Positions 1 through 64,000 of a stretch of 64,000 nt of DNA are shown one piece after another. Positions within the stretch are counted from its first letter, which is position 1. Each line of letters opens with the position of its first letter. The translations under genes were made by a program, and so were the position numbers. This DNA comes from Actinotalea alkalitolerans (GTDB lineage Bacteria; Actinomycetota; Actinomycetes; Actinomycetales; Cellulomonadaceae), in the NCBI RefSeq assembly GCF_023369855.1, contig NZ_JAMBPP010000005.1, positions 1 through 64,000 on the forward strand. The letters are read 5' to 3'. The notes below the pieces were generated by a model that had not been told where the DNA came from, made no database searches, and worked only from the letters and a program-made list of their open reading frames with translations.

Positions 1-108
1 AACCCAGCCGAGCGTCTTGGTGAACTACTGTCCGCATAACCAACCAGCGGTGTTGCTACGACCCCTGGAATCTGCCCTGTTCGCCGGGGCCCTCGACCTT
101 GTGCCGCC
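1..108. other. Intergenic left edge
   Basis: No convincing gene, tRNA or strong hairpin is visible here. The stretch lies downstream of the minus-strand gene ending at 109. Any gene it belongs to lies outside the window. Confidence 0.4.
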
Positions 109-1599
109 TCAGCCGCCCATCACCCACGAGGTGAGAACCTGGGCCCATCGGGAGGGCGCGCCCGGTGGGTCGTCGTCGGGGGCGGGCAGCAGCACCGTGC
201 CTGCGGTCGTCACCGGGTCGAACACGCTCAGCACCGAGGGCGCGATGTCGGGGCCGCACGAGGGCCTGGTCTCGACGGCGACCCGACCGCCGACGGCGTC
301 GGCGCTGAACACTGTGGCCTCCGGCCGTGGATCCAGGCTCGGCAGCGGGACGGTCCCGCTCTCGCCCACCAGCGCCTCGCCGGCGGCGCAGGGATCGCTC
401 CAGGGGTGCAACCACCCGGTGAGCGGAGTACCCCCGACCGAGACGAGGCGGTCCGAGACGTGCAGACCGGAGAACGGGAGCACGTCTCCGAGCTCGAGCC
501 GACGCAGCAGGGCACCGTTGCCCCCGTCCAGGTCGCTGACCTCGAAGGTCACCAGACGGACCCCCATCTCGCGCAGGGTCCGCTGGTCGCCCACCTCCGC
601 GGGATCCTCGTCCAGGCACTTCGCGAGGATCGCGGTGGCGGTCCACCACCCGACGGACGAGCACCACCCCGCCTGGCCGCCTTGCGGCAAGGACCCAACG
701 ACGCGGGCCTCGTCCAGGTCGACGACCTCGTTCTCGACGAGCACGAGGTCACCGCCCGGACTGGCCACGGCCAACCACGCGGGGGCACCGACGTCGACCG
801 TGCGGGTCCCCGACGCACCCACGATGCCGAGCAGACCCTCCCCGCCGGAGAAGAGGCGCCGGCCACCGACCGTCGCGATGTAGTACGGCGTCTCCGCGGG
901 CGCAGCCGTGGTCGGTGTCGTCGCGCCCGTGAGCAGGTCGAGCGTGAGGACGTCCTCGGGCTCGTACACGCCCCTGTCGGGACTGACGACCGCCGGGCGC
1001 ACCAGGGCCTGCGTCGCAGGGGGTCGCCACTCGAGGATCTCCAGCTGGCGCCAGGCACCCTCGCGCACGTCGAGGGCAGGGTCACGGCGCAGGAGCTCGT
1101 AGGCGGTGCCTGCGGGGTCGATGAGCAGCAGGACCTCGACGGTCGGCGCGACGAGGCTGCCGGTGTCGTCCAGGGGTGCGGGGACCGCTGTCGCGAGAAC
1201 CCACCCCGCGCCGGCGATCTCGAGGAGGCCTTCGGTGGGCGCGTACCGGGTCGGCAGGCCGGGCTCGTCGGCCAGGGCCACCGGCGTCACCACCGGTGGG
1301 TCCGTGCTCGGCTCGGGCCTCGGCTCCGGACTCGGCGTCGGGCTGGGCGTCGAGGTCGGGCTCGGGGTGTCGACCGGGACCACCGGCTCGCGCTGGACGC
1401 CGACCCACCAGCCTGCCACCGCGACAGCGGCGACCAGCGGCAGCACCACGGCGCCCTGCGTGGCGTGCCGGACGGCACGGCGACGACGCACGCGGCGCGC
1501 GAGCCCCGCGATCTCCGTCCCGTCCGGTCCCTGCCCAGCGACCTCACGCACGCGCGCCGCGAACGACGCGTCCATCATCTCGTCCAGGTCACGCACCAC
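109..1599 (-). CDS. Sigma-factor-linked membrane protein, unrecognised family
   Basis: A 496-residue protein beginning at a GTG that overlaps the end of the upstream sigma-factor gene by 11 bp, so the two are probably translationally coupled. Residues about 1-45 are polar and Arg-rich (cytoplasmic). One hydrophobic segment follows at about 48-66, then a Pro/Ser/Thr spacer at about 73-100 with repeated SPTP/PEPR elements, and a long exported domain. The exported part has repeating short beta-strand-like blocks, which would suit a propeller or sensor fold, but I recognise no named domain. Position and topology fit an anti-sigma or sigma-accessory protein. No zinc-binding HxxxCxxC motif of classical ZAS anti-sigma factors is apparent. 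The function is inferred from context only. Confidence 0.75.
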   Translation of the reverse strand: MVRDLDEMMDASFAARVREVAGQGPDGTEIAGLARRVRRRRAVRHATQGAVVLPLVAAVAVAGWWVGVQREPVVPVDTPSPTSTPSPTPSPEPRPEPSTDPPVVTPVALADEPGLPTRYAPTEGLLEIAGAGWVLATAVPAPLDDTGSLVAPTVEVLLLIDPAGTAYELLRRDPALDVREGAWRQLEILEWRPPATQALVRPAVVSPDRGVYEPEDVLTLDLLTGATTPTTAAPAETPYYIATVGGRRLFSGGEGLLGIVGASGTRTVDVGAPAWLAVASPGGDLVLVENEVVDLDEARVVGSLPQGGQAGWCSSVGWWTATAILAKCLDEDPAEVGDQRTLREMGVRLVTFEVSDLDGGNGALLRRLELGDVLPFSGLHVSDRLVSVGGTPLTGWLHPWSDPCAAGEALVGESGTVPLPSLDPRPEATVFSADAVGGRVAVETRPSCGPDIAPSVLSVFDPVTTAGTVLLPAPDDDPPGAPSRWAQVLTSWVMGG

Positions 1600-2137
1600 G
1601 ACGCACCGTCCTTCCTGAGGTCTCCACGACGACGTGCGGCTCGGTGGAGGACGTCGTCCCGAGCGCGGCGTTGAGCGCAGCGACCCCGTCGGACACGTAC
1701 CGCTTGACCGCTCCCTCGCTGAGCTTGAGCACGCGCGCCGTCTCGCGCACCGACAGGTCGTCCATGTGCCGGAGCACCACGCACGCCCGGACGCGGGGGC
1801 TCAGCGCGGCCAGCGCGCGTTCGACCTCGGAGGTCAGTCCCGGCACCACCGGCTCGACGTCCCGGACCGGCTCGCTGCCGACCCGTCGCCATGCCGCGCC
1901 CTCGGCGGTCCGACGGCGCCCCTGGTCGATGTACCGCGAGGCCACGGAGCGCCGCACGTACGACTCGGCCTCGGCCGCGGAGCTGAAACGCGCACGGCCC
2001 GCGAAGGTCGACACGAGCGCCTCCTGGACGAGGTCCTCCGCCGCTGCGCGCTCACCCACCAGGTGCAGCGCGTACGCCACGAGGCGTGGGTAGCGCTCCC
2101 GCACCACTTCCTCGAGCAAGGGTTCCCACCTGGCCAC
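1589..2137 (-). CDS. SigE-family ECF RNA polymerase sigma factor
   Basis: A 182-residue sigma-70 family protein of the short extracytoplasmic-function type, which directs RNA polymerase to a specific regulon. Region 2 is seen at about residues 10-75, with the AxxLVQEAL signature at 33-41. Region 4 is at about 105-160 and ends in the helix-turn-helix DLSVRETARVLKLSEGAVKRYVSDG. The length matches the SigE-like actinobacterial subgroup. It is cotranscribed with the downstream membrane protein, which is the likely regulator. The next gene upstream (DUF6457) is on the same strand 66 bp away. The target regulon cannot be read from this window. Confidence 0.9.
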   Translation of the reverse strand: MARWEPLLEEVVRERYPRLVAYALHLVGERAAAEDLVQEALVSTFAGRARFSSAAEAESYVRRSVASRYIDQGRRRTAEGAAWRRVGSEPVRDVEPVVPGLTSEVERALAALSPRVRACVVLRHMDDLSVRETARVLKLSEGAVKRYVSDGVAALNAALGTTSSTEPHVVVETSGRTVRRGA

Positions 2138-2203
2138 GTCTGCCCCTTCGGTCGTCTCTCAGAAGGAGAACGCAGGAGGCCCCGTCCGAGGTTGGGGCCG
2201 CGG

Positions 2204-2500
2204 TCAGCTGGGGTTCGGCTCCGTCCACCGGTGGACCAGAGCGGTGGCGCGCGCGGTGGCCTCGCGGACGGCCTCGGCGGTCAGCGCCTGGGAGCCACGG
2301 GGGTGCGCGCCGCCCGCGGCGAGCCCCACGAGGAAGGCGGTGAGGGGCGCCGAGGGTCGGTTGACCTGGTGCGCCACGTCTCTCACGAGGTCGAGCACGG
2401 GTTCGGAGACCTCGTCCAGGAGGCTCGCGGGGATCCCCAGCTCGGCGGTGATCAGCGCCGCCCAGCGTGCCCTGTCGTCACCGGTCTCGTCGTGTGCCAT
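2204..2500 (-). CDS. DUF6457 domain protein
   Basis: A 98-residue protein from an ATG at 2500. A longer frame exists upstream but would run through the promoter region of the divergent reductase gene, so I prefer this start. The pattern of an N-terminal WAALITAELGIP block, a central LDLVRDVAHQVNRPSAPL block and LTAFLVGLAAG matches the small family DUF6457, which I recall being fused or adjacent to molybdopterin cofactor genes. Its position divergent from a molybdoenzyme operon supports a link to molybdenum cofactor, but this is inference. No catalytic residues are known to me. Confidence 0.7.
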   Translation of the reverse strand: MAHDETGDDRARWAALITAELGIPASLLDEVSEPVLDLVRDVAHQVNRPSAPLTAFLVGLAAGGAHPRGSQALTAEAVREATARATALVHRWTEPNPS

Positions 2501-2598
2501 GGGTGCCTCCGTCGCTGGTGAGCGGGGGTCGTCGGGACCCCGCCCCTCGCAGGCTAGCCCTCTGCGGGTCGCGGACCACGCCTCGGGAAGGCCCTTGA

Positions 2599-2625
2599 TA
2601 TTACTTGGACTTGACGTGAGTAATA
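2599..2625. promoter_or_regulatory. AT-rich inverted repeat upstream of dmsA
   Basis: A perfect 7-bp inverted repeat, TATTACT and AGTAATA, separated by 13 bp, sits in a conspicuously AT-rich island 129 bp before the dmsA start and inside the divergent gap to DUF6457. It overlaps TTGACG and TAATAC, which resemble -35 and -10 elements. A regulator operator controlling the reductase operon is plausible. It does not match the classical FNR palindrome. Confidence 0.45.
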
Positions 2626-2753
2626 CATCTGCCTGGGACTTAGGGCTGCTCGGACCTGCCCCCCCGACGCGGACACTGGACGGAGACCGGTATCCCGTCG
2701 CGAGCGTTCTCTCCTGGGCGGACACGGTCGCAGCAGCACGGGAAGGGCTCGCC

Positions 2754-5216
2754 ATGCCAGACGTCGCAGAGACCGCACGGACATTCCTGGGGATGCCGGT
2801 GACCCGACGGCGATTCGTGCAGTGGAGCGCTGCCGCGGGCGGCACCGCCGCCGCCGTCGGGGCAGCTGCGCACTACGGGCTCCTCCCGGCCGACAGCGCG
2901 TCGGCCGCCGCCCGCGCGGTCGCCGGGGACGGCGCGGGCGAGAAGGTCGTCTGGAGCGCGTGCGTCGTGAACTGCGGCAGCCGGTGCCCGCTGCGCCTGA
3001 CCGTGGTCGACGGGCAGATCACCCGTGTGGACAGCGACGACACCGGCGACGACGAGCTCGGGTCGCAGCAGGTCCGGGCCTGCGTCCGCGGCCGGTCGGT
3101 GCGCCAGCGCATCTACAACCCCGACCGCCTGAAGTACCCGATGCGCCGCGTCGGCAAGCGGGGCGAGGCGAAGTTCGAGCGGATCACCTGGGACGAGGCC
3201 TTCGACGAGATCGGCTCGCGCCTGCGCCGCACCCTCGACGACTACGGCAACGAGGCCGTCTACCTCAACTACGGCACCGGCACGCTCGGTGCGACGGTCG
3301 CGACCTCCTGGCCCCCCGCGGCCACCGGCGTCGCCCGTCTCATGAACACCCTCGGCGGGTACCTGAACCACTACTCGGACTACAGCACCTGCCAGATCAC
3401 CGCGGCCTACCCCTACCACTACGGGTCCTGGGTCTCGAGCAACAGCTTCGACGACCTGGTCAACTCCAAGCTGCTCGTGCTGTGGGGCAACAACCCGCAC
3501 GAGACCCGCATGAGCGGGGGCGGCGAGACCTTCGTGACCAAGAAGGCCAAGGAGATGAGCGACGTCAAGGTCGTGGTCATCGACCCGCGCTACAGCGACA
3601 CCTCGGTCTCGATCGGCGACGAGTGGATCCCCCTGCGGCCAGGGACCGACACGGCCCTGGTCGCGGCCCTCGCCCACGTGATGATCACCGAGGACCTGCA
3701 CGACCAGGACTTCCTGGACACCTACTGCGTGGGCTTCGACGAGGCGCACCTGCCGGACTCGGCCACGCCCGGCAGCTCCTACCGGTCCTACGTGCTGGGC
3801 ATCGGCCCGGACCGCACCGCCAAGACCCCCGAGTGGGCCGAGCGGATCACCGGCGTCCCCGCCGGCACCATCGTCCGGCTCGCCCGCGACATCGCCCTGA
3901 CCAAGCCGTGCAACATCACCCAGGGCTGGGGCCCGCAGCGGCACGCCAACGGGGAGAACACCGCGCGGGCGATCTTCACCCTCGCCGCGATCACCGGCAA
4001 CATCGGCATCCCCGGCGGCGGCACCGGGGGACGCGAGGCTTCGTACTCGATGCCCACCGCCGGCTTCCCGACCCTGGCCAACCCGGTCGAGACCTCGATC
4101 TCGGTGTTCTCGTGGACCGACGCGGTGGTGCGCGGCCCGCAGATGACCGCCCTGGCCGACGGCGTCCGAGGCAAGGACAAGCTCGACGTCCCGATCAAGT
4201 TCATCTGGCAGTACGCCGGCAACGCCCTGATCAACCAGCACGGCGACGCGAACAAGACGCACGAGATCCTTCAGGACGAGTCCCTGTGCGAGACGATCGT
4301 CGTGATCGAGAACCACATGACGGCCTCGGCGCGGTACGCCGACATCCTCCTGCCGGACGTCACGACCTCCGAGCAGGCCGACCTCGCCCAGCAGGGCAGC
4401 GCGGGCAACCTCGGCTACCTGATCTTCGCCGACCAGGCGATCGAACCCCTCTACGAGTGCCGCAAGGTCTACGACATCCTCACCGGCGTCGCCCGGGCCA
4501 TGGGGGTCGAGCAGGAGTTCACCGAGGGCAAGACCCAGGAGGACTGGCTGCGCGAGATCGTCGCCGCGAGCCAGGAGCTCACCCCGGAGATCCCCGACTT
4601 CGACGAGCTCCGCGAGATCGGCATCTTCAAGAAGAAGAACCCCGACGGCCCGGTCGTCCCGCTCCGTGAGTTCCGTGACGACCCCGTCGCGAACCCGCTG
4701 GACACCCCCTCGGGCAAGATCGAGATCTACTCCGAGCGGCTCCAGGAGATCAGCGAGACCTGGGAACTGCCCGCGGGTGACCACATCACCGCGCTGCCCG
4801 AGTACTTCCCGACCTGGGAGGGTGCGGAGGATCCGCTGCGCTCCCGGTTCCCGCTGCAGTGCATCGGACACCACTACAAGGCACGCACGCACTCGACGTA
4901 CGGCAACGTCGAGTGGCTGCGCGAGGCCCACCCGCAGGACGTCTGGCTGAACCCGACCGACGCCCGGGCGCGCGGCATCGCCCACGGCGACACCGTCCAC
5001 GTCTTCAACGACCGCGGGCGGATCCGGACCGTCGCCCGGGTGACACCCCGGATCGCACCGGGGGTCGTCTCGGTGCCGCAGGGCGCCTGGTACACCCCCG
5101 ACAAGGACGGTGTGGACACCGGCGGCTGCACCAACACGCTGACGAGCCACCGTCCCAGCCCGCTCGCGAAGGGCAACGCACAGCACACCACCCTGGTCGA
5201 GATCGAGAAGGCGTGA
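2754..5216 (+). CDS. dmsA: DMSO reductase-type molybdoenzyme, catalytic subunit
   Basis: An 820-residue periplasmic-side oxidoreductase of the Mo-bis-MGD family, reducing DMSO or a similar S- or N-oxide as terminal electron acceptor. The start at 2754 has a GGAAGGG ribosome site and puts a twin-arginine signal (TRRRFVQ at residues 17-23 followed by an Ala-rich hydrophobic stretch) at the N terminus. The FS0 iron-sulfur site is C70-x3-C74-x3-C78-x31-C110. Conserved molybdopterin-binding segments follow, for example the LWGNNPHETR and GNIGIPGGG blocks, with a C-terminal dinucleotide-binding domain. The candidate Mo-ligand serine lies in the NHYSDYST block. The dmsB, dmsC and chaperone genes follow closely. 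The precise substrate cannot be told apart from that of other DmsA/YnfE paralogues. Confidence 0.92.
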   Translation: MPDVAETARTFLGMPVTRRRFVQWSAAAGGTAAAVGAAAHYGLLPADSASAAARAVAGDGAGEKVVWSACVVNCGSRCPLRLTVVDGQITRVDSDDTGDDELGSQQVRACVRGRSVRQRIYNPDRLKYPMRRVGKRGEAKFERITWDEAFDEIGSRLRRTLDDYGNEAVYLNYGTGTLGATVATSWPPAATGVARLMNTLGGYLNHYSDYSTCQITAAYPYHYGSWVSSNSFDDLVNSKLLVLWGNNPHETRMSGGGETFVTKKAKEMSDVKVVVIDPRYSDTSVSIGDEWIPLRPGTDTALVAALAHVMITEDLHDQDFLDTYCVGFDEAHLPDSATPGSSYRSYVLGIGPDRTAKTPEWAERITGVPAGTIVRLARDIALTKPCNITQGWGPQRHANGENTARAIFTLAAITGNIGIPGGGTGGREASYSMPTAGFPTLANPVETSISVFSWTDAVVRGPQMTALADGVRGKDKLDVPIKFIWQYAGNALINQHGDANKTHEILQDESLCETIVVIENHMTASARYADILLPDVTTSEQADLAQQGSAGNLGYLIFADQAIEPLYECRKVYDILTGVARAMGVEQEFTEGKTQEDWLREIVAASQELTPEIPDFDELREIGIFKKKNPDGPVVPLREFRDDPVANPLDTPSGKIEIYSERLQEISETWELPAGDHITALPEYFPTWEGAEDPLRSRFPLQCIGHHYKARTHSTYGNVEWLREAHPQDVWLNPTDARARGIAHGDTVHVFNDRGRIRTVARVTPRIAPGVVSVPQGAWYTPDKDGVDTGGCTNTLTSHRPSPLAKGNAQHTTLVEIEKA

Positions 5217-5226
5217 GGTTCCCATC

Positions 5227-5844
5227 ATGGGCGGACAGCTAGGTTTCTACCTCGACCAGAACTACTGCAACGGCTGCAAGGCCTGCCAGACGGCCTGCAA
5301 GGACAAGAACGACCTCCCGCTGGGCGTGACCTGGCGCCGCGTCGTGGAGTACTCGGGCGGGACGTGGGCCAACGCCGACGAGACCCTCGCCCCGAACGTC
5401 TTCACCTACTACACGTCGGTCTCGTGCAACCACTGCGAGGACCCGATCTGCGTGACCGTGTGCCCCACGGGTGCGATGAGCAAGGGCGAGGACGGGATCG
5501 TCACGGTCGACCCCGCCAAGTGCGTCGGGTGCCGGTACTGCGAGTGGGCCTGCCCCTACAGCGCACCGCAGTTCGACGCCTCGGCCGGTGTGATGTCCAA
5601 GTGCGACCTGTGCGCGGACTACCTCGCCGAGGGCAAGGAGCCGGCCTGCGTGGCCGCCTGCCCGTCGCGGGTGCTGAAGTTCGGGGAGATCGACGAGCTG
5701 CGCGCCCAGTACGGGGACGTCGCCGGGGTCGAGCCCCTGCCGGACCCGTCGATCACCCGGCCGAACCTGGTGCTCACCCCGCACCGCCACGCCCAGCGGA
5801 CCGGCGAGGGCACCGGTGCGATCGCCAACCCCGAGGAGATCTGA
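5227..5844 (+). CDS. dmsB: DMSO reductase iron-sulfur subunit
   Basis: A 205-residue ferredoxin-like electron-transfer subunit. Four clusters of cysteines are visible: CNGCKACQTAC (residues 14-24), CNHCEDPICVTVC (67-79), CVGCRYCEWAC (99-109) and CDLCADYL...CVAAC (126-145). Together they bind four [4Fe-4S] centres. The length and order match DmsB. It starts 10 bp after dmsA and ends 2 bp before dmsC, so it is part of the same transcript. It passes electrons from the membrane subunit to the molybdenum subunit and travels with the Tat-exported DmsA, having no signal of its own. Confidence 0.95.
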   Translation: MGGQLGFYLDQNYCNGCKACQTACKDKNDLPLGVTWRRVVEYSGGTWANADETLAPNVFTYYTSVSCNHCEDPICVTVCPTGAMSKGEDGIVTVDPAKCVGCRYCEWACPYSAPQFDASAGVMSKCDLCADYLAEGKEPACVAACPSRVLKFGEIDELRAQYGDVAGVEPLPDPSITRPNLVLTPHRHAQRTGEGTGAIANPEEI

Positions 5845-5846
5845 CC

Positions 5847-6764
5847 ATGCACGTCGACGAGCTCCCCCTGGTGATCTTCACGATCTTCGCCCAGATGTCG
5901 GTCGGTGCCTTCGTCGTCCTGGGAGTGGTGCACCTGCTCGCCCGCCGCAGGGCGAGCACGGCCACCGTGGACCGGCTGAGCGACCCCGCGCTGTACGCCA
6001 TCGGCCCGGTGATGGTGCTGGGCCTGGCGGCGAGCATCCTGCACCTCGGCAACCCGCTCAACGCCATCAACGTGCTCAACCAGCTGGGCTCGAGCTGGCT
6101 GAGCCGGGAGATCCTCTTCGGCTGCGCATTCGCCGGGCTGGGTGCCGCGTTCGCGGTGGTCCAGTGGCGAGGCTGGTTCACCCCCGTGCTGCGCCAGGTC
6201 CTCGCGGGCGTCACGGCACTGGTGGGGCTAGGTCTGGTCTGGTCGATGGCGATGGTCTACATGCTGCCGACCGTCCCGGCCTGGAACTCACCGGCCACCC
6301 CCGTGATCTTCTTCACCACGACCTTCCTGCTCGGGGCCCTGGCGGTCGGCTCGGCCTTCGTCTGGCTCCTCATGGTCCAGCGCCGTCGGGGCGTCGCGGT
6401 CGACGACGAGGTCACCGACCTGGTCCGGACCAGCCTGCGGTGGATCGCCGTCACCTCGATCGTGCTGCTCGGCGTGCAGTTCGTCGTCCTGCCCACCTAC
6501 GCGTTGAGCCTGGCCGGGGCCGGTGGCGCCGCGGCGACCTCCGCGGCCTCGCTGATGACCTGGGGCGGTGTCCCCCTCGTGCTGCGCCTCGTGCTGGCCT
6601 TCGTGGGCGCCGGGCTGCTCGGGGTCTTCCTGTTCAAGGTCGCGGTCGCCGGCCGCGAGCGCCTGCTCTTCACGGTCACCCTGTCCGCCTTCGGCCTGGT
6701 GCTGGTCTCCGAGGGTCTGGGACGTGCGCTGTTCTACGAGAGCTTCACCCGGATCGGGATGTGA
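5847..6764 (+). CDS. dmsC: DMSO reductase membrane anchor subunit
   Basis: A 305-residue polytopic protein with about eight hydrophobic segments spread over its length, the expected topology of DmsC. This subunit oxidises menaquinol and anchors the DmsAB dimer. An early conserved block, LHLGNPLNAINVLNQLGSSWLSREI, is typical of the family and lies near the quinol site. It begins 2 bp after the dmsB stop and is followed 1 bp later by the chaperone gene. The ATG at 5847 has GAGGAG upstream. Confidence 0.93.
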   Translation: MHVDELPLVIFTIFAQMSVGAFVVLGVVHLLARRRASTATVDRLSDPALYAIGPVMVLGLAASILHLGNPLNAINVLNQLGSSWLSREILFGCAFAGLGAAFAVVQWRGWFTPVLRQVLAGVTALVGLGLVWSMAMVYMLPTVPAWNSPATPVIFFTTTFLLGALAVGSAFVWLLMVQRRRGVAVDDEVTDLVRTSLRWIAVTSIVLLGVQFVVLPTYALSLAGAGGAAATSAASLMTWGGVPLVLRLVLAFVGAGLLGVFLFKVAVAGRERLLFTVTLSAFGLVLVSEGLGRALFYESFTRIGM

Positions 6765-6765
6765 C

Positions 6766-7422
6766 GTGACGACCACCCGGGTCGACCCTGCCCTGCTCGC
6801 CGAGCGGCTGGACTCCTTCGCCGGGGTCTGGCGGATGCTCGCCCGCCTGCTGCTCGAACCCCCCGACGCCGGGCTGGTCGAACGGCTGTCCGCCCCTGGG
6901 ATGATCGACTCGTGGCCGCTCGAGGCTGACGAGCCGACGACGCGTGGCACGGCGCTGCTGCGCGCATCCGTGGCGACCGAGGACGAGGCCACGCTGCGTC
7001 TCGACCACGCGCGCCTGCTGGTCGGTCCCGGGCCGCTCCCGGCGGCACCGTACGAGTCGGTGCACCGCACCCACGACCGCCTCGTGTTCGACCGACCGAC
7101 CTTCGAGGTCCGTGCCGCCTACCTGGCCTTCGGGCTGCAGGCACCCCGCCTGAACCGCGAGCCGGACGACCACCTCGGTCTGGAGCTGTCCTTCCTCGCT
7201 GCCCTGTGCGCCCGCGCGCTGGACGCGATCGAGCACGAGGACGAGCTCACCCTGGACACCTCGCTCGTGGCCCACGAGGCCTTCCTGCGTGACCACGTGC
7301 TGCAGTGGGCGCCCGCGTACCTGCGGCTCCTCGAGCAGCACGCCGGGACGGACTTCTACCGCGGCTGGGCCGCCCTGGGCCTGGGGGCCCTCGACCAGGC
7401 CCGCGCCGCCTTCGCGCCATGA
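6766..7422 (+). CDS. TorD/DmsD-family maturation chaperone
   Basis: A 218-residue, mostly helical cytoplasmic protein of the NarJ/TorD/DmsD family. It would bind the Tat signal peptide of DmsA and hold export until the molybdenum cofactor is inserted. Supporting features are the short YESVH segment after a Pro-rich turn (residues about 90-100), a PDDHLGLELSFLAAL block in place of the family EPDH(I/L) motif, and position directly after dmsC. The GTG start lies 1 bp after the dmsC stop. The stop overlaps the next ATG (ATGA), indicating coupling. Confidence 0.85.
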   Translation: MTTTRVDPALLAERLDSFAGVWRMLARLLLEPPDAGLVERLSAPGMIDSWPLEADEPTTRGTALLRASVATEDEATLRLDHARLLVGPGPLPAAPYESVHRTHDRLVFDRPTFEVRAAYLAFGLQAPRLNREPDDHLGLELSFLAALCARALDAIEHEDELTLDTSLVAHEAFLRDHVLQWAPAYLRLLEQHAGTDFYRGWAALGLGALDQARAAFAP

Positions 7423-8471
7423 CCGCGCCGACCGTCACCGGTCCGGCGCACGACGGTCCGGCAGACGACGGTCCGGCGCACGACGGTCCGGCGCACGACG
7501 GTCCGGCGCACGACGGTCTGGCGCACGACGGTCTGGGACCGCTCCTGCGGTGGCTGCCCCGCCAGCCCGATCCCGTGGACCTCGAGCTGGTCTGCGCCGA
7601 GCACGACCGACCGGGCCGCGGACGCGCCGGGCGCACGGTCGTCCAGCTCGACGGGTGCGCGGCGACCCTGGCACCGTCGGTGCACCTCGAGCTCCTCGCT
7701 GCGGGTGTCAGCAGCCTCACCGTGCGTCTGGACGAGTGCCTGGCACCCGAGGTGGCTCTCGGGGTGGTCGACCAGGCCAACGCCCTCCTCACCGCAGCGG
7801 GTGCCACCGTCCACGTCGTGGCCGAGGTCACCGGGGGCGTGCGTCGTCGGGTCGTGCACCGCACCGATGACCTGCCGGTGCCTCGCCGAGCGGTGCTCGG
7901 CCTGCGCCCGGGGACCCGCGACGCCGTCGTCCCCCGGCCCGTGGCCGACCCGGCCCGCGCGGCCACCGCGCTGCGCGTCCTGGCTCCCGCCGTCGCGACC
8001 TCTCCACCGGCCGCGCTGAGCCTCCTTGCCGCACCCGGTGCGCGCCTCGAGGTCACCGGGTGCACCGGGTGCGGGACGTGCGTGCGGTCGTGCCCGACCG
8101 CGGCGCTGTCCCTGCGCGCGGGGCTGCCGCACCCCGACGGCTCGGTGACCCAGGTGCTCGCCCTCGCACCGGTCGACTGCACCGGCTGCGACGAGTGCCT
8201 CACGGCCTGCCCCGAGGACGCCGTCCGCCGGGTCGGGGAGCTGACCTGGGCGGACGTGGTGCGTGACGGGCTCGTCCCGCTCGCCGAGGTGCGGACCGTC
8301 GAGTGCCGTCGCTGCGGGGCGCCCGTCCCGGCCGGTGGCGGGGGTCTGTGCCCGGTCTGCGCCTTCCGGCGCTCCTCACCGTTCGGCTCGCTGGTGTTCC
8401 CGGAGGTCCCGGGCCCGCAGAACGCCGCACCTGCGCCGACGACGGCTCCCCGCGCCCCCGGGGCGGCGTAG
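7419..8471 (+). CDS. 4Fe-4S dicluster protein of the reductase operon
   Basis: A 350-residue protein whose ATG overlaps the chaperone stop. The N terminus carries about six copies of a five-residue repeat (PAHDG and variants, residues about 7-37). The middle portion (about 45-205) is Ala/Val/Leu-rich and unrecognised. Two consecutive ferredoxin motifs follow, CTGCGTCVRSCP near residue 214 and CTGCDECLTACP near 254, then a zinc-ribbon-like CRRCG...CPVC pair near 295-310. It could be an electron donor to, or a maturation factor for, the DMSO reductase. No signal peptide is seen, so it is probably cytoplasmic. The specific role is unknown. Confidence 0.8.
   Translation: MTAPTVTGPAHDGPADDGPAHDGPAHDGPAHDGLAHDGLGPLLRWLPRQPDPVDLELVCAEHDRPGRGRAGRTVVQLDGCAATLAPSVHLELLAAGVSSLTVRLDECLAPEVALGVVDQANALLTAAGATVHVVAEVTGGVRRRVVHRTDDLPVPRRAVLGLRPGTRDAVVPRPVADPARAATALRVLAPAVATSPPAALSLLAAPGARLEVTGCTGCGTCVRSCPTAALSLRAGLPHPDGSVTQVLALAPVDCTGCDECLTACPEDAVRRVGELTWADVVRDGLVPLAEVRTVECRRCGAPVPAGGGGLCPVCAFRRSSPFGSLVFPEVPGPQNAAPAPTTAPRAPGAA
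7441..7535 (+). repeat. 15-bp in-frame tandem repeat
   Basis: About six tandem copies of GGTCCGGCGCACGAC with single-base variants (one copy has GCAGACGAC, the last two GGTCTG). They encode PAHDG-type pentapeptides at the start of the 4Fe-4S protein. The unit is a multiple of three, so copy-number changes keep the frame. Confidence 0.85.
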
Positions 8472-8509
8472 CCTTCTGCGGTGAACGGGGCTGCCGCAGG
8501 ACGACGACG

Positions 8510-9820
8510 ATGAGCGTGCTGGGCGACCTGAGGGTCGTCGCGGTCCACCCAGGGTTCCGCAGGCTGTTCGCCGTGCGGCTCGTCTCCCAGACCGGCGACG
8601 GCATGTTCCAGGTGGGCCTGGCCACCCTGTTCTTCTTCGCCCCCGAGAGGATGACCACCGCGACCGACGTCGCCGCGGCCTTCGCGGTGCTCCTGCTGCC
8701 GTTCACCGTGGTGGGTCCCTGGGCGGGGGTCCTGCTGGACCGGTGGCGTCGTCGGCAGGTGCTGCTGGTCGGCAACGCGGTGCGGGTGGTGCTAGCTCTC
8801 GTCCTCGCGGTGCTGCTGGTGACGGTCGGGGTCGGGCCTGCGGTGTACGTGCTGACCCTGGTCACGATGTCGATCAACCGGTTCCTGCTCGCGGCGCTGT
8901 CGGCCGGCCTGCCCCGCGTGGTGCCCCGCGACCAGCTCCTGATGGCGAACTCGATCACCCCGACCCTGGGGGCCGCCGCGGCGGGTGTCGGTGGCGCTCT
9001 GGGCTTCGTCGGTGGACTGGTGGCACCGGCCGGCCCCGCGCACGACGCCGTGGTGCTGACCGGTGCCGCCCTGGTGTTCGCTGCCGCCTCAGCCCTCGCG
9101 CTGCGGTTGCGCCCCGACCAGCTGGGCCCGACGCGCCGGGCCGCCGCAGGAGAGGTCTGGGACAAGGTCCGGGAGGTCGGGCGGGGCCTGGGCGAGGGCG
9201 CCCGGTACCTGGTCGCCCGCAGGACCCCGGCCCTGGCCCTGGGGGTCATGGCGACGCACCGCTTCATCTACGGCGCGACGTTCATCGCCAGCATCCTCAT
9301 CTCCCGCAACCTGCTCTCCGACCCAGCCGACGCCGACGCCGGGCTGCGCACCTTCGGGCTGGTGCTCGCCGCCTCGGCCGTGGGGTTCGGGCTCGCCGTG
9401 GTGCTGACGCCGCTGGCCCACGAGCGGGTCAGCCCGCCCACCTGGATCCTGGTGTGCCTGGGCGTCGGTGCGCTGAGCCAGCTGCTGCTGGCCGTCACCG
9501 CGACCCGCACCACGGTCCTGGTGGGCGCCGCGACGCTGGGGCTGGCCGCGCAGGGAGCGAAGATCGCGGTGGACACCATCGTGCAGCGCGACACCCACGA
9601 CGACTACCGCGGGCGGGCCTTCGCGCTGTACGACGTGCTCTACAACGCGGCCTTCGTGGGCGCCGCCGCGCTGGCCGCCGTGGCGCTCCCGGACACCGGC
9701 TGGTCGCGACCCACCTTCCTGGGCCTGGCCGTGGCCTACGTCGGTGCGGGGGTCGCGTTCCGGGCCGGGACGGTCCGCGCGGGGAGTGCGGCGGACGCCT
9801 CGCCGGAGCGGGACTCCTGA
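8510..9820 (+). CDS. MFS transporter
   Basis: A 436-residue membrane protein with about 12 hydrophobic segments and a major-facilitator signature loop, AGVLLDRWRRRQVLL, between segments 2 and 3. The N-terminal RLVSQTGDGMFQVGLATLFFF block and the central long cytoplasmic loop (about residues 205-235) are typical of the MFS_3/enterobactin-exporter-like group often annotated as drug or siderophore exporters. The substrate is not predictable. It stands 38 bp after the reductase operon and 15 bp before the LOV-phosphatase gene, so read-through from either side is possible. Confidence 0.85.
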   Translation: MSVLGDLRVVAVHPGFRRLFAVRLVSQTGDGMFQVGLATLFFFAPERMTTATDVAAAFAVLLLPFTVVGPWAGVLLDRWRRRQVLLVGNAVRVVLALVLAVLLVTVGVGPAVYVLTLVTMSINRFLLAALSAGLPRVVPRDQLLMANSITPTLGAAAAGVGGALGFVGGLVAPAGPAHDAVVLTGAALVFAAASALALRLRPDQLGPTRRAAAGEVWDKVREVGRGLGEGARYLVARRTPALALGVMATHRFIYGATFIASILISRNLLSDPADADAGLRTFGLVLAASAVGFGLAVVLTPLAHERVSPPTWILVCLGVGALSQLLLAVTATRTTVLVGAATLGLAAQGAKIAVDTIVQRDTHDDYRGRAFALYDVLYNAAFVGAAALAAVALPDTGWSRPTFLGLAVAYVGAGVAFRAGTVRAGSAADASPERDS

Positions 9821-9835
9821 CCTACCGTTGGTCCT

Positions 9836-11956
9836 ATGGAGGACCTCACCGCCATGATCGAGGGCAGACCTCGGGTGCCCTCGACCTCCTCCGGCGAGCG
9901 GGTCTCCGCGGCCATGCCGGCCGCGATGGCGGACCAACCGGCCGCGACCCTGCTGGTCAACCTCGAGCAGCGGACCGTCGTCTACGCCAACCGGCTGGCC
10001 GTCGAGCTCGGACCTGGCATCGAGCTCCCGGTCCCGCTGGCGCAGTGGTCCCGTGCGGCGGGACTGCGCACCCCGGACGGCACGCTCCTCGAGGACGGCC
10101 CGGACCTGCTCGAGGCGATCGCTGCGGGCAGCCCCGAACGGGGCCTGCAGATCAGTGCGGCCCGCGCCTCGGACACCTCGGCCGCGGGTGAGGCGCTGTG
10201 GGCCGTCGGCATGCCACTCACCGACGCGCCCGCACCGCTCGCCGACCAGGCCCTGGTGATCCTGCTGCCGATGCGCCAGCAGGAGACGGTCCGGGCCCTG
10301 CAGGACATCAGCGGCGATCTGCACGCCCGGGCGGCGACCGCCAGCGAGCTCTCGTTCACCATCTCCGACCCGCACCGGCCCGACGACCCCCTGGTGTGGG
10401 TCAACCCGGCCTTCGAGCAGGTCACCGGGTACCGCGCCGAAGACGTCCTGGGCCGCAACTGCCGCTTCCTGCAGGGACCGGACACCGACCGCTCGACGGT
10501 CGACCGCCTCGGTGCGGCCATCCGTGCCGGGACGACCGTCGCCGAGACCGTGCTCAACTACCGCAAGGACGGCACCCCGTTCTGGAACCAGCTGGTGATC
10601 AGCCCGGTCGTGGACGGCAGCGGCCAGGTCACCCACCACGTCGGCATCCAGACCGACGTCACCGTGCAGGTCGAGGCGCAGCGCGCCAGGGACGCGGCCC
10701 TGGACGACGCCCTGGCCTCCGAGGGGCGGCTGCAGCTCCTCGCCGAGGTCGGGCAGTCGCTCATCCAGCACCTGGACTACACGCTGAGCATCCGTACGCT
10801 CGCCGACCTCACCGTCCCGGCTCTCGCGACCTGGGGCTTCGTGGCGGTGACGAGCGACACCGGCCGGTTCGACCGCCTGCACGTCGCCGCCCGCGACCCC
10901 GAACGGGTGCAGGACGCGCTCGACCTGGAGAACCAGGACATCTCCTGGCTCACGCGCTCCCCGTCGGTCGCCGCAGCCCTCGCGGGCACGCCGTCCCACG
11001 GCCCGCGGCCCTTCGCGGTCGACATCGACGGGCTGCCCTCCCGCACCACTCCCGAGCAGCTCACCCTCCTGGGTCGGCTAGGGCTGGGCAGCGCCCTCGT
11101 GGTGCCGCTGCGGGCCCGCGACCGGGTGCTGGGGGTGCTGTGCCTGGTGCACGCCGACCCGGACGGCTTCACCGCGCAGGACGTCGCCACGGCCATCGAG
11201 GTCGGTCAGCAGGCCGGGCTCGGCCTGGACAACCTGAGGCTCTACCTGCGGGAACGGGACGCAGCGGTCACCCTGCAGCGCAGCCTGCTGCCCACCCTGC
11301 CCGACATCCCCGGCCTCGACGTGGACGCCACGTACCTGCCGGCCGCCCGCCGCGCCGAGGTGGGGGGTGACTGGTTCGACGTCCTCCCCCTGCCCGACGG
11401 CGTGACCGGGCTCGCCGTCGGTGACGTCGTGGGTCATGACCTGCGGGCCGCGGCCTCGATGGGTCAGCTCCGCTCGGTGCTGCGCTCCTACGCGTGGAGC
11501 GGCGAGTCCGCCGGGCGGGTGGTCTCGCGGCTGGACGAGCTGGTCCGAGGCCTGGACATGGCCGACATCGCGACCTGCATCTACCTGCGCCTGGACCGCG
11601 ACCGGTTGTCCTACAGCCGGGCCGGTCACCCGCCGGCACTCCTGCGGCTGCCCGGCGGGGAGGTCCGCTCGCTCGACGGCGCACTGACCACCCCGGTGGG
11701 GGTCAGCACCCTGGGTGACGCCGCGCCCGAGGCCGAGGCCGAGCTGCCCCACGGCGGGGTGCTGGTGGTCTACACCGACGGCCTGGTCGAGCGCCGCGAC
11801 CGCCCGCTGCGTGCGGGGATCGCCGCGCTGACCCAGGCACTGAGCCGGGTGCCCGACGGCGCCTCGGCCGCCCAGGTGGGCGAGCGGCTAATCAGTACCC
11901 TGGTGAGCGAGTCCCCCGAGGACGACGTGTGCCTGCTGGTCGTCCGACGCACGTGA
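9836..11956 (+). CDS. LOV-type PAS / GAF / SpoIIE (PP2C) phosphatase
   Basis: A 706-residue cytoplasmic signalling protein. Residues about 30-145 form a degenerate PAS-like domain. Residues about 165-278 form a PAS domain with the full LOV photosensor signature: GRNCRFLQ at 206-213 with the flavin-adduct cysteine C209, and NYRKDGTPFWN at 241-251 supplying flavin-contacting Asn residues. Residues about 300-470 resemble a GAF domain. Residues about 480-706 are a SpoIIE/RsbU-type PP2C phosphatase with metal-binding GGDWFD (510-515), GDVVGHD (529-535) and SPEDDV (693-698). It is predicted to convert blue light into dephosphorylation of an anti-sigma-factor antagonist. No STAS or RsbW partner is adjacent, so the target lies elsewhere. 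Confidence 0.92.
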   Translation: MEDLTAMIEGRPRVPSTSSGERVSAAMPAAMADQPAATLLVNLEQRTVVYANRLAVELGPGIELPVPLAQWSRAAGLRTPDGTLLEDGPDLLEAIAAGSPERGLQISAARASDTSAAGEALWAVGMPLTDAPAPLADQALVILLPMRQQETVRALQDISGDLHARAATASELSFTISDPHRPDDPLVWVNPAFEQVTGYRAEDVLGRNCRFLQGPDTDRSTVDRLGAAIRAGTTVAETVLNYRKDGTPFWNQLVISPVVDGSGQVTHHVGIQTDVTVQVEAQRARDAALDDALASEGRLQLLAEVGQSLIQHLDYTLSIRTLADLTVPALATWGFVAVTSDTGRFDRLHVAARDPERVQDALDLENQDISWLTRSPSVAAALAGTPSHGPRPFAVDIDGLPSRTTPEQLTLLGRLGLGSALVVPLRARDRVLGVLCLVHADPDGFTAQDVATAIEVGQQAGLGLDNLRLYLRERDAAVTLQRSLLPTLPDIPGLDVDATYLPAARRAEVGGDWFDVLPLPDGVTGLAVGDVVGHDLRAAASMGQLRSVLRSYAWSGESAGRVVSRLDELVRGLDMADIATCIYLRLDRDRLSYSRAGHPPALLRLPGGEVRSLDGALTTPVGVSTLGDAAPEAEAELPHGGVLVVYTDGLVERRDRPLRAGIAALTQALSRVPDGASAAQVGERLISTLVSESPEDDVCLLVVRRT

Positions 11957-11999
11957 GCGCCCCAGGGCCGACGATCACCACCGGCCCGACGAGCACGGC

Positions 12000-13493
12000 T
12001 CAGCCGCGGCCCGCCCACCACTGACGCAACGCCTGCTCGGCGACCTCGCGCGGCTGCGGGCCCTCCTCCATGCGCAGCTCGAGCAGGAACCGGTAGGCCT
12101 CGCCGACCTCGCGGCCCGGACCGATGCCCAGCACGGCCATGATCTGCTCGCCGTCCAGGTCGGGTCGGATCGAGGCGAGCTCCTCCTTCTCGCGCAGCTC
12201 GGCGATACGCGCCTCGAGGTCGTCGTAGGCGAAGGACAGGTGGTCGGCCTTGCGCCGGTTCCGCGTGGTGCAGTCCGAGCGGGTCAACCGGTGCAGCCGC
12301 TCGAGCAGCGGCCCGGCGTCGGTCACGTACCGGCGCACCGCGGAGTCGCTCCAGCCGCTGTCGCCGTAGCCGTGGAACCGCAGGTGCAGCTCGGTGAGCC
12401 GCGCGACGGCCTGGACGGTGTCCTTGTCGAAGCGCAGGGCCTTGAGGCGCCGGGCGACCATCTTGGCGCCGACCACCTCGTGATGGTGGAAGCTCACCCC
12501 GCCTCCCGGCTCGAACCGACGGGTCGGCGGCTTGCCGATGTCGTGCAGCAGCGCGGCGAGCCGCAGCACCAGGTCCGGTCCCGGGACAGGGCCGTCGGGG
12601 CCGGTCTCGAGGTCGATGGCCTGGCTCAGCACGATCAGCGAGTGCTGGTACACGTCCTTGTGCCGGTGGTGCTCGTCGATCTCCAGGCGCAGCGCGGGAA
12701 GCTCGGGCAGCACGTGGTCGGCCAGGCCGGTCTCGACCAGCACCTCCAGCCCGGGCAGCGGGTCGGGGGCCATCAGGAGCTTGACCAGCTCGTCACGCAC
12801 CCGCTCGGCCGAGACGATCGAGATGCGCCCGGCCATCTGCTCGACGGCATGACGGACGTCGTCGGCCAGGGTGAACCCGAGCTGCGCGGCGAACCGGGCG
12901 GCGCGCATCATCCGCAGCGGGTCGTCGTCGAAGGACTGCTCGGCCGTCACCGGGGTGCGCAGCCTCCGGGCGGCCAGGTCGGACAGGCCGTCGAAGGGGT
13001 CCACGAAGGTCAGGTCGGGAAGCCGGACCGCCATCGCGTTGACCGTGAAGTCCCGTCGGGACAGGTCGCCCTCGAGGCTGTCGCCGAAGGCCACCTCGGG
13101 CTTGCGGGAGGACGGGTCGTAGACGTCCGCCCGGTAGGTGGTGACCTCCACCACGACATCGGCCGCGGTCCCGCCCCGGGCGAAGCGACGGGCACCGATG
13201 GTCCCGAAGTCCCGGCCGATGTCCCAGTGCGCGTCGCCCCAGCTCGCGAGCAGGGCCTCGGTCTGGTCGGGGGTCGCCGAGGTCGCGAAGTCCAGGTCCG
13301 CGCTGAGCCGGCCGATGAAGGCGTCCCGGACCGGACCGCCCACCAGGGCCAGCTCGTGACCGGCGGCGGCGAAGACCTCTCCGAGCTCGAGGGCCGCAGG
13401 GGCGAGGTCGGCGAGCACGACCAGGGCCCGTCGCTGCAGCTCGGTCAGCGGGACGGTGCGATCAGGGTCAGGGGTTCGGGCAGTGGGCGGCAC
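12000..13493 (-). CDS. cca: CCA-adding tRNA nucleotidyltransferase
   Basis: A 497-residue enzyme that adds or repairs the 3'-CCA of tRNAs. The nucleotidyltransferase head shows GGPVRDAFIGR and DLDFATSA (metal-binding Asp pair), then an RRDFTVNAMA block and the DDPLRMMRAARFAAQLGF motif characteristic of the PcnB/CCA family. A C-terminal HD domain has LLHDIGKP and FHHHEVVGA. The start is uncertain. I chose the GTG at 13493 because longer versions run into the divergent NUDIX gene. No strong ribosome site is seen there. It converges with the LOV-phosphatase gene (43 bp gap). Confidence 0.9.
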   Translation of the reverse strand: MPPTARTPDPDRTVPLTELQRRALVVLADLAPAALELGEVFAAAGHELALVGGPVRDAFIGRLSADLDFATSATPDQTEALLASWGDAHWDIGRDFGTIGARRFARGGTAADVVVEVTTYRADVYDPSSRKPEVAFGDSLEGDLSRRDFTVNAMAVRLPDLTFVDPFDGLSDLAARRLRTPVTAEQSFDDDPLRMMRAARFAAQLGFTLADDVRHAVEQMAGRISIVSAERVRDELVKLLMAPDPLPGLEVLVETGLADHVLPELPALRLEIDEHHRHKDVYQHSLIVLSQAIDLETGPDGPVPGPDLVLRLAALLHDIGKPPTRRFEPGGGVSFHHHEVVGAKMVARRLKALRFDKDTVQAVARLTELHLRFHGYGDSGWSDSAVRRYVTDAGPLLERLHRLTRSDCTTRNRRKADHLSFAYDDLEARIAELREKEELASIRPDLDGEQIMAVLGIGPGREVGEAYRFLLELRMEEGPQPREVAEQALRQWWAGRG

Positions 13494-13631
13494 AGCAGAC
13501 CAGCGTGCCAGATCCCTGGCCCATCCCCACCTCGCCGAGTGCCACGGGGGTGGTGCGCGCCGGGCTGCGACCGCGTCCCGGCAGGACCCTGGGACGGGGT
13601 GGTGCCCGCCGCCGGTCGTTACAGTGGCGAC

Positions 13632-14183
13632 ATGTCCAGCGCCGTCCCCACCCCGCGGCCGGGCGCGGTGCCCGCTCCGCCCGGTGGCCATGCGCTGCAC
13701 ATCGACCCGCGGGGAACCCGCCGGGCTCCCGCCCAGGGTCTGCCCGTGGTCGAGGAGACCTCGGCCGGCGGTCTGGTCGTGGAGCACACCCAGGGACGCC
13801 CGCGCGCCGCGGTGATCGCCCGCCGCAACCGCGCCGGCCGGCTCGAGTGGTGCCTTCCCAAGGGCCACCTGGAGGGTCGGGAGACCCCCGAGGAGGCTGC
13901 TGTCCGCGAGATCGCCGAGGAGACCGGCATCGTGGGTCAGATCCTGCGGCCGCTCGGCACCATCGACTACTGGTTCACCGGTGACGACCGCCGCGTGCAC
14001 AAGGTGGTGCACCACTTCCTGCTGGCGGCGACCGGTGGGGTGCTCACCGTGGAGGGCGACCCCGACGGCGAGGCCGAGGACGTCGCGTGGATCGCGGTCG
14101 TCGACCTCGCCGACCGGCTGGCGTACCCCAACGAACGACGGCTCGCCCTCAGCGCGTGCGCGGTGCTCGTCGGCGACGCATGA
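13632..14183 (+). CDS. NUDIX hydrolase
   Basis: A 183-residue NUDIX-fold pyrophosphohydrolase. The Nudix box is complete, running from GHLEGRETPEEAA to REIAEETG (residues about 78-98). The N-terminal tail (about 1-35) is Pro-rich and disordered. It occupies the usual slot next to the CCA enzyme in actinobacterial origins. Its stop overlaps the next ATG. The substrate (a nucleoside diphosphate derivative) cannot be assigned from sequence. Confidence 0.92.
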   Translation: MSSAVPTPRPGAVPAPPGGHALHIDPRGTRRAPAQGLPVVEETSAGGLVVEHTQGRPRAAVIARRNRAGRLEWCLPKGHLEGRETPEEAAVREIAEETGIVGQILRPLGTIDYWFTGDDRRVHKVVHHFLLAATGGVLTVEGDPDGEAEDVAWIAVVDLADRLAYPNERRLALSACAVLVGDA

Positions 14184-16480
14184 CCTCGACCCGTCCCCGC
14201 GCCCACCGGCTCGCCCTGGTGCTCACGCTGCCGCTGCTGCTCGTGCTGCCCCTGCTCGCGGTGGTGGGTGCACCCGTGGCAGCGGCGACCACCACGCCCG
14301 AGGACGGGTCGCTGCCGGTCGAGGTCACCGTCACGGGGGTCAGCCCTCAGGTGCTGCGGCCAGGTGAGGACCTGACCGTCACCGCGACCCTGCACAACAC
14401 CGGGTCGGCGACCCTGGCCGAGCCCCGGGTGATCGTCCGCATCAACCGTGACGGGTTCATCAGCCGCAGCTCCCTGGACACCTGGACCGACGCCGGGCCC
14501 GACGGCCGTTCGGGTGCGGCGATCCTCGACATCGACCTGCCCTCGGCCCTGGCCCCCGGTGCGACCGTCACCGCTCGGGGAACGGTGCCGGCGGGGTCGA
14601 TCGGTCTGCGCACCGGTGCGACCTCGTGGGGTCCGCGCGGGCTCGCCCTGGAAGTGGTCGACGTTGCTGACCCGGCGCGTGCCCGGCAGGGCCTGGGCCG
14701 GACGTTCGCCCTGTGGTTCCCCGAGCAGGAGGTGACCGGGACCCGGCTGACGGTGCTCGTGCCGGTCGTCGGCCCGGTCGGCGACCGCCAGCAGCTGGTG
14801 GCAGAGACCTCCGTCGGAGGTCGACTGACGGACGTGCTCGCCGCGACCGGGGAGCACCGTGAGGTGACCTGGGTGGTCGACCCCGCGGTCCTGGAGGGCG
14901 CCGTGCCCGGCCAGGGCACCCCCGAGTCCTCGGCCGACGGTCCGGTTCAGGGCGACGACGGCCAGGACGGCGACGACCAGGACGCCGAGGCCGAGGACGC
15001 CGCCACCGACGACCCGACCGCGACCGACCCGTCCGCCGAGACCACCGACCCCACGACCGGGGCGCCAGCCCCCACGGCCGACGCCGCCTCGGACTGGGCC
15101 GACGACCTGGTGGCCGCCATGGTCGGGCGCGACGTCGCGCTGCTGCCGCACAGCGATCCCGACCTCGCCGCCCTGGCGCACGTGGGCGCCGGAGACCTCC
15201 TGGACCTCGCCATCGACCGCAGCGCCCAGGCGGCTCGTGAGGGTCTGGTGCCCGAGGGTGCGAGCACCACCCTCGCGTGGCCCGCCGACCCCTTGCCCGA
15301 CCTCCCCACCGCGGCGTTCGCCCTGCGCCACGACGCACGCGCCCTGGTCGTCGGCCCGGGTGAGCTGACCCCGCCCTCGGTCCTGACCTACACGCCCACC
15401 GGGCGGGCCACCCTGCCGACCGCCAGCGGTGACGTGACCGCGATCATCGGCGACGAACGTCTCTCCACAGCCCTGCGCGCGGGTTCCGTGCCCAGGACCG
15501 TCGGCACGGACGCGCTGTCCGACGAGCGGGAGTCCGCGCGTGCCGCCAGCCCGGCCGCGTCACCGGTCGAGGCCACCCAGGCGCTGCTCGCCGAGCTCGC
15601 GGTGATCACCCGCGAGCGCCCGAGCGACTCTCGTCACCTGCTGGTGGTGGTGCCGCGTGACTGGCACCCCGACCCGACGACCGCCTCGGCCCAGCTCGAG
15701 GGACTGGGCTCGGTCCCGTGGGTGCAGATGGAGCCGGTCGCGGCACTGGTCGGTGCAGACGACCCCGAGGTGGACCGCGGCTCCCTGCCCGAACGCACCG
15801 TCGACCCCACCGAGGTCGACGCCGCGACCCTCGAGAGCTCACGCGCAGCGGTGGCCGAGCGTGAGCTGTTCGCCCAGATCGCGCAGGACCCTTCCGCGCT
15901 GCTGGGTGACCCCACGACCGAGCTGCTCGCCCCGACCTCGGTCGCGTGGCGGGCCGACCCGGCCGGCCGGGCAGCGCTGGTCGAGGCCGCCGTGACCCGC
16001 ACCCGCGCCCTGACCCAGGTCGTCACGGTCATCCCGGGGAGCACCCTCAACATCATCTCGGCCTCGGGTGACCTCCCGGTGCGTCTGAGCAACGCGCTCG
16101 ACCAGCAGGTCACGGTCGTCGTGGCGCTGCGCCCCGGGAACTCCCAGCTCCGGGTCGACGACGACGTCGCGGTCACCATCGAGGCCAACGGTGAGGCCCT
16201 CGCCCAGATCCCCGTGCACGCCATCTCGAGCGCCGACGTCGACGTGGTGGTCGAGCTGCAGGCCGCGGACGGCACGGTGCTCGACCGGTCGACCTCCTTC
16301 ACCGTGCGCGTGCGGGCCGACTGGGAGGGCATCGGTACCGCGGTGATCGGCGGCCTGCTCGCACTGGGGCTGGTCTTCGGGCTGGCGCGTTCGATCCGGC
16401 GCGGACGCACGGGCCGCCGCGCGGCCCCGGTCGACTCGGGTCCCGACGCCCTGTCCCCCGAGCAGGTCGTCCAGCCATGA
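14180..16480 (+). CDS. DUF6049 family exported membrane protein
   Basis: A 766-residue protein with an N-terminal signal sequence (hydrophobic LVLTLPLLLVLPLLAVVG, residues about 12-30), a large extracytoplasmic region and a C-terminal membrane segment (about 712-732) with a basic cytoplasmic tail. An acidic Asp/Glu/Thr/Pro linker lies at about 250-315. The family is defined by its constant position between NUDIX and murJ in Actinobacteria. A role in envelope assembly with the MurJ protein is inferred from that conserved context. Both ends overlap neighbours by 4 bp (ATGA), indicating coupled translation. Confidence 0.88.
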   Translation: MTSTRPRAHRLALVLTLPLLLVLPLLAVVGAPVAAATTTPEDGSLPVEVTVTGVSPQVLRPGEDLTVTATLHNTGSATLAEPRVIVRINRDGFISRSSLDTWTDAGPDGRSGAAILDIDLPSALAPGATVTARGTVPAGSIGLRTGATSWGPRGLALEVVDVADPARARQGLGRTFALWFPEQEVTGTRLTVLVPVVGPVGDRQQLVAETSVGGRLTDVLAATGEHREVTWVVDPAVLEGAVPGQGTPESSADGPVQGDDGQDGDDQDAEAEDAATDDPTATDPSAETTDPTTGAPAPTADAASDWADDLVAAMVGRDVALLPHSDPDLAALAHVGAGDLLDLAIDRSAQAAREGLVPEGASTTLAWPADPLPDLPTAAFALRHDARALVVGPGELTPPSVLTYTPTGRATLPTASGDVTAIIGDERLSTALRAGSVPRTVGTDALSDERESARAASPAASPVEATQALLAELAVITRERPSDSRHLLVVVPRDWHPDPTTASAQLEGLGSVPWVQMEPVAALVGADDPEVDRGSLPERTVDPTEVDAATLESSRAAVAERELFAQIAQDPSALLGDPTTELLAPTSVAWRADPAGRAALVEAAVTRTRALTQVVTVIPGSTLNIISASGDLPVRLSNALDQQVTVVVALRPGNSQLRVDDDVAVTIEANGEALAQIPVHAISSADVDVVVELQAADGTVLDRSTSFTVRVRADWEGIGTAVIGGLLALGLVFGLARSIRRGRTGRRAAPVDSGPDALSPEQVVQP

Positions 16481-19400
16481 GCGCCCAGGGCGGATCGGCC
16501 GGCAAGGGCGAGAGCCTGGGGCGCAGCACCGCCGTGATGGCGGCGGGCACCGCCACCTCACGCGTGCTCGGCCTGGTCCGCGCATCGGTGCTGGCCGGCG
16601 CGATCGGGGTGACCGCCACCTCCGCGAACGCCTTCGCGCTGGCCAACTGGCTGCCCAACGTCATCTACATGCTCATCGCCGGCGGCGTGCTCAACGCCGT
16701 CCTGGTCCCCCAGGTGGTGCGCGCGTACCGCACCGCGGGGGGCCAGGAGTACGTGGACCGCCTGCTCACCCTGGGCGCCGTGCTGCTGCTCGGGGTCACA
16801 GTGGTGGCCACGGCCGCCGCGCCGCTCATCGTGAACCTCGCCTCGGACGTCGAGAACCAGGGCTTCCTGGTGCTCTCGACCACCTTCGCGCTGTGGTGCA
16901 TCCCGCAGGTCTTCTTCTACGGCATGTACACGCTCCTGGGGCAGGTGCTCAACGCCCGGGGAACCTTCGGGCCGTACATGTGGGCGCCGGTGGTCAACAA
17001 CATCGTGGCGATCGCGGGCCTGGCGGTCTTCATCGGTCTGTTCGGCCGGTACACGGTTGACGGACCCACGAACAGCTTCGAGTGGTGGGACCCGACACGT
17101 GTCGCGTTGCTGGGCGGTACCGCGACGCTCGGGGTGGCGTGCCAGGCGCTGGTCCTGCTCGTGCCGCTGTACCGCAGCGGGTTCCGCTACCGAGCTCGGG
17201 GCGGGTGGCGCGGGGCCGGGCTGGGCAGCGCCGGACGAGTCGCGGGGTGGACCTTCGGGGCGCTGCTCATCGGACAGCTTGGCATCCTGGTGGTGACCCG
17301 CATCGCCACGTCGGCCCCCGACAACGCGGCCGCCGGTGAGGTCGTCGCCGGCAACGCGGCGTACAACTACGCCTTCCTGTTCTTCATGCTCCCGCACTCG
17401 CTGGTCACGGTCTCCCTGCTGACCGCGCTGTTCACCCGGCTGTCCACCCATGCCGCCGGGCAGGACACCGCCGCCGTGCGAGCTGACACCTCCTACGGGC
17501 TGCGCACGATCGGGGTCTTCACGATCTTCGCGACCGCGGTGCTGGGCGTGCTGGCCCTGCCCGTCATGCGGCTCGTCTTCCCCTCGGTCCCCCCGGCGCA
17601 GATCTCGGTCCTGGTCCCGGTGGTCGTCGCGCTGACCGCAGGCCTGGTCGCCCTGGGGGCCTGGTCTCTCGTGCAGCGCGTCTTCTACGCCTACGAGGAC
17701 GCCAAGGGCCTGTTCTGGTTCCAGGTGCCGATGACGGTCGTGGTCGCGGGCGGGGCCTGGGTCGGGTCGATGGTCCTGGCGCCCCGGTGGTGGACCGCCG
17801 CTGCGGGCGCGGCGATCGCCGCCTCCTACCTGCTCGGCGCACTCGTCGGAGGAGCGGCGGTACGACGTCGGCTGGGCGGGCTGGGCGGCGGGGTCGTCCG
17901 GCTGCACGTGCGCGCCGCCCTGGCAGCCCTGGTCGCCGCCGGTGTGGGATGGCCGCTCAGCCGCCTGTTCGGCGACCTGTCCTCGGCCGGCGTCGTGCTC
18001 TCGTTCGTGGTGTGCGCGGTCGTCGGCCTGGTCATGCTCGGCCTGTACGTGGCGATGCTGCGGGTGCTGCGGGTCACCGAGCTGCAGGACCTCGTCGCTC
18101 CACTCCTGCGCCGCCTGGGACGTAGCATGGGCACGCCGGGAGCCGCGGCGAACGATCCCGACCAGCGGCCGGGCGCGCACGGAGGAGATTCCTTGGACGT
18201 CGTCGTCGGACGCGGAACGTTGCTGGCCGGGCGGTACCGGCTGCACCAGCCGGCGCCCATCGACCTCCCTGAGGTCGAGGCGTGGGACGCCAGGGACCAG
18301 ATCCTGGACCGACCCGTGCGGGCGCTGGTCCTGCGGGGCGAGCGCGTCACGCAGGCCCTCGACGCCGCACGGCGCGCCGCGCTGGTGACCGACCCCCGTC
18401 TCGTCCGGGTGCTCGACGTCGGGGAGCACGAAGGCGTCCACTACGTCGTCACCGAGCCGCTCCAGGGCCGTGACCTGGCCACGCTCACCGCGCACGGCCC
18501 GCTGCCGGCCGACCAGGCGCGGGCGATCATCGGCGAGGCCGCGGTGGCCCTCGAGGTCGCCCGACGGCGCGGGGTGCACCACCTCGCGCTGCGGCCCTCC
18601 TCGATCCACGTCACCCCCGACGGGTCCGTGCTGGTGTCCGGGCTCGCCCTCGACGGCGAGCTCACCGGGCACGGTCTGGGGGACGCCCGCTCCACCACCC
18701 GGGCCGACACCGTGGGCCTGGTCAGCCTGCTGTACCTGACCCTCACCGGTCGCTGGCCCGCCCCCGAGGGGACCGACGCCGGACGCGTGCCGGTCGCCCC
18801 CGTCGTCATGGGCAGCCCGGTAGCACCTGTCGAGCTCGTCCCCGGGGTGCCCAACGATCTCGACACGCTGTGCGCCGTGACCCTGGGCCCGCACGACGAC
18901 GGGCCGCACAGCCCCGCCGAGCTGGTTCTCGAGCTCGAGCCGTGGGGGCCGATCGCCGCGCAGGAGATCTTCGGCGCGCTGGACGCCAGGTCCGGCTGGG
19001 CCGACCAGGTCGAGGCGCACGACTCCGCCGTGGCCGACGCCGCGGCCGGGAACGCCCCACGCGCCGACCCGACGCCCCCGACGGACGACCTCCCCGTGAC
19101 GACCACCGTGCAGCGCCAGTCGGTGCGCAGCACCCTCGCCGAGCAGACGACCGCCGGGTCGCCCCGACCTGGCACGCCACCCCCGGCCGTGCCGCCCTCG
19201 TACCAGCCCCGGCGCGACGACACCTCGACCACGGTCAGTGCCGCCGCGAGCCCACGCCCCTCCGTCTCCTCCCCGACCCCTCGGTCTGCGCCCGCCCGCT
19301 CGGCGGTCCCCGAGAGCTTCGACGTGCTGGTCGGACGGTCGACCGAGGCGCTGACCACCAAACGCTTCGACCCCACGCCCTTCGTCCTGGCCTTCGTGGC

Positions 19401-20010
19401 GCTGGTCGTCATCGTCGGTGTCTTCGTCGCCTTCCAGCAGCTCACCCGACCGGTCCCTCCGATCGGCGGCGGGGAGCGCGTCGGGGGACCGACGGTCACC
19501 GAGGAGCCGGCCGAGACCGATGAGGGGACCCCGGACGCCGAGGAGACCCCGGAGGAGGAGCCCGCTGTCCCCGAGGAACCTTCCGGCGCACCGCCCGTGA
19601 TCGCCTCGGGTCAGCAGCTCGACCCCGAGGGTGACCAGAACGAGCACCCCGAGGCCGTGGACCGTGCCCTGGACGGCGACCCCACGACCTTCTGGTTCAC
19701 CCGGACCTACGTGTCCCCCACGTACGGCATGAAGTCAGGCGTCGGGTACGCGGTCACCCTCGCCGAGGTCGCGACCGTCACCTCGGTCTCGCTGCAGTTC
19801 ACCACCACGGGTGGCAACGTCGAGGTCCGTGCGACCGACCCCGCCACACCCAACGAGGGGGAGGTCCTGGCCGCCGGACCGATGGGCCCCGACACCGTGT
19901 TCACGTTCGACCCCGTCGACACCCAGCACATCGTGCTGTGGTTCACCGAGCTGCCCCAGACGGCCGACGGTCGCAACCGGGTCGAGCTCACGCAGGTGTC
20001 GGTCTCCTGA
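16477..20010 (+). CDS. murJ: MurJ lipid II flippase fused to a pseudokinase and exported domain
   Basis: A 1177-residue protein with the architecture of mycobacterial MviN. Residues about 10-545 form the multi-spanning MurJ/MVF flippase that moves lipid II outward. Residues about 573-830 form a protein-kinase fold whose catalytic loop reads HLALRPSSI in place of HRDLKPxN, so the catalytic Asp is lost. A Pro/Ser/Thr linker leads to one membrane segment at about 968-986. An acidic spacer and a C-terminal discoidin-like beta domain (about 1050-1177) follow. In mycobacteria the pseudokinase is phosphorylated by PknB and binds FhaA; both partners are encoded at 54.9-64 kb here. The linker at 556-572 looks like translated intergenic DNA and contains a perfect ribosome site. 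Confidence 0.93.
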   Translation: MSAQGGSAGKGESLGRSTAVMAAGTATSRVLGLVRASVLAGAIGVTATSANAFALANWLPNVIYMLIAGGVLNAVLVPQVVRAYRTAGGQEYVDRLLTLGAVLLLGVTVVATAAAPLIVNLASDVENQGFLVLSTTFALWCIPQVFFYGMYTLLGQVLNARGTFGPYMWAPVVNNIVAIAGLAVFIGLFGRYTVDGPTNSFEWWDPTRVALLGGTATLGVACQALVLLVPLYRSGFRYRARGGWRGAGLGSAGRVAGWTFGALLIGQLGILVVTRIATSAPDNAAAGEVVAGNAAYNYAFLFFMLPHSLVTVSLLTALFTRLSTHAAGQDTAAVRADTSYGLRTIGVFTIFATAVLGVLALPVMRLVFPSVPPAQISVLVPVVVALTAGLVALGAWSLVQRVFYAYEDAKGLFWFQVPMTVVVAGGAWVGSMVLAPRWWTAAAGAAIAASYLLGALVGGAAVRRRLGGLGGGVVRLHVRAALAALVAAGVGWPLSRLFGDLSSAGVVLSFVVCAVVGLVMLGLYVAMLRVLRVTELQDLVAPLLRRLGRSMGTPGAAANDPDQRPGAHGGDSLDVVVGRGTLLAGRYRLHQPAPIDLPEVEAWDARDQILDRPVRALVLRGERVTQALDAARRAALVTDPRLVRVLDVGEHEGVHYVVTEPLQGRDLATLTAHGPLPADQARAIIGEAAVALEVARRRGVHHLALRPSSIHVTPDGSVLVSGLALDGELTGHGLGDARSTTRADTVGLVSLLYLTLTGRWPAPEGTDAGRVPVAPVVMGSPVAPVELVPGVPNDLDTLCAVTLGPHDDGPHSPAELVLELEPWGPIAAQEIFGALDARSGWADQVEAHDSAVADAAAGNAPRADPTPPTDDLPVTTTVQRQSVRSTLAEQTTAGSPRPGTPPPAVPPSYQPRRDDTSTTVSAAASPRPSVSSPTPRSAPARSAVPESFDVLVGRSTEALTTKRFDPTPFVLAFVALVVIVGVFVAFQQLTRPVPPIGGGERVGGPTVTEEPAETDEGTPDAEETPEEEPAVPEEPSGAPPVIASGQQLDPEGDQNEHPEAVDRALDGDPTTFWFTRTYVSPTYGMKSGVGYAVTLAEVATVTSVSLQFTTTGGNVEVRATDPATPNEGEVLAAGPMGPDTVFTFDPVDTQHIVLWFTELPQTADGRNRVELTQVSVS
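18181..18195 (+). promoter_or_regulatory. Internal Shine-Dalgarno plus TTG inside the murJ fusion
   Basis: GGAGGAG (18181-18187) lies 5 bases before an in-frame TTG at 18193, exactly at the boundary between flippase and pseudokinase domains. Translation from here would give a 605-residue protein starting MDVVVGRGTLLAGRYRL, the normal N terminus of a kinase fold. The sequence is directly visible; that it is used is inference. Confidence 0.6.
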
Positions 20011-20047
20011 CCGAGCCGCGGGCACCGCGGCCAGGACCCACCCCAGC

Positions 20048-20073
20048 GGAACAGATGCCGCCTAGGATCCGTT
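20048..20073 (+). promoter_or_regulatory. Sigma-R-type promoter of trxBA
   Basis: GGAAC at 20048-20052, exactly 18 bases, then GTT at 20071-20073. This matches the actinobacterial sigma-R/sigma-H disulfide-stress consensus GGAAT-N18-GTT with one mismatch. It lies 77 bp before the trxB start codon. Control of thioredoxin genes by this sigma factor is established in Streptomyces and mycobacteria. Confidence 0.7.
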
Positions 20074-20149
20074 GATGCCTGCACCAGCCCGGACAGGGCG
20101 GGTGGCAGCACCACCCCCCTCTCCACCACGACGAGACAAGGACCGCCAC

Positions 20150-21160
20150 GTGGCAGACCAGCCCCCCGCTCCCCGCGAGCTGATCATCATCGGGTCCGGC
20201 CCCGCCGGGTACACCGCTGCTGTGTACGCCGCGCGCGCAGGCCTGAACCCGCTCGTGCTGGCAGGTTCGGTCACCGCCGGCGGCGCACTGATGAACACCA
20301 CCGAGGTCGAGAACTTCCCCGGCTTCGTCGACGGGGTCATGGGCCCCGAGCTCATGGAGAACATGCAGAAGCAGGCCGAGCGCTTCGGTGCCGAGGTCGT
20401 CTACGACGACGTCACCTCGGCCTCGCTGACCGGCCCCGTCAAGACCGTGGTCACCGGCAACGGCGTGACCCACACCGCACGCGCGGTCGTGCTCGCGACC
20501 GGTTCGGCGTACCGCGAGCTCGGTTTGCCCGACGAGAAGCGACTCTCGGGACGTGGTGTCTCGTGGTGCGCGACCTGCGACGGCTTCTTCTTCCGCGACC
20601 AGGACATCATCGTCGTCGGCGGCGGGGACTCGGCGGTCGAGGAGGCCACCTTCCTGACCCGCTTCGCCCGCACCGTGACCATGGTGCACCGCCGTGACGA
20701 GCTGCGTGCCTCCAAGATCATGGCTGACCGTGCGATGTCCGACCCGAAGATCCGGTTCGCGTGGAACAGCGAGGTCACCGCCATCCACGGCGAGGACAAG
20801 GTGACCGGGGTGACGCTGCGCGACACCGTCACCGGAGCCGAGCGTGACCTCGCGGCGACGGGCCTGTTCGTGGCCATCGGTCACATCCCGCGCAACGAGC
20901 TGCTCACCGGCCAGGTCGACCTCGACGACGACGGGTACGTCCTGGTGGGGGCCGACGGCGCCCGCGGGACGGCGACCAACCTCGAGGGCGTCTTCGCCTG
21001 CGGCGACCTGGTCGACCACGTCTACCGTCAGGCCATCACCGCCGCCGGCACCGGCTGCGCGGCGGCCCTGGACGCCCAGCACTACCTGGCTGCGCTCGCC
21101 GACGTGGCGGAGCCCCCTGCACCGGCAACCCTGCCTGAGATGATCGAGGAGAAGCTGTGA
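20150..21160 (+). CDS. trxB: Thioredoxin reductase
   Basis: A 336-residue FAD/NADPH enzyme that reduces thioredoxin. The FAD-binding GSGPAG is at residues 15-20, the redox-active CATC at 140-143 and the NADPH-binding GGGDSA at about 158-163. The C-terminal block [19 protein letters not shown] completes the FAD site. The GTG start at 20150 is chosen because AAGGA sits 7 bases upstream and it gives the normal family N terminus. The stop overlaps the trxA GTG. It is probably induced by thiol oxidation through the promoter at 20048. Confidence 0.96.
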
Positions 21161-21483
21161 GCGCGACCGTCCCCGTCACCGACGACACCTTCAAGGCCGA
21201 GGTGCTGGACTCCAGCACCCCCGTCCTGGTGGACTTCTGGGCCCCCTGGTGCGGCCCCTGCCGCCAGGTCGCCCCCATCCTGGAGGAGCTCGCCGTGCAG
21301 TACGACGGCAAGGTGAAGATCACCAAGCTCAACAGCGACGAGAACCCCCAGACCACCGCGGCCTACGGGATCACCTCGATCCCCACGCTCAACATCTACG
21401 TGGGTGGCGAGCTAGTCAAGCAGATCGTCGGCGCCCGCCCCAAGCCGGCGCTGGTCACCGAGATCGAGTCCGTCCTGTCCTGA
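21157..21483 (+). CDS. trxA: Thioredoxin
   Basis: A 108-residue cytoplasmic disulfide reductase with the canonical FWAPWCGPC active site (C32 and C35) and the cis-proline loop SIPT. The length is standard. The GTG start overlaps the trxB stop (GTGA), so the reductase and its substrate are translationally coupled. Confidence 0.97.
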
Positions 21484-21544
21484 CCGTCTCCCCCGTGCCC
21501 GACAGGGCTCCCGGCGCCGACCGGGAAGGGTGACGCGCGACGAC

Positions 21545-21573
21545 GCCACGTGGGACGCACCGTCCCACGTGGC
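21545..21573. terminator. 12-bp perfect inverted repeat between trxA and the aminotransferase
   Basis: GCCACGTGGGAC and GTCCCACGTGGC flank a 5-base GCACC loop. The RNA would form a very stable hairpin 62 bp after the trxA stop and 11 bp before the next ATG. There is no U-tract, so it may be a factor-dependent or weak terminator, or a protein-binding operator (each arm contains CCACGTGG). It is not a parS site. Confidence 0.5.
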
Positions 21574-21584
21574 AGACTCGCCTC

Positions 21585-22946
21585 ATGACTCCCACGCACG
21601 GCGAGCCGATGGGGCAGGTGACTCCTGCCCCCGGCAGCGCCGCCCACCCCGTCCGGCCCGGCACCGGGACCCGCCTCGACCCGTGGATCGGTGCCTACGC
21701 CGACCGCACCCACGGCATGCGCGCCTCGGAGATCCGGGCCCTGTTCGCCGTCGCCAACCGGCCCGAGGTCGTCTCGCTCGCCGGTGGCATGCCCAACCTC
21801 GCCGGCCTGCCGATGCAGGCCCTGGCCGAGTCGGCCCACGAGCTCATCCTCAGTCGTGGCACCACCGCGCTGCAGTACGGCTCGGGGCAGGGCGACGAGC
21901 GGCTGCGTGAGCAGATCCTCGAGGTGATGCGCCTCGAGGGCATCGACGCGCACCCCGACGACGTCGTGGTCACCACCGGGTCGCAGCAGGCCCTGGACCT
22001 GGTCACCCGCCTGTTCATCAACCCCGGCGACGTCGTGGTGGCCGAGGCGCCGAGCTACGTAGGCGCTCTCGGGGTGTTCCGGGCCTACCAGGCCGACGTC
22101 GTGCACGTTCCGCTGGACGAGCACGGGCTGGTCCCCGAAGCCCTCGAGGAGACGCTGCAGGCCCTCCAGTCCGAGGGTCGGACGGTCAAGCTGCTCTACA
22201 CCGTGCCGAACTTCCACAACCCGGCCGGCGTCACGATGACCCTGGAGCGACGCCCGCGGATCCTGGAGATCGCCAGGCGTCACGGTGTGCTGCTCGTCGA
22301 GGACAACCCGTACGGCCTGCTGGGCTTCTCGGGCGACCCGCTCCCCGCGATCCGTTCCCTGGACGACGAGGGGGTCATCTACCTGGGCTCGTTCTCCAAG
22401 ACCTTCGCCCCGGGCTACCGGGTGGGCTGGGCCGTGGCCCCCCACGCCGTGCGCGAGAAGCTCGTGCTGGCCAGCGAGTCCGCGATCCTGTGCCCGTCCA
22501 ACGCCTCTCAGCTGGCGATCTCGACGTACCTCGCGAACCATGACTGGCGCGGTCAGATCAAGGCGTTCCGTGAGATGTACCGCGAGCGTCGTGACGCGAT
22601 GATCGGTGCGCTCGGCGAGCACATCCCCGAGGCGACCTGGACCGTGCCCGAGGGTGGCTTCTACACCTGGGTGCGGCTGCCTGCCGGCCTCGACGCCCAG
22701 GCCATGCTCCCGCGAGCGATCACCGCACGCGTGGCCTACGTCTCGGGAACCGCTTTCTACGCCGACGGACAGGGCGCCGACCACATGAGACTCTCCTTCT
22801 GCTACCCGACCCCCGATCGCATCCGCGAAGGGGTCCGTCGGCTCGCGAGCGTGGTGGCCTCCGAGTCCGAGCTGGTCGAGATCTTCGGCACGGCGGCTCA
22901 CCGTGAGCTGCGGATCGTCGACCCGACCGCCCCGGACCTCGCATGA
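21585..22946 (+). CDS. PLP-dependent aminotransferase, MocR/2-aminoadipate type
   Basis: A 453-residue fold-type I aminotransferase. The PLP-lysine sits in the SFSKTFAPGYRVGW block (residue about 274). The VPNFHNPAGVTM and EDNPYGLL motifs place it with class I/II enzymes like 2-aminoadipate or LysN transaminases. It lacks the GntR DNA-binding domain of MocR regulators. The ATG has no clear ribosome site because the hairpin at 21545 ends just upstream. Its stop overlaps the next gene by 4 bp. The amino-acid substrate is unknown. Confidence 0.9.
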   Translation: MTPTHGEPMGQVTPAPGSAAHPVRPGTGTRLDPWIGAYADRTHGMRASEIRALFAVANRPEVVSLAGGMPNLAGLPMQALAESAHELILSRGTTALQYGSGQGDERLREQILEVMRLEGIDAHPDDVVVTTGSQQALDLVTRLFINPGDVVVAEAPSYVGALGVFRAYQADVVHVPLDEHGLVPEALEETLQALQSEGRTVKLLYTVPNFHNPAGVTMTLERRPRILEIARRHGVLLVEDNPYGLLGFSGDPLPAIRSLDDEGVIYLGSFSKTFAPGYRVGWAVAPHAVREKLVLASESAILCPSNASQLAISTYLANHDWRGQIKAFREMYRERRDAMIGALGEHIPEATWTVPEGGFYTWVRLPAGLDAQAMLPRAITARVAYVSGTAFYADGQGADHMRLSFCYPTPDRIREGVRRLASVVASESELVEIFGTAAHRELRIVDPTAPDLA

Positions 22947-23902
22947 GCACCCCGAACGTCCTGGTCCTGGCCGGCGGGCTCTCGCACGAGCGGGACGTCT
23001 CCCTGCGCTCGGGCCGGCGGGTCGCCGAGGCCCTGCGCGGCGCCGGGGTCGAGGTGTCCGTGCACGACGTCGACGCCGACCTGATCCCGGTCCTCGAGCA
23101 GGTCCGTCCGGGCCTGGTGTGGCCGTTGCTGCACGGCGCGTCGGGAGAGGACGGGTCCATCCGGGACGTCCTGGAGCTGCTCGGCCTGCCGTACCTCGGG
23201 TCAGGCCCGCGAGCCAGCCGCGTGACGTGGAGCAAGCCCGTCGCCAAGACGGTGCTGGCCGCTGCAGGCCTGGACACCCCGCGGTTCGTGACCCTGCCGC
23301 AGAGCCTCTTCCGCGAGCTCGGGGCCGGTCGCGTCCTGGACGCCGTGCTCGGTGGCCTCGGACTGCCCCTGGTGGTCAAGCCCTCGCGCGGTGGGTCCGC
23401 CCTGGGTGTCACCGTCGTCCGCTCGGCCGAGGACCTGCCCCGGGCGATGGTCGACTGCTTCGCCTACGGGGACACGGCCCTCATCGAGCAGGCGGTGACC
23501 GGTGTCGAGCTCGCCGTCAGCGTGGTCGACACCGGCGAGGGCCCGCGCGCCCTGCCGGCGGTCGAGCTGGTGACCGACGGACCCTACGACTACGACGCCC
23601 GGTACAACCCGGGCCGCACGGAGTACTTCGCCCCGGCGCGCCTGTCGCAGGACGACGCCGCACGGGTGGGGGCTGCGGCCGTCCGCGTCCACGAGGCGCT
23701 GGGCCTGCGTCACCTGTCGCGGACCGACCTGATCCTGGACGCCGACGGTCGGCCCCAGCTGCTCGACGTCAACACCGCTCCCGGGATGACCGAGACCTCC
23801 CTGCTCCCCCAGGCTGCCCTGGCCGCGGGCCACGACCTCGGCACCCTGTACCGGTCGTTGGTGGAGCACGCGGTGCAGGACCAGAGCCTCACTCCCGCCT
23901 GA
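22943..23902 (+). CDS. D-alanine-D-alanine ligase family ATP-grasp protein
   Basis: A 319-residue ATP-grasp ligase with the Ddl N-terminal GGLSHERDVSLRSG motif, the LHGASGEDGSI block and the C-terminal LLDVNTAPGMTETSLLPQAA motif that completes the metal and D-Ala site. The length fits a Ddl-like protein. This origin-linked copy is usually an additional paralogue rather than the murF-linked ddl, so I leave the symbol blank. It could make D-Ala-D-Ala or a related dipeptide. It is coupled to the aminotransferase by ATGA overlap and converges on parB with an 18-bp gap. Confidence 0.85.
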   Translation: MSTPNVLVLAGGLSHERDVSLRSGRRVAEALRGAGVEVSVHDVDADLIPVLEQVRPGLVWPLLHGASGEDGSIRDVLELLGLPYLGSGPRASRVTWSKPVAKTVLAAAGLDTPRFVTLPQSLFRELGAGRVLDAVLGGLGLPLVVKPSRGGSALGVTVVRSAEDLPRAMVDCFAYGDTALIEQAVTGVELAVSVVDTGEGPRALPAVELVTDGPYDYDARYNPGRTEYFAPARLSQDDAARVGAAAVRVHEALGLRHLSRTDLILDADGRPQLLDVNTAPGMTETSLLPQAALAAGHDLGTLYRSLVEHAVQDQSLTPA

Positions 23903-23920
23903 CCGCCCGTCGGCACCGAC

Positions 23921-25129
23921 CTACCGGAGCAGACCGGGGTCGTCGGGCGAGAGGGTCGCCAGGATGCGGTTGAGGTCCTGCACGGAGGCGAACTCGACCG
24001 TGAGGCGTCCTTTGCTCTTGCCCAAGGCGATCTTGACCCTGGTCTCGAACTTGTCCGACAGCCGGCCTGCGAGGTCGTCGAGGGCGGCGTTCCGGTCCCC
24101 CGGCCGGGCGCGACGGGCCAGGACCGGACGTTCGGGATCCCCGCCGAGGGAGACGATCTCCTCGGTCGACCGGACCGAGAGCCCTTCAGCGACGATCCGT
24201 TGGGCCAACCGCTCCATCGCCGCCGCGTCCGGCAGGCCGAGCAGCGCCCGTGCGTGGCCGGCCGAGAGCACCCCCGCAGCGACCCTGCGCTGCACCAGCG
24301 GAGGCAGTCTGAGCAGCCGCAGGGTGTTCGAGATCTGCGGCCGTGAGCGGTGGATCCGCTGGGCGAGCTCGTCGTGCGTGCAGCCGAAGTCGTCGAGCAG
24401 CTGCTGGTAGGCCGCAGCCTCCTCGAGCACGTTGAGCTGGCTGCGGTGGAGGTTCTCGAGCAGGGCGTCACGCAGAAGGTCCGCGTCATCGGTCTGCCGG
24501 ACGATCGCCGGGATGGTGGCCAGGCCGGCTCCCTGCGTGGCACGCAACCGCCGCTCGCCCATGATGAGCTCGAACCGGATCTCGGGCTGGTCGGGGTCGG
24601 GCTCGACCTCGCGCACGACGACCGGCTGGAGGACGCCGATCTCCCGGATCGAGCCGACCAGCTCGGCGAGGGCGTCCTCGTCGAACACCGTCCGTGGCTG
24701 TCGCGGGTTGGTCCGGACCGAGCCGACGGGCACCTCGGCGAAGTAGGCCCCGGGGACGGGCAGCAGCCCGCCGTCGGTCCCGTCCTGCTGGTCCGTGGTG
24801 GGACTTCCTGCGTCGCCGGTGGCCGCTTCTCCCGAGGGTGCTGCGCCCGGGAGGGCAGCCGGCTCGCCGGTGCCGTTGCTCCCCGCGGCCTGCGTGCTGC
24901 CCAGGTCCGCGGGTCGGCGGGGCTCCACCACGCCGGCTGTGCCGTTCGCGTTCGCGTGGTCGCCCGGCTGACCCGTGGTCTCGGTGACGTCGGTCCCCGA
25001 CTCCTCGATCTCGACGGGCGCCACGATGCTCGCACCGGGAAAGAACACGTCAACGGGTCGCGCGTCCCCGCTCCCGCTGGGGATCAACGCCCCGAGGCCT
25101 CGGCCCAGTCCACGTCGCTTCTCGGCCAT
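23921..25129 (-). CDS. parB: Chromosome partition protein ParB
   Basis: A 402-residue CTPase/DNA-binding protein that loads at parS and spreads. The N terminus [13 protein letters not shown] contacts ParA. An acidic Gly/Ala/Pro-rich disordered region fills residues about 25-120. The ParB/Srx domain (about 125-215) holds the GERRLRA motif, then a helix-turn-helix ([22 protein letters not shown]) and a C-terminal dimerisation region. The start overlaps the parA stop by one base. It sits about 1 kb from the parS array. Confidence 0.96.
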
Positions 25130-26199
25130 CAGTTCTCCTCCGTGCTGGGGATGCGGGGGTGCTCGCCGGCGAGGGCCGCGGCATTCGTGGCGGGCGCCCC
25201 AGGGGCTCCCCTCTCGGCGATCTCGCGGGCGGCTGCGAGGTAGGACAACGCCCCTGTCGAACCCGGGTCGTAGGTCATGACCGTCTGCCCGTAACTCGGG
25301 GCCTCCGAGATGCGGACCGAACGCGGGATCGTGGTGCGCAGGGTCTGCACCGGGAAGTGCTCACGCACCTCAGCAGCGACCTGCTGCGCGAGGTTGGTCC
25401 GCGCGTCGTACATCGTCAGGGCGATCGTGGAGACGTGCAGCACCGGGTTGAGGTGGCTCTTGATCAGCTGCACGTTCTTGAGGAGCTGGCTCAGGCCCTC
25501 GAGTGCGTAGTACTCGCACTGGATCGGGATCAGGACCTCACGGGCGGCGACGAAGGCGTTGACCGTGAGCAGCCCCAGGCTCGGCGGGCAGTCGATCAGG
25601 ATGTAGTCGAGCCGGTCCGTCCCGGTGGACTCTCGGTGGGCGAGGTAGGCGGCGATGGCGTTCCGCAGCCGGTTCTCCCGAGCCACCATGGAGACGAGCT
25701 CGATCTCGGCGCCTGACAGGTCGATCGTCGCCGGCGCACACCAGAGCCGAGGGATCCGAGCCGACTGCTGCACCACGTCCTGGAGCGCTGCGTCGTCGAC
25801 GAGGACGTCATAGATCGACGGTGTGCCGGCACGATGATCGATGCTGAGCGCCGTCGAGGCGTTGCCCTGCGGGTCGTTGTCGATGACCAGCACGTTCAGG
25901 CCCGCCTGCGCGAGGGCCGCTGCGATGTTCACCGTGGTCGTGGTCTTGCCCACGCCACCCTTCTGGTTGGCGACCGTCACGACTCGCGTGGTCGCCGGCC
26001 GGGGGAACTGCCGACCGTGGAGGTCGATCCGTCGTCGTGCGTCGGCGGCGAGCTGGGCAGCCAGCGGTGTCGACTCGTCGGCGGTGGGAAGGCTGTCGAT
26101 GATCGCAGCCCGTCGTTCATCGTCCGACCAGTCCGTCGTTTCACGTGAAACACGGCTCTGCGGGACGTGGTCCTGCTGATCCACCGGCTCTCCTGTCAT
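25129..26199 (-). CDS. parA: Chromosome partition ATPase ParA
   Basis: A 356-residue Walker-type ATPase that pulls ParB-parS complexes. The deviant Walker [10 protein letters not shown] is at residues 80-88, with downstream DNDPQGNAS and the [10 protein letters not shown] block. The N-terminal extension (about 1-70) is longer than in plasmid ParA, as usual in Actinobacteria. A parS site lies inside the coding region and encodes the VSRET segment at residues 17-21. ParB follows with a 1-bp overlap. Confidence 0.96.
26138..26151. promoter_or_regulatory. parS: parS site 1 (inside parA)
   Basis: GTTTCACGTGAAAC, a perfect palindrome and exact match to the bacterial parS core, lying in the parA coding sequence near its start. 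Confidence 0.95.
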
Positions 26200-26269
26200 T
26201 GCGTGCCCTCATCCTGCCATCGCGGCGTCATGTCCCCGTCACCGCCACGGGTCCCGACCCTCGTCGCAC

Positions 26270-27040
26270 TCATCGACCTGTGCGACGACGGCCCTTGCGT
26301 CCTGTGGAGCGGCCTGGAGCTGCGGGGGTCACTCCAGGAGCCGCTGCTGCCGCTGCCGCAGGCTGAGCTGTCGTCGCGTGCAGGGAGGTCACCGTTCGGC
26401 GCACCACCCGGACCACCGTCGTCCCGTCCAGTCCGCTCACGGAGCGTGCCTCGAGGATCTCGCCGGTGTCCCCGCCGAGCGATCGCACCGTCTCCGCGGC
26501 TGCCTCCAGCTCGGCGGTGGCCTGCTGCCCCTTCATCGCCAGCAGCACGCCGTCGACACCGAGCAGGGGCAAGGTCCAGCGGGCGAGCCGATCCATCGGA
26601 GCGACCGCCCGAGCGGTCACCGCCGAGAACATCATGGTGCCGTGGAGCTCCTCGGCACGCCCTCGCACCACTCGGGCGTTGGTCAGGGCGAGTGTCTCGA
26701 GCACCTCGGTGAGCCAGGTGGTCCTGCGCTCCATCGGGTCGAGGAGGACCACCTCCAGATCGGGGCGCATCGCAGCCAGAACGACCCCGGGAAGGCCGGC
26801 GCCCGATCCGACGTCCAGGAGCGAGCCCCAGGCCGGCAGGAACTGTGCCACCGCTGCACTGTTGACCAGGTGTCGCTCCCACAGGCGTGGCACCTCTCGC
26901 GGGCCGATCAGCCCCCTGCGCACCCCCTCCTCGGTCAGCAGGGCCGCGAAGGCCGTCACGACGGGTAGGGCGTCTCCGAAGAGCTCCTGGACACGCGAGT
27001 CCTCAGGCCCGAGGGTCGCGACGACCTGCTCCTCGGTCAC
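26270..27040 (-). CDS. rsmG: 16S rRNA (guanine-N7)-methyltransferase RsmG
   Basis: A 256-residue SAM-dependent enzyme methylating G527 of 16S rRNA. The SAM site is LLDVGSGAGLPGVVL, preceded by the RLWERHLVNSAAV block. The GTG at 27040 is preferred because it begins the normal family N terminus and follows a GGGGAGG sequence, though at very short spacing. A longer frame up to 27250 would include parS site 2 as VSRET. The C terminus has an unusual tail of about 40 residues, Ala/Pro-rich then Arg-rich, beyond the core. Confidence 0.92.
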   Translation of the reverse strand: MTEEQVVATLGPEDSRVQELFGDALPVVTAFAALLTEEGVRRGLIGPREVPRLWERHLVNSAAVAQFLPAWGSLLDVGSGAGLPGVVLAAMRPDLEVVLLDPMERRTTWLTEVLETLALTNARVVRGRAEELHGTMMFSAVTARAVAPMDRLARWTLPLLGVDGVLLAMKGQQATAELEAAAETVRSLGGDTGEILEARSVSGLDGTTVVRVVRRTVTSLHATTAQPAAAAAAAPGVTPAAPGRSTGRKGRRRTGR

Positions 27041-27167
27041 GACCTCCCCACCTGTCCTCGCGATCCTGCCCGTGCGCCAGCTGCCGCCATCCGTCGTGCT
27101 CCTCACATCGTGTCGTCGTTCTCCGCGATCCTGACCACGTGCGATCACGCATGCGTCAGGGGCCAGG

Positions 27168-27181
27168 GTTTCACGTGAAAC
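27168..27181. promoter_or_regulatory. parS: parS site 2
   Basis: GTTTCACGTGAAAC, exact consensus palindrome, located upstream of the preferred rsmG start. Confidence 0.95.
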
Positions 27182-27329
27182 GGGGTACTCGTGCCGTGCC
27201 CGTTCCGACACGACCTCGCCAGAACGCCTACGCCTTACTAGTCGGGTCACTCACACCGCCGGTCAGACACGGGAGGTCCACGGCGCGCATCAAGGACCCC
27301 GAGTGAGTGACTCGTGGCCAGGGCGGTCC

Positions 27330-27343
27330 GTTTCACGTGAAAC
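27330..27343. promoter_or_regulatory. parS: parS site 3
   Basis: GTTTCACGTGAAAC, exact consensus palindrome in the non-coding region. Confidence 0.95.
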
Positions 27344-27640
27344 GTCCATGGTGCCCTGCGCACCGCGCCGCCCTGGTCACAGGTCACGCGACCCTCCCAG
27401 CCCCTGACGACGTCCGACGAGCGGACTCCCGCTCTCCCACTGTGATGCCGCTCGTGCACCGACGTGCACCAGCGACCAATCTCTCCTCCTCCCGCGGTGG
27501 CCTCCGGTTCGAACCTGCCGCTCCACCCGAGCTCACGATGTCGACTCGTGACCGGGTACGCGAGGTGAACCTGATCCAGCCAGCGGCGACCCGCGGGACG
27601 CGGAGTCGACATCGGCCCTCCACCGGGGCCCCTCGACGCC

Positions 27641-27654
27641 GTTCCACGTGAAAC
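27641..27654. promoter_or_regulatory. parS: parS site 4 (one mismatch)
   Basis: GTTCCACGTGAAAC, one base off the consensus in the left arm. It is 45 bp from site 5, which has the same variant. Confidence 0.85.
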
Positions 27655-27685
27655 ATCCTGTGCACCGTCGGCCGTTGCTCGCGTG

Positions 27686-27699
27686 GTTCCACGTGAAAC
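27686..27699. promoter_or_regulatory. parS: parS site 5 (one mismatch)
   Basis: GTTCCACGTGAAAC, the same left-arm variant as site 4. Confidence 0.85.
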
Positions 27700-27819
27700 A
27701 GCGGTCTTGATCCGGCTCGCTCGGCCGAACCTCTCGTCGACTCAGGATCGGGGGATGACAGCTCACCGGCACGCGGAGGCCGTGGACCGCTACCTCGGTC
27801 CAGTCATACCGAGCGAGTC

Positions 27820-27833
27820 GTTTCACGTGGAAC
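27820..27833. promoter_or_regulatory. parS: parS site 6 (one mismatch)
   Basis: GTTTCACGTGGAAC, the mirror-image variant of sites 4 and 5: the mismatch is in the right arm. It lies 93 bp downstream of the jag stop. Confidence 0.85.
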
Positions 27834-27925
27834 AACCGTCGGCACCGTCGCACCCGGAATGCAGGACGCCGGGCCCCGAAGGACCCGGCGTCAGCGAGAG
27901 ACTCGCGATGCCCTCGAGTGCGGTG

Positions 27926-28450
27926 TCAGGAGGGGCGGACCACCACGAAGCGTGAGGGCTCGACGCCCTCGCTGTCACTCACGAGACCGGCCTCGGCCAC
28001 GACGTCGTGGACGACCTTCCGCTCGAACGGGTTCATCGGTTCGAGGGAGACGGGTCCACCCGTGCTCTGCACCTCGGCGATGGCCTTCTTCGCGACCTCC
28101 GCCAGCTCGGCCTTCCTCGCGGCACGGAAGCCGGCGATGTCGAGCATCAACCGGCTCCGCTCACCCGTCTTCGTCTGCACGGCGAGGCGCGTCAGCTCCT
28201 GGAGTGCGTCGAGGACCTCGCCGTCCGCACCGACCAGCTTGCGGAGGGTGCGCTCGGTGCCCGGCTCGGCAACGATCTCCACCGCGGCCCGGCCGTGGTC
28301 CACGTCGATGTCGATGTCACCGTCGAGGTCAGCGATGTCGAGCAGCTCCTCGAGGTAGTCGGCAGCCACCTCACCCTCTTCCTCGAGCCGTCGCGAGGTG
28401 TCGGGCTCCTGGGGTGTCTCTTCGGTCACTGCGATGGGCTGGTCTGGCAT
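27926..28450 (-). CDS. jag: Jag/KhpB family RNA-binding protein
   Basis: A 174-residue protein with a central KH-like domain (about 55-115) and a C-terminal R3H domain (LEPMNPFERKVVHDVV...RFVVVRP), the standard Jag layout minus the N-terminal Jag_N domain. The N-terminal 40 residues are acidic. The ATG at 28450 has GAGGAG 7-8 bases upstream. An alternative GTG at 28495 overlaps the yidC stop. It lies directly after yidC, as in most bacteria, and binds RNA with effects on envelope growth in other species. Confidence 0.9.
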   Translation of the reverse strand: MPDQPIAVTEETPQEPDTSRRLEEEGEVAADYLEELLDIADLDGDIDIDVDHGRAAVEIVAEPGTERTLRKLVGADGEVLDALQELTRLAVQTKTGERSRLMLDIAGFRAARKAELAEVAKKAIAEVQSTGGPVSLEPMNPFERKVVHDVVAEAGLVSDSEGVEPSRFVVVRPS

Positions 28451-28491
28451 GTCTGTCTCCTCGAGAGGGGAAGGCGGCTGAGCGGCGCTGG

Positions 28492-29850
28492 TCACTTCTT
28501 CTTCGGGGTGCGCGGCGGACGGCTCCCAGGCTCGCCGTCGCCCTGGGTACCGCCCTCACCAGCGCCGGAGGTACGCGGTGCGGATCCCGGAGCGCGCTCC
28601 GGACGCGGCTTGCCGGTCCCGGGCTTCGTGCCGCCCGTCTTCGGGCTGCCCGACCGAGGTCCCCCGGGCTTGCCAGCTCCACCCTTGGCCGTGCCGCTCC
28701 GGGGTGCGCCGGTGCGCGGCGTTCCGGTCGCGGAGGAGGCCGACCCGTCGGCTGCGGGACGCCGTGGCTTGCGGGGCCGCTCACCCGTACCGGCTGTCGA
28801 GGGCGCGGGTCCCGTACCGGTGGCTTCCTGAGAGGACTCCGTGTCGTCGGCCTCGTCCGAGCCCTCGGGCTGACCCTGCGCAGCAGCCGATCCCTCAGTA
28901 ACGGGACGAGGACGCTTCTTGCGCTTGGGCTGCGGACGCTGTCCGCGCGGCTTCTCGGGCTCGGCCGGCTTCTCGTCCTCGAGGATGATCCCCTTGGCGG
29001 CAGCCTTCTTCGCGCGACGCTCCTTGAGGGCCCGCTCAGCCTCCGAGCCGGGTGTCGGGTTGCGCCGGATGACGTAGAACTGCTGGCCCATGGACCACAG
29101 GTTCGTCGTGGTCCAGTAGATGAGCACACCGATCGGGAAGTTCACGCCGGTCACCGCGAACACCAGCGGCAGGACGTACAGCAGCATCTTCTGCTGCTGG
29201 GCCATCGGCCCCTGCAGTGCCGAGGCGGGCATGTTCTTCTGCGTCAGCTGGCGCTGGGTGGTGAAGGTCGTCGCCGACATCAGGAAGATCAGGACGACCG
29301 TCACGATCTTGACGTTCACGCTGGTCGAGCCGAGGAAGGTCTCGGAGATCTGCGCTCCGAAGAGGGTCGCGTTGTTCGCCTCGATCGCGAGGTCCTGGGT
29401 GAGTCGACCGATATTGTCGCCACCGGCGTAGTTGCCCTCAGCCAGGTCTCCGAGCGAGAAGAGCACGCGGAACAGCGCAAAGAAGATCGGGGACTGCGCG
29501 AGGATCGGCAGGCACGAGGAGAACGGGTTGGTCCCGTGCTTCTTGTACAGCTCCATCGTCTCGCGGCTCAGCGCCTCACGAGATGCGGGGTCGGTCTTCC
29601 CCTTGTACTTCTTCTGGATCTTCTGCATGTCCGGGGCGAGCAGCTGCATGCCTCGGGAGGCCTTGATCTGCTTCACGAAGAGCGGGATCAGCAGGATCCG
29701 GATCACGATCACCAGACCGACGATCGACAGCGCCCAGGTCACACCCGACTCCGAGGGCAGACCGACTGCCGTCAACACGTCGTGGAAACCGACCATGATC
29801 CAGGCCACGACCCACTTGAGCGGGAAGAGGATGGTGTCGAACCAGTTCAT
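28492..29850 (-). CDS. yidC: Membrane protein insertase YidC
   Basis: A 452-residue Oxa1-type insertase. About five membrane segments fill residues 1-270, including the conserved [36 protein letters not shown] cytoplasmic hairpin and the PVGVLIYW-like end (here [17 protein letters not shown]). Residues about 300-452 form a long, basic, Pro/Gly/Ser-rich tail, much longer than in Gram-positive YidC. Such basic tails bind ribosomes. The start overlaps the yidD stop by 4 bp. Confidence 0.95.
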
Positions 29851-30170
29851 CGCGCGGTGCTCCTCAGGAGTCGATCGTCGGACCCGTCCGAACGGGCAGA
29901 GGTTCTCGGGTCACGCGCGGGCGGCACGTCGTCGACGCCTCCCGCGGTCCACGGGTGGCACCGACCCAGTCGCCTCAGCGCGAGCCAGGTTCCGCGCAGG
30001 GCACCGTGACGGCGCACCGCGGTCACGGCGTACTGGGAGCACGACGGGTAGTAGCGGCAGGTCGGCCCGCTCAAGGGAGAGATGAAGACCTGGTAGAACC
30101 GCAGGAGGCCGAGGATGACCGCGCCCGGTAGCCGTCCGAGCCGACGCAGCACCGTGGAGGACGAGCTCAC
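29847..30170 (-). CDS. yidD: Membrane protein insertion efficiency factor YidD
   Basis: A 107-residue protein of the YidD family, with the signature [28 protein letters not shown] at about residues 22-50. It sits at the inner face of the membrane and assists YidC. The GTG at 30170 overlaps the rnpA stop (GTGA) and gives the usual short N terminus. The C terminus (about 80-107) is polar and variable. Confidence 0.93.
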
Positions 30171-30529
30171 AGGCCGACCGCCCGAGCCTTTGCCCGCCGG
30201 CCGGCGGCCGAGAAGGCGGAGGAGAAGTCGCGTGCGAGGTCGGCGTAGGTCGCCTCGGCGGCGGGGGGAAGTGCGCGCACGACGACGTCCACGCCTGTCG
30301 GCCACGTGTCGTGCTGCTCGACGACCACGTTTCGCAACCTCCGTCTGACCCTGTTCCGCACCACTGCCCCACCGACTGATCTCGCGACCACGAAGCCGAC
30401 GTGCTGGGCCCCGTCGTCGGTGGTCGGTCGTAGGTGCACCACGACCGTCGTCCTGCCTGCTCTCGACCCACCCCGGATGGTCGCCGCGAAATCCGCGGGA
30501 CGACGCATCCTCAGGTGAGCGGGGAGCAC
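30167..30529 (-). CDS. rnpA: Ribonuclease P protein component
   Basis: A 120-residue basic protein that supports the RNase P ribozyme in 5' tRNA maturation. It begins [19 protein letters not shown], and the conserved RNR motif is in [17 protein letters not shown]. The length is standard. The GTG start at 30529 lies 9 bp after the rpmH stop. It overlaps yidD by 4 bp. Confidence 0.95.
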
Positions 30530-30538
30530 CGGATCAGG

Positions 30539-30676
30539 TCAGGCGGACAGCTCGGTGCGACCCTTGCGGCGGCGTGCCGCGAGGATCGCCCGGCCGGCGC
30601 GGGTGCGCATGCGCAGCCGGAAGCCGTGGGTCTTCGCCCGGCGCCGGTTGTTCGGCTGAAAGGTGCGCTTCGTCAC
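30539..30676 (-). CDS. rpmH: 50S ribosomal protein L34
   Basis: A 45-residue, very basic ribosomal protein read directly from the DNA: it begins [20 protein letters not shown], continues [20 protein letters not shown] and ends TELSA. This is the canonical L34 sequence. The GTG start at 30676 has GGAG 8 bases upstream. It is the first gene of the rpmH-rnpA-yidD-yidC-jag run and diverges from dnaA. Confidence 0.98.
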
Positions 30677-31314
30677 GTCAGACTCCAAGAGGTTTCGATC
30701 AGGTCACCGCCTGGCCGGCGGACAGTCGTCTCCGCCTCGACACTGCCTGCCGTCACCCTGGTCACCACCCGAGGAGGGCGCTGCAAGGGCGAACCGAGTA
30801 GGACGGGGTGCTGGGGTCTCACTCGTACGTGCGCGGGCACGCTGACAAGAGCCGTCGAGAACGGCTGTGTCACGGTACGCGCCCCACTGCGAGGGGTCAA
30901 ACCCACCCGACACCGCAGACGCCGGATCCTGCCCGGCCCGCGGACCTGTACGTCCCGCGTCAGTCATGGGTAGTGCAGCCCGACCTCACATCCTTGCACC
31001 CGTTCGGCGGATGACAACCTCCGACACACCGAGAATCATGTGGGCCGGACGAAGATCATCCGTCATGGCGTGGTGCACCCGGGGCGACTCCAGCCTGTGC
31101 ACGACGAGGTCTCGTCCGGCGTCGCGCGAACGCTCGGCCCCAGCACGAGGTGGTGCTGGGACGAGCGTCGTCTCCCTGCGCACAGCTTGTGGAAAACTAT
31201 GTGGATTGTTCGTGCCCGTGCGAGACTTCAAGCCGAGGAACACCACCTCCACGCACCCTCGGACGTCCAGGTGGACCCCCGCCCTCCCCAGCCGGACCAC
31301 ACAGGAGTCATCAC
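30677..31314. other. rpmH-dnaA divergent regulatory region
   Basis: A 638-bp gap without a convincing gene. It must contain the outward promoters of rpmH and dnaA. A small hairpin, AGCCGT-CGAGA-ACGGCT, lies at 30850-30866 within a larger imperfect palindrome (GACA...TGTC). Two DnaA boxes lie near the dnaA end (31188-31208). No clear -35/-10 pair could be fixed. Confidence 0.7.
31188..31208 (-). promoter_or_regulatory. Pair of DnaA boxes upstream of dnaA
   Basis: TGTGGAAAA (31188-31196) and TGTGGATTG (31200-31208) are the complements of TTTTCCACA and CAATCCACA, both close to the TTGTCCACA/TTATCCACA box. They lie about 110 bp before the dnaA start, suggesting autoregulation. Confidence 0.65.
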
Positions 31315-32793
31315 GTGCCATCACAGGACGACACGATCGCCGAGGTGTGGGACCGCGCCGTCGGGCAGCTCGCCACAGACCCCTCGACGTCCTCCCAGCA
31401 GCTTGCCTTCATCCGGCTCGCACGGCCGGTGGGTCTGCTCGACGGGACCGTCCTGCTGGCTGTCGGCAACGACTTCACCAAGGACTACCTCGAGTCGCGC
31501 GTGCGCACCGAGCTCACCACCGTGCTCAGCAAGGTGCTCGGGTTGGACGCACGATTCGCGGTCATGGTCGACCCCGCCCTGCAGGACGAGAACGCACCGA
31601 CCCCCTCCGCACGGACTGAGCAGGGCCGACTCACCCGCCAGGACGATGACCTGGACGACCAGGACGACCACCGTCGACGGCGTTCGCAGTACGACGACGA
31701 GCCCACCTTCGGTCAGCGCTCCCACCACGGGAACGGGAGTCCGGCCAAGACGGTCGAGCCTGCGCGGCTGAACCCGAAGTACCTCTTCGAGACCTTCGTC
31801 ATCGGCTCCTCGAACAGGTTCGCGCACGCCGCCGCCGTCGCGGTCGCCGAGGCCCCGGCCAAGGCGTACAACCCGCTGTTCATCTACGGCGACTCGGGAC
31901 TGGGCAAGACCCACCTGCTGCACGCGATCGGTCACTACGCGCACTCCCTCTACCCAGGGGTGAGGGTGAGGTACGTGAACTCGGAGGAGTTCACCAACGA
32001 CTTCATCAACTCGATCGGTGAGGGGAAGGCCGGAGCGTTCCAGCGCCGTTACCGCGAGGTCGACGTGCTGCTGGTCGACGACATCCAGTTCCTGCAGGGC
32101 AAGGAACAGACGATGGAGGAGTTCTTCCACACCTTCAACACCCTGCACAACGCGAACAAGCAGGTGGTCATCACCTCTGACCTGCCCCCCAAGCAGCTCA
32201 ACGGCTTCGAGGACCGGATGCGGTCACGCTTCGAGTGGGGTCTGATCACCGACGTCCAGCCGCCCGACCTCGAGACGCGCATCGCGATCCTGCGGAAGAA
32301 GGCCGGCAACGAGAAGCTCCAGGCTCCCGACGACGTCCTGTCGTACATCGCCTCGAAGATCTCGACGAACATCCGCGAGCTCGAGGGGGCGCTCATCCGG
32401 GTCACGGCCTTCGCGAACCTCAACCGGCAGCAGGTCGACCTCGCGCTCGCCGAGATCGTCCTCAAGGACCTCATCACCGACGAGGACACCGCTGAGGTGA
32501 CCGCGGCGGCGATCATCGCCCAGACCGCGAACTACTTCGGCCTGACCATCGACGACCTGTGCGGGGCCTCGAGGTCGCGGGTCCTGGTCACGGCTCGCCA
32601 GATCGCGATGTACCTATGCCGTGAGCTGACCGACATGAGCCTGCCCAAGATCGGTCAGCAGTTCGGTGGTCGTGACCACACGACCGTCATGCACGCCAAC
32701 CGCAAGATCCGCGAGCTGATGGCCGAGCGTCGCTCGATCTACAACCAGGTCACCGAGCTGACCAACCGGATCAAGCAGCAGCACCGCGGCTGA
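31315..32793 (+). CDS. dnaA: Chromosomal replication initiator DnaA
   Basis: A 492-residue AAA+ initiator. Domain I is at about 1-85. Domain II is a variable Asp/Arg/His-rich linker (about 86-155). Domain III has Walker A GDSGLGKT at 192-199 and Walker [10 protein letters not shown]. Domain IV ends with the box-recognition motif [11 protein letters not shown]. The GTG at 31315 is chosen because AGGAG lies 7 bases upstream and it gives the family N terminus. It binds the box clusters at 31188 and 32876-33103. Confidence 0.97.
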
Positions 32794-33249
32794 GATCACC
32801 CCGTCGGTCCATTCCCAGGAACGACCTGATCACACGAACACCCGTAGGACGACTGTTCACACCTGTGTACATCTCTGTGGATGGCGGTGGACGACGGCAT
32901 CAGACGTGTGGACGCAGACCATCGCATCGGTGGACGCAGGATGAACGACAACTCTCCGTCCACCGGTCAGGTCCGCTGTCGACATCACGTGCACGGGAGC
33001 GTCCACACGGACGGATCGCCCCTGACCTGCACACCGATCGGTTGTCCACAGTGTCCACACGACCGATGACGATGACTAACTCTTGTCATCTGCGAGATCC
33101 ACAACACCTTCGTCCAGTGCACAGCCTCGACTCACCGACCTGGCCCGAACCACAGGTCGAGCAATACCCGGTGCCCTCCGTACTCGCGTAGGGTTCAGCC
33201 AGATCTGTGTGCGCCGCTCCTGTGCGGTGCCTACGCGAAGGGAAGTGCG
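32794..33249. other. oriC: Replication origin oriC (dnaA-dnaN intergenic)
   Basis: A 456-bp non-coding region with at least seven DnaA-box-like elements on both strands: CCATCCACA (complement, 32876-32884), GCGTCCACA (complement, 32907-32915), GCGTCCACC (complement, 32929-32937), CCGTCCACC (32956-32964), GCGTCCACA (32999-33007), perfect TTGTCCACA (33042-33050) with GTGTCCACA directly abutting (33051-33059), and AGATCCACA (33095-33103). A relatively AT-rich stretch at about 33066-33110 is a candidate unwinding element. The box density and location match actinobacterial origins. Confidence 0.88.
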
Positions 33250-34380
33250 ATGAGGTTCAGGGTCGAACGAGACGTCCTCGCCGAGGCCGTCACCTGGACC
33301 GCTCGATCCCTCCCGACGAGACCACCGGTCCCGGTCCTGGCTGGTGTCCGTCTCGAGGCGTCCTCCTCGGGTGTGGTCCAGCTCTCGAGCTTCGACTACG
33401 AGGTCTCGGCCAGGTCCGAGATCGCGGCCGACGTCTCCGAGCCGGGCACCGTCCTGGTCTCGGGACGGCTCCTCGCCGAGATCTCCCGAGCCCTGCCGGG
33501 CAAGCCGGTCGATGTCGTCCTCGAGGGCAACAAGGTCACGCTGACCTGCGGGGCGAGCCGGTTCACGCTGCTGACGATGCCGGTCGACGACTACCCGGCC
33601 CTGCCGGCGATGCCCGACCTGGCCGGCACCATCGACGGTGCCGAGCTCACCAGCGCCGTCGCGCAGGTGACCGTCGCCGCGAGCCGTGACGACACGCTCC
33701 CGCTGCTCACCGGTGTGCGGATGGAGATCGAGGGTGACGTGATCACCCTCCTCGCGACCGACCGCTACCGGCTGGCGATGAGGGTGCTCAGCTGGCACCC
33801 GGCCTCCCCCGGCATGTCCTCGGTCGCCCTGGTCCGCGCCCGCACCCTCTCGGACGCGGCGAAGTCGCTGGGGGGCTCGAACCAGGTGAGCCTGGCCCTG
33901 TCCACCGGCGGAGGGGTCGACCTCATCGGCTTCGAGGCAGGTGGGCGACACACCACCTCGCTGCTGGTTGACGGCGACTACCCTCCCGTTCGTCGGCTGT
34001 TCCCGGACGAGACGCCCATCCACGCGGTCGTCGCGACGCAGGCGCTGACCGATGCCGCGCGTCGTGTCGCCCTCGTCGCCGAGCGGAACACGCCGATCCG
34101 GCTGGCCTTCAGCGAGGGACAGCTGGTGCTCGACGCAGGTCAGGGTGATGACGCGCAGGCGTCCGAGGCGCTCGAGGCTGTCCTGGTCGGCGACGACATC
34201 ACGGTCGCCTTCAACCCCCAGTTCCTGCTCGACGGGCTCGGTGCGCTGAGCACCGACTTCGTCCGGATGTCGTTCACCCACCCCAACAAGCCCGTCGAGT
34301 TCACCGGGCAGGAGTCCCTCGAGGGTGAGGACATCTCGTCGTACCGGTACCTGCTGGTGCCGATCCGTTTCGCCAGCTGA
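33250..34380 (+). CDS. dnaN: DNA polymerase III sliding clamp
   Basis: A 376-residue beta clamp made of three repeated clamp domains of about 120 residues each. The N terminus MRFRVERDVLAEAVTWTARS and the C terminus YRYLLVPIRFAS are typical. GAAGGGAAG precedes the ATG. It is the first gene downstream of oriC and is the processivity factor for replication and repair polymerases. Confidence 0.97.
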   Translation: MRFRVERDVLAEAVTWTARSLPTRPPVPVLAGVRLEASSSGVVQLSSFDYEVSARSEIAADVSEPGTVLVSGRLLAEISRALPGKPVDVVLEGNKVTLTCGASRFTLLTMPVDDYPALPAMPDLAGTIDGAELTSAVAQVTVAASRDDTLPLLTGVRMEIEGDVITLLATDRYRLAMRVLSWHPASPGMSSVALVRARTLSDAAKSLGGSNQVSLALSTGGGVDLIGFEAGGRHTTSLLVDGDYPPVRRLFPDETPIHAVVATQALTDAARRVALVAERNTPIRLAFSEGQLVLDAGQGDDAQASEALEAVLVGDDITVAFNPQFLLDGLGALSTDFVRMSFTHPNKPVEFTGQESLEGEDISSYRYLLVPIRFAS

Positions 34381-34421
34381 GCGACGGGTCCACCGGCTCA
34401 ACCGTGAGCGGAGGAGAGATC

Positions 34422-35318
34422 ATGCACATCGGTCTGGTCGGTCTGGGGAAGATGGGCGCGAACATGCGCCAGAGGCTGCGCGACCACGGTGTCCAGGTGA
34501 CGGGGTACGACCGCAACCCGGAGGTCTCCGACGTCCAGAGCCTGCCTGACCTGGTGGCTGCGCTCGGCGAGGGGTCGCGGGTGGTCTGGGTGATGGTGCC
34601 CTCCGGAGCACCGACCCACGCTGTCGTGACCGAGCTGGCGGGGCTGCTGTCCGCGGGAGACATGGTCGTCGAGGGAGGCAACTCCCACTACACCGACGAC
34701 GTCGCCCACGCCCGTACCCTTGCGGCGCTCGGGATCCGCTACGTCGACGTCGGTGTATCGGGTGGGGTGTGGGGGCTCGAGAACGGCTACGCACTGATGG
34801 CAGGAGGGTCCTCCGAGGACATCCAGGCCCTCGACCCGGTCTTCGAGGCCCTGCGTCCACCGGGGCCACGGGAGAACGGTGTCGTCCACGCCGGCTCCGT
34901 CGGTGCCGGGCACTACGCGAAGATGGTCCACAACGGCATCGAGTACGGGTTGATGCAGGCCTACGCCGAGGGGTACGAGCTGCTCGAGGCGCAGGACATC
35001 GTGACCGACGTGACCGGCACCCTCAAGGCATGGACCCAGGGGACCGTGGTGAGGTCCTGGCTGCTCGACCTCCTGGTCGCAGCCCTCGAGAACGACCCCG
35101 AGCTGGCGACGATCGACGACTGGGTCGAGGACTCGGGTGAGGGTCGGTGGACCGTCGACGAGGCGATCGACCAGGCCGTCCCGCTGCCGGTGATCTCCGC
35201 AGCCCTGTTCGCCCGGTTCGCGTCACGACAGGGGGCCTCCCCGGCGATGAAGGCCGTCGCGGCACTGCGGCAGCAGTTCGGCGGTCACGCAGCGCGTCCG
35301 GCTCCCCCCGCCTCGTGA
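34422..35318 (+). CDS. gnd: 6-phosphogluconate dehydrogenase, decarboxylating (short type)
   Basis: A 298-residue member of the short GndA-type enzymes that oxidise 6-phosphogluconate to ribulose 5-phosphate in the pentose phosphate pathway. The NAD(P) motif [12 protein letters not shown] is at residues 4-15. GGNSHYTDD and [20 protein letters not shown] carry the substrate residues, and the catalytic block [14 protein letters not shown] follows. The ATG at 34422 has GGAGGAG 5 bases upstream. Its presence between dnaN and recF is a regular actinobacterial feature. Confidence 0.95.
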
Positions 35319-35355
35319 ACCCTGCCGTGACCCGCGCCCACCGAGGACGGTAGAG

Positions 35356-36639
35356 GTGCACGTCACCCAGCTCTCGCTGACGGACTTCCGCTCCTACGAG
35401 CAGGTCGAGCTGACCCTCGAGCCCGGGGTCAGCGCACTGGTCGGACCCAACGGCCAGGGCAAGACCAACCTCGTCGAGGCGATCGGCTACGTCGCGACCC
35501 TGGGCAGTCACCGGGTCGCTACCGATGCTGCATTGGTGCGGTTCGGTGCGCCGCGTGCTGTGGTGCGCCTGCGTGCCGCGCGGCGTGACCGGCAGAGTCT
35601 GGTCGAGATCGAGATCAACCCTGGTCGGGCGAACCGGGCCCAGGTCAACAGGTCACCGGTGAGGCGTCCGCGGGACGTGTTGGGGATCCTGCGGACGGTC
35701 CTGTTCGCCCCCGAGGACCTTGCGCTGGTCAAGGGCGACCCTGACGGACGACGTCGTTTCCTGGACGACCTTCTGGTCCAGGTCTCACCCCGGATGGCCG
35801 GGGTGCTGGGTGACTACGACCGTGTGCTGCGGCAGCGCGGTGCGTTGCTCAAGACCGCCGGCGCAGCCCGTCGCGGTTCACGGGGTGGTGCTCGTGGGCA
35901 GAGCGCCTCGGGTGAGACCGTGGAGCCTGACCTGCGGACCCTGGACGTCTGGGATGCCAAGCTCGCGCAGACAGGAGCGCAGATCCTTGCCGCGCGGGTC
36001 AGCCTGGTCGAGAGCCTGCGGCCCCATGTGGCAGCCGCCTACGAGCAGGTCAGCGCAGGTCAGGGTGAGGCGGTGCTCGGGTACCGGTCCTCGCTCGAGG
36101 CCAGCGGTGACGTGGACGAGGACGGCAGGCCGGGCAGGGGTGCCACGACCGGTCCTGTGCAGACGGCGGTCCCCCACCTGGGTGCCGGGCACCAGCTGCT
36201 CGAGGCACAGCTGCTCGAGGCGATGAGCAGGATGCGACGTCAGGAGATCGAGCGGGGCGTGAGCCTGGTAGGACCCCACCGGGACGACCTGGTGCTGACC
36301 CTGGGAGGACTCCCGGCGAAGGGGTATGCGAGCCATGGCGAGTCGTGGTCGTTCGCGCTGGCCCTGCGTCTGGCGTCGTACCAGCTGCTGACCCATGGCA
36401 CACCCGACGACGAGGTGCTCGGTCAGGGGATCTCGGACTGGGGTGAGGACGCCGAGCCGGTGCTGATCCTCGACGACGTCTTCGCCGAGCTGGACTCACG
36501 CCGTCGTGAGCGGCTCGCGGCACTGGTCGCGCCGGCTGCGCAGGTGCTGGTGACGGCCGCCGTCGCGCAGGATGTCCCTGAGGCTCTCGAGGGTGCACGG
36601 ATCGATGTCATGGAGGGGCAGGTGCGTCGTGTCCGATGA
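35356..36639 (+). CDS. recF: DNA replication and repair protein RecF
   Basis: A 427-residue SMC-like ATPase that helps RecA load at gaps. Walker A is GPNGQGKT at residues 30-37. The signature and Walker B region read LSLRL-like (here [13 protein letters not shown]) and [19 protein letters not shown] near the C terminus. An Arg/Gly/Ser-rich insertion at about 172-195 is longer than in the classical protein. GTG start. Its stop overlaps the dciA gene. Confidence 0.95.
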
Positions 36640-37219
36640 CCCCCGCCAGGACGTGCCCGGGGAGGATGGGGTCCCACCCCCTGCACCGCGCGAGCTGACC
36701 GGACCGCTGGCCGAGCAGATCGGTCTGACCCCACCGGCGGAGGTCGCGAAGGCGGCGCTGAACCGTGCCCGTGCGGCGGCTGCTGCCCGGGGTTTCCGGC
36801 CCGGGCAGCCGGTGCGCCGTCGCGAGCAGCCTGCTGACCACCGTTCGGGGCCGGCGCGGGACGGTCGGGACCCGGCGCTGCTGGGTGACACCCTCTCGAG
36901 GCTCGCGGCCGAACGGGGATGGACCCCTGAGCTGTCGGTGGGTGGGGTGCTGGGTCGGTGGCGTGATGTCGTCGGTGACCAGGTGGCCGACCACTGCGAG
37001 CCCGAGACCTTCGAGGACGGCCTGCTCGTGGTGCGGACCGACTCCACGACGTGGGCCACCCAGGTGCGCCTGCTGGTCCCTCAGCTGCTGGCACGTCTCG
37101 AGCAGGAGGTGGGCGCGGACGTCGTCCGTGAGGTCAAGGTCCTGGGGCCCTCGGGCCCGCAGTGGGGCAAGGGTCGACGCCGGGTGGCCGGTCGAGGGCC
37201 GCGGGACACGTACGGCTGA
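36629..37219 (+). CDS. dciA: DUF721 protein, DciA-type helicase loader/operator
   Basis: A 196-residue protein with the DUF721 domain at about residues 90-185 ([47 protein letters not shown]). DUF721 proteins are now understood as DciA, the ancestral partner that helps load or activate the replicative helicase DnaB. The N-terminal half is Pro/Arg-rich and likely disordered. The GTG at 36629 overlaps recF by 11 bp, with GGAGGGG upstream; an ATG at 36605 is an alternative. Confidence 0.88.
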
Positions 37220-37545
37220 GTGGTCTGCACTCGATGTCGGTGCCGCGCGTTCGCCGATCGGGTGAGACGGCAGCCGGAGGTGGTCCTGTGAGCCTCCGAC
37301 AGCCCTTGCTCGACCACCTGTTCACAGGGGTGGTCTCACGATGCGCCACGGCTGTGCGCAGGACGTCCTGAGCGGCATCTACGGGTAGACTGTGCAGCGT
37401 CATTCCTGGAGCAGCGCTGAGGTCCACCATGGTCCGGTGATCGTGGGGGACGTCGGAACCTGCCCGGGGACACTTGTGCATGTCTGGCGGTCCGGTCCTC
37501 GGCCCACGCGCGCGTGCGCGACACCCTGAAGGAGCACCCCTGCCC
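37220..37545. other. dciA-gyrB intergenic region, probable gyrB promoter
   Basis: A 326-bp gap. TAGACT at 37386-37391 resembles a -10 element, but no good -35 stands 16-19 bp upstream. An AAGGAG ribosome site is at 37529-37534. I see no RNA gene or strong hairpin. Confidence 0.5.
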
Positions 37546-39609
37546 GTGACAGACCAGAGTCCCACCCCTGTCCCGACCAACGGCGGCACCTCCTACGGCG
37601 CCAGCGACATCACCGTCCTCGAAGGACTCGAGGCGGTGCGCAAGCGCCCCGGCATGTACATCGGCTCGACCGGTCCCCGGGGGCTCCATCACCTGGTCTA
37701 CGAGGTCGTCGACAACTCGGTGGACGAGGCCCTGGCCGGGTACTGCAGCCACATCGAGGTGACCCTCCAGGCCGACGGCGGTGTGCGGGTCTCCGACGAC
37801 GGCCGGGGGATCCCGGTCGAGATGCACCCCACCGAGGGGCGACCCACGGTCGAGGTGGTCATGACGATCCTGCACGCCGGTGGCAAGTTCGGCGGGTCGG
37901 GGTACGCGGTCTCGGGCGGTCTGCACGGCGTCGGGATCTCGGTCGTCAACGCGCTGTCCAGCAGGGTCGAGACCGTCGTGCACCGTGACGGTCACGTCTG
38001 GACCCAGAGGTTCGCCGACGGCGGCAAGCCGGTGGGCGAGCTGCACCAGGGTGAGACCACGGACCGCACCGGCACGACGCAGACCTTCTGGGCCGACGAC
38101 ACCATCTTCGAGACGGTCGACTTCGACTTCGAGACGCTGCGGTCGCGCTTCCAGCAGATGGCCTTCCTCAACAAGGGCCTGAAGATCACCTTGACCGACG
38201 AGCGTCCCGAGCACACGGGAACCGAGGACGAGGTCACCTCGGCCGAGCCCGTCGAGGGTGCGCTGGACGACGTGAGCGCCGCGACGACATCGTCGGGAGG
38301 GACAGCCCGGTCGGTGACCTTCCGCTACGAGGAGGGGCTGGTCGACTACGTCCGCCACCTCAACAGCGCCAAGAAGGTCGAGCTGATCCACCCCGAGATC
38401 ATCGACGTCGAGGCCGAGGACACCGAGCGCCGGATCTCGGTCGAGATCGCCCTGCAGTGGACGGGTGCCTACTCCGAGTCGGTGCACACCTATGCCAACA
38501 CGATCAGCACGACCGAGGGTGGAACCCACGAGGAGGGCTTCCGGGCGGCGATGACCACGTTGGTCAACCGCTACGCGAGAGCCAAGAACCTGCTCAAGGA
38601 GAAGGATGACGCCCTGACCGGGGACGACGTCCGCGAGGGCCTGACCGCAGTCATCTCGGTCAAGCTCGGTGAGCCGCAGTTCGAGGGGCAGACCAAGACC
38701 AAGCTCGGCAACACGGTGGCCAAGACCTTCGTGCAGAAGGTCGTGCACGAGCAGCTCGGTGACTGGTTCGACGCCCACCCCAACGAGGCGCGGGACATCA
38801 TCCGCAAGTCGATCCAGGCCTCCCAGGCACGCCTCGCGGCGCGCAAGGCCCGTGAGGCCACCCGTCGCAAGGGTCTGCTCGAGTCCGGTGGCATGCCCGG
38901 CAAGCTCCGCGACTGCCAGTCCAACAACCCGGTCGAGTGCGAGGTCTTCATCGTCGAGGGTGACTCGGCCGGTGGATCGGCGGTGCGAGGCCGCAACCCG
39001 CGGACCCAGGCGATCCTGCCGATCCGCGGGAAGATCCTCAACGTCGAGCGGGCCCGTCTGGACCGTGCGCTGGGCAACCAGGAGGTCCAGGCCCTCATCA
39101 CGGCCTTCGGGACCGGGATCGGCGAGGACTTCGACCTCGCCAAGCTGAGGTATCACAAGATCGTGCTGATGGCCGACGCCGACGTCGACGGCCAGCACAT
39201 CAGCACCCTGCTGCTCACGCTGCTCTTCAGGTACATGCGTCCGCTGATCGAGAACGGTCACGTGTACCTTGCGCAGCCGCCGCTGTACAAGCTCAAGTGG
39301 TCGAACGCGCCGCACAGCTACGTGTACACCGACCGCGAGCGGGACGCGTTCCTGGTCGAGGGCCAGGCCACGGGCAAGCGGATCCCCAAGGAGAACGGGA
39401 TCCAGCGCTACAAGGGTCTGGGAGAGATGGACTACAAGGAGCTGTGGGAGACGACCATGGACCCGGACGAGCGCACGCTCCTCCAGGTGACCCTGGACGA
39501 CGCCGCCGCTGCCGACGAGATCTTCTCGGTCCTGATGGGAGAGGACGTCGAGCTGCGACGCTCCTTCATCCAGCGCAACGCCAAGGACGTGAGGTTCCTC
39601 GACATCTGA
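37546..39609 (+). CDS. gyrB: DNA gyrase subunit B
   Basis: A 687-residue ATPase subunit of gyrase. The GHKL ATP site ([11 protein letters not shown] and [12 protein letters not shown]) is N-terminal. The TOPRIM motif EGDSAGGSA is near 471-479 and [10 protein letters not shown] follows. An acidic Ser/Thr-rich insertion at about residues 224-258 in the transducer domain is typical of Actinobacteria. I chose the GTG at 37546, though AAGGAG sits 11 bases away. A CTG at 37540 has better spacing (5 bases), so the true start may differ by two codons. Confidence 0.96.
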
Positions 39610-39744
39610 GAGGACCAGGGCGGTGCGCGGCCGGCTCCGGCGCGCAGCACCGGCCCGCCCCGAACATCTGACCGCGGGCTCTCGCAGGACGCCCCGAACG
39701 GACAGGACCAGCGACCACGGTCGCGGACGAGAACGAGGTAGAAC

Positions 39745-42393
39745 GTGACCGAGCAGACACCGCCCGAGGGCTCCGACCTCCCCGAGGGGACCGCCGACGG
39801 CGCGACCCCGGAGATCCCGGCCGAGGGCATCCCGATCGGTGTGATCACCGACCGGATCAGCCCGGTGGACCTGCAGCTCGAGATGCAGCGGTCCTACCTC
39901 GACTACGCGATGAGCGTCATCGTCGGCCGTGCCCTGCCGGACGTCCGCGACGGGCTCAAGCCGGTCCACCGCCGGGTGCTCTACGCGATGTACGACGGCG
40001 GCTACCGGCCCGACCGGCAGTTCTCCAAGTGCAGCCGCGTCGTCGGCGACGTCATGGGCAAGTACCACCCGCACGGCGACACGGCGATCTACGACGCCCT
40101 GGTGCGCCTCGTCCAGGACTGGTCCCTGCGCTACCCGCTGGTCTCGGGGCAGGGGAACTTCGGCTCGCCCGGCAACGACCCGGCCGCCGCCCCGCGGTAC
40201 ACCGAGTGCAAGATGGCCCCGCTGGCCATGGAGATGGTGCGGGACATCGACGAGGAGACCGTCGACTTCCGCGACAACTACGACGGCCGCACCCAGGAGC
40301 CCGCGGTGCTCCCGGCGCGGTTCCCCAACCTGCTGGTCAACGGCAGCGCCGGCATCGCGGTCGGGATGGCCACGAACATCCCGCCGCACAACCTGCGTGA
40401 GGTCGCCGCGGGGGTCAAGTGGCACCTCGACCACCCGCAGGCGAGCAAGGAGGAGCTGCTCGAGGCCCTCATCGAACGCATCCCGGGGCCCGACTTCCCC
40501 ACCGGCGCGACGATCCTGGGCCGACGTGGCATCGAGGAGGCCTACCGGACCGGTCGTGGCTCGATCACGATGCGTGCCGTGGTGACGGTCGAGGAGATCC
40601 AGAACCGGATCTGCCTGGTCGTGACCGAGCTCCCCTACCAGGTCAACCCCGACAACCTCGCCTCCAAGATCGCCGACCTGGTCAAGGAGGGTCGTGTCCA
40701 GGGGATCGCGGACATCCGCGACGAGACCTCGGGACGCACCGGCCAGCGCCTGGTCGTGGTGCTCAAGCGTGACGCCGTGGCCAAGGTGGTGCTCAACAAC
40801 CTCTACAAGCACACCCAGCTCCAGGACACCTTCGGCGCGAACATGCTCGCGCTGGTCGACGAGGTGCCGCGCACCCTGAGCATCGACGCCTTCGTCCGGC
40901 ACTGGGTCACCCACCAGCTCGACGTGATCGTGCGACGGACCACATACCGACTGCGCCAGGCCGAGGAGCGGGCGCACGTCCTGCGCGGCTACCTCAAGGC
41001 GCTCGACGCGCTCGACGAGGTCATCGCCCTGATCCGTGCGTCGGGCACGGTCGAGGAGGCCCGCGTGGGTCTGATGGGTCTGCTCGAGGTCGACGAGATC
41101 CAGGCGAGGGCGATCCTCAACCTGCAGCTGCGTCAGCTCGCCGCCCTCGAGCGACAGAAGATCATCGACGAGTACGACGGCCTGATGGTCAAGATCACCG
41201 ACTACCGGGAGATCCTGGCCAGCCCGCAGCGTCAGCGCGACATCGTCGCCGACGAGCTCGACGAGATCGTGGCCAAGTTCGGCGACGAGCGCCGCACGAC
41301 GATCCTTCCCTACGACGGCGAGGTCTCGATGGAGGACCTCATCGCCGAGGAGGAGGTCGTGGTCACGATCACCCGCGGCGGCTACGCCAAGCGCACCCGC
41401 AGCGACAGCTACCGGGTGCAGAAGCGTGGCGGCAAGGGCGTGCGGGGTGCGCAGCTGCGTGCCGACGACGTCGTCGAGCACTTCGGGGTGACGACCACCC
41501 ACCACTGGTTGCTGTTCTTCACCAACCTGGGTCGGGTCTACCGGGCCAAGGCCTACGAGCTGCCCGAGGGTGGCCGGGACTCCAAGGGTCAGCACGTCGC
41601 GAACCTGCTCGCCTTCCAGCCCGGTGAGCAGATCGCCAAGGTCATCGACCTGCGCGACTACGACGCGGCGCAGTACCTGGTGCTCGCGACCCGGCGTGGC
41701 CTGGTCAAGAAGACCCTGCTGTCCGAGTACGACTCGAACCGGTCGGGCGGGCTGATCGCGATCAACCTGCGTCAGGACGAGGAGGGCCGTGCCGACGAGC
41801 TCGTCTCGGCGGCGCTGGTCGACGAGGACTCCGAGCTCCTGCTGGTCTCCCGCAAGGGGCAGGCGGTGCGCTTCGAGGCCACCGCCGAGCAGCTGCGGGC
41901 GATGGGACGGGCGACCTCGGGCGTGACCGGGATGAAGTTCCGTGGTGACGACGAGCTGCTCTCGATGGACGTCATCACCGACAGCTCCTTCCTGGTGACG
42001 GTGACCGACGGCGGAACGGCCAAGCGCTCGGACATGCACCGGCTCAACACCGACGGCAACCTCGAGTACCGGCGCACCAAGCGCGGTGGCCTCGGGGTGC
42101 GTGCCGCACGGCTCCCCGACGACCGCGGGATGCTCGTCGGTGCCCTGATGGCCGACGCCGGCGACGAGGTCCTCGTGGTCATGGAGCGCGGCAAGGTCGT
42201 GAGGTCCGCGGTCGAGGAGATCCCGGTGCACGGACGTGACGCGACAGGTGTGATCCTGGCGAAGCCCGACGCGGGCGACCGGATCCTGGCAGTTGCTCGC
42301 AACGTGGAGCGGAACCTGGCGGACAATACGGCTACCGTTGACGAGGATGCGGTCACGGACGAGGCGACGGCACCGATCGAGGGAGACTCATGA
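39745..42393 (+). CDS. gyrA: DNA gyrase subunit A
   Basis: An 882-residue breakage-reunion subunit. The catalytic tyrosine is Y152 in [13 protein letters not shown]. The quinolone-determining segment reads [13 protein letters not shown], so Thr113 and Asp117 stand at E. coli positions 83 and 87, with no classical resistance change. The C-terminal six-bladed DNA-wrapping domain includes a GyrA box in KRGGKGVRG (about residue 560). A 30-residue acidic N-terminal extension precedes the core. The stop overlaps the DUF3566 ATG (ATGA). Confidence 0.97.
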
Positions 42394-43172
42394 GCACCGA
42401 CGGGACCAAGCCGCCGTCGATCGCGCCGAAGAAGCCTGCGGGCTCCTCGGCGGGCGGTCCTGGCACCCGCACGGACACCTCGACCCGGGCTCAGCCCGCT
42501 GGGAGCGAGGGTCCGACCACCGGTGCCAAGGCGCCCGCCCCGAAGACCCCGCCCGCACCGAGGACCCCGGCGACGACCAAGGACACGACCTCCACGGACG
42601 CGTCGGGCTCGGGACCCTCGGTCACCGACCGGCTCAAGAAGGCCGCGTCGGGCGCTGCGGAGTCGGCACGCAAGGCGATGCCCTCGCGTGACGAGGGCCC
42701 GTCCACCGGACGGACGTCAGCGACGGACCGGCCACCGTCCACCGATCACGCGGGCACCGCACGCTCCACGACGACCACGACGGGTCCGGCCCCGGCGGCC
42801 GCACCCTCAGGTCCGCGCCGGGTGCGTCTGGCCGTCTCGAAGGTCGACCCGTGGTCGGTCATGAAGCTGTCGTTCCTGCTGTCGGTCGCGATCGGCATCA
42901 TGATCGTGGTCGCCGCGGCGGTGACCTGGTACGCGCTGGACGCGCTCGCCGTGTTCACCCAGGTCAACGACGTGATCGCGACGCTCACAGGGGACGAGAC
43001 CTACCTGAACCTGCTCGACTACGTGGGCTTCGAACGGGTCGTCTCGTTGGCCACGATGATCGCCGTGGTCGACGTCGTGCTCCTCACGGCACTGTCGACG
43101 ATCGGGGCCTTCCTCTACAACATCACCGCGGCGCTGGTCGGGGGCATCCACCTGACCCTGACGGACGACTGA
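42390..43172 (+). CDS. DUF3566 membrane protein
   Basis: A 260-residue protein. Residues 1-145 are a long disordered tail rich in Pro, Thr, Ser and Lys. The conserved DUF3566 domain follows, with [41 protein letters not shown] (first membrane segment about 158-178) and a second membrane segment at about 218-240. It is a fixed neighbour of gyrA in Actinobacteria. Its function is unknown to me; it is probably envelope-associated. Confidence 0.92.
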
Positions 43173-43196
43173 GCACGAGGGCGAAGGTCGCCGAAG

Positions 43197-43226
43197 TTGG
43201 GAGTCCACCCCGCGCTGGGGTAGTCT
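43197..43226 (+). promoter_or_regulatory. Probable tRNA-Ile promoter
   Basis: TTGGGA (43197-43202), an 18-base spacer and TAGTCT (43221-43226) form a credible -35/-10 pair 31 bp before the mature tRNA start. Confidence 0.6.
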
Positions 43227-43256
43227 CGTGCGGCGCCTGGATCGTCCTCGCGCAGC

Positions 43257-43330
43257 GGGCCTATAGCTCAGACGGTTAGAGCGCTTCCCTGATAAGGAAG
43301 AGGTCAGAGGTTCAAGTCCTCTTAGGCCCA
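43257..43330 (+). tRNA. tRNA-Ile (GAT)
   Basis: A 74-nt cloverleaf. The acceptor pairs GGGCCTA with TAGGCCC, with discriminator A at 43330. The D-loop is AGCTCAGACGGTTAGAGC, the anticodon stem CTTCC/GGAAG with GAT at 43291-43293, and the T-loop contains GTTCAAGTC. The CCA tail is not encoded. Confidence 0.97.
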
Positions 43331-43355
43331 CTTCTGGCTCACCACCGGAGGACGC

Positions 43356-43475
43356 ATGAAGAAGCTGCTCATCGCCCTGCTCGCAGGCGCGGCCGGCTAC
43401 GTCCTCTGGCGCACGTACGCGGAGGACCGTGACGAGCGCGACCTGTGGGCCGAGGTCACCGACAGCTTCGAGTGA
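43356..43475 (+). CDS. DLW-39 family protein
   Basis: A 39-residue protein, exactly the length that names the family. It has an N-terminal hydrophobic helix (MKKLLIALLAGAAGYVLW) and a charged tail containing the invariant DLW at residues 29-31. GGAG precedes the ATG by about 8 bases. It sits between tRNA-Ile and tRNA-Ala, its characteristic position in Actinobacteria. A small single-pass membrane or amphipathic protein of unknown role. Confidence 0.93.
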   Translation: MKKLLIALLAGAAGYVLWRTYAEDRDERDLWAEVTDSFE

Positions 43476-43477
43476 CC

Positions 43478-43518
43478 GGTCCGGTGCACCACACCGGACC
43501 TGGCACCGCAGGGTGCCA
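43478..43518 (+). terminator. Twin hairpins between DLW-39 and tRNA-Ala
   Basis: Two back-to-back perfect inverted repeats: GGTCCGGTG/CACCGGACC (43478-43486 with 43492-43500, 5-base loop) and TGGCACC/GGTGCCA (43501-43507 with 43512-43518, 4-base loop). There is no T-run. They may end the DLW-39 transcript or mark processing before the tRNA. Confidence 0.5.
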
Positions 43519-43541
43519 CCCAGACGTCGACACCGACGCCC

Positions 43542-43614
43542 GGGGCCATGGCGCAATTGGTAGCGCACCTGCTTTGCAAGCAGGGGGTTAGGGGTTCGAG
43601 TCCCCTTGGCTCCA
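43542..43614 (+). tRNA. tRNA-Ala (TGC)
   Basis: A 73-nt cloverleaf. The acceptor GGGGCCA pairs with TGGCTCC and includes the G3-U70 wobble that identifies alanine tRNA. The anticodon stem is CCTGC/GCAGG with TGC at 43575-43577, and the T-loop contains GTTCGAGTC. The discriminator is A at 43614, and CCA is not encoded. Confidence 0.97.
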
Positions 43615-43652
43615 CCCTTCAGCGGACCTGCTGCGTGTGGCATGGTTCTGCC

Positions 43653-44021
43653 GTGATCGGCCTCCTTCTCCAGAGCGTGCGACTGGTGCGCGCCGTGGGG
43701 CGGGTCTTCGCTGAGCCTGCCGGCCGGGCACTGGTGCTGCTCGTGGCCACGCAGCTCCTCTCGGGGACCATCTTCTACGTGACCGTCGAGGGATGGCGCT
43801 GGCTCGATGCCCTCTACTTCTCCGTCATGGTCCTCACCACGATCGGGCTGGGCGACCTCGCCCCGCAGACCGACCTGGGCAAGGCTTTCACCGTGGTGTA
43901 CGCGCTGGTCGGTGTGGGCATGCTCGCAGCCTTCGTGACGGTGCTGGCTCAGCACCTGGGCCTGGGCGTCCCTCGTCACCGGCGCAGGAGGGGTGAGGGG
44001 ACGCACGACGCCGAGGGTTAG
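43653..44021 (+). CDS. Two-helix potassium-channel-like protein
   Basis: A 122-residue protein with the Ion_trans_2 layout: a first hydrophobic helix (about 22-42), a pore helix with the selectivity-filter-like TTIGLGD (about residues 68-74), and a second helix (about 86-106) with a short basic tail. The canonical K+ filter is TxGYGD, so Leu replaces Tyr. It would form a tetramer in the membrane. The GTG at 43653 is preferred because the frame upstream runs through tRNA-Ala. Confidence 0.8.
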   Translation: MIGLLLQSVRLVRAVGRVFAEPAGRALVLLVATQLLSGTIFYVTVEGWRWLDALYFSVMVLTTIGLGDLAPQTDLGKAFTVVYALVGVGMLAAFVTVLAQHLGLGVPRHRRRRGEGTHDAEG

Positions 44022-44065
44022 GGTTCGACCCACGCGACCTCGTCACGACACCTCCGGAGGAACGA

Positions 44066-44482
44066 ATGGATCGGACCGACCCGCTCGCCCTCCCGCCTCC
44101 CCCGTCGGTCGCGGCGGGCTTCGTCCCGTCCGGCTGGTACCCGCAGACGCCCGGCTCGTCGGTCGAGCGCTGGTGGGACGGGTCGGCCTGGAGCTCGCGG
44201 ACGCGCGCGGCCCTCGAGGTCGACGAACGGCCCGGACCCGTGGTGATCAAGAACACCGCCGCGACGGCGGGTCTCGCGCTGGGTGCCCTGGCGTTGGTCG
44301 TGAACACCTTCCTCGTGGTCTCGGTGGCCGCCCTGGTGATGTCGGTGCGCGGGCTGAGCCGATCCGGTCAGCTGCAGACCCACGGCTACGGGCCGGTCGG
44401 ACGCCGTCGGGCCCTCGGTGGTGCGGTTCTGGGGGTCGTGGCGGCGGTGCTGACCGCGTCGGTCAAGTCCTTCCTCTTCTGA
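44066..44482 (+). CDS. DUF2510 plus membrane-domain protein
   Basis: A 138-residue protein. Residues about 22-50 form a DUF2510-like WW-type module (GWYPQTPGSSVERWWDGSAWSSRT). A DUF4190-like pair of membrane helices follows at about 70-95 and 112-132. Such combinations are common in Actinobacteria, with no known function. GGAGGA precedes the ATG. Confidence 0.8.
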   Translation: MDRTDPLALPPPPSVAAGFVPSGWYPQTPGSSVERWWDGSAWSSRTRAALEVDERPGPVVIKNTAATAGLALGALALVVNTFLVVSVAALVMSVRGLSRSGQLQTHGYGPVGRRRALGGAVLGVVAAVLTASVKSFLF

Positions 44483-44522
44483 TCGACCTCTTTCTGTCAC
44501 CCCCGAGCCACCGACCTGCTCG

Positions 44523-45467
44523 TCAGTCCTCCCCCAGCAGCCCGATCTCCTTCATCGCCTCGCCGAACATCCCCGTCGCGTCGACCTCGATCGAGCCGTC
44601 GTCGCTGTCGCGTGTGACCTGCTCCCAGCGGCGGTCGCGCCAGTAGTACACGTGCGGGCTGACGCCACCGGGCCGGTCGCTCTCCCCACGGGCCAGGGCC
44701 ACCAGGGTCTGGACCGCCTGGACGCAGTCGATGCCGGTGAGCGGGTGGACGGCCAGGACATGGCGGTTGGGGACCGCGACGAGCACCCCGTGGGACGGGC
44801 TCTCGAGGCCGAAGTCCTGCCGGAGCACGGCGTCCAGCACGAACATCCGGCTCGCGTTGAAGAACCCGCCGAGACTCAGGTGGACGGTGCCCTGGTCCGG
44901 GTCGTCCCCGCCGAGCACGGTGACGGTGTCGGCCCGCAGCCCCAGCAGGTTGGTGTGGGCCACCTCGTGGACCGCGTCGCGGCCACCGAGCCTCTCGATG
45001 TCCTCGGCGCGGGTGAGGGTCGAGATGTGCTCGGGGTAGTCGATCGAGAGCACCCCGACCAGGTCTCCCACGCTCATCAGCGGGTCGACGACAGGGAACG
45101 GGAGGTCCGCCGCGGGCAGCACCCGCAGGAACACCTGGTCGCGGACGGCGTCGAGATCCTGCGGGACGGGTAGCTCCTGGGCGGCCACCATCACCTGGGC
45201 GTGGCGTCGCAGCAGCGAGGGCCACTCCCGTTCGGGGGTGCCGGCGGCGATCTGGGCGAGGTTGCTCAGCCCGAGGACGTTGCCGTCGGCGCCGTGCAGC
45301 GCGCCGTCCCCGATGACGGTCTCGACCCCGCACTCGGCGAAGGCCTGCCGGGCCGTCGAGGCCAGCCGAGCTGCCTGGTCCACGGTGAGCTCGGGCAGCG
45401 CGCCGTCCGCGGGCGCATCGGACGGGACGGCGCGCCGTCTGTCCCTGCCCCAGCGGAACCACCGCAT
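44523..45467 (-). CDS. Conserved hypothetical protein
   Basis: A 314-residue soluble protein that I do not recognise. It has an Arg/Trp-rich N terminus (MRWFRWGRDRRR) and a long mixed alpha/beta body. No signal peptide or membrane segment is seen. A central stretch (SVGDLVGVLSIDYPEHISTL) and a later LVAVPNRHVLAVHPLTG segment suggest a globular enzyme or scaffold without clear catalytic motifs. I chose the ATG at 45467; the frame extends upstream antisense to the GH10 gene. Confidence 0.65.
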   Translation of the reverse strand: MRWFRWGRDRRRAVPSDAPADGALPELTVDQAARLASTARQAFAECGVETVIGDGALHGADGNVLGLSNLAQIAAGTPEREWPSLLRRHAQVMVAAQELPVPQDLDAVRDQVFLRVLPAADLPFPVVDPLMSVGDLVGVLSIDYPEHISTLTRAEDIERLGGRDAVHEVAHTNLLGLRADTVTVLGGDDPDQGTVHLSLGGFFNASRMFVLDAVLRQDFGLESPSHGVLVAVPNRHVLAVHPLTGIDCVQAVQTLVALARGESDRPGGVSPHVYYWRDRRWEQVTRDSDDGSIEVDATGMFGEAMKEIGLLGED

Positions 45468-45581
45468 CGTCGTCGCCCTCCTCCGGAGTCGTGGGTCTGC
45501 CTCGACGGTACCCCGTGACGTGCAGCCCCCCGTCGGGGCGAAGGGTGACAGGCTGGATGCCCCGACCACGAGGAGAGCGCG

Positions 45582-46823
45582 ATGGACCCGAGCCCCGACC
45601 CGACCCTGCGTCACCGGACCGACGAGGTGGCCCTCACCGTCCTGGACCCGCAGGGCGTCCCGATGACCGGCACCGAGGTGGTCGTCGAGCAGCGCAGCCA
45701 CGCGGTGGGTCTGGGGAACATCGGGTTCGACCAGATCCCGCTCGCCAACGACGAGCTCTCGGGGCAGGCCGCAGCACAGGCCGTGGAGCTCGCGGCGCTG
45801 TGGCTCGACCTCCACAACTCCGCGACCCTGCCGTTCTACTGGGGCCAGTTCGAGCCGGTGCGAGGACGGCCCGACACACGACGGCTGCTGCGGACGGCCC
45901 GTTGGTTCGACGACCGCGGCGTGCGGGTCAAGGGTCATCCGCTGGTCTGGCACACCCTGACCGCTCCGTGGCTGCTCGACCTGCCCACCGCCGAGGTCGT
46001 CGAGGCCCAGCGGGCGAGGATCCGCCGTGAGGTCTCGGACTTCTCCGGTGTGATCGACACCTGGGACGCGATCAACGAGGTGGTGATCATGCCGGTCTTC
46101 GACAAGGAGGAGAACGGCATCACCCGGGTCGCCCAGGAGCTCGGCCGCGTCGGGGTGATCCGGCTGGCCTTCGAGGAGGCCCGCGCGACCAACCCTGCGG
46201 CGACGCTCCTGCTCAACGACTTCAACCTCTCGGCCGACTACGAGCACCTGATCGAGGAGGTGCTCGAGGCCGGGATCCAGGTCGACGCCCTCGGGCTGCA
46301 GAGCCACATGCACCAGGGCTACTGGGGCGAGGAGAAGACGCTGGGCATCCTGGAGCGCTTCGCACGCTTCGGGCTGCCGCTCCACCTGACCGAGACCACC
46401 CTGCTGTCGGGAGACCTGATGCCCCCCGAGATCGAGGACCTCAACGACTACCAGGTGAGCCACTGGCCCTCGACCCCGCAGGGCGAGGAACGTCAGGCGC
46501 ACGAGGTCGTCCGGCACTACACGACCCTGCTCTCCCACCCGTCGGTCGAGTCGATCACCTACTGGGGTCTGTCCGACCACGGGGCCTGGTTGGGTGCCCC
46601 CGTCGGGCTCGTCCGTGCGGACGGCACGCCCAAGCCCGCCTACGACGCCCTGCACGGGCTGGTCAAGGGTGAGTGGTGGCTCCCGCCCACCAGCCTGCGC
46701 ACCGACGACGCCGGACAGGTCACGGTCAGCGGCTGGCGCGGTGCCTACGGTGTGGCGTGCGCCGCAGGCTCGGGGACCTTCACCCTGGACGGGTCGGGCA
46801 GCGCCCAGGTGCGGGTCGGCTGA
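45582..46823 (+). CDS. GH10 endo-1,4-beta-xylanase-like enzyme, non-secreted
   Basis: A 413-residue glycoside hydrolase family 10 protein. An N-terminal beta domain (about 12-50) precedes the TIM barrel. KGHPLVWH is at about 117-124, the acid/base Glu is E166 in DAINE, and the nucleophile is E271 in LTETT. No signal peptide or binding module is present, so it should act in the cytoplasm on imported xylo-oligosaccharides. The last 50 residues resemble a small beta sandwich. The nucleophile motif departs from the usual TELD. Confidence 0.85.
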   Translation: MDPSPDPTLRHRTDEVALTVLDPQGVPMTGTEVVVEQRSHAVGLGNIGFDQIPLANDELSGQAAAQAVELAALWLDLHNSATLPFYWGQFEPVRGRPDTRRLLRTARWFDDRGVRVKGHPLVWHTLTAPWLLDLPTAEVVEAQRARIRREVSDFSGVIDTWDAINEVVIMPVFDKEENGITRVAQELGRVGVIRLAFEEARATNPAATLLLNDFNLSADYEHLIEEVLEAGIQVDALGLQSHMHQGYWGEEKTLGILERFARFGLPLHLTETTLLSGDLMPPEIEDLNDYQVSHWPSTPQGEERQAHEVVRHYTTLLSHPSVESITYWGLSDHGAWLGAPVGLVRADGTPKPAYDALHGLVKGEWWLPPTSLRTDDAGQVTVSGWRGAYGVACAAGSGTFTLDGSGSAQVRVG

Positions 46824-46879
46824 AGAGCCTGGCGCCCGGGGGCTGACCGAGAGGCAGGTCGCGAGGTAACGTCCGTCGG

Positions 46880-47944
46880 GTGAGCCGCGACGTCTCTCAT
46901 GACTCCTTCCTCGCCCAGGCCGAGCCGCTACGACGCGAGCTGCTCGCGCACTGCTACCGGATGGTCGGTTCGGTGCACGACGCCGAGGACCTGGTGCAGG
47001 AGACCTACCTGCGTGCCTGGCGCTCCTTCGACCGCTTCGAGCAGCGCTCGTCTCTGCGCACCTGGATGTACCGCATCGCGACGAACACCTGCCTGACGGC
47101 GCTCGAGGGGCGGGCACGGCGACCGCTGCCGACCGGGCTCGGGCAGCCGGCCGGTGATCCTGTCGCCACGCTCCAGGAGCGGCCCGACATCCCCTGGCTG
47201 GAACCCCTGCCCGACTCCCTGGTCTGGGGCGGGCCCGAGCCGGACCCGGCGGCCGTGGTGGTCACCCGGGACTCGGTGCGGCTGGCCCTGGTCGCTGCGC
47301 TGCAGCACCTCACGGCCCAGCAGCGGGCGGTGCTGCTGCTGCGCGACGTCCTGGGCTGGCGGGCGGCCGAGGTCGCCGACGCCCTCGACCTGTCGGTCGC
47401 AGCGGTCAACAGCACGCTGCAACGCGCACGCGCGCACGTGGGCCGGCTCGACGAGGACGTCGAGGTGCTCGACCGGACCGACGAGCGGGCCGAGCAGCTT
47501 CTCGAGCGGTACGTCGAGGCCTTCGAGTCCTACGACGTGGAGGCCATCGTCTCGCTCCTGACGGCCGACGCGGTGTGGGAGATGCCTCCCTTTCTGGAGT
47601 GGTACCAGGGCTCGCGGGACATCGGTCGACTCATCTCGCTGCGCTGCCCGGCATCAGGTGCCGGCGACATGCGCCTGCTCCGGACCGAGGCCAACGGCCG
47701 GCCCGTGGTGGCCGTCTACATGCGTGACGGCGGGGTCCACCGGGCGTTCCAGCTGCAGCACCTCACGCTCACCGACGCCGGGGTGGCGGCCGTGACGGTG
47801 TGGTTCGGTGTCGAGCTCTTCCGGTCCTTCGGGCTGCCCGAGACGCTCGACGACATCGCCGCGGTGCTGGTCCCCGGTGCGGTGCCGGTCAGCCACCTCA
47901 CCGGCTCGCCAGATGCAGGACGGGGCGGTCACCCGCAGGATTGA
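46880..47944 (+). CDS. ECF sigma factor with SnoaL-like C-terminal domain (SigG/SigX5 type)
   Basis: A 354-residue sigma factor. Region 2 is near 18-85 (CYRMVGSVHDAEDLVQETYLRAWR) and region 4 near 135-195. Between them lies the WLEPLPDSL motif typical of the TIGR02960/SigG group. Residues about 205-335 form a SnoaL/NTF2-like domain (LLERYVEAFESYDVEAIVSLLTADAVWEMPPF) that in related ECF sigmas adjusts activity in place of an anti-sigma factor. GTG start. The wrbA gene is 26 bp downstream and is a likely target or partner. Confidence 0.9.
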   Translation: MSRDVSHDSFLAQAEPLRRELLAHCYRMVGSVHDAEDLVQETYLRAWRSFDRFEQRSSLRTWMYRIATNTCLTALEGRARRPLPTGLGQPAGDPVATLQERPDIPWLEPLPDSLVWGGPEPDPAAVVVTRDSVRLALVAALQHLTAQQRAVLLLRDVLGWRAAEVADALDLSVAAVNSTLQRARAHVGRLDEDVEVLDRTDERAEQLLERYVEAFESYDVEAIVSLLTADAVWEMPPFLEWYQGSRDIGRLISLRCPASGAGDMRLLRTEANGRPVVAVYMRDGGVHRAFQLQHLTLTDAGVAAVTVWFGVELFRSFGLPETLDDIAAVLVPGAVPVSHLTGSPDAGRGGHPQD

Positions 47945-47970
47945 AGGATCAACCGACAACGGGAGGTCCT

Positions 47971-48573
47971 ATGACCGTCAAGGTCGCCGTCATCTACTAC
48001 TCCTCGACCGGCAACGTGCACGACATGGCCGTACGCCTCGAGCAGGCCGCCACCGCGGCGGGCGCCGAGGTGCGCCGCCGACGCGTCACCGAGATCGCCC
48101 CGCAGGCCGCGATCGAGGGCAACCCCGCCTGGGCCGCGCACGTCGATGCCACCCGCGACGAGCCCACCGCCACCCCTCAGGACATCGACTGGGCCGACGT
48201 CGTGCTGCTCGGGTCACCGACCCGCTTCGGCAACGTCACCAGCCAGTTCCAGCAGTACATCGACACCCTGGGCCCGCTGTGGGCGCAGGGGAAGCTGGCC
48301 GACAAGGTCTACGCGGGCTTCACGTCCTCGCAGACCACCCACGGTGGCCAGGAGTCCACGCTGCTGTCGATGTACCACCTGGTGCACCACTTCGGCGGGA
48401 TCCTCGTGGCCCCCGGGTACACGGCTCAGCTCAAGTTCACCGACGGCAACCCGTACGGCGTGTCGCACGTCTCGGGTCCGCAGAGCGACCTCGACCTGGC
48501 CGGATCGACCCTCGAGGCGCTCGACCACCTCGCGCAGCGGACGGTGGCGGTCGCGGGCAGGCTCGCCGCCTGA
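47971..48573 (+). CDS. wrbA: NAD(P)H:quinone oxidoreductase WrbA-type flavodoxin
   Basis: A 200-residue FMN protein that reduces quinones by two electrons, avoiding semiquinones. The flavodoxin signature VAVIYYSSTGNVHDMA binds FMN phosphate. The GSPTRFGNVTSQFQQYID and YAGFTSSQTTHGGQE blocks are the WrbA fingerprints. GGGAGG lies 4 bases before the ATG. A strong hairpin follows the stop. Probably oxidative-stress related, with the preceding sigma factor. Confidence 0.93.
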   Translation: MTVKVAVIYYSSTGNVHDMAVRLEQAATAAGAEVRRRRVTEIAPQAAIEGNPAWAAHVDATRDEPTATPQDIDWADVVLLGSPTRFGNVTSQFQQYIDTLGPLWAQGKLADKVYAGFTSSQTTHGGQESTLLSMYHLVHHFGGILVAPGYTAQLKFTDGNPYGVSHVSGPQSDLDLAGSTLEALDHLAQRTVAVAGRLAA

Positions 48574-48600
48574 GAGCGAGGTCTCCGGCGCCCGACGCGA

Positions 48601-48633
48601 AGAGGCCCGGCACGCGCTGCGTGCCGGGCCTCT
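48601..48633. terminator. Bidirectional terminator hairpin
   Basis: A perfect 15-bp stem (AGAGGCCCGGCACGC with its complement) around a GCT loop, between wrbA and the convergent minus-strand gene. It ends in TCT on each strand, fitting intrinsic termination in either direction. Confidence 0.85.
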
Positions 48634-48697
48634 CGTCGTCGTGCCGCGACCGGGTCGTGCTGCCGATCAACCCTGTCCGGATCGGTCGGCGACCGGG

Positions 48698-49723
48698 CTA
48701 CGTGGCGGACTCGTCCGGGTTCTTCGCGGTGTTCAGCGGGTCACCGGCCTGGTGGGGGACGTCCGTGGGTACCGACTCGGAGTCGAGCGGCTCACCGGCC
48801 GCCGGGGTGTCCACGGGTGCGTCCGTGGCGCCGGGGGCCGTACCGGTCCCGGGCTTCGAGCTGGGCAGGTTCTCTGTCACGTCACTGCTCCCTCCGGTTG
48901 GTGATGCGGTGCTGCTGCTCGCGCGGCGGCGGGGGGCCGCCTTCTTGGTGGCCTCACGGGCCTTCTCGGTGGCCTCCCGCGCACGCTCGGTGGCCTCGCG
49001 GGCCCGCTCGGCGGCCTTCTCGGTCGCCTCGCGGGTCTTGGCGACCGCCTCACCGGCGGCCTCCCCCACGTTCTCCGCTGCGTCGCCGAGCTCGTCGCGC
49101 GCCTCGGCGGCGCGTGCCTTGAAGCGGTCCTGGGTGTGCTCGTCGCCCAGCTTCTCCCAGGGCTGCTCTGCCCACGGGTCGGTGGTGGGCTCGCTGCGCC
49201 GCCAGGCCACCACGGCCGCGCCGATCGCGGCGATGCCCGCGAAGAGCCAGAAGACCTTGGCGCCCTTGTGCGACTTCTTCTTCTCGGCGACGTGCGCCAC
49301 GGCGCTGAGCTTGCTCGTGGTGGCGTCGGTGGCCTTGTCGGCGCCGGCTGCCGCTGCGGCTGCCGCTGCGGTCACGGCCGCGACCATCTTGGGCAGCAGG
49401 TCGTCGACGAGCCGGTCGTGCGCGGAGTCGACGATCGGCACGGCCTTCTCGGCAGCGCGCTCGACCCGCGGGGCAGCGGCCTTGACCCCGTCCCGCCATG
49501 CCTTGTCGACCCGGGGTGAGGCCCAGTCGACCGCCGCGCCGACGTGCGGCGTCGCCCAGTCCTTGGCGTGCAGCGCGGCGACCTTCGCCTGGCCGGCCAG
49601 CTGGGCTGCCGTCTGGCCTGCGTGCTGGGACGCGTCGGCGATCACCGCGCCGAGGTCGGCGGCAGTGCCCTTGAGTCGATCGGCGTCCAGGTGATCGGAG
49701 TGGGCGGAACGGCGGAGGTGCAT
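48698..49723 (-). CDS. Ala-rich single-pass membrane protein with charged repeats
   Basis: A 341-residue protein that I do not recognise. Residues 1-150 are helical and Ala-rich, with an almost uninterrupted run of Ala near 116-125. One membrane segment follows at about 158-178 (KVFWLFAGIAAIGAAVVAWRR). A Glu/Arg/Ala coiled-coil-like stretch at about 210-265 consists of REATEKA/REATERA seven-residue repeats, and the Ser/Thr/Pro tail is disordered. GGGAG precedes the ATG. It resembles apolipophorin-like or YtxH-type stress proteins. Function unknown. Confidence 0.75.
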   Translation of the reverse strand: MHLRRSAHSDHLDADRLKGTAADLGAVIADASQHAGQTAAQLAGQAKVAALHAKDWATPHVGAAVDWASPRVDKAWRDGVKAAAPRVERAAEKAVPIVDSAHDRLVDDLLPKMVAAVTAAAAAAAAGADKATDATTSKLSAVAHVAEKKKSHKGAKVFWLFAGIAAIGAAVVAWRRSEPTTDPWAEQPWEKLGDEHTQDRFKARAAEARDELGDAAENVGEAAGEAVAKTREATEKAAERAREATERAREATEKAREATKKAAPRRRASSSTASPTGGSSDVTENLPSSKPGTGTAPGATDAPVDTPAAGEPLDSESVPTDVPHQAGDPLNTAKNPDESAT

Positions 49724-49870
49724 CTTCGACTCCCATGATCGGTGGCGGCCACCATCGTGGCCCGGATGCGGAACCCGGTAACACCCCATGCTGCCACCGT
49801 TGCCGATCCGGTGCAGTGCAGATGATCGCGAGGGCAGGTGGGCCCGGGGCGTGCGTGGGAGGATGTCGGC

Positions 49871-50410
49871 ATGTTCGCAACCATCCACACCACCTCCGGT
49901 GACATCCGTGTCGAGCTCTACCCGAACCACGCGCCCAAGACGGTGCGCAACTTCGCCGGGCTCGCTTCCGGTACGCAGGCCTGGACCGACCCCAAGACCG
50001 GTGCCGAGCGCACCGACGCGCTGTACGACGGCGTCGTGTTCCACCGTGTCATCTCCGGCTTCATGATCCAGGGCGGCGACCCCCTGGGCACCGGCACGGG
50101 CGGCCCGGGCTACACCTTCGACGACGAGATCCACCCCGAGCTCGGCTTCACCGAGCCGTACCTGCTGGCCATGGCCAACGCCGGGACGCGCCGCGACCCC
50201 GCGTCCGGCAAGCCCGCGGGCACCAACGGCTCGCAGTTCTTCATCTCGGTGGGTGCCACGCCCTGGCTCACCGGCAAGCACACCATCTTCGGCAAGGTCG
50301 CCGACGACGCGAGCAGGGCCGTGGTCGACACCATCGCCACGACACCCACGCGCGCGGGTGACCGTCCCGTCGAGGACGTCACCATCACGTCCGTGACCAT
50401 CGAGGACTGA
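49871..50410 (+). CDS. ppiA: Peptidyl-prolyl cis-trans isomerase, cyclophilin type
   Basis: A 179-residue cytoplasmic cyclophilin. The core has FHRVISGFMIQGGDP and GTNGSQFFIS, which contain the catalytic Arg and Gln positions. No signal peptide. The ATG at 49871 starts the typical MFATIHTTSGDI. As in mycobacteria, it begins the ppiA-crgA-pknB segment. Confidence 0.95.
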   Translation: MFATIHTTSGDIRVELYPNHAPKTVRNFAGLASGTQAWTDPKTGAERTDALYDGVVFHRVISGFMIQGGDPLGTGTGGPGYTFDDEIHPELGFTEPYLLAMANAGTRRDPASGKPAGTNGSQFFISVGATPWLTGKHTIFGKVADDASRAVVDTIATTPTRAGDRPVEDVTITSVTIED

Positions 50411-50441
50411 CGGTCCCTCCGTACCGTCTGCCGAGCACCCC

Positions 50442-51305
50442 ATGAGCGATCAGCCCGAGGGCGGACCGGCACCTGCCCAGGTGCCGGTCTGCCCGAGGCA
50501 CCCGGACCGTGTCTCGTACGTGCGTTGCCAGCGCTGCGGCCGGCCGACGTGCGCCGAGTGCCAGCGCCCGGCCGCCGTCGGCATCCACTGCGTGGACTGC
50601 GTGCGGGAGGCGAGCCGGGCCGCGCCGCAGGTCCGCACGGCGATGGGTGCGCCCATCCGTCGGGGGCGACCCGTGGTGACCCTGACGATCATCGGGCTGT
50701 GCCTCGCGAGCTTCGTGCTGCAGCTCACGGTGGGTGGGTCCTGGACCTCGGCGTGGGCCTTCGCGCCGTTCCTCGGTCAGGTCGAGCCGTGGCGGTTCCT
50801 GACCGCGGCGTTCCTGCACTCGACCGGAGCGCTGTTCCACATCCTGTTCAACATGTACGCGCTGTGGCTCGTCGGGCCCTACCTCGAGCACCAGCTCGGT
50901 CGAGCCCGGTTCATCACCCTGTACCTCCTGGCCGCCGTCGGCGGATCGGTGGGCTTCCTGCTGTTCGCCAGCCCGCTCGACGGATCCTGGTTCACCGCGG
51001 TGGTCGGTGCCTCGGGTGCGGTGTTCGGCCTCTTCGGCGCGGTCCTGGTTGTGCTCCGGCGGCTCGGCGGTGACGCTCGGCAGATCCTGGTGCTGCTCGC
51101 CATCAACGGCGTGATCGGCTTCGTGGTGCCCGGGATCGCCTGGGAGGCTCACCTGGGCGGTCTGCTGGTGGGCGCCGGCCTGGGGGCGGCGTTCTCCTAC
51201 GCGCCGCGGGACAGGCGTCCGCTGGTCGGCATCGTGGCCCCGGTGGTCGTGGCCGCGATCCTGCTCTCGCTCACCCTGCTGAAGTTCGCGACCGTCCCGG
51301 CCTGA
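50442..51305 (+). CDS. Rhomboid intramembrane serine protease with zinc-finger N terminus
   Basis: A 287-residue protease. The N terminus (about 17-54) is a B-box-like zinc binder: CPRHPDRVSYVRCQRCGRPTCAEC...CVDC. Six or seven membrane helices follow. The catalytic serine is S191 in GASGAVFG, and the paired histidine is H237 in EAHLGG. The HSTGALFHILFNMYAL motif is also rhomboid-specific. It cleaves membrane substrates that are not predictable here. It ends 35 bp inside the convergent GNAT gene. Confidence 0.93.
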   Translation: MSDQPEGGPAPAQVPVCPRHPDRVSYVRCQRCGRPTCAECQRPAAVGIHCVDCVREASRAAPQVRTAMGAPIRRGRPVVTLTIIGLCLASFVLQLTVGGSWTSAWAFAPFLGQVEPWRFLTAAFLHSTGALFHILFNMYALWLVGPYLEHQLGRARFITLYLLAAVGGSVGFLLFASPLDGSWFTAVVGASGAVFGLFGAVLVVLRRLGGDARQILVLLAINGVIGFVVPGIAWEAHLGGLLVGAGLGAAFSYAPRDRRPLVGIVAPVVVAAILLSLTLLKFATVPA

Positions 51306-51771
51306 CGAGGGGCTCGGCGTTGTAGACGACCACGGGGGCACGCGTGCCCGTGCTCGCGTAGAGCCGCTGGGCGCTGACGTTGTCCTCACGGGTGGTCCAG
51401 CGGACCACCTGGTGCCCCGAGTCGGCGGCCTCGACGCGGATCGCCTCGAGCAGGGCCCTCGCCGCTCCCCGACCGCGCGAGGTGGACCGGACGTACAGGT
51501 CGTCGACCCACAGCCCGGTGCCCGCGGTGATCGGCCGCTCGAAGACCCTGACGTGAGCGAAGCCGACCGGGACGACGTCGTCGAGGGCAAGGTGGCAGTG
51601 GGTCTGCGCCGCGGGGTCCAGGATCCAGGACCACACACGGCCCACCTGCTCCCCGGTCAGCGTGACCTGGCCGAGCGAGGCGTAGTCGCCGAAGAGGGAG
51701 CGCCACGCGATCTCGTCCTGCGGCTCGGCGGGGCGGGTCGTGAGCCTCCCGGGGATGCTGCTCGTGCTCAT
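51271..51771 (-). CDS. GNAT-family N-acetyltransferase
   Basis: A 166-residue acetyltransferase. The acetyl-CoA loop is RGRGAARALLEAI, with upstream LWVDDLYVRSTSRG and downstream WTTREDNVSAQRLYASTG. The ATG at 51771 has GGAG 7 bases upstream; a GTG at 51843 would add 24 residues. Its 3' end overlaps the rhomboid gene by 35 bp in convergent orientation. The substrate is unknown. Confidence 0.85.
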   Translation of the reverse strand: MSTSSIPGRLTTRPAEPQDEIAWRSLFGDYASLGQVTLTGEQVGRVWSWILDPAAQTHCHLALDDVVPVGFAHVRVFERPITAGTGLWVDDLYVRSTSRGRGAARALLEAIRVEAADSGHQVVRWTTREDNVSAQRLYASTGTRAPVVVYNAEPLVRPGRSRTSAG

Positions 51772-51845
51772 CGCTGCGCTCCGGTAGCCGTCGGCATCGC
51801 TCGTCTCCTCGCGGGGTCCGCCGTTGTCCCCAGGTTTGCTCACAC

Positions 51846-51934
51846 CTGTGGAATTACACCAGTGTAGTTATCCACAGAGATGTCCACTCCCTGGGGACAG
51901 CCGAACGCTCGTACGGGGGGAGGGTTGTGGACAG
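51846..51934. promoter_or_regulatory. Palindromic DnaA-box cluster downstream of crgA
   Basis: An imperfect 32-bp palindrome has outer arms CTGTGGA (51846-51852) and TCCACAG (51871-51877) and inner arms TACAC and GTGTA. Its right half contains a perfect TTATCCACA DnaA box at 51868-51876. A further box, TGTGGACAG, is at 51926-51934. The gap is non-coding, between crgA and the GNAT gene, and is AT-rich for this genome. Confidence 0.55.
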
Positions 51935-51935
51935 C

Positions 51936-52178
51936 TCAGCGCCACCGGGTGGTCAGGCTGAACCCGGCGATGACGAAGGCGAAGCCGATCGCGAGGTTCC
52001 AGTTGCCGATCGGCAGCGGCCACTCGGTGCGCGTCACATAGGTCACGACGATCCAGATCAGTCCCACGATCATCAGTGTGAGCATCGTCGGGACGAGCCA
52101 CGGCGGGTTGCCCTTCGGCTTCGCGGACGCCGGGGGCGGGACGTAGGCGGGCTTCTTGCGGGGCTTCGACTCGGGCAC
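51936..52178 (-). CDS. crgA: Cell division protein CrgA
   Basis: An 80-residue actinobacterial septation protein that helps recruit FtsI and Wag31 at the divisome. It has the basic N terminus PESKPRKKPAYVPP and two membrane helices (about 28-48 and 58-76). The GTG at 52178 has AGGAG about 7-8 bases upstream. It is divergent from the DUF881 gene. Confidence 0.94.
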   Translation of the reverse strand: MPESKPRKKPAYVPPPASAKPKGNPPWLVPTMLTLMIVGLIWIVVTYVTRTEWPLPIGNWNLAIGFAFVIAGFSLTTRWR

Positions 52179-52331
52179 GGCCGATCTCCTGACACCTGGA
52201 TGGATGGGCACGATCAGGCCCGTCGTTCGTTCGTCTAGCGTAGTAGGCACCACGCGCGAACCCGCGGACCCCTTGCGGAGCCTGCGGCAACCGCGACGAC
52301 AGACCACGACGACGAGCCCGGAGGGAGACCC

Positions 52332-53210
52332 ATGGCGGACGACGACGTCCTGGGTGCCCGGGACCCGGCGGACCCGGACCCCTCTGCTGACCCCACGCTC
52401 GACCAGGCCCGCGACCCGGCCCCCGACCAGGCCCGCGACCCGGCCCCCGACCAGGCCCGCGACCCGGCCCCCGAGCCTCGCCGCGCACCGGTCTGGGGGG
52501 CGTTGAGCGTGGTGCTCGTGCTGGTGCTGGCCGGGTTCCTGTTCGCCGCCAACGCCCGGCTCGCCGAGACCCAGGACGGGCGCAACCCTCAGGACCTGCC
52601 AGGGCTGGTCCAGGTCGAGCTCGCCCGCACCGACGCGCTGGCCACGCAGGTCGCCGACCTGCGCGCCGAGGTCGACCGGCTCACCGACGCCGTGCAGCAG
52701 AACGTCCCGCGCACCGACGAGGATGGTGACCTGCTCGCGCTGCAGTCCGGGCAGGTCGCGGTGACCGGGCCCGGGCTCGTCGTCGAGCTGACCGACGCAC
52801 CCGCGAACCTGCCACGACCCTCGTGGGCCACCAACGACCACCTCGTGGTGCACCAGCAGGACCTGCAGGCGGTGATCAACGCCCTGTGGGCGGGGGGAGC
52901 GGACGCGATGGCCCTCCAGGACCAACGTGTCATCTCGACCTCCGCGTTCCGGTGCGTGGGCAACGTGCTGCTGCTGCACGGACGCCACTACGGCCCGCCC
53001 TACGTCGTGAGTGCGATCGGCGACCCCGAGGAGCTGCGTGCCGCACTCCTCGCCTCTCCCGGCATCCAGCAGTACCTCGAGTACGTCGACGCCGTCGGGC
53101 TCGGCTGGTCGGTCAGCGAACGAACCGATCTCGAGCTGCCCGCCTACAGCGGAAGCCTGTCGTTGCGCTATGCCACGGCAGGGGATCAGGTCGTGGCGGC
53201 GAGTCCGTGA
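52332..53210 (+). CDS. DUF881 membrane protein
   Basis: A 292-residue protein. The N-terminal cytoplasmic tail (about 1-50) is acidic and contains three tandem DQARDPAP units. One membrane segment is at about 54-76, followed by a coiled-coil stretch and the exported DUF881 domain with the TGPGLVVELTDAP and WATNDHLVVHQQDLQAVINALWAGGADAM blocks. It is a conserved neighbour of crgA and pabA; its division role is unproven. The stop overlaps the sortase GTG. Confidence 0.9.
   Translation: MADDDVLGARDPADPDPSADPTLDQARDPAPDQARDPAPDQARDPAPEPRRAPVWGALSVVLVLVLAGFLFAANARLAETQDGRNPQDLPGLVQVELARTDALATQVADLRAEVDRLTDAVQQNVPRTDEDGDLLALQSGQVAVTGPGLVVELTDAPANLPRPSWATNDHLVVHQQDLQAVINALWAGGADAMALQDQRVISTSAFRCVGNVLLLHGRHYGPPYVVSAIGDPEELRAALLASPGIQQYLEYVDAVGLGWSVSERTDLELPAYSGSLSLRYATAGDQVVAASP
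52401..52472 (+). repeat. Three identical 24-bp tandem repeats
   Basis: Three perfect copies of the 24-bp unit at 52401-52424, 52425-52448 and 52449-52472, each encoding DQARDPAP in the DUF881 N-terminal tail. Perfect identity suggests recent expansion. Confidence 0.95.
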
Positions 53211-53974
53211 GCCAGGGGACCGACCATGCGACGCGCCCGGCAGCAGCCCCGGTGCAGTCCTCGCGTCGGAGGGTCGACCCGGTGCAGGTGGTGCTCGGCG
53301 GTGTCGGGGAGCTGCTGATCACCGTGGGTCTCCTGCTCGGGCTGTTCGTGGTCTGGCAGCTGTGGTGGACCGACGTCGTCGCGGGTCGCCTGCAGGACGA
53401 GGTCGTCGCCGACCTCGGGTGGGACGTCCCCGCCGCCGAACCGGTCGTCGGCGACCCGGCGCGGCGCGACGCGCCCCCCGTCCTGCCCGCACCGGCGCAG
53501 GGGGTCACCTTCGCGACCCTGGTGGTACCCCGGTGGGGACCGGACTACGAGCGACCGGTCACCGAGGGGGTCGGGCGTGCGGCGGTGCTCGACACCCTGG
53601 GCATCGGGCACTACCCGGGCACGGCCATGCCGGGCGAGGTCGGCAACTTCTCCCTCGCCGGGCACCGTGTCACGTACAACAAGCCCTTCCACCTGGTCGA
53701 GGAGCTCGAGCCGGGTGACGCCCTGGTGGTCCGCACCGAAGAGGTCTGGTACGTCTACACGGTCACCGAGACCCGGGTCGTCCTGCCTGAGCAGGTCGAG
53801 GTGATCGCCCCGAGCCCCGGACGTCCCGACGCAGCCCCTCAGGAGGCCATGATCACGTTGACCACCTGTCACCCCATGTTCTCGGCCCGGGAGCGGTTCG
53901 TCGTGCACGGCGTGCTGGACCACTGGCTGCCCGTCGCGGACGGCACCCCCGTCGAGCTCGCGGCTGGCGCATGA
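53207..53974 (+). CDS. Class E sortase
   Basis: A 255-residue transpeptidase that attaches surface or pilus proteins to the wall. One membrane helix is at about 32-52. The catalytic His is H153 in SLAGHRVTYNKPF, the Cys is C221 in TLTTCHPMFSARERF, and the Arg is R228 or R230. Class E sortases occur next to pabA in many Actinobacteria and prefer LAxTG-type signals. No sorting substrate is seen in this window. The stop overlaps the next small gene. Confidence 0.93.
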   Translation: MSQGTDHATRPAAAPVQSSRRRVDPVQVVLGGVGELLITVGLLLGLFVVWQLWWTDVVAGRLQDEVVADLGWDVPAAEPVVGDPARRDAPPVLPAPAQGVTFATLVVPRWGPDYERPVTEGVGRAAVLDTLGIGHYPGTAMPGEVGNFSLAGHRVTYNKPFHLVEELEPGDALVVRTEEVWYVYTVTETRVVLPEQVEVIAPSPGRPDAAPQEAMITLTTCHPMFSARERFVVHGVLDHWLPVADGTPVELAAGA

Positions 53975-54132
53975 TGTACGCAGCGATCTGGCGTCTGCTG
54001 CCCGGACCGGTCTGGCTGCGCGTGATCCTGGCCCTGGCCCTGGTGGTGGGCGTGGTCGCCGTCTGCTTCCAGTGGGTGTTCCCCGCGATCGCCCCGTTCA
54101 TGCCCTTCAACGAGATCACCGTGGATGAGTGA
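53971..54132 (+). CDS. 53-residue single-pass membrane microprotein
   Basis: Begins MMYAAIWRLLPGP. One membrane helix covers VWLRVILALALVVGVVAVCF (residues 14-33), then a short aromatic/Pro-rich end FPAIAPFMPFNE. It overlaps the sortase stop by 4 bp and the pabA start by 8 bp, so translation of all three is probably coupled. I believe similar small proteins occur at this place in other Micrococcales. Function unknown. It may be an accessory of the sortase or the division apparatus. Confidence 0.8.
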   Translation: MMYAAIWRLLPGPVWLRVILALALVVGVVAVCFQWVFPAIAPFMPFNEITVDE

Positions 54133-54772
54133 GATGACCAAGATCCTCGTCGTGGACAACTACGACTCCTTCGTCTACACGATCGTCGGCTACCTCGAGC
54201 AGCTCGGGGCCGAGACGACCGTGGTCCGCAACGACGCCGTCCCACCCGCTGACGAGCGCTCCGGGTACGACGGCGTGCTGGTCTCTCCCGGACCGGGCAC
54301 CCCGCACGCCGCCGGGCAGAGCCTGGACGTGATCCGCGACTGCGCCGCCAGCGCGACCCCGATGCTGGGTGTCTGCCTGGGTCACCAGGCCCTCGCGGAG
54401 GCCTTCGGGGCGACGGTCACCCACGCGCCGGAGCTCATGCACGGCAAGACCAGCCGGGTCGCGCACGACGGGTCGGGGGTGCTCACCGGGCTGGGGACCC
54501 CGTTCACGGCAACCCGCTACCACTCGTTGGCCGTCGTCGACGGGACGGTCCCGACGAGCCTGAGGGTGACGGCCCGGACCGACACCGCGGGCGGCGCGGG
54601 CGTCATCATGGGGCTGCAGCACCGCGAGCTGCCACTGCACGGTGTGCAGTTCCACCCCGAGTCGGTGCTCACCGAGGGCGGCCACCGGCTGCTGGCGAAC
54701 TGGCTCGAGATCTGCGGCCTGGCGGGGGCCGTCGAGGCCTCGGCCGGCATGGCGCCGCTCGTCCGAGGCTGA
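54125..54772 (+). CDS. pabA: Aminodeoxychorismate/anthranilate synthase glutaminase subunit
   Basis: A 215-residue class I glutamine amidotransferase that supplies ammonia for p-aminobenzoate (folate) or anthranilate (tryptophan). The nucleophile Cys is in MLGVCLGHQALAEAFG, and the His-Glu pair is in LHGVQFHPESVLTEGG. DNYDSFVYTIVGYL is the family N terminus. The first ATG (54125) is used; one at 54134 is possible. The partner synthase is not nearby. Linkage to pknB is standard in Actinobacteria. Confidence 0.93.
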   Translation: MSEMTKILVVDNYDSFVYTIVGYLEQLGAETTVVRNDAVPPADERSGYDGVLVSPGPGTPHAAGQSLDVIRDCAASATPMLGVCLGHQALAEAFGATVTHAPELMHGKTSRVAHDGSGVLTGLGTPFTATRYHSLAVVDGTVPTSLRVTARTDTAGGAGVIMGLQHRELPLHGVQFHPESVLTEGGHRLLANWLEICGLAGAVEASAGMAPLVRG

Positions 54773-54819
54773 TCCCCCCAGGTCGGGCACCGTGCCCGCC
54801 TGCCCCCCCGGGTGAACGC

Positions 54820-54853
54820 AGAAGCCGGTGAGCCCGAGGGCTCACCGGCTTCT
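54820..54853. terminator. Bidirectional terminator between pabA and pknB
   Basis: A 16-bp perfect stem, AGAAGCCGGTGAGCCC with its complement, around a 2-base GA centre. It ends in TTCT on either strand. It separates two convergent operons. Confidence 0.85.
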
Positions 54854-54879
54854 CACGTCAGTCGGGCCGCGAGGACCGC

Positions 54880-56913
54880 TCAGTCGTCCTCGTTGTCGTC
54901 CCCGCCCCCGTCGTTCGGCGGGGTGGCGGGTCCGGTGGAGATCACCAGGACCACGGACGACCCCTCGTTGACCAGCGCGTTGGGACCTGGCTCGGTCGTG
55001 ATGACCCGACCGGCCTCGACCGAGTCGGACGCCTGCTCACGCACGGTCGTGTTGAGCGAGGCCCCACCCATCCGCTCCTCGGCCTGCGCGCGGCGCAGGT
55101 CGGTCACGTCGGGCACCGGGATCTGCTCGGGGCTGCGCTCGATCGCGACGATGACCTCGATGTCCGAACGCTGCGGCACGGGGCCCGGGCTCCGGCTCTG
55201 ACGGATGACGGTCCCGACGGCCGCGTCGCTCTCCTCCTGGGTGAAGGTGGGCAGCAGGCCCAGGTCGAGCAGCGTCTGACGCGCCTGCTCCTGGGTCTGG
55301 CCGGTGAGGTCGGGCAGCTCGACGTTGCCGCTCGAGAGCAGCAGGGTGATCGAGGTGTCGGGGGCCACCGCCTCGCCCGCACCCGGGGTGGTACCCGTGA
55401 CCGCGCCCTCCAGCACGTCAGGGCTGTCGACGACCTCGGTGAGGATGTCGCCGGTGAAGCCCAGCTGCTCCAGACGCGCACGCGCATCGGCCTGGGTGAA
55501 GTTCGTGAGCTCGGGGATCGTCAGCGCCTCGGGGCCCTGCGAGACGTAGATCTCGACCTCGGTCCCGACCGGGAGGTCCTGCCCACCTTCCGGGTCGCTG
55601 CGCGAGACGAGGCCGGGGTCCAGGTCGCTCGCCTCGAGCAGCCAGACGATCTCCAGGTCGAGGTCGGCGACCTGCGCGCGGGCATCGTCCTCCTGCACAC
55701 CGACCAGGTCGGGGAACTCGACCGTCGCGGGCGGGGTCTCGTCGCCACTTCCCCGCAGGAGCAGCCAGACGATGCCGATCACCGCGATGACGGCCACGGC
55801 GATGAGCGTCCACAGCAACCAGCGACGGTTTGGCTCGTCGTCCTCCTCGGCGGGAGGTCCGCCCGGGGTCTCGGTGCTCACCTGCGCCCAGGGCGCTGCC
55901 GCGGGCACCACCTGGGTCGCGCCGGTCGCGCCCGACGCCCCGAAGACCTGCGTCGAGTCGGGGTTCGTCTGCCCGAGCACCTGGGTGCGGTCCGCGGCGG
56001 CGGCGCCCATGGCTGCGGCACCCAGTGCCCCGAGGGCAGGTGCGTTGACGTGACCGCCGCGCACCGCGGACTCAAGGTCGGCCCGGAACTCAGCGGCCGT
56101 GCTGTACCGGTCCTCGCGATCCTTGGTCAGCGCCTTCATCGTGATGCGGTCGAGGGCCTCGGGGACGTCCGAGGCGTAGGTGCTGGGCGGCTGTGCCTGC
56201 TCGCGCACGTGCTGGTAGGCAACGGCCACCGGTGAGTCACCGGTGAAGGGCGGACGACCGGTCAGCAGCTCGAACAGCAGGCAGCCGGTCGAGTACAGGT
56301 CGCTGCGCGAGTCGACCGTCTCCCCGCGGGCCTGCTCGGGGGACAGGTACTGGGCGGTGCCGATCACGGCCTGGGTCTGCGTCATGGTCGCCGCGGAGTC
56401 GGCCATGGCGCGTGCGATCCCGAAGTCCATGACCTTGACCGCACCCGTGGGGGTGAGCATGACGTTCGCGGGCTTGATGTCGCGGTGCACGATCCCCGCG
56501 TGGTGGGAGTACTCCAGGGCCGAGAGCACCCCGGAGGTGATCTCGGCGGCCTCCTCGATCGGCACCGCCGAGCCGTCGCGCAGGATGTCGCGGACGGTGT
56601 GGCCCTCGACGTACTCCATGACGATGAAGGGGACGTGGGAGACGCCTCCGGCATGCTCGGTGAAGACGTCCTCGCCGGTGTCGTACACGGCCACGATGGA
56701 CGGGTGGTTGAGCGAGGCCGCGGCCTGGGCCTCCCGGCGGAACCGTGCCTGGAAGGAGGGATCGCGGGCCAGGTCGGATCGCAGGATCTTGATCGCGACC
56801 GTGCGGCCCAGACGGGTGTCATGGCCGATGTGGACCTCTGCCATCCCGCCTCGGCCGATGAGCTCGCCCACCTCGTACCGGCCACCGAGTATCCGGGGTG
56901 CGTCGTCCACCAC
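54880..56913 (-). CDS. pknB: Ser/Thr protein kinase PknB with PASTA domains
   Basis: A 677-residue receptor kinase. The kinase domain is at about 12-275, with the Gly loop IGRGGMAEV, catalytic HRDIKPAN and DFG. A juxtamembrane linker and one helix at about 374-396 lead to four PASTA repeats (about 407-472, 474-540, 541-607, 608-670) that bind muropeptides or lipid II. The tail is acidic. It phosphorylates cell-division and wall proteins, including MviN in mycobacteria. The GTG start overlaps pknA by one base. Confidence 0.96.
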   Translation of the reverse strand: MVDDAPRILGGRYEVGELIGRGGMAEVHIGHDTRLGRTVAIKILRSDLARDPSFQARFRREAQAAASLNHPSIVAVYDTGEDVFTEHAGGVSHVPFIVMEYVEGHTVRDILRDGSAVPIEEAAEITSGVLSALEYSHHAGIVHRDIKPANVMLTPTGAVKVMDFGIARAMADSAATMTQTQAVIGTAQYLSPEQARGETVDSRSDLYSTGCLLFELLTGRPPFTGDSPVAVAYQHVREQAQPPSTYASDVPEALDRITMKALTKDREDRYSTAAEFRADLESAVRGGHVNAPALGALGAAAMGAAAADRTQVLGQTNPDSTQVFGASGATGATQVVPAAAPWAQVSTETPGGPPAEEDDEPNRRWLLWTLIAVAVIAVIGIVWLLLRGSGDETPPATVEFPDLVGVQEDDARAQVADLDLEIVWLLEASDLDPGLVSRSDPEGGQDLPVGTEVEIYVSQGPEALTIPELTNFTQADARARLEQLGFTGDILTEVVDSPDVLEGAVTGTTPGAGEAVAPDTSITLLLSSGNVELPDLTGQTQEQARQTLLDLGLLPTFTQEESDAAVGTVIRQSRSPGPVPQRSDIEVIVAIERSPEQIPVPDVTDLRRAQAEERMGGASLNTTVREQASDSVEAGRVITTEPGPNALVNEGSSVVLVISTGPATPPNDGGGDDNEDD

Positions 56914-58517
56914 TACTGGTCCCTCGCTGTCTGAGTGTTCTCGTTCCGGATCGGGTCCGGGCGTTCGCCGATCATCCCACTTGTCCGCTCGGGTCCGGCG
57001 GAGGTGACCATCACGATCTGGTAGCCGCCGTCGGAGCCTGGCGTGCCGGGGGCGGCACGGGACGGCCCGAAGATCCTATCGGCGAAGGCCGCACCCAGGA
57101 GCGCGAAGATCACCATGAGGACCAGGGCCACCAGGGGGGCCGTGAGGTGACCCATCCGCCGGCCGGTGGTGGTCGAGGTGCGCAGCACGCGCGGCAGCGA
57201 CCTCGCCGTGGTGCGGGCGGTGCTCCGGCTCGCACCGCGGGCTCGCGTGGGGGCGACCCCGGGCGGGAAGGCCGGCGCGTCGCTGGCCAGCGGCGCGGCC
57301 TGGTCCTCGGGCCGGCCCGGCACGGGGACCGACAGACCCGCGAGCCGCGCCGCGGTGCCGGCGGTGTGCGGCGGTGGCTCGTCGGCCTGGTCGGCGGCCG
57401 CCTGGTCGGCGGTCGACGCGCCGTCGGTCGAGGACGGGTGCGGCGGCACCGTGGTCGGCGGTGGCGCGGTGGTCACCCGCTGCTGCCTGGTCGGCTCGTG
57501 CACCCCGGGCAACGGCTGCGCCTCGCGCCCAGGAGGCGGGGAGGGCAGCACGACGGCGGGCACCATGCCGGTGTTCGGGATCGTGCCCGTCGCGCGCGAC
57601 CAGCCGTCGTCGTCGATGCTCTCGTAGCTCTCGACGGTGTCCATCACGTCGATCGTCCGGGCGTGGCGCCCGGCGCCGAGCGGCAGGCCACCGGGCGGGG
57701 TGCGCTCGACCATCGCGTCCATGGTGCGGGCGAGCGACGCAGCCGAGCGCGGGCGCTCCTCGGGCTCCTTGGCGAGCATCCGCATGACCAGCTCGGCGAG
57801 CTCGGCGTCCACGTCGCCGGGCAACGGCGGCACCGGGGTGTTGACGTGGGCGACGGCGATGTCCACCGCGGTCGGCCCGGTGAACGGGCGGTTCCCCACG
57901 AGCGCCTCGTACGCGACGATCCCCAGGGAGTAGATGTCCGACGCCGGGGTCGCGGCGCGTCCGATGGCCTGCTCGGGGGACAGGTACTGGGCGGTGCCCA
58001 TGACCATGCCCGAGGCCGTCATCGGGACCTGGTTGGTCGCGGTCGAGATCCCGAAGTCGGTGATCTTCACCCGCCCCGAGCGGGCCAGCAGGATGTTGCC
58101 GGGCTTGACGTCACGGTGCACCACACCGCCGACGTGGGCGGCGTGCAGGGCGCGCGCGGTCTGCGCGAGGATCGGCAGCAGGCGGCGGGTCGGCAGCACG
58201 GGCTGACGGTCGAGCAGGTCCGACATGGGCTCACCGAGCACGAGCTCCATCACCAGGAAGCCCGACCCCTCCTGCTCGCCGTAGTCGTAGAGCTGGGCGA
58301 TGTTCGGGTGGGACAGGTGCGCACTGTTGCGGGCCTCGGCGCGGAAGCGCTCCAGGAAGCCGGCGTCCCCGGCGAACTCCTCGCGCAGCACCTTGACCGC
58401 GACGTCGCGGGCGAGCGCCTCGTCGTGGCCCACCCACACCTCACCCATCCCGCCGACGGCGATGCGCGAGACCAGACGGTAGCGGCCGCCCAGGGCGATC
58501 CCGGTCAGGGGTTTCAC
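56913..58517 (-). CDS. pknA: Ser/Thr protein kinase PknA
   Basis: A 534-residue membrane kinase. The kinase domain is at about 10-270, with IAVGGMGEV, HRDVKPGN and DFG. A long Pro/Thr/Ala-rich cytoplasmic linker follows, then one helix at about 458-478 and a short exterior tail of about 55 residues without PASTA domains. It acts with PknB on division and wall synthesis targets. The GTG at 58517 overlaps the pbpA stop (GTGA). Confidence 0.95.
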   Translation of the reverse strand: MKPLTGIALGGRYRLVSRIAVGGMGEVWVGHDEALARDVAVKVLREEFAGDAGFLERFRAEARNSAHLSHPNIAQLYDYGEQEGSGFLVMELVLGEPMSDLLDRQPVLPTRRLLPILAQTARALHAAHVGGVVHRDVKPGNILLARSGRVKITDFGISTATNQVPMTASGMVMGTAQYLSPEQAIGRAATPASDIYSLGIVAYEALVGNRPFTGPTAVDIAVAHVNTPVPPLPGDVDAELAELVMRMLAKEPEERPRSAASLARTMDAMVERTPPGGLPLGAGRHARTIDVMDTVESYESIDDDGWSRATGTIPNTGMVPAVVLPSPPPGREAQPLPGVHEPTRQQRVTTAPPPTTVPPHPSSTDGASTADQAAADQADEPPPHTAGTAARLAGLSVPVPGRPEDQAAPLASDAPAFPPGVAPTRARGASRSTARTTARSLPRVLRTSTTTGRRMGHLTAPLVALVLMVIFALLGAAFADRIFGPSRAAPGTPGSDGGYQIVMVTSAGPERTSGMIGERPDPIRNENTQTARDQ

Positions 58518-59965
58518 GGTGCGAGCACCGCCTCGATGACGGCGCGGGCGATCGGCGCGGCGACGGCGCCACCGGTCGCCTCGTTGCCCATCGCACCGCC
58601 GTTCTCGACGATCACCGCGACCGCGACCCGCGGGTCGTCGGCCGGGGCGAAGGCGGTGAACCAGGCGTGCGGCGGGGCGTCGGCGCTGGTCTGGGCCGTC
58701 CCCGTCTTCCCGGCGACCTGCACCCCGGAGATCTGCGCCGAGCGACCGGTCCCGTCGGCCACGACCTGGACCATCATGTCCCGCAGCACCGTGGCGTTGA
58801 CCGAGGACAGCGGGCGGCCGAGCTCCTCGGGGCTGGTCTGGGTCACCACGGACAGGTCCGCGCTGCGCACCGTCTGGACCAGGTAGGGCTTCATCTGCAC
58901 GCCGCCGTTGGCTACGGCCGCCGAGACCATCGCCATCTGCAGCGGCGTGACCCGCACCTCGTACTGCCCGATCGCCGAGAGCGCCGTCTGCGCGGCGTCC
59001 GGCTCGTCGGGGAAGTAGCTCATGGTCACGTTCATCGGCACCTGGAGCGGTGTTCCGAAGCCGAACGCCTCGGCCTGGTCCCGCAGCACGTCCGCGCCGA
59101 GGTCGATGCCGAGCTGCCCGAAGGCCGTGTTGCACGAGATCCGTAGCGCGTCGGCGAGGGTCTGCTCGCCGCTCGGGCTGCACGACGAACCGCCGAAGTT
59201 GCGCAGCACCGAGGAGCTCAGCGGCAGCGGCAGCTCGTTCGGGGCGGGGATCTGCGCGGCCGGGTCGAGCCCGTTCTCGAGGGCGGCCGCCGCGGTGACC
59301 AGCTTGAAGGTCGACCCCGGCGGGTAGGTGTTCCCGGCGATCGCCCGGTTGGCCATGACGTCGCCCTCGGCCGCGTTGAGCGCCGCCCAGTTCGCGGTCA
59401 CGTCGGCCGTGACGTGGCCGGCGAGCAGGTTCGGGTCGAAGGTCGGCTTGGAGACCATCGCCAGGATCGCGCCCGTCGTGGGGTCCAGGGCGACCACCGC
59501 ACCCCGCTGGTCGCCCAGCGCGTCCCAGGCCGCCTGCTGCGCCGCCGGGTCGATGGTCAGCTCGACCGCGGCGCCCTGGGGCTGGCGGCCGGTGATGAGG
59601 TCCTGGAGCCGCGAGTAGAACAGCGAGTCGGCCGAGCCGTTGAGCTCGGTGGTCATCGCCTCCTCGATGCCCGAGCGGCGGTACACCACCGAGTAGTAGC
59701 CGGTGACCGGGGCGTACAGCTCGGGCTGGGTGTACACCCGCTGGTAGCCGAACGCGTCGTCGACCGGCACGGACTGCGCGATCGACTCCCCGGCGACCAC
59801 GATCGGACCGCGCGCGTTGCCGAACTCGCGGTACAGGGTGCGCACGTTGCGGCCGTCGCTGTTGAGGTCGGGGGCCTGGACGAACTGCACCCACGTGGCG
59901 CCCACCATGAGGGCCAGGAACATCAGCACGACCACGCTCGCGAGGCGGCGCAGCGGGGTGTTCAT
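58514..59965 (-). CDS. pbpA: Penicillin-binding protein PbpA (class B transpeptidase)
   Basis: A 483-residue D,D-transpeptidase. One N-terminal helix (about 8-28) is followed by a dimerisation-like domain. Active-site motifs are STFK with Ser218 and Lys221, SCN at 277-279 and KTGT near 425. It crosslinks peptidoglycan together with the adjacent RodA. Its end overlaps pknA and its start is 4 bp inside rodA. Confidence 0.96.
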   Translation of the reverse strand: MNTPLRRLASVVVLMFLALMVGATWVQFVQAPDLNSDGRNVRTLYREFGNARGPIVVAGESIAQSVPVDDAFGYQRVYTQPELYAPVTGYYSVVYRRSGIEEAMTTELNGSADSLFYSRLQDLITGRQPQGAAVELTIDPAAQQAAWDALGDQRGAVVALDPTTGAILAMVSKPTFDPNLLAGHVTADVTANWAALNAAEGDVMANRAIAGNTYPPGSTFKLVTAAAALENGLDPAAQIPAPNELPLPLSSSVLRNFGGSSCSPSGEQTLADALRISCNTAFGQLGIDLGADVLRDQAEAFGFGTPLQVPMNVTMSYFPDEPDAAQTALSAIGQYEVRVTPLQMAMVSAAVANGGVQMKPYLVQTVRSADLSVVTQTSPEELGRPLSSVNATVLRDMMVQVVADGTGRSAQISGVQVAGKTGTAQTSADAPPHAWFTAFAPADDPRVAVAVIVENGGAMGNEATGGAVAAPIARAVIEAVLAP

Positions 59966-61416
59966 CGCCGCACCTCCAGGACCTCGGTGTCATGGTCCGA
60001 ACCGCCCGGCCCGGCTGCCGGACCGGCGTCGTCCCCGGGCACGGCGGGACCGGCCACGGCCGGGAGACCGCCGGGGGGTGCCGGGCGCCGGGCGTTGTCG
60101 CTGATCCGCAGCAGCAGCGCCACGATGATCCAGTTGGCCAGCAGCGACGACCCGCCGTAGGCCATGAAGGGCATGGTCAGACCGGTCAGCGGGATCACCC
60201 GGGTGACCCCGCCGACCACCACGAAGCACTGGAAGGCGATGGTGAAGGCCATGCCCCCGGCGAAGAGCTTGCCGAAGCCGTCCCGCACGCCGATCGCGGT
60301 GCGCAGGCCACGCTGGGCGAGCACCAGGTAGCAGACCAGGATGGCGAGCAGCCCGGTCAGGCCGAGCTCCTCGCCCAGGGACGCGACGATGAAGTCGGAC
60401 TCGGCGTAGGGGACCAGGTCGGGGCGGCCCTGTCCCCAACCTGTGCCGAACAACCCACCGCTGGCCATGCCGAACAGGCCGCGGACCAGCTGCCCGGAAC
60501 CACCGGGCGAGGCGTTGAACACGTCGTTGTCGAAGGCGTTGAGCCACGCGTCGAAGCGCGCACCCACGTGGCTGAAGGTCCGAGCGGCCAGGGCTGCGCC
60601 ACCCAGGAACAGGGCCCCGCCCAGGACCACCCAGCTGTGCCGCTCGGTGGCGAGGTAGAGCATCGCGACGAACAGGCCGAAGAAGAGCAGCGAGGTGCCC
60701 AGGTCGCGCGCGAAGACGAGCACCGCGAGAGAGACGATCCAGGCCAGCAGGATGGGACCCAGGTCGCGGGGGCGCGGCAGCTGCAGGCCCAGCACCTTGG
60801 GGCCGGCCAGCGCGAGGGTCTCGCGGTTGGTCACCAGGTACCCCGCGAAGAAGATGGCCAGGGCGATCTTGCCGAGCTCGGCGGGCTGGAAGGACTGACC
60901 CAGCAACCGGATCCAGATCCGGGCACCGTTGATCTCGACGCCGAGCCCGGGGGTCAGCGGCAGCATCACCAGGCCCAGGCCGACGACCATCGAGGTGTAC
61001 GTGTAGCGGCGCAGGGTGCGGTGGTCGCGCAGCACGATGATCACCGCCGCGGCGAGGATCACCCCCAGGGCCGTCCAGCCGAGCTGGCGTGCGGCGAAGG
61101 TGCTCTCGGTCCCGCTGCGCACCTCGTAGGCGAAGTCGAGCCGGTAGATCATCGCCAGGCCGATGCCGTTGAGGAGCACCACGACGGGCAGCAGCACCGG
61201 GTCGGCGTACGGCGCGCGCCAGCGCAGCACCAGGTGGATGCCCAGGCTCAGCCCGCCCAGGCCCAGGCCGTACCCGAGGATGTCCACGGGCACGGAGTCC
61301 GTGGTCGCGAGCCCGACCAGCGCGTAGGCGCCGACGGCAAGCGCCAGCGAGATGGTGAGCATGCCGAGCTCGAGCCCACGTCCGGGACGGACCCGGTGCG
61401 GGGTCACCGTCGCCAT
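59962..61416 (-). CDS. rodA: RodA/FtsW SEDS peptidoglycan glycosyltransferase
   Basis: A 484-residue polytopic enzyme with about 10-12 helices. The conserved QPAELGKIALAIFFAGYL and GWGQGRPDLVPYAESDFIVASLGEELGLTG blocks carry the SEDS active-site region. It polymerises lipid II with PbpA as its transpeptidase partner. The C-terminal 40 residues are polar. The ATG at 61416 lies 49 bp after the pstP stop with only a weak ribosome site. Confidence 0.95.
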   Translation of the reverse strand: MATVTPHRVRPGRGLELGMLTISLALAVGAYALVGLATTDSVPVDILGYGLGLGGLSLGIHLVLRWRAPYADPVLLPVVVLLNGIGLAMIYRLDFAYEVRSGTESTFAARQLGWTALGVILAAAVIIVLRDHRTLRRYTYTSMVVGLGLVMLPLTPGLGVEINGARIWIRLLGQSFQPAELGKIALAIFFAGYLVTNRETLALAGPKVLGLQLPRPRDLGPILLAWIVSLAVLVFARDLGTSLLFFGLFVAMLYLATERHSWVVLGGALFLGGAALAARTFSHVGARFDAWLNAFDNDVFNASPGGSGQLVRGLFGMASGGLFGTGWGQGRPDLVPYAESDFIVASLGEELGLTGLLAILVCYLVLAQRGLRTAIGVRDGFGKLFAGGMAFTIAFQCFVVVGGVTRVIPLTGLTMPFMAYGGSSLLANWIIVALLLRISDNARRPAPPGGLPAVAGPAVPGDDAGPAAGPGGSDHDTEVLEVRR

Positions 61417-61465
61417 CGCCGCACCCCCCGCCGGGCGCGGGCGACCACCGGTGCGGTGCAGAACC

Positions 61466-62728
61466 TCACGACGATCCCGCCGCCTCGGACTCGAGCGAGC
61501 GGACGAGGGCACGCGCCTCGGACAGGTCACCGGTCTGGATGGACTGGGTGAGCCGGTCGCGCACGTACGCCGGGAGGTCACCGACGGTGGTCGTGCTGGT
61601 CTCGACCACCGTGGACAGGTCGAAGCTGCCGATCGACTGGGGGATGCCGCGGAAGATCGCGACCTGCTCGTCCTGGACCCCCACGTAGTACTGGTCCTGG
61701 GTCCAGCGGTACCCGAACCACCCGCCTGCGCCCACACCGGCCACGAGGAGCACCAGGATCAGCGCGGTCAGGATCCGGCGACCTGTGCGCGACGGCGCGG
61801 GATCGTCCTCCTCGAGCGGTCCGGGCGGCGGAGTCCCGGCAGCGGCGGCCTCGTCGGCCTCACGCTCGCGGGCGGCCGCCGACAGCCCGGCGGCGCGGCC
61901 CGCAGGACCGTCCCCCCCGAGGGTCGGTCGGTGCCGGTCCAGGGCCGCGGCGCCCACCACGTGCGAGGTGGTGCCCGGTGCGGCGCCGTCGCGCAGGGAG
62001 TCGACCTCGACGACGTCACCCAGCACGACCGTGACGTTGTCGGGGGCCCCGCCGCGCAGGGCGAGCTGGACGAGCTGGTCGGCGCAGGCGTCGATGTCGG
62101 CGACACCCCGCATCGTCTCGGCGAGGGTGTCGAAGCTGACCACCCCGGACAGGCCGTCGGAGCAGAGCAACCAGCGGTCGCCGTCGCGCGCCTCACGGAC
62201 GGACATGTCCGGGACGATCTCCATGTCGAAGTCACCCAGCACGCGTAGCAGGACCGAGCGCTGCGGGTGGTGCTCGGCCTCCTCCTGGGTGATCTTCCCC
62301 GTGTTGACCAGGTGCTGGACGAAGGAGTGGTCGGTGGTGACCTGCGCCAGCTCGCCGTCACGCAGCAGGTACGCGCGGGAGTCGCCGATGTGCGCCATCG
62401 CGAGCTTGTTGCCCGAGCGCAGCAGGGCAGTCACGGTGGTGCCCAGGCCGGCCAGCTCAGGGTTCTCCTCGGCCCGGTGCAGCAGCTCGTCGTGCGCCGT
62501 GGTCAGCGCGTGGCCGAGCTCGTCCAGGGCGTCGTCGGGCCCGTGCGCCTCGTCGTCGAGCGGGGCGAGATGGGCCACGGCCACCGAGGACGCCACGTCG
62601 CCACCCGCGTGCCCCCCCATGCCGTCGGCGACGACGAGGAGGTGGGGTCCGGCGTAGGCGGAGTCCTGGTTGTTGGACCGGACCAGGCCGACGTCGGAGC
62701 GGGCGGCGTACCGCAGGGCGATCGTCAC
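61466..62728 (-). CDS. pstP: PP2C Ser/Thr phosphatase PstP
   Basis: A 420-residue metal-dependent phosphatase that reverses PknA/PknB. The catalytic domain (about 1-235) has VADGMGGHAGGD, AHIGDSRAY and LCSDGLSGVV. A charged linker follows, then one membrane helix at about 306-326 and an exported domain of about 90 residues. The GTG at 62728 starts the standard MTIALRYAARSDVGLVR N terminus, close behind fhaB. Confidence 0.94.
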   Translation of the reverse strand: MTIALRYAARSDVGLVRSNNQDSAYAGPHLLVVADGMGGHAGGDVASSVAVAHLAPLDDEAHGPDDALDELGHALTTAHDELLHRAEENPELAGLGTTVTALLRSGNKLAMAHIGDSRAYLLRDGELAQVTTDHSFVQHLVNTGKITQEEAEHHPQRSVLLRVLGDFDMEIVPDMSVREARDGDRWLLCSDGLSGVVSFDTLAETMRGVADIDACADQLVQLALRGGAPDNVTVVLGDVVEVDSLRDGAAPGTTSHVVGAAALDRHRPTLGGDGPAGRAAGLSAAAREREADEAAAAGTPPPGPLEEDDPAPSRTGRRILTALILVLLVAGVGAGGWFGYRWTQDQYYVGVQDEQVAIFRGIPQSIGSFDLSTVVETSTTTVGDLPAYVRDRLTQSIQTGDLSEARALVRSLESEAAGSS

Positions 62729-62742
62729 GGTCTCAGGTCCAC

Positions 62743-63249
62743 CTACCTCTGGAGCTCGAGGGTCGACTGGCCGACCCGGATCTGCGACCCGACCGTGACC
62801 GAGGTGGGCTCCTCGACACGTTGACGACCCAGGAACGTGCCGTTCGTCGAACCAAGATCCTCCACGAACCACTGCCCGTCCTGGGGGAAGACGCGCGCAT
62901 GACGGGAGGAGGAGTAGTCGTCGTCGAGCACCAGGGTGCACGAGGGGGCGCGTCCGATGAGGATCGCCGAGCTGGTCAGCGGCAGGGTCGTGCCGCGCAG
63001 AGGGCCCGCGGTGACGACCAGGCGGCGCGGGTTGGAGTCCCGACGGGGGATCGGGGTCGAGGGTGCGGGCGAGGGGGCGCGCGCGGGCGCCGACGAGCGC
63101 GCTGGGACGTTCTCGGCCCGCCGCAGCCGACGGTTGACGATCTTCGTGCCGTACAGGTCGCGCCGCAGGACACCGACGGCCGCGAGCACGAAGAACCACA
63201 GCAACGCCAGGTAGCCCAGCCGCAGCAGGGTGATCGTCAGCTCACTCAT
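62743..63249 (-). CDS. fhaB: FHA-domain membrane protein FhaB (FipA-like)
   Basis: A 168-residue protein with an N-terminal membrane helix (about 6-28), a basic linker and an FHA domain at about 75-165 containing ILIGRAPSC, SSRHARVF and DLGSTNGTFLG. The FHA fold reads phosphothreonine, so it is a likely reporter of PknA/PknB activity. It sits between fhaA and pstP. Confidence 0.94.
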   Translation of the reverse strand: MSELTITLLRLGYLALLWFFVLAAVGVLRRDLYGTKIVNRRLRRAENVPARSSAPARAPSPAPSTPIPRRDSNPRRLVVTAGPLRGTTLPLTSSAILIGRAPSCTLVLDDDYSSSRHARVFPQDGQWFVEDLGSTNGTFLGRQRVEEPTSVTVGSQIRVGQSTLELQR

Positions 63250-63258
63250 GCCCTGCGG

Positions 63259-63966
63259 TCACCGGTCCTCGTCGTCGTCGACGCCGGTCCAGAACAGGAT
63301 CCGGGTTCGGCCGATGGTGATCGTGTTGCCGTCCAGGAGGGTCGCGGCCGGGACCTGGTGCCCCTCGACGAAGGTCCCGTTGGTCGAGCCCAGGTCGCTG
63401 GCGATCACACCGTCGGGGGTCACCCGGATCTCGAGGTGGCGACGCGAGATGCCCGGGTCGTCGACGATGATGTCCGCCTCGCTGCCCCGACCGATCACCG
63501 TGACCGGCCCGGTCAGCAGGTACCGCTGCCCGTCGATGTCGACCAGGGGGTGGCGGGGGCTCGCGGCGGTCGACGTGGCCGGGGCCACCGCGCCACGGAC
63601 GGTCGCGCTGCGCACCAGGAACCGGCCGGTCTCGAGCTCGGAGGTCTCCTCGAACTGCACCGTCACCGGGCCGACGAACGCGTAGCGCTGGTGGGTCGCG
63701 TGCTCGGTCACGTTGGCGGCGAGCTCGTCGGCGAGGGGCTCGGCGCCCCAGCTCTCGACCTGCGCGTGATCGGCCTCGGACAGCTCGATCACGAACTCGT
63801 TGGGCACCACGGTGCGCTCGCGGCCGACGACGGCGGCCCGGTCGTCGACCTCGCGTCGTAGTGCACTCGCGAGCTCGACGGGCTTGACCTCGCTGCGGAA
63901 AGCCTTCGCGAACGCGGTGCTCACGACGCGCTCGACGCCCTTCTCGAACCGGTCGAGAACTCCCAT
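63259..63966 (-). CDS. fhaA: FhaA, DUF3662 plus FHA-domain protein
   Basis: A 235-residue protein. Residues about 1-120 are the DUF3662 domain (MGVLDRFEKGVERVVSTAFAKAF). A short linker without the long Gly/Pro/Tyr stretch of mycobacterial FhaA leads to an FHA domain at about 145-220 with VIGRGSEADI, ISRRHLEIR and DLGSTNGTFVEG. In mycobacteria FhaA binds the phosphorylated MviN pseudokinase. GGAGGAGG precedes the ATG. It heads the fhaA-pknB operon. Confidence 0.95.
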   Translation of the reverse strand: MGVLDRFEKGVERVVSTAFAKAFRSEVKPVELASALRREVDDRAAVVGRERTVVPNEFVIELSEADHAQVESWGAEPLADELAANVTEHATHQRYAFVGPVTVQFEETSELETGRFLVRSATVRGAVAPATSTAASPRHPLVDIDGQRYLLTGPVTVIGRGSEADIIVDDPGISRRHLEIRVTPDGVIASDLGSTNGTFVEGHQVPAATLLDGNTITIGRTRILFWTGVDDDEDR

Positions 63967-64000
63967 GCCACCTCCTCCCGTCGGTCGCGGCGGGACTGCC

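Follow-up and report, generated by a model that had tools for sequence, protein, structure and literature searches.

Conserved signals for a putative internal promoter and a probable second translation start at the joint of a MurJ-pseudokinase fusion gene in the genus of Actinotalea alkalitolerans

In the stretch of Actinotalea alkalitolerans DNA analysed here (64,000 nucleotides, hereafter the window), sequences for MurJ and for a pseudokinase form a single open reading frame, with trxB directly downstream (Table 1). The MurJ part scores 208.1 bits against PF03023 (cut-off 27.4) and 218.6 bits against the NCBIfam model murJ_mviN (TIGR01695), slightly less than the cut-off of 235.55 set for that model. 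The catalytic motifs of the kinase part are degenerate by our reading of the sequence, with HLALRPSS in place of HRDxxxxN and GLA in place of DFG. When this part was used as a phmmer query, StkP outscored Rv3910 (2e-15 versus about 1.4e-11), and a Foldseek search with an AlphaFold2 model of the 605-residue part returned Rv3910 chains as the best 8 matches. The model, with a mean pLDDT of 78.8, places the beginning of the predicted kinase fold at most about 10 residues from the TTG listed in Table 1. A Ser/Thr-rich VRS motif, QR(T/Q)SVRS, is conserved 3' of the pseudokinase in Cellulomonadaceae (around 19090-19140 in the window, alignment columns 380-400); the MviN/Rv3910 type carries a phosphothreonine by which FhaA is recruited, and this motif may be phosphorylated to bind a partner of the FHA kind.

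Table 1. Features of the fused reading frame and its surroundings, in window coordinates
Feature	Position	Strand	Details
Fused ORF, MurJ-pseudokinase, 1177 aa	16477..20010	+	begins with ATG 16477
MurJ (lipid II flippase) domain	16477..18114	+	PF03023, E 2.6e-61, residues 40-499
-10 hexamer TAGCAT of putative internal promoter	18123..18128	+	sole TAnnAT in the fused ORF
Fusion linker, read also as 5' leader of the putative free pseudokinase message (predicted transcription start)	18130..18192	+	
Shine-Dalgarno sequence GGAGGAG	18181..18187	+	spacer ATTCC (5 nt) to TTG
TTG, putative start of free pseudokinase	18193..18195	+	in frame with ATG 16477
Predicted free product, 605 aa	18193..20010	+	
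Pseudokinase domain	18217..18984	+	phmmer to 3OTV/3UQC/3OUN (Rv3910 intracellular domain), E ~1.4e-11, residues 9-264
Membrane helix, residues 395-418 of free product	19375..19446	+	AlphaFold2 model and hydrophobic stretch
C-terminal beta domain, model residues 470-604, weakly F5/8 type C-like	19600..20007	+	AlphaFold2 model; Pfam E 0.04, below cut-off
TAGGAT, second -10-like hexamer	20063..20068	+	ordinary upstream position before trxB

The first-pass annotation had drawn attention to a GGAGGAG sequence 5 bases before an in-frame TTG, at the domain boundary of the 1177-residue frame, and these elements are present exactly as it described them. When all frames of the whole fused ORF are considered, GGAGG followed after 3-10 bases by (A/G/T)TG occurs once, at this very site, and the in-frame arrangement with a spacing of 4-9 bases was found 2 times in 115,245 nt of homologous murJ and pseudokinase coding sequence. 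The exact match of the window's Shine-Dalgarno sequence to the consensus is just 5 bases. The linker before it had been described as 17 residues that look like translated non-coding DNA. Its length is in fact 21-26 codons, according to the point at which the MurJ domain is closed; the non-coding look was borne out by the GC content at codon positions 1/2/3, which is.81/.69/.73 for 18115-18192 versus.71/.51/.94 for MurJ and.76/.54/.93 for the pseudokinase part. A GC3 as low as that of the linker is reached in 0.7% of the 26-codon windows of the fused ORF. The leader is not notably more open than its shuffles (z 0.9 and 1.6), so that a special RNA structure there has no support, and the Shine-Dalgarno sequence is paired in the 91-nt minimum free energy fold.

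Upstream of the TTG, with 64 bases between them, lies the hexamer TAGCAT, which was absent from the first-pass annotation. The 64 kb of the window contain just 36 TAnnnT hexamers, this one included, when the two strands are counted together. For the TAnnnT found before the pseudokinase gene here and in relatives, the simplest reading is the -10 element of a housekeeping (sigma A) promoter; as described in PMC3890552, TAnnnT precedes about 97% of the mapped starts of C. glutamicum, where the -35 element is less conserved. No -35 element was detected, with 0 sites in a sigma-70 (E. coli-type) promoter scan and no conserved -35 column. The in-frame ATG at 18127, inside the -10 hexamer, was also considered as a start codon and rejected: any transcript made from this -10 would begin downstream of it, and several split relatives have the corresponding ATG in another frame.

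To follow the joint across the genus of the window we used 19 genomes, 18 of them readable at the boundary, with one (G015) lacking a murJ or pseudokinase boundary; three duplicate rows were left out of the counts (L062 of L001, L066 of L005 and L075 of L006). In all 18 (the window and 17 other species, Cellulomonas sp. APG4, L005, and Actinotalea sp. MAG-52, L006, among them) the two parts are fused, with the frame open over the boundary. The same in-frame fusion in 17 other genomes refutes an assembly or base-calling error that removed a stop codon and made the fusion an artefact, and we give that explanation practically no weight. MurJ identity across these species is 55-75%, and a branch with 100/100 support sets the fused genomes apart from four split outgroup rows. 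The fusion, which had been suggested to be a recent loss of a stop codon, is by this comparison genus-wide and not recent.

The signals at the joint are conserved together with the fusion. TAnnAT is found there in 18/18 species and elsewhere in the 58,992 nt of these ORFs only once in sense and never in antisense. Its form varies (TAGCAT in 13, TACCAT in 3, TACGAT in 2): the tree requires 4 or more changes at the two inner bases, and TA..AT is constant throughout. The Arg codon that gives the first T of the hexamer is CGT in 18/18, versus at most 3/15 in 17 other conserved Arg columns; as the column was anchored on the motif, its T is given by construction, and its CG and phase are not. The codon homologous to the old start is NTG in all 18 (TTG in the window, GTG in 7 and CTG in 10), with Leu/Val switching and at least 4 changes. 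An exact match of 7-10 bases to the Shine-Dalgarno consensus precedes it in 12 of the 18. Among the controls, 15 of 2,219 other in-frame NTG codons have such a match, as do 20 of 889 windows, each 120 nt long. Matches reach 10 bases in five genus members and never exceed 8 in the controls. These NTG and Shine-Dalgarno counts use the homologous codon and leader lengths entered by hand, with L072 and L077 worked out manually. Conservation of the ribosome site in relatives with the same fusion was thus examined within the genus and the proposal of a second start was not refuted, the promoter hexamer being conserved too. Stronger Shine-Dalgarno sequences accompany CTG starts (Mann-Whitney p 0.0026), a link that lacks phylogenetic significance because the tree leaves just 3 independent pairs.

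The fusion itself also appears to be maintained. Linkers vary from 14 to 103 codons in the genus, and their 606 codons from the 18 species hold 0 in-frame stops. Reading the two alternative frames gives 2 and 9, and shuffled linkers have a mean of 5.8, with zero obtained in 0/1000 shuffles. The absence of stops despite such variable linkers indicates that the fusion frame appears to be selected alongside the internal signals, so that fusion and internal start both seem to be maintained by selection in the genus.

A promoter inside the frame need not serve the pseudokinase: it could be real and mainly drive a regulatory RNA or genes further downstream, trxB for example, with little free pseudokinase being made. 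The evidence for the hexamer is stronger than that for the start codon, and the position of trxB fits this idea. However, the Shine-Dalgarno sequence and the NTG are retained alongside the hexamer, and the trxB region has a TAGGAT of its own, and we regard this explanation as improbable. In the genus, 4 of the 18 loci, some of which end too early to show it, have a TAnnAT behind the fused ORF.

We also compared a named set of 57 loci plus the window (58 MurJ rows). Both MurJ and the N-terminus of the pseudokinase could be mapped in 45, of which 37 are split and 8 fused; the 13 rows without a mapped pseudokinase N-terminus (L014, L017, L020, L021, L023-L026, L031, L034, L036, L044 and L056) were excluded from the hexamer count and from the test of fusion origin. 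One of these, L034, reads as split and has TAGCAT. In another, L036 (Winkia neuii), the fusion joins MurJ to a low-complexity stretch, to a membrane helix and to the C-terminal domain, and tblastn detected no pseudokinase. The murJ of L009, from a record titled Proteobacteria bacterium BP9.bin99, groups with Cellulomonadaceae, and the record name is probably wrong. In the split relatives a stop codon separates murJ from the pseudokinase gene, which has its own start. A 110-nt search window, 20-130 nt ahead of the pseudokinase start, contains TAnnnT in 37/37 split and 7/8 fused loci, where the frequency in coding windows taken from these loci predicts 0.12 and 0.51; in L006, the remaining fused locus, the hexamer is 151 nt from the start. 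The hexamer falls 6 to 120 nt past the murJ stop in 36 of the 37 split relatives; that of L018 reaches into the 3' end of murJ and has one base in common with the stop codon. The fused Georgenia (3) and Flaviflexus (2) loci retain TACACT, for which Georgenia uses ACA, a codon that accounts for 0 to 1.8% of Thr in these genes. The fusions of the window genus, Georgenia and Flaviflexus may share one origin, a topology that the test does not reject (p-AU 0.373; 2 or more changes; loci without a pseudokinase set aside), and therefore we claim neither independent origins nor one fusion with later re-splitting.

These split loci also bear on whether the Shine-Dalgarno-like sequence might instead cause a translational pause that aids MurJ insertion or kinase folding, with no initiation. 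The site sits exactly at the domain joint, and strong Shine-Dalgarno sequences next to CTG in 10 of the 18 species would fit. We nevertheless consider a pause very unlikely, as it leaves unexplained the -10 hexamer, the NTG that follows about 7 bases later and the match in position to the start codons of split relatives.

A wider class sample comprised 60 genomes with 61 loci (32 split, 7 fused and 22 without a pseudokinase match), four of these loci covering second MurJ copies or a neighbouring copy. TAnnnT was found within 260 nt in 25 of the 32 split loci (5.7 expected), and in 15/15 of those whose pseudokinase begins no more than 300 nt from the murJ stop (4.1 expected). In L117, L123 and L124, just 10-12 nt separate TAGGAT or TAGCAT from the estimated start of the kinase, a distance like that seen with leaderless messages. 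The seven fusions, all of other families, had TAnnnT within 260 nt in 0/7 cases, which makes the arrangement lineage-specific. Three of them (L091, L092 and L106, family f22) have a conserved protein linker (ETGTLSIFRRP...EFFLDET), with neither TAnnnT nor a Shine-Dalgarno sequence at the joint. Three mycobacteria-like fusions (L137-L139, family f6) have in common cccgTACCCTg, at a distance of 330-420 nt from the kinase domain on its upstream side; after it come AAAGGA or AAGGAGG and, 273-345 nt before the domain, an in-frame GTG-A(A/G)C-GAC. This is a possible internal start, by which these fusions may have kept the same device at another place; TACCCT encodes a common Tyr-Pro here, so that protein constraint may explain the hexamer.

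The lack of a nearby hexamer in the seven fusions is also what would be predicted if the promoter, Shine-Dalgarno sequence and start of the window genus were the decaying remains of a once separate gene, with the fusion as sole product. The change of GTG to TTG or CTG in 11/18 species and the GC profile of the linker, which resembles non-coding DNA, agree with such decay. Decay is hard to reconcile, however, with retention of TAnnAT and NTG in every species at this level of MurJ divergence, with turnover confined to the free bases, or with a 10-base Shine-Dalgarno match kept in five of them, and we think that there is only a slim chance that these signals are relics.

We consider it probable that the gene gives two products, a MurJ-pseudokinase fusion and a free, membrane-anchored pseudokinase from an internal promoter and start. 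The genus frame runs through the old intergenic region, and hence translation from the MurJ start must yield the fusion, which full-length messages would supply. RNA polymerase would also start just downstream of TAGCAT, at the 3-11 nt expected of a housekeeping promoter, and the resulting short message would have a leader some 58 nt long, made of the DNA that also encodes the linker. Ribosomes would bind GGAGGAG on this message and start at the TTG, producing a free single-pass pseudokinase of 605 residues like that of the split relatives. Such a free product with its membrane helix had been proposed in the first-pass annotation, and the comparison supports it as a prediction. Its presence would partly uncouple the amounts of MurJ and pseudokinase: the tethered copy would mark the flippase, and the free copy could pair with the tethered one or serve other partners. 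The pseudokinase of Rv3910 forms back-to-back dimers, as described in PMC12599244. Several observations count against the dual-product reading, namely the lack of a -35 element, the weak TTG and 5-base Shine-Dalgarno match of the window, the weak start in 11/18 species (CTG in 10/18), the pairing of the Shine-Dalgarno sequence in the predicted fold and the 0/7 count in fusions of other families. More tentatively, and with odds that we would place against it, MurJ-pseudokinase fusions of several actinobacterial lineages could be dual-product regulators, in which the product of an internal promoter, a free pseudokinase, would compete or pair with the tethered copy and a trade-off between start-codon and Shine-Dalgarno strength would set the ratio.

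If it is true that the genus retains the pseudokinase in both forms, tethered and free, as products of a single gene, the ratio of the copies would be part of peptidoglycan control, and the natural variation in start codons and Shine-Dalgarno sequences makes such control testable. The locus would then be a gene fusion caught with its old and new products both seemingly under selection, and an example of how annotation of the long ORF alone can hide a gene.

Our results can be compared with three known arrangements. The MviN/Rv3910-type fusion, whose pseudokinase family is ActPs3 (motif forms are described in PMC12599244), has the same MurJ domain, degenerate kinase, membrane helix and C-terminal beta domain as the window, and its pseudokinase tail is presented in PMC12599244 and PMC10166564 as a regulator of peptidoglycan synthesis in mycobacteria. 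The window differs in its short joint with a conserved -10, Shine-Dalgarno sequence and NTG; no paper on an internal promoter or second start in mviN/Rv3910 was among those listed by the literature searches. Section 8 of PMC10166564 states that the MviN pseudokinase extension is confined to arabinogalactan-bearing mycolata, a claim contradicted by the fusions in the window genus (Cellulomonadaceae), Georgenia and Flaviflexus. In many actinobacteria, according to the S6 Fig legend of the same paper, a separate 'protein kinase family protein' gene lies downstream of a short mviN/murJ. It corresponds to the window in pseudokinase, gene order and preceding TAnnnT, but a stop codon stands between those genes, whereas the reading frame of the window continues uninterrupted over leader and start. 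Finally, the 186 intragenic starts given for C. glutamicum in PMC3890552 likewise place a promoter inside coding sequence, with a possible shorter product; in contrast to these, the origin of the internal promoter as that of a once separate gene, and its retention throughout the genus, are visible here.
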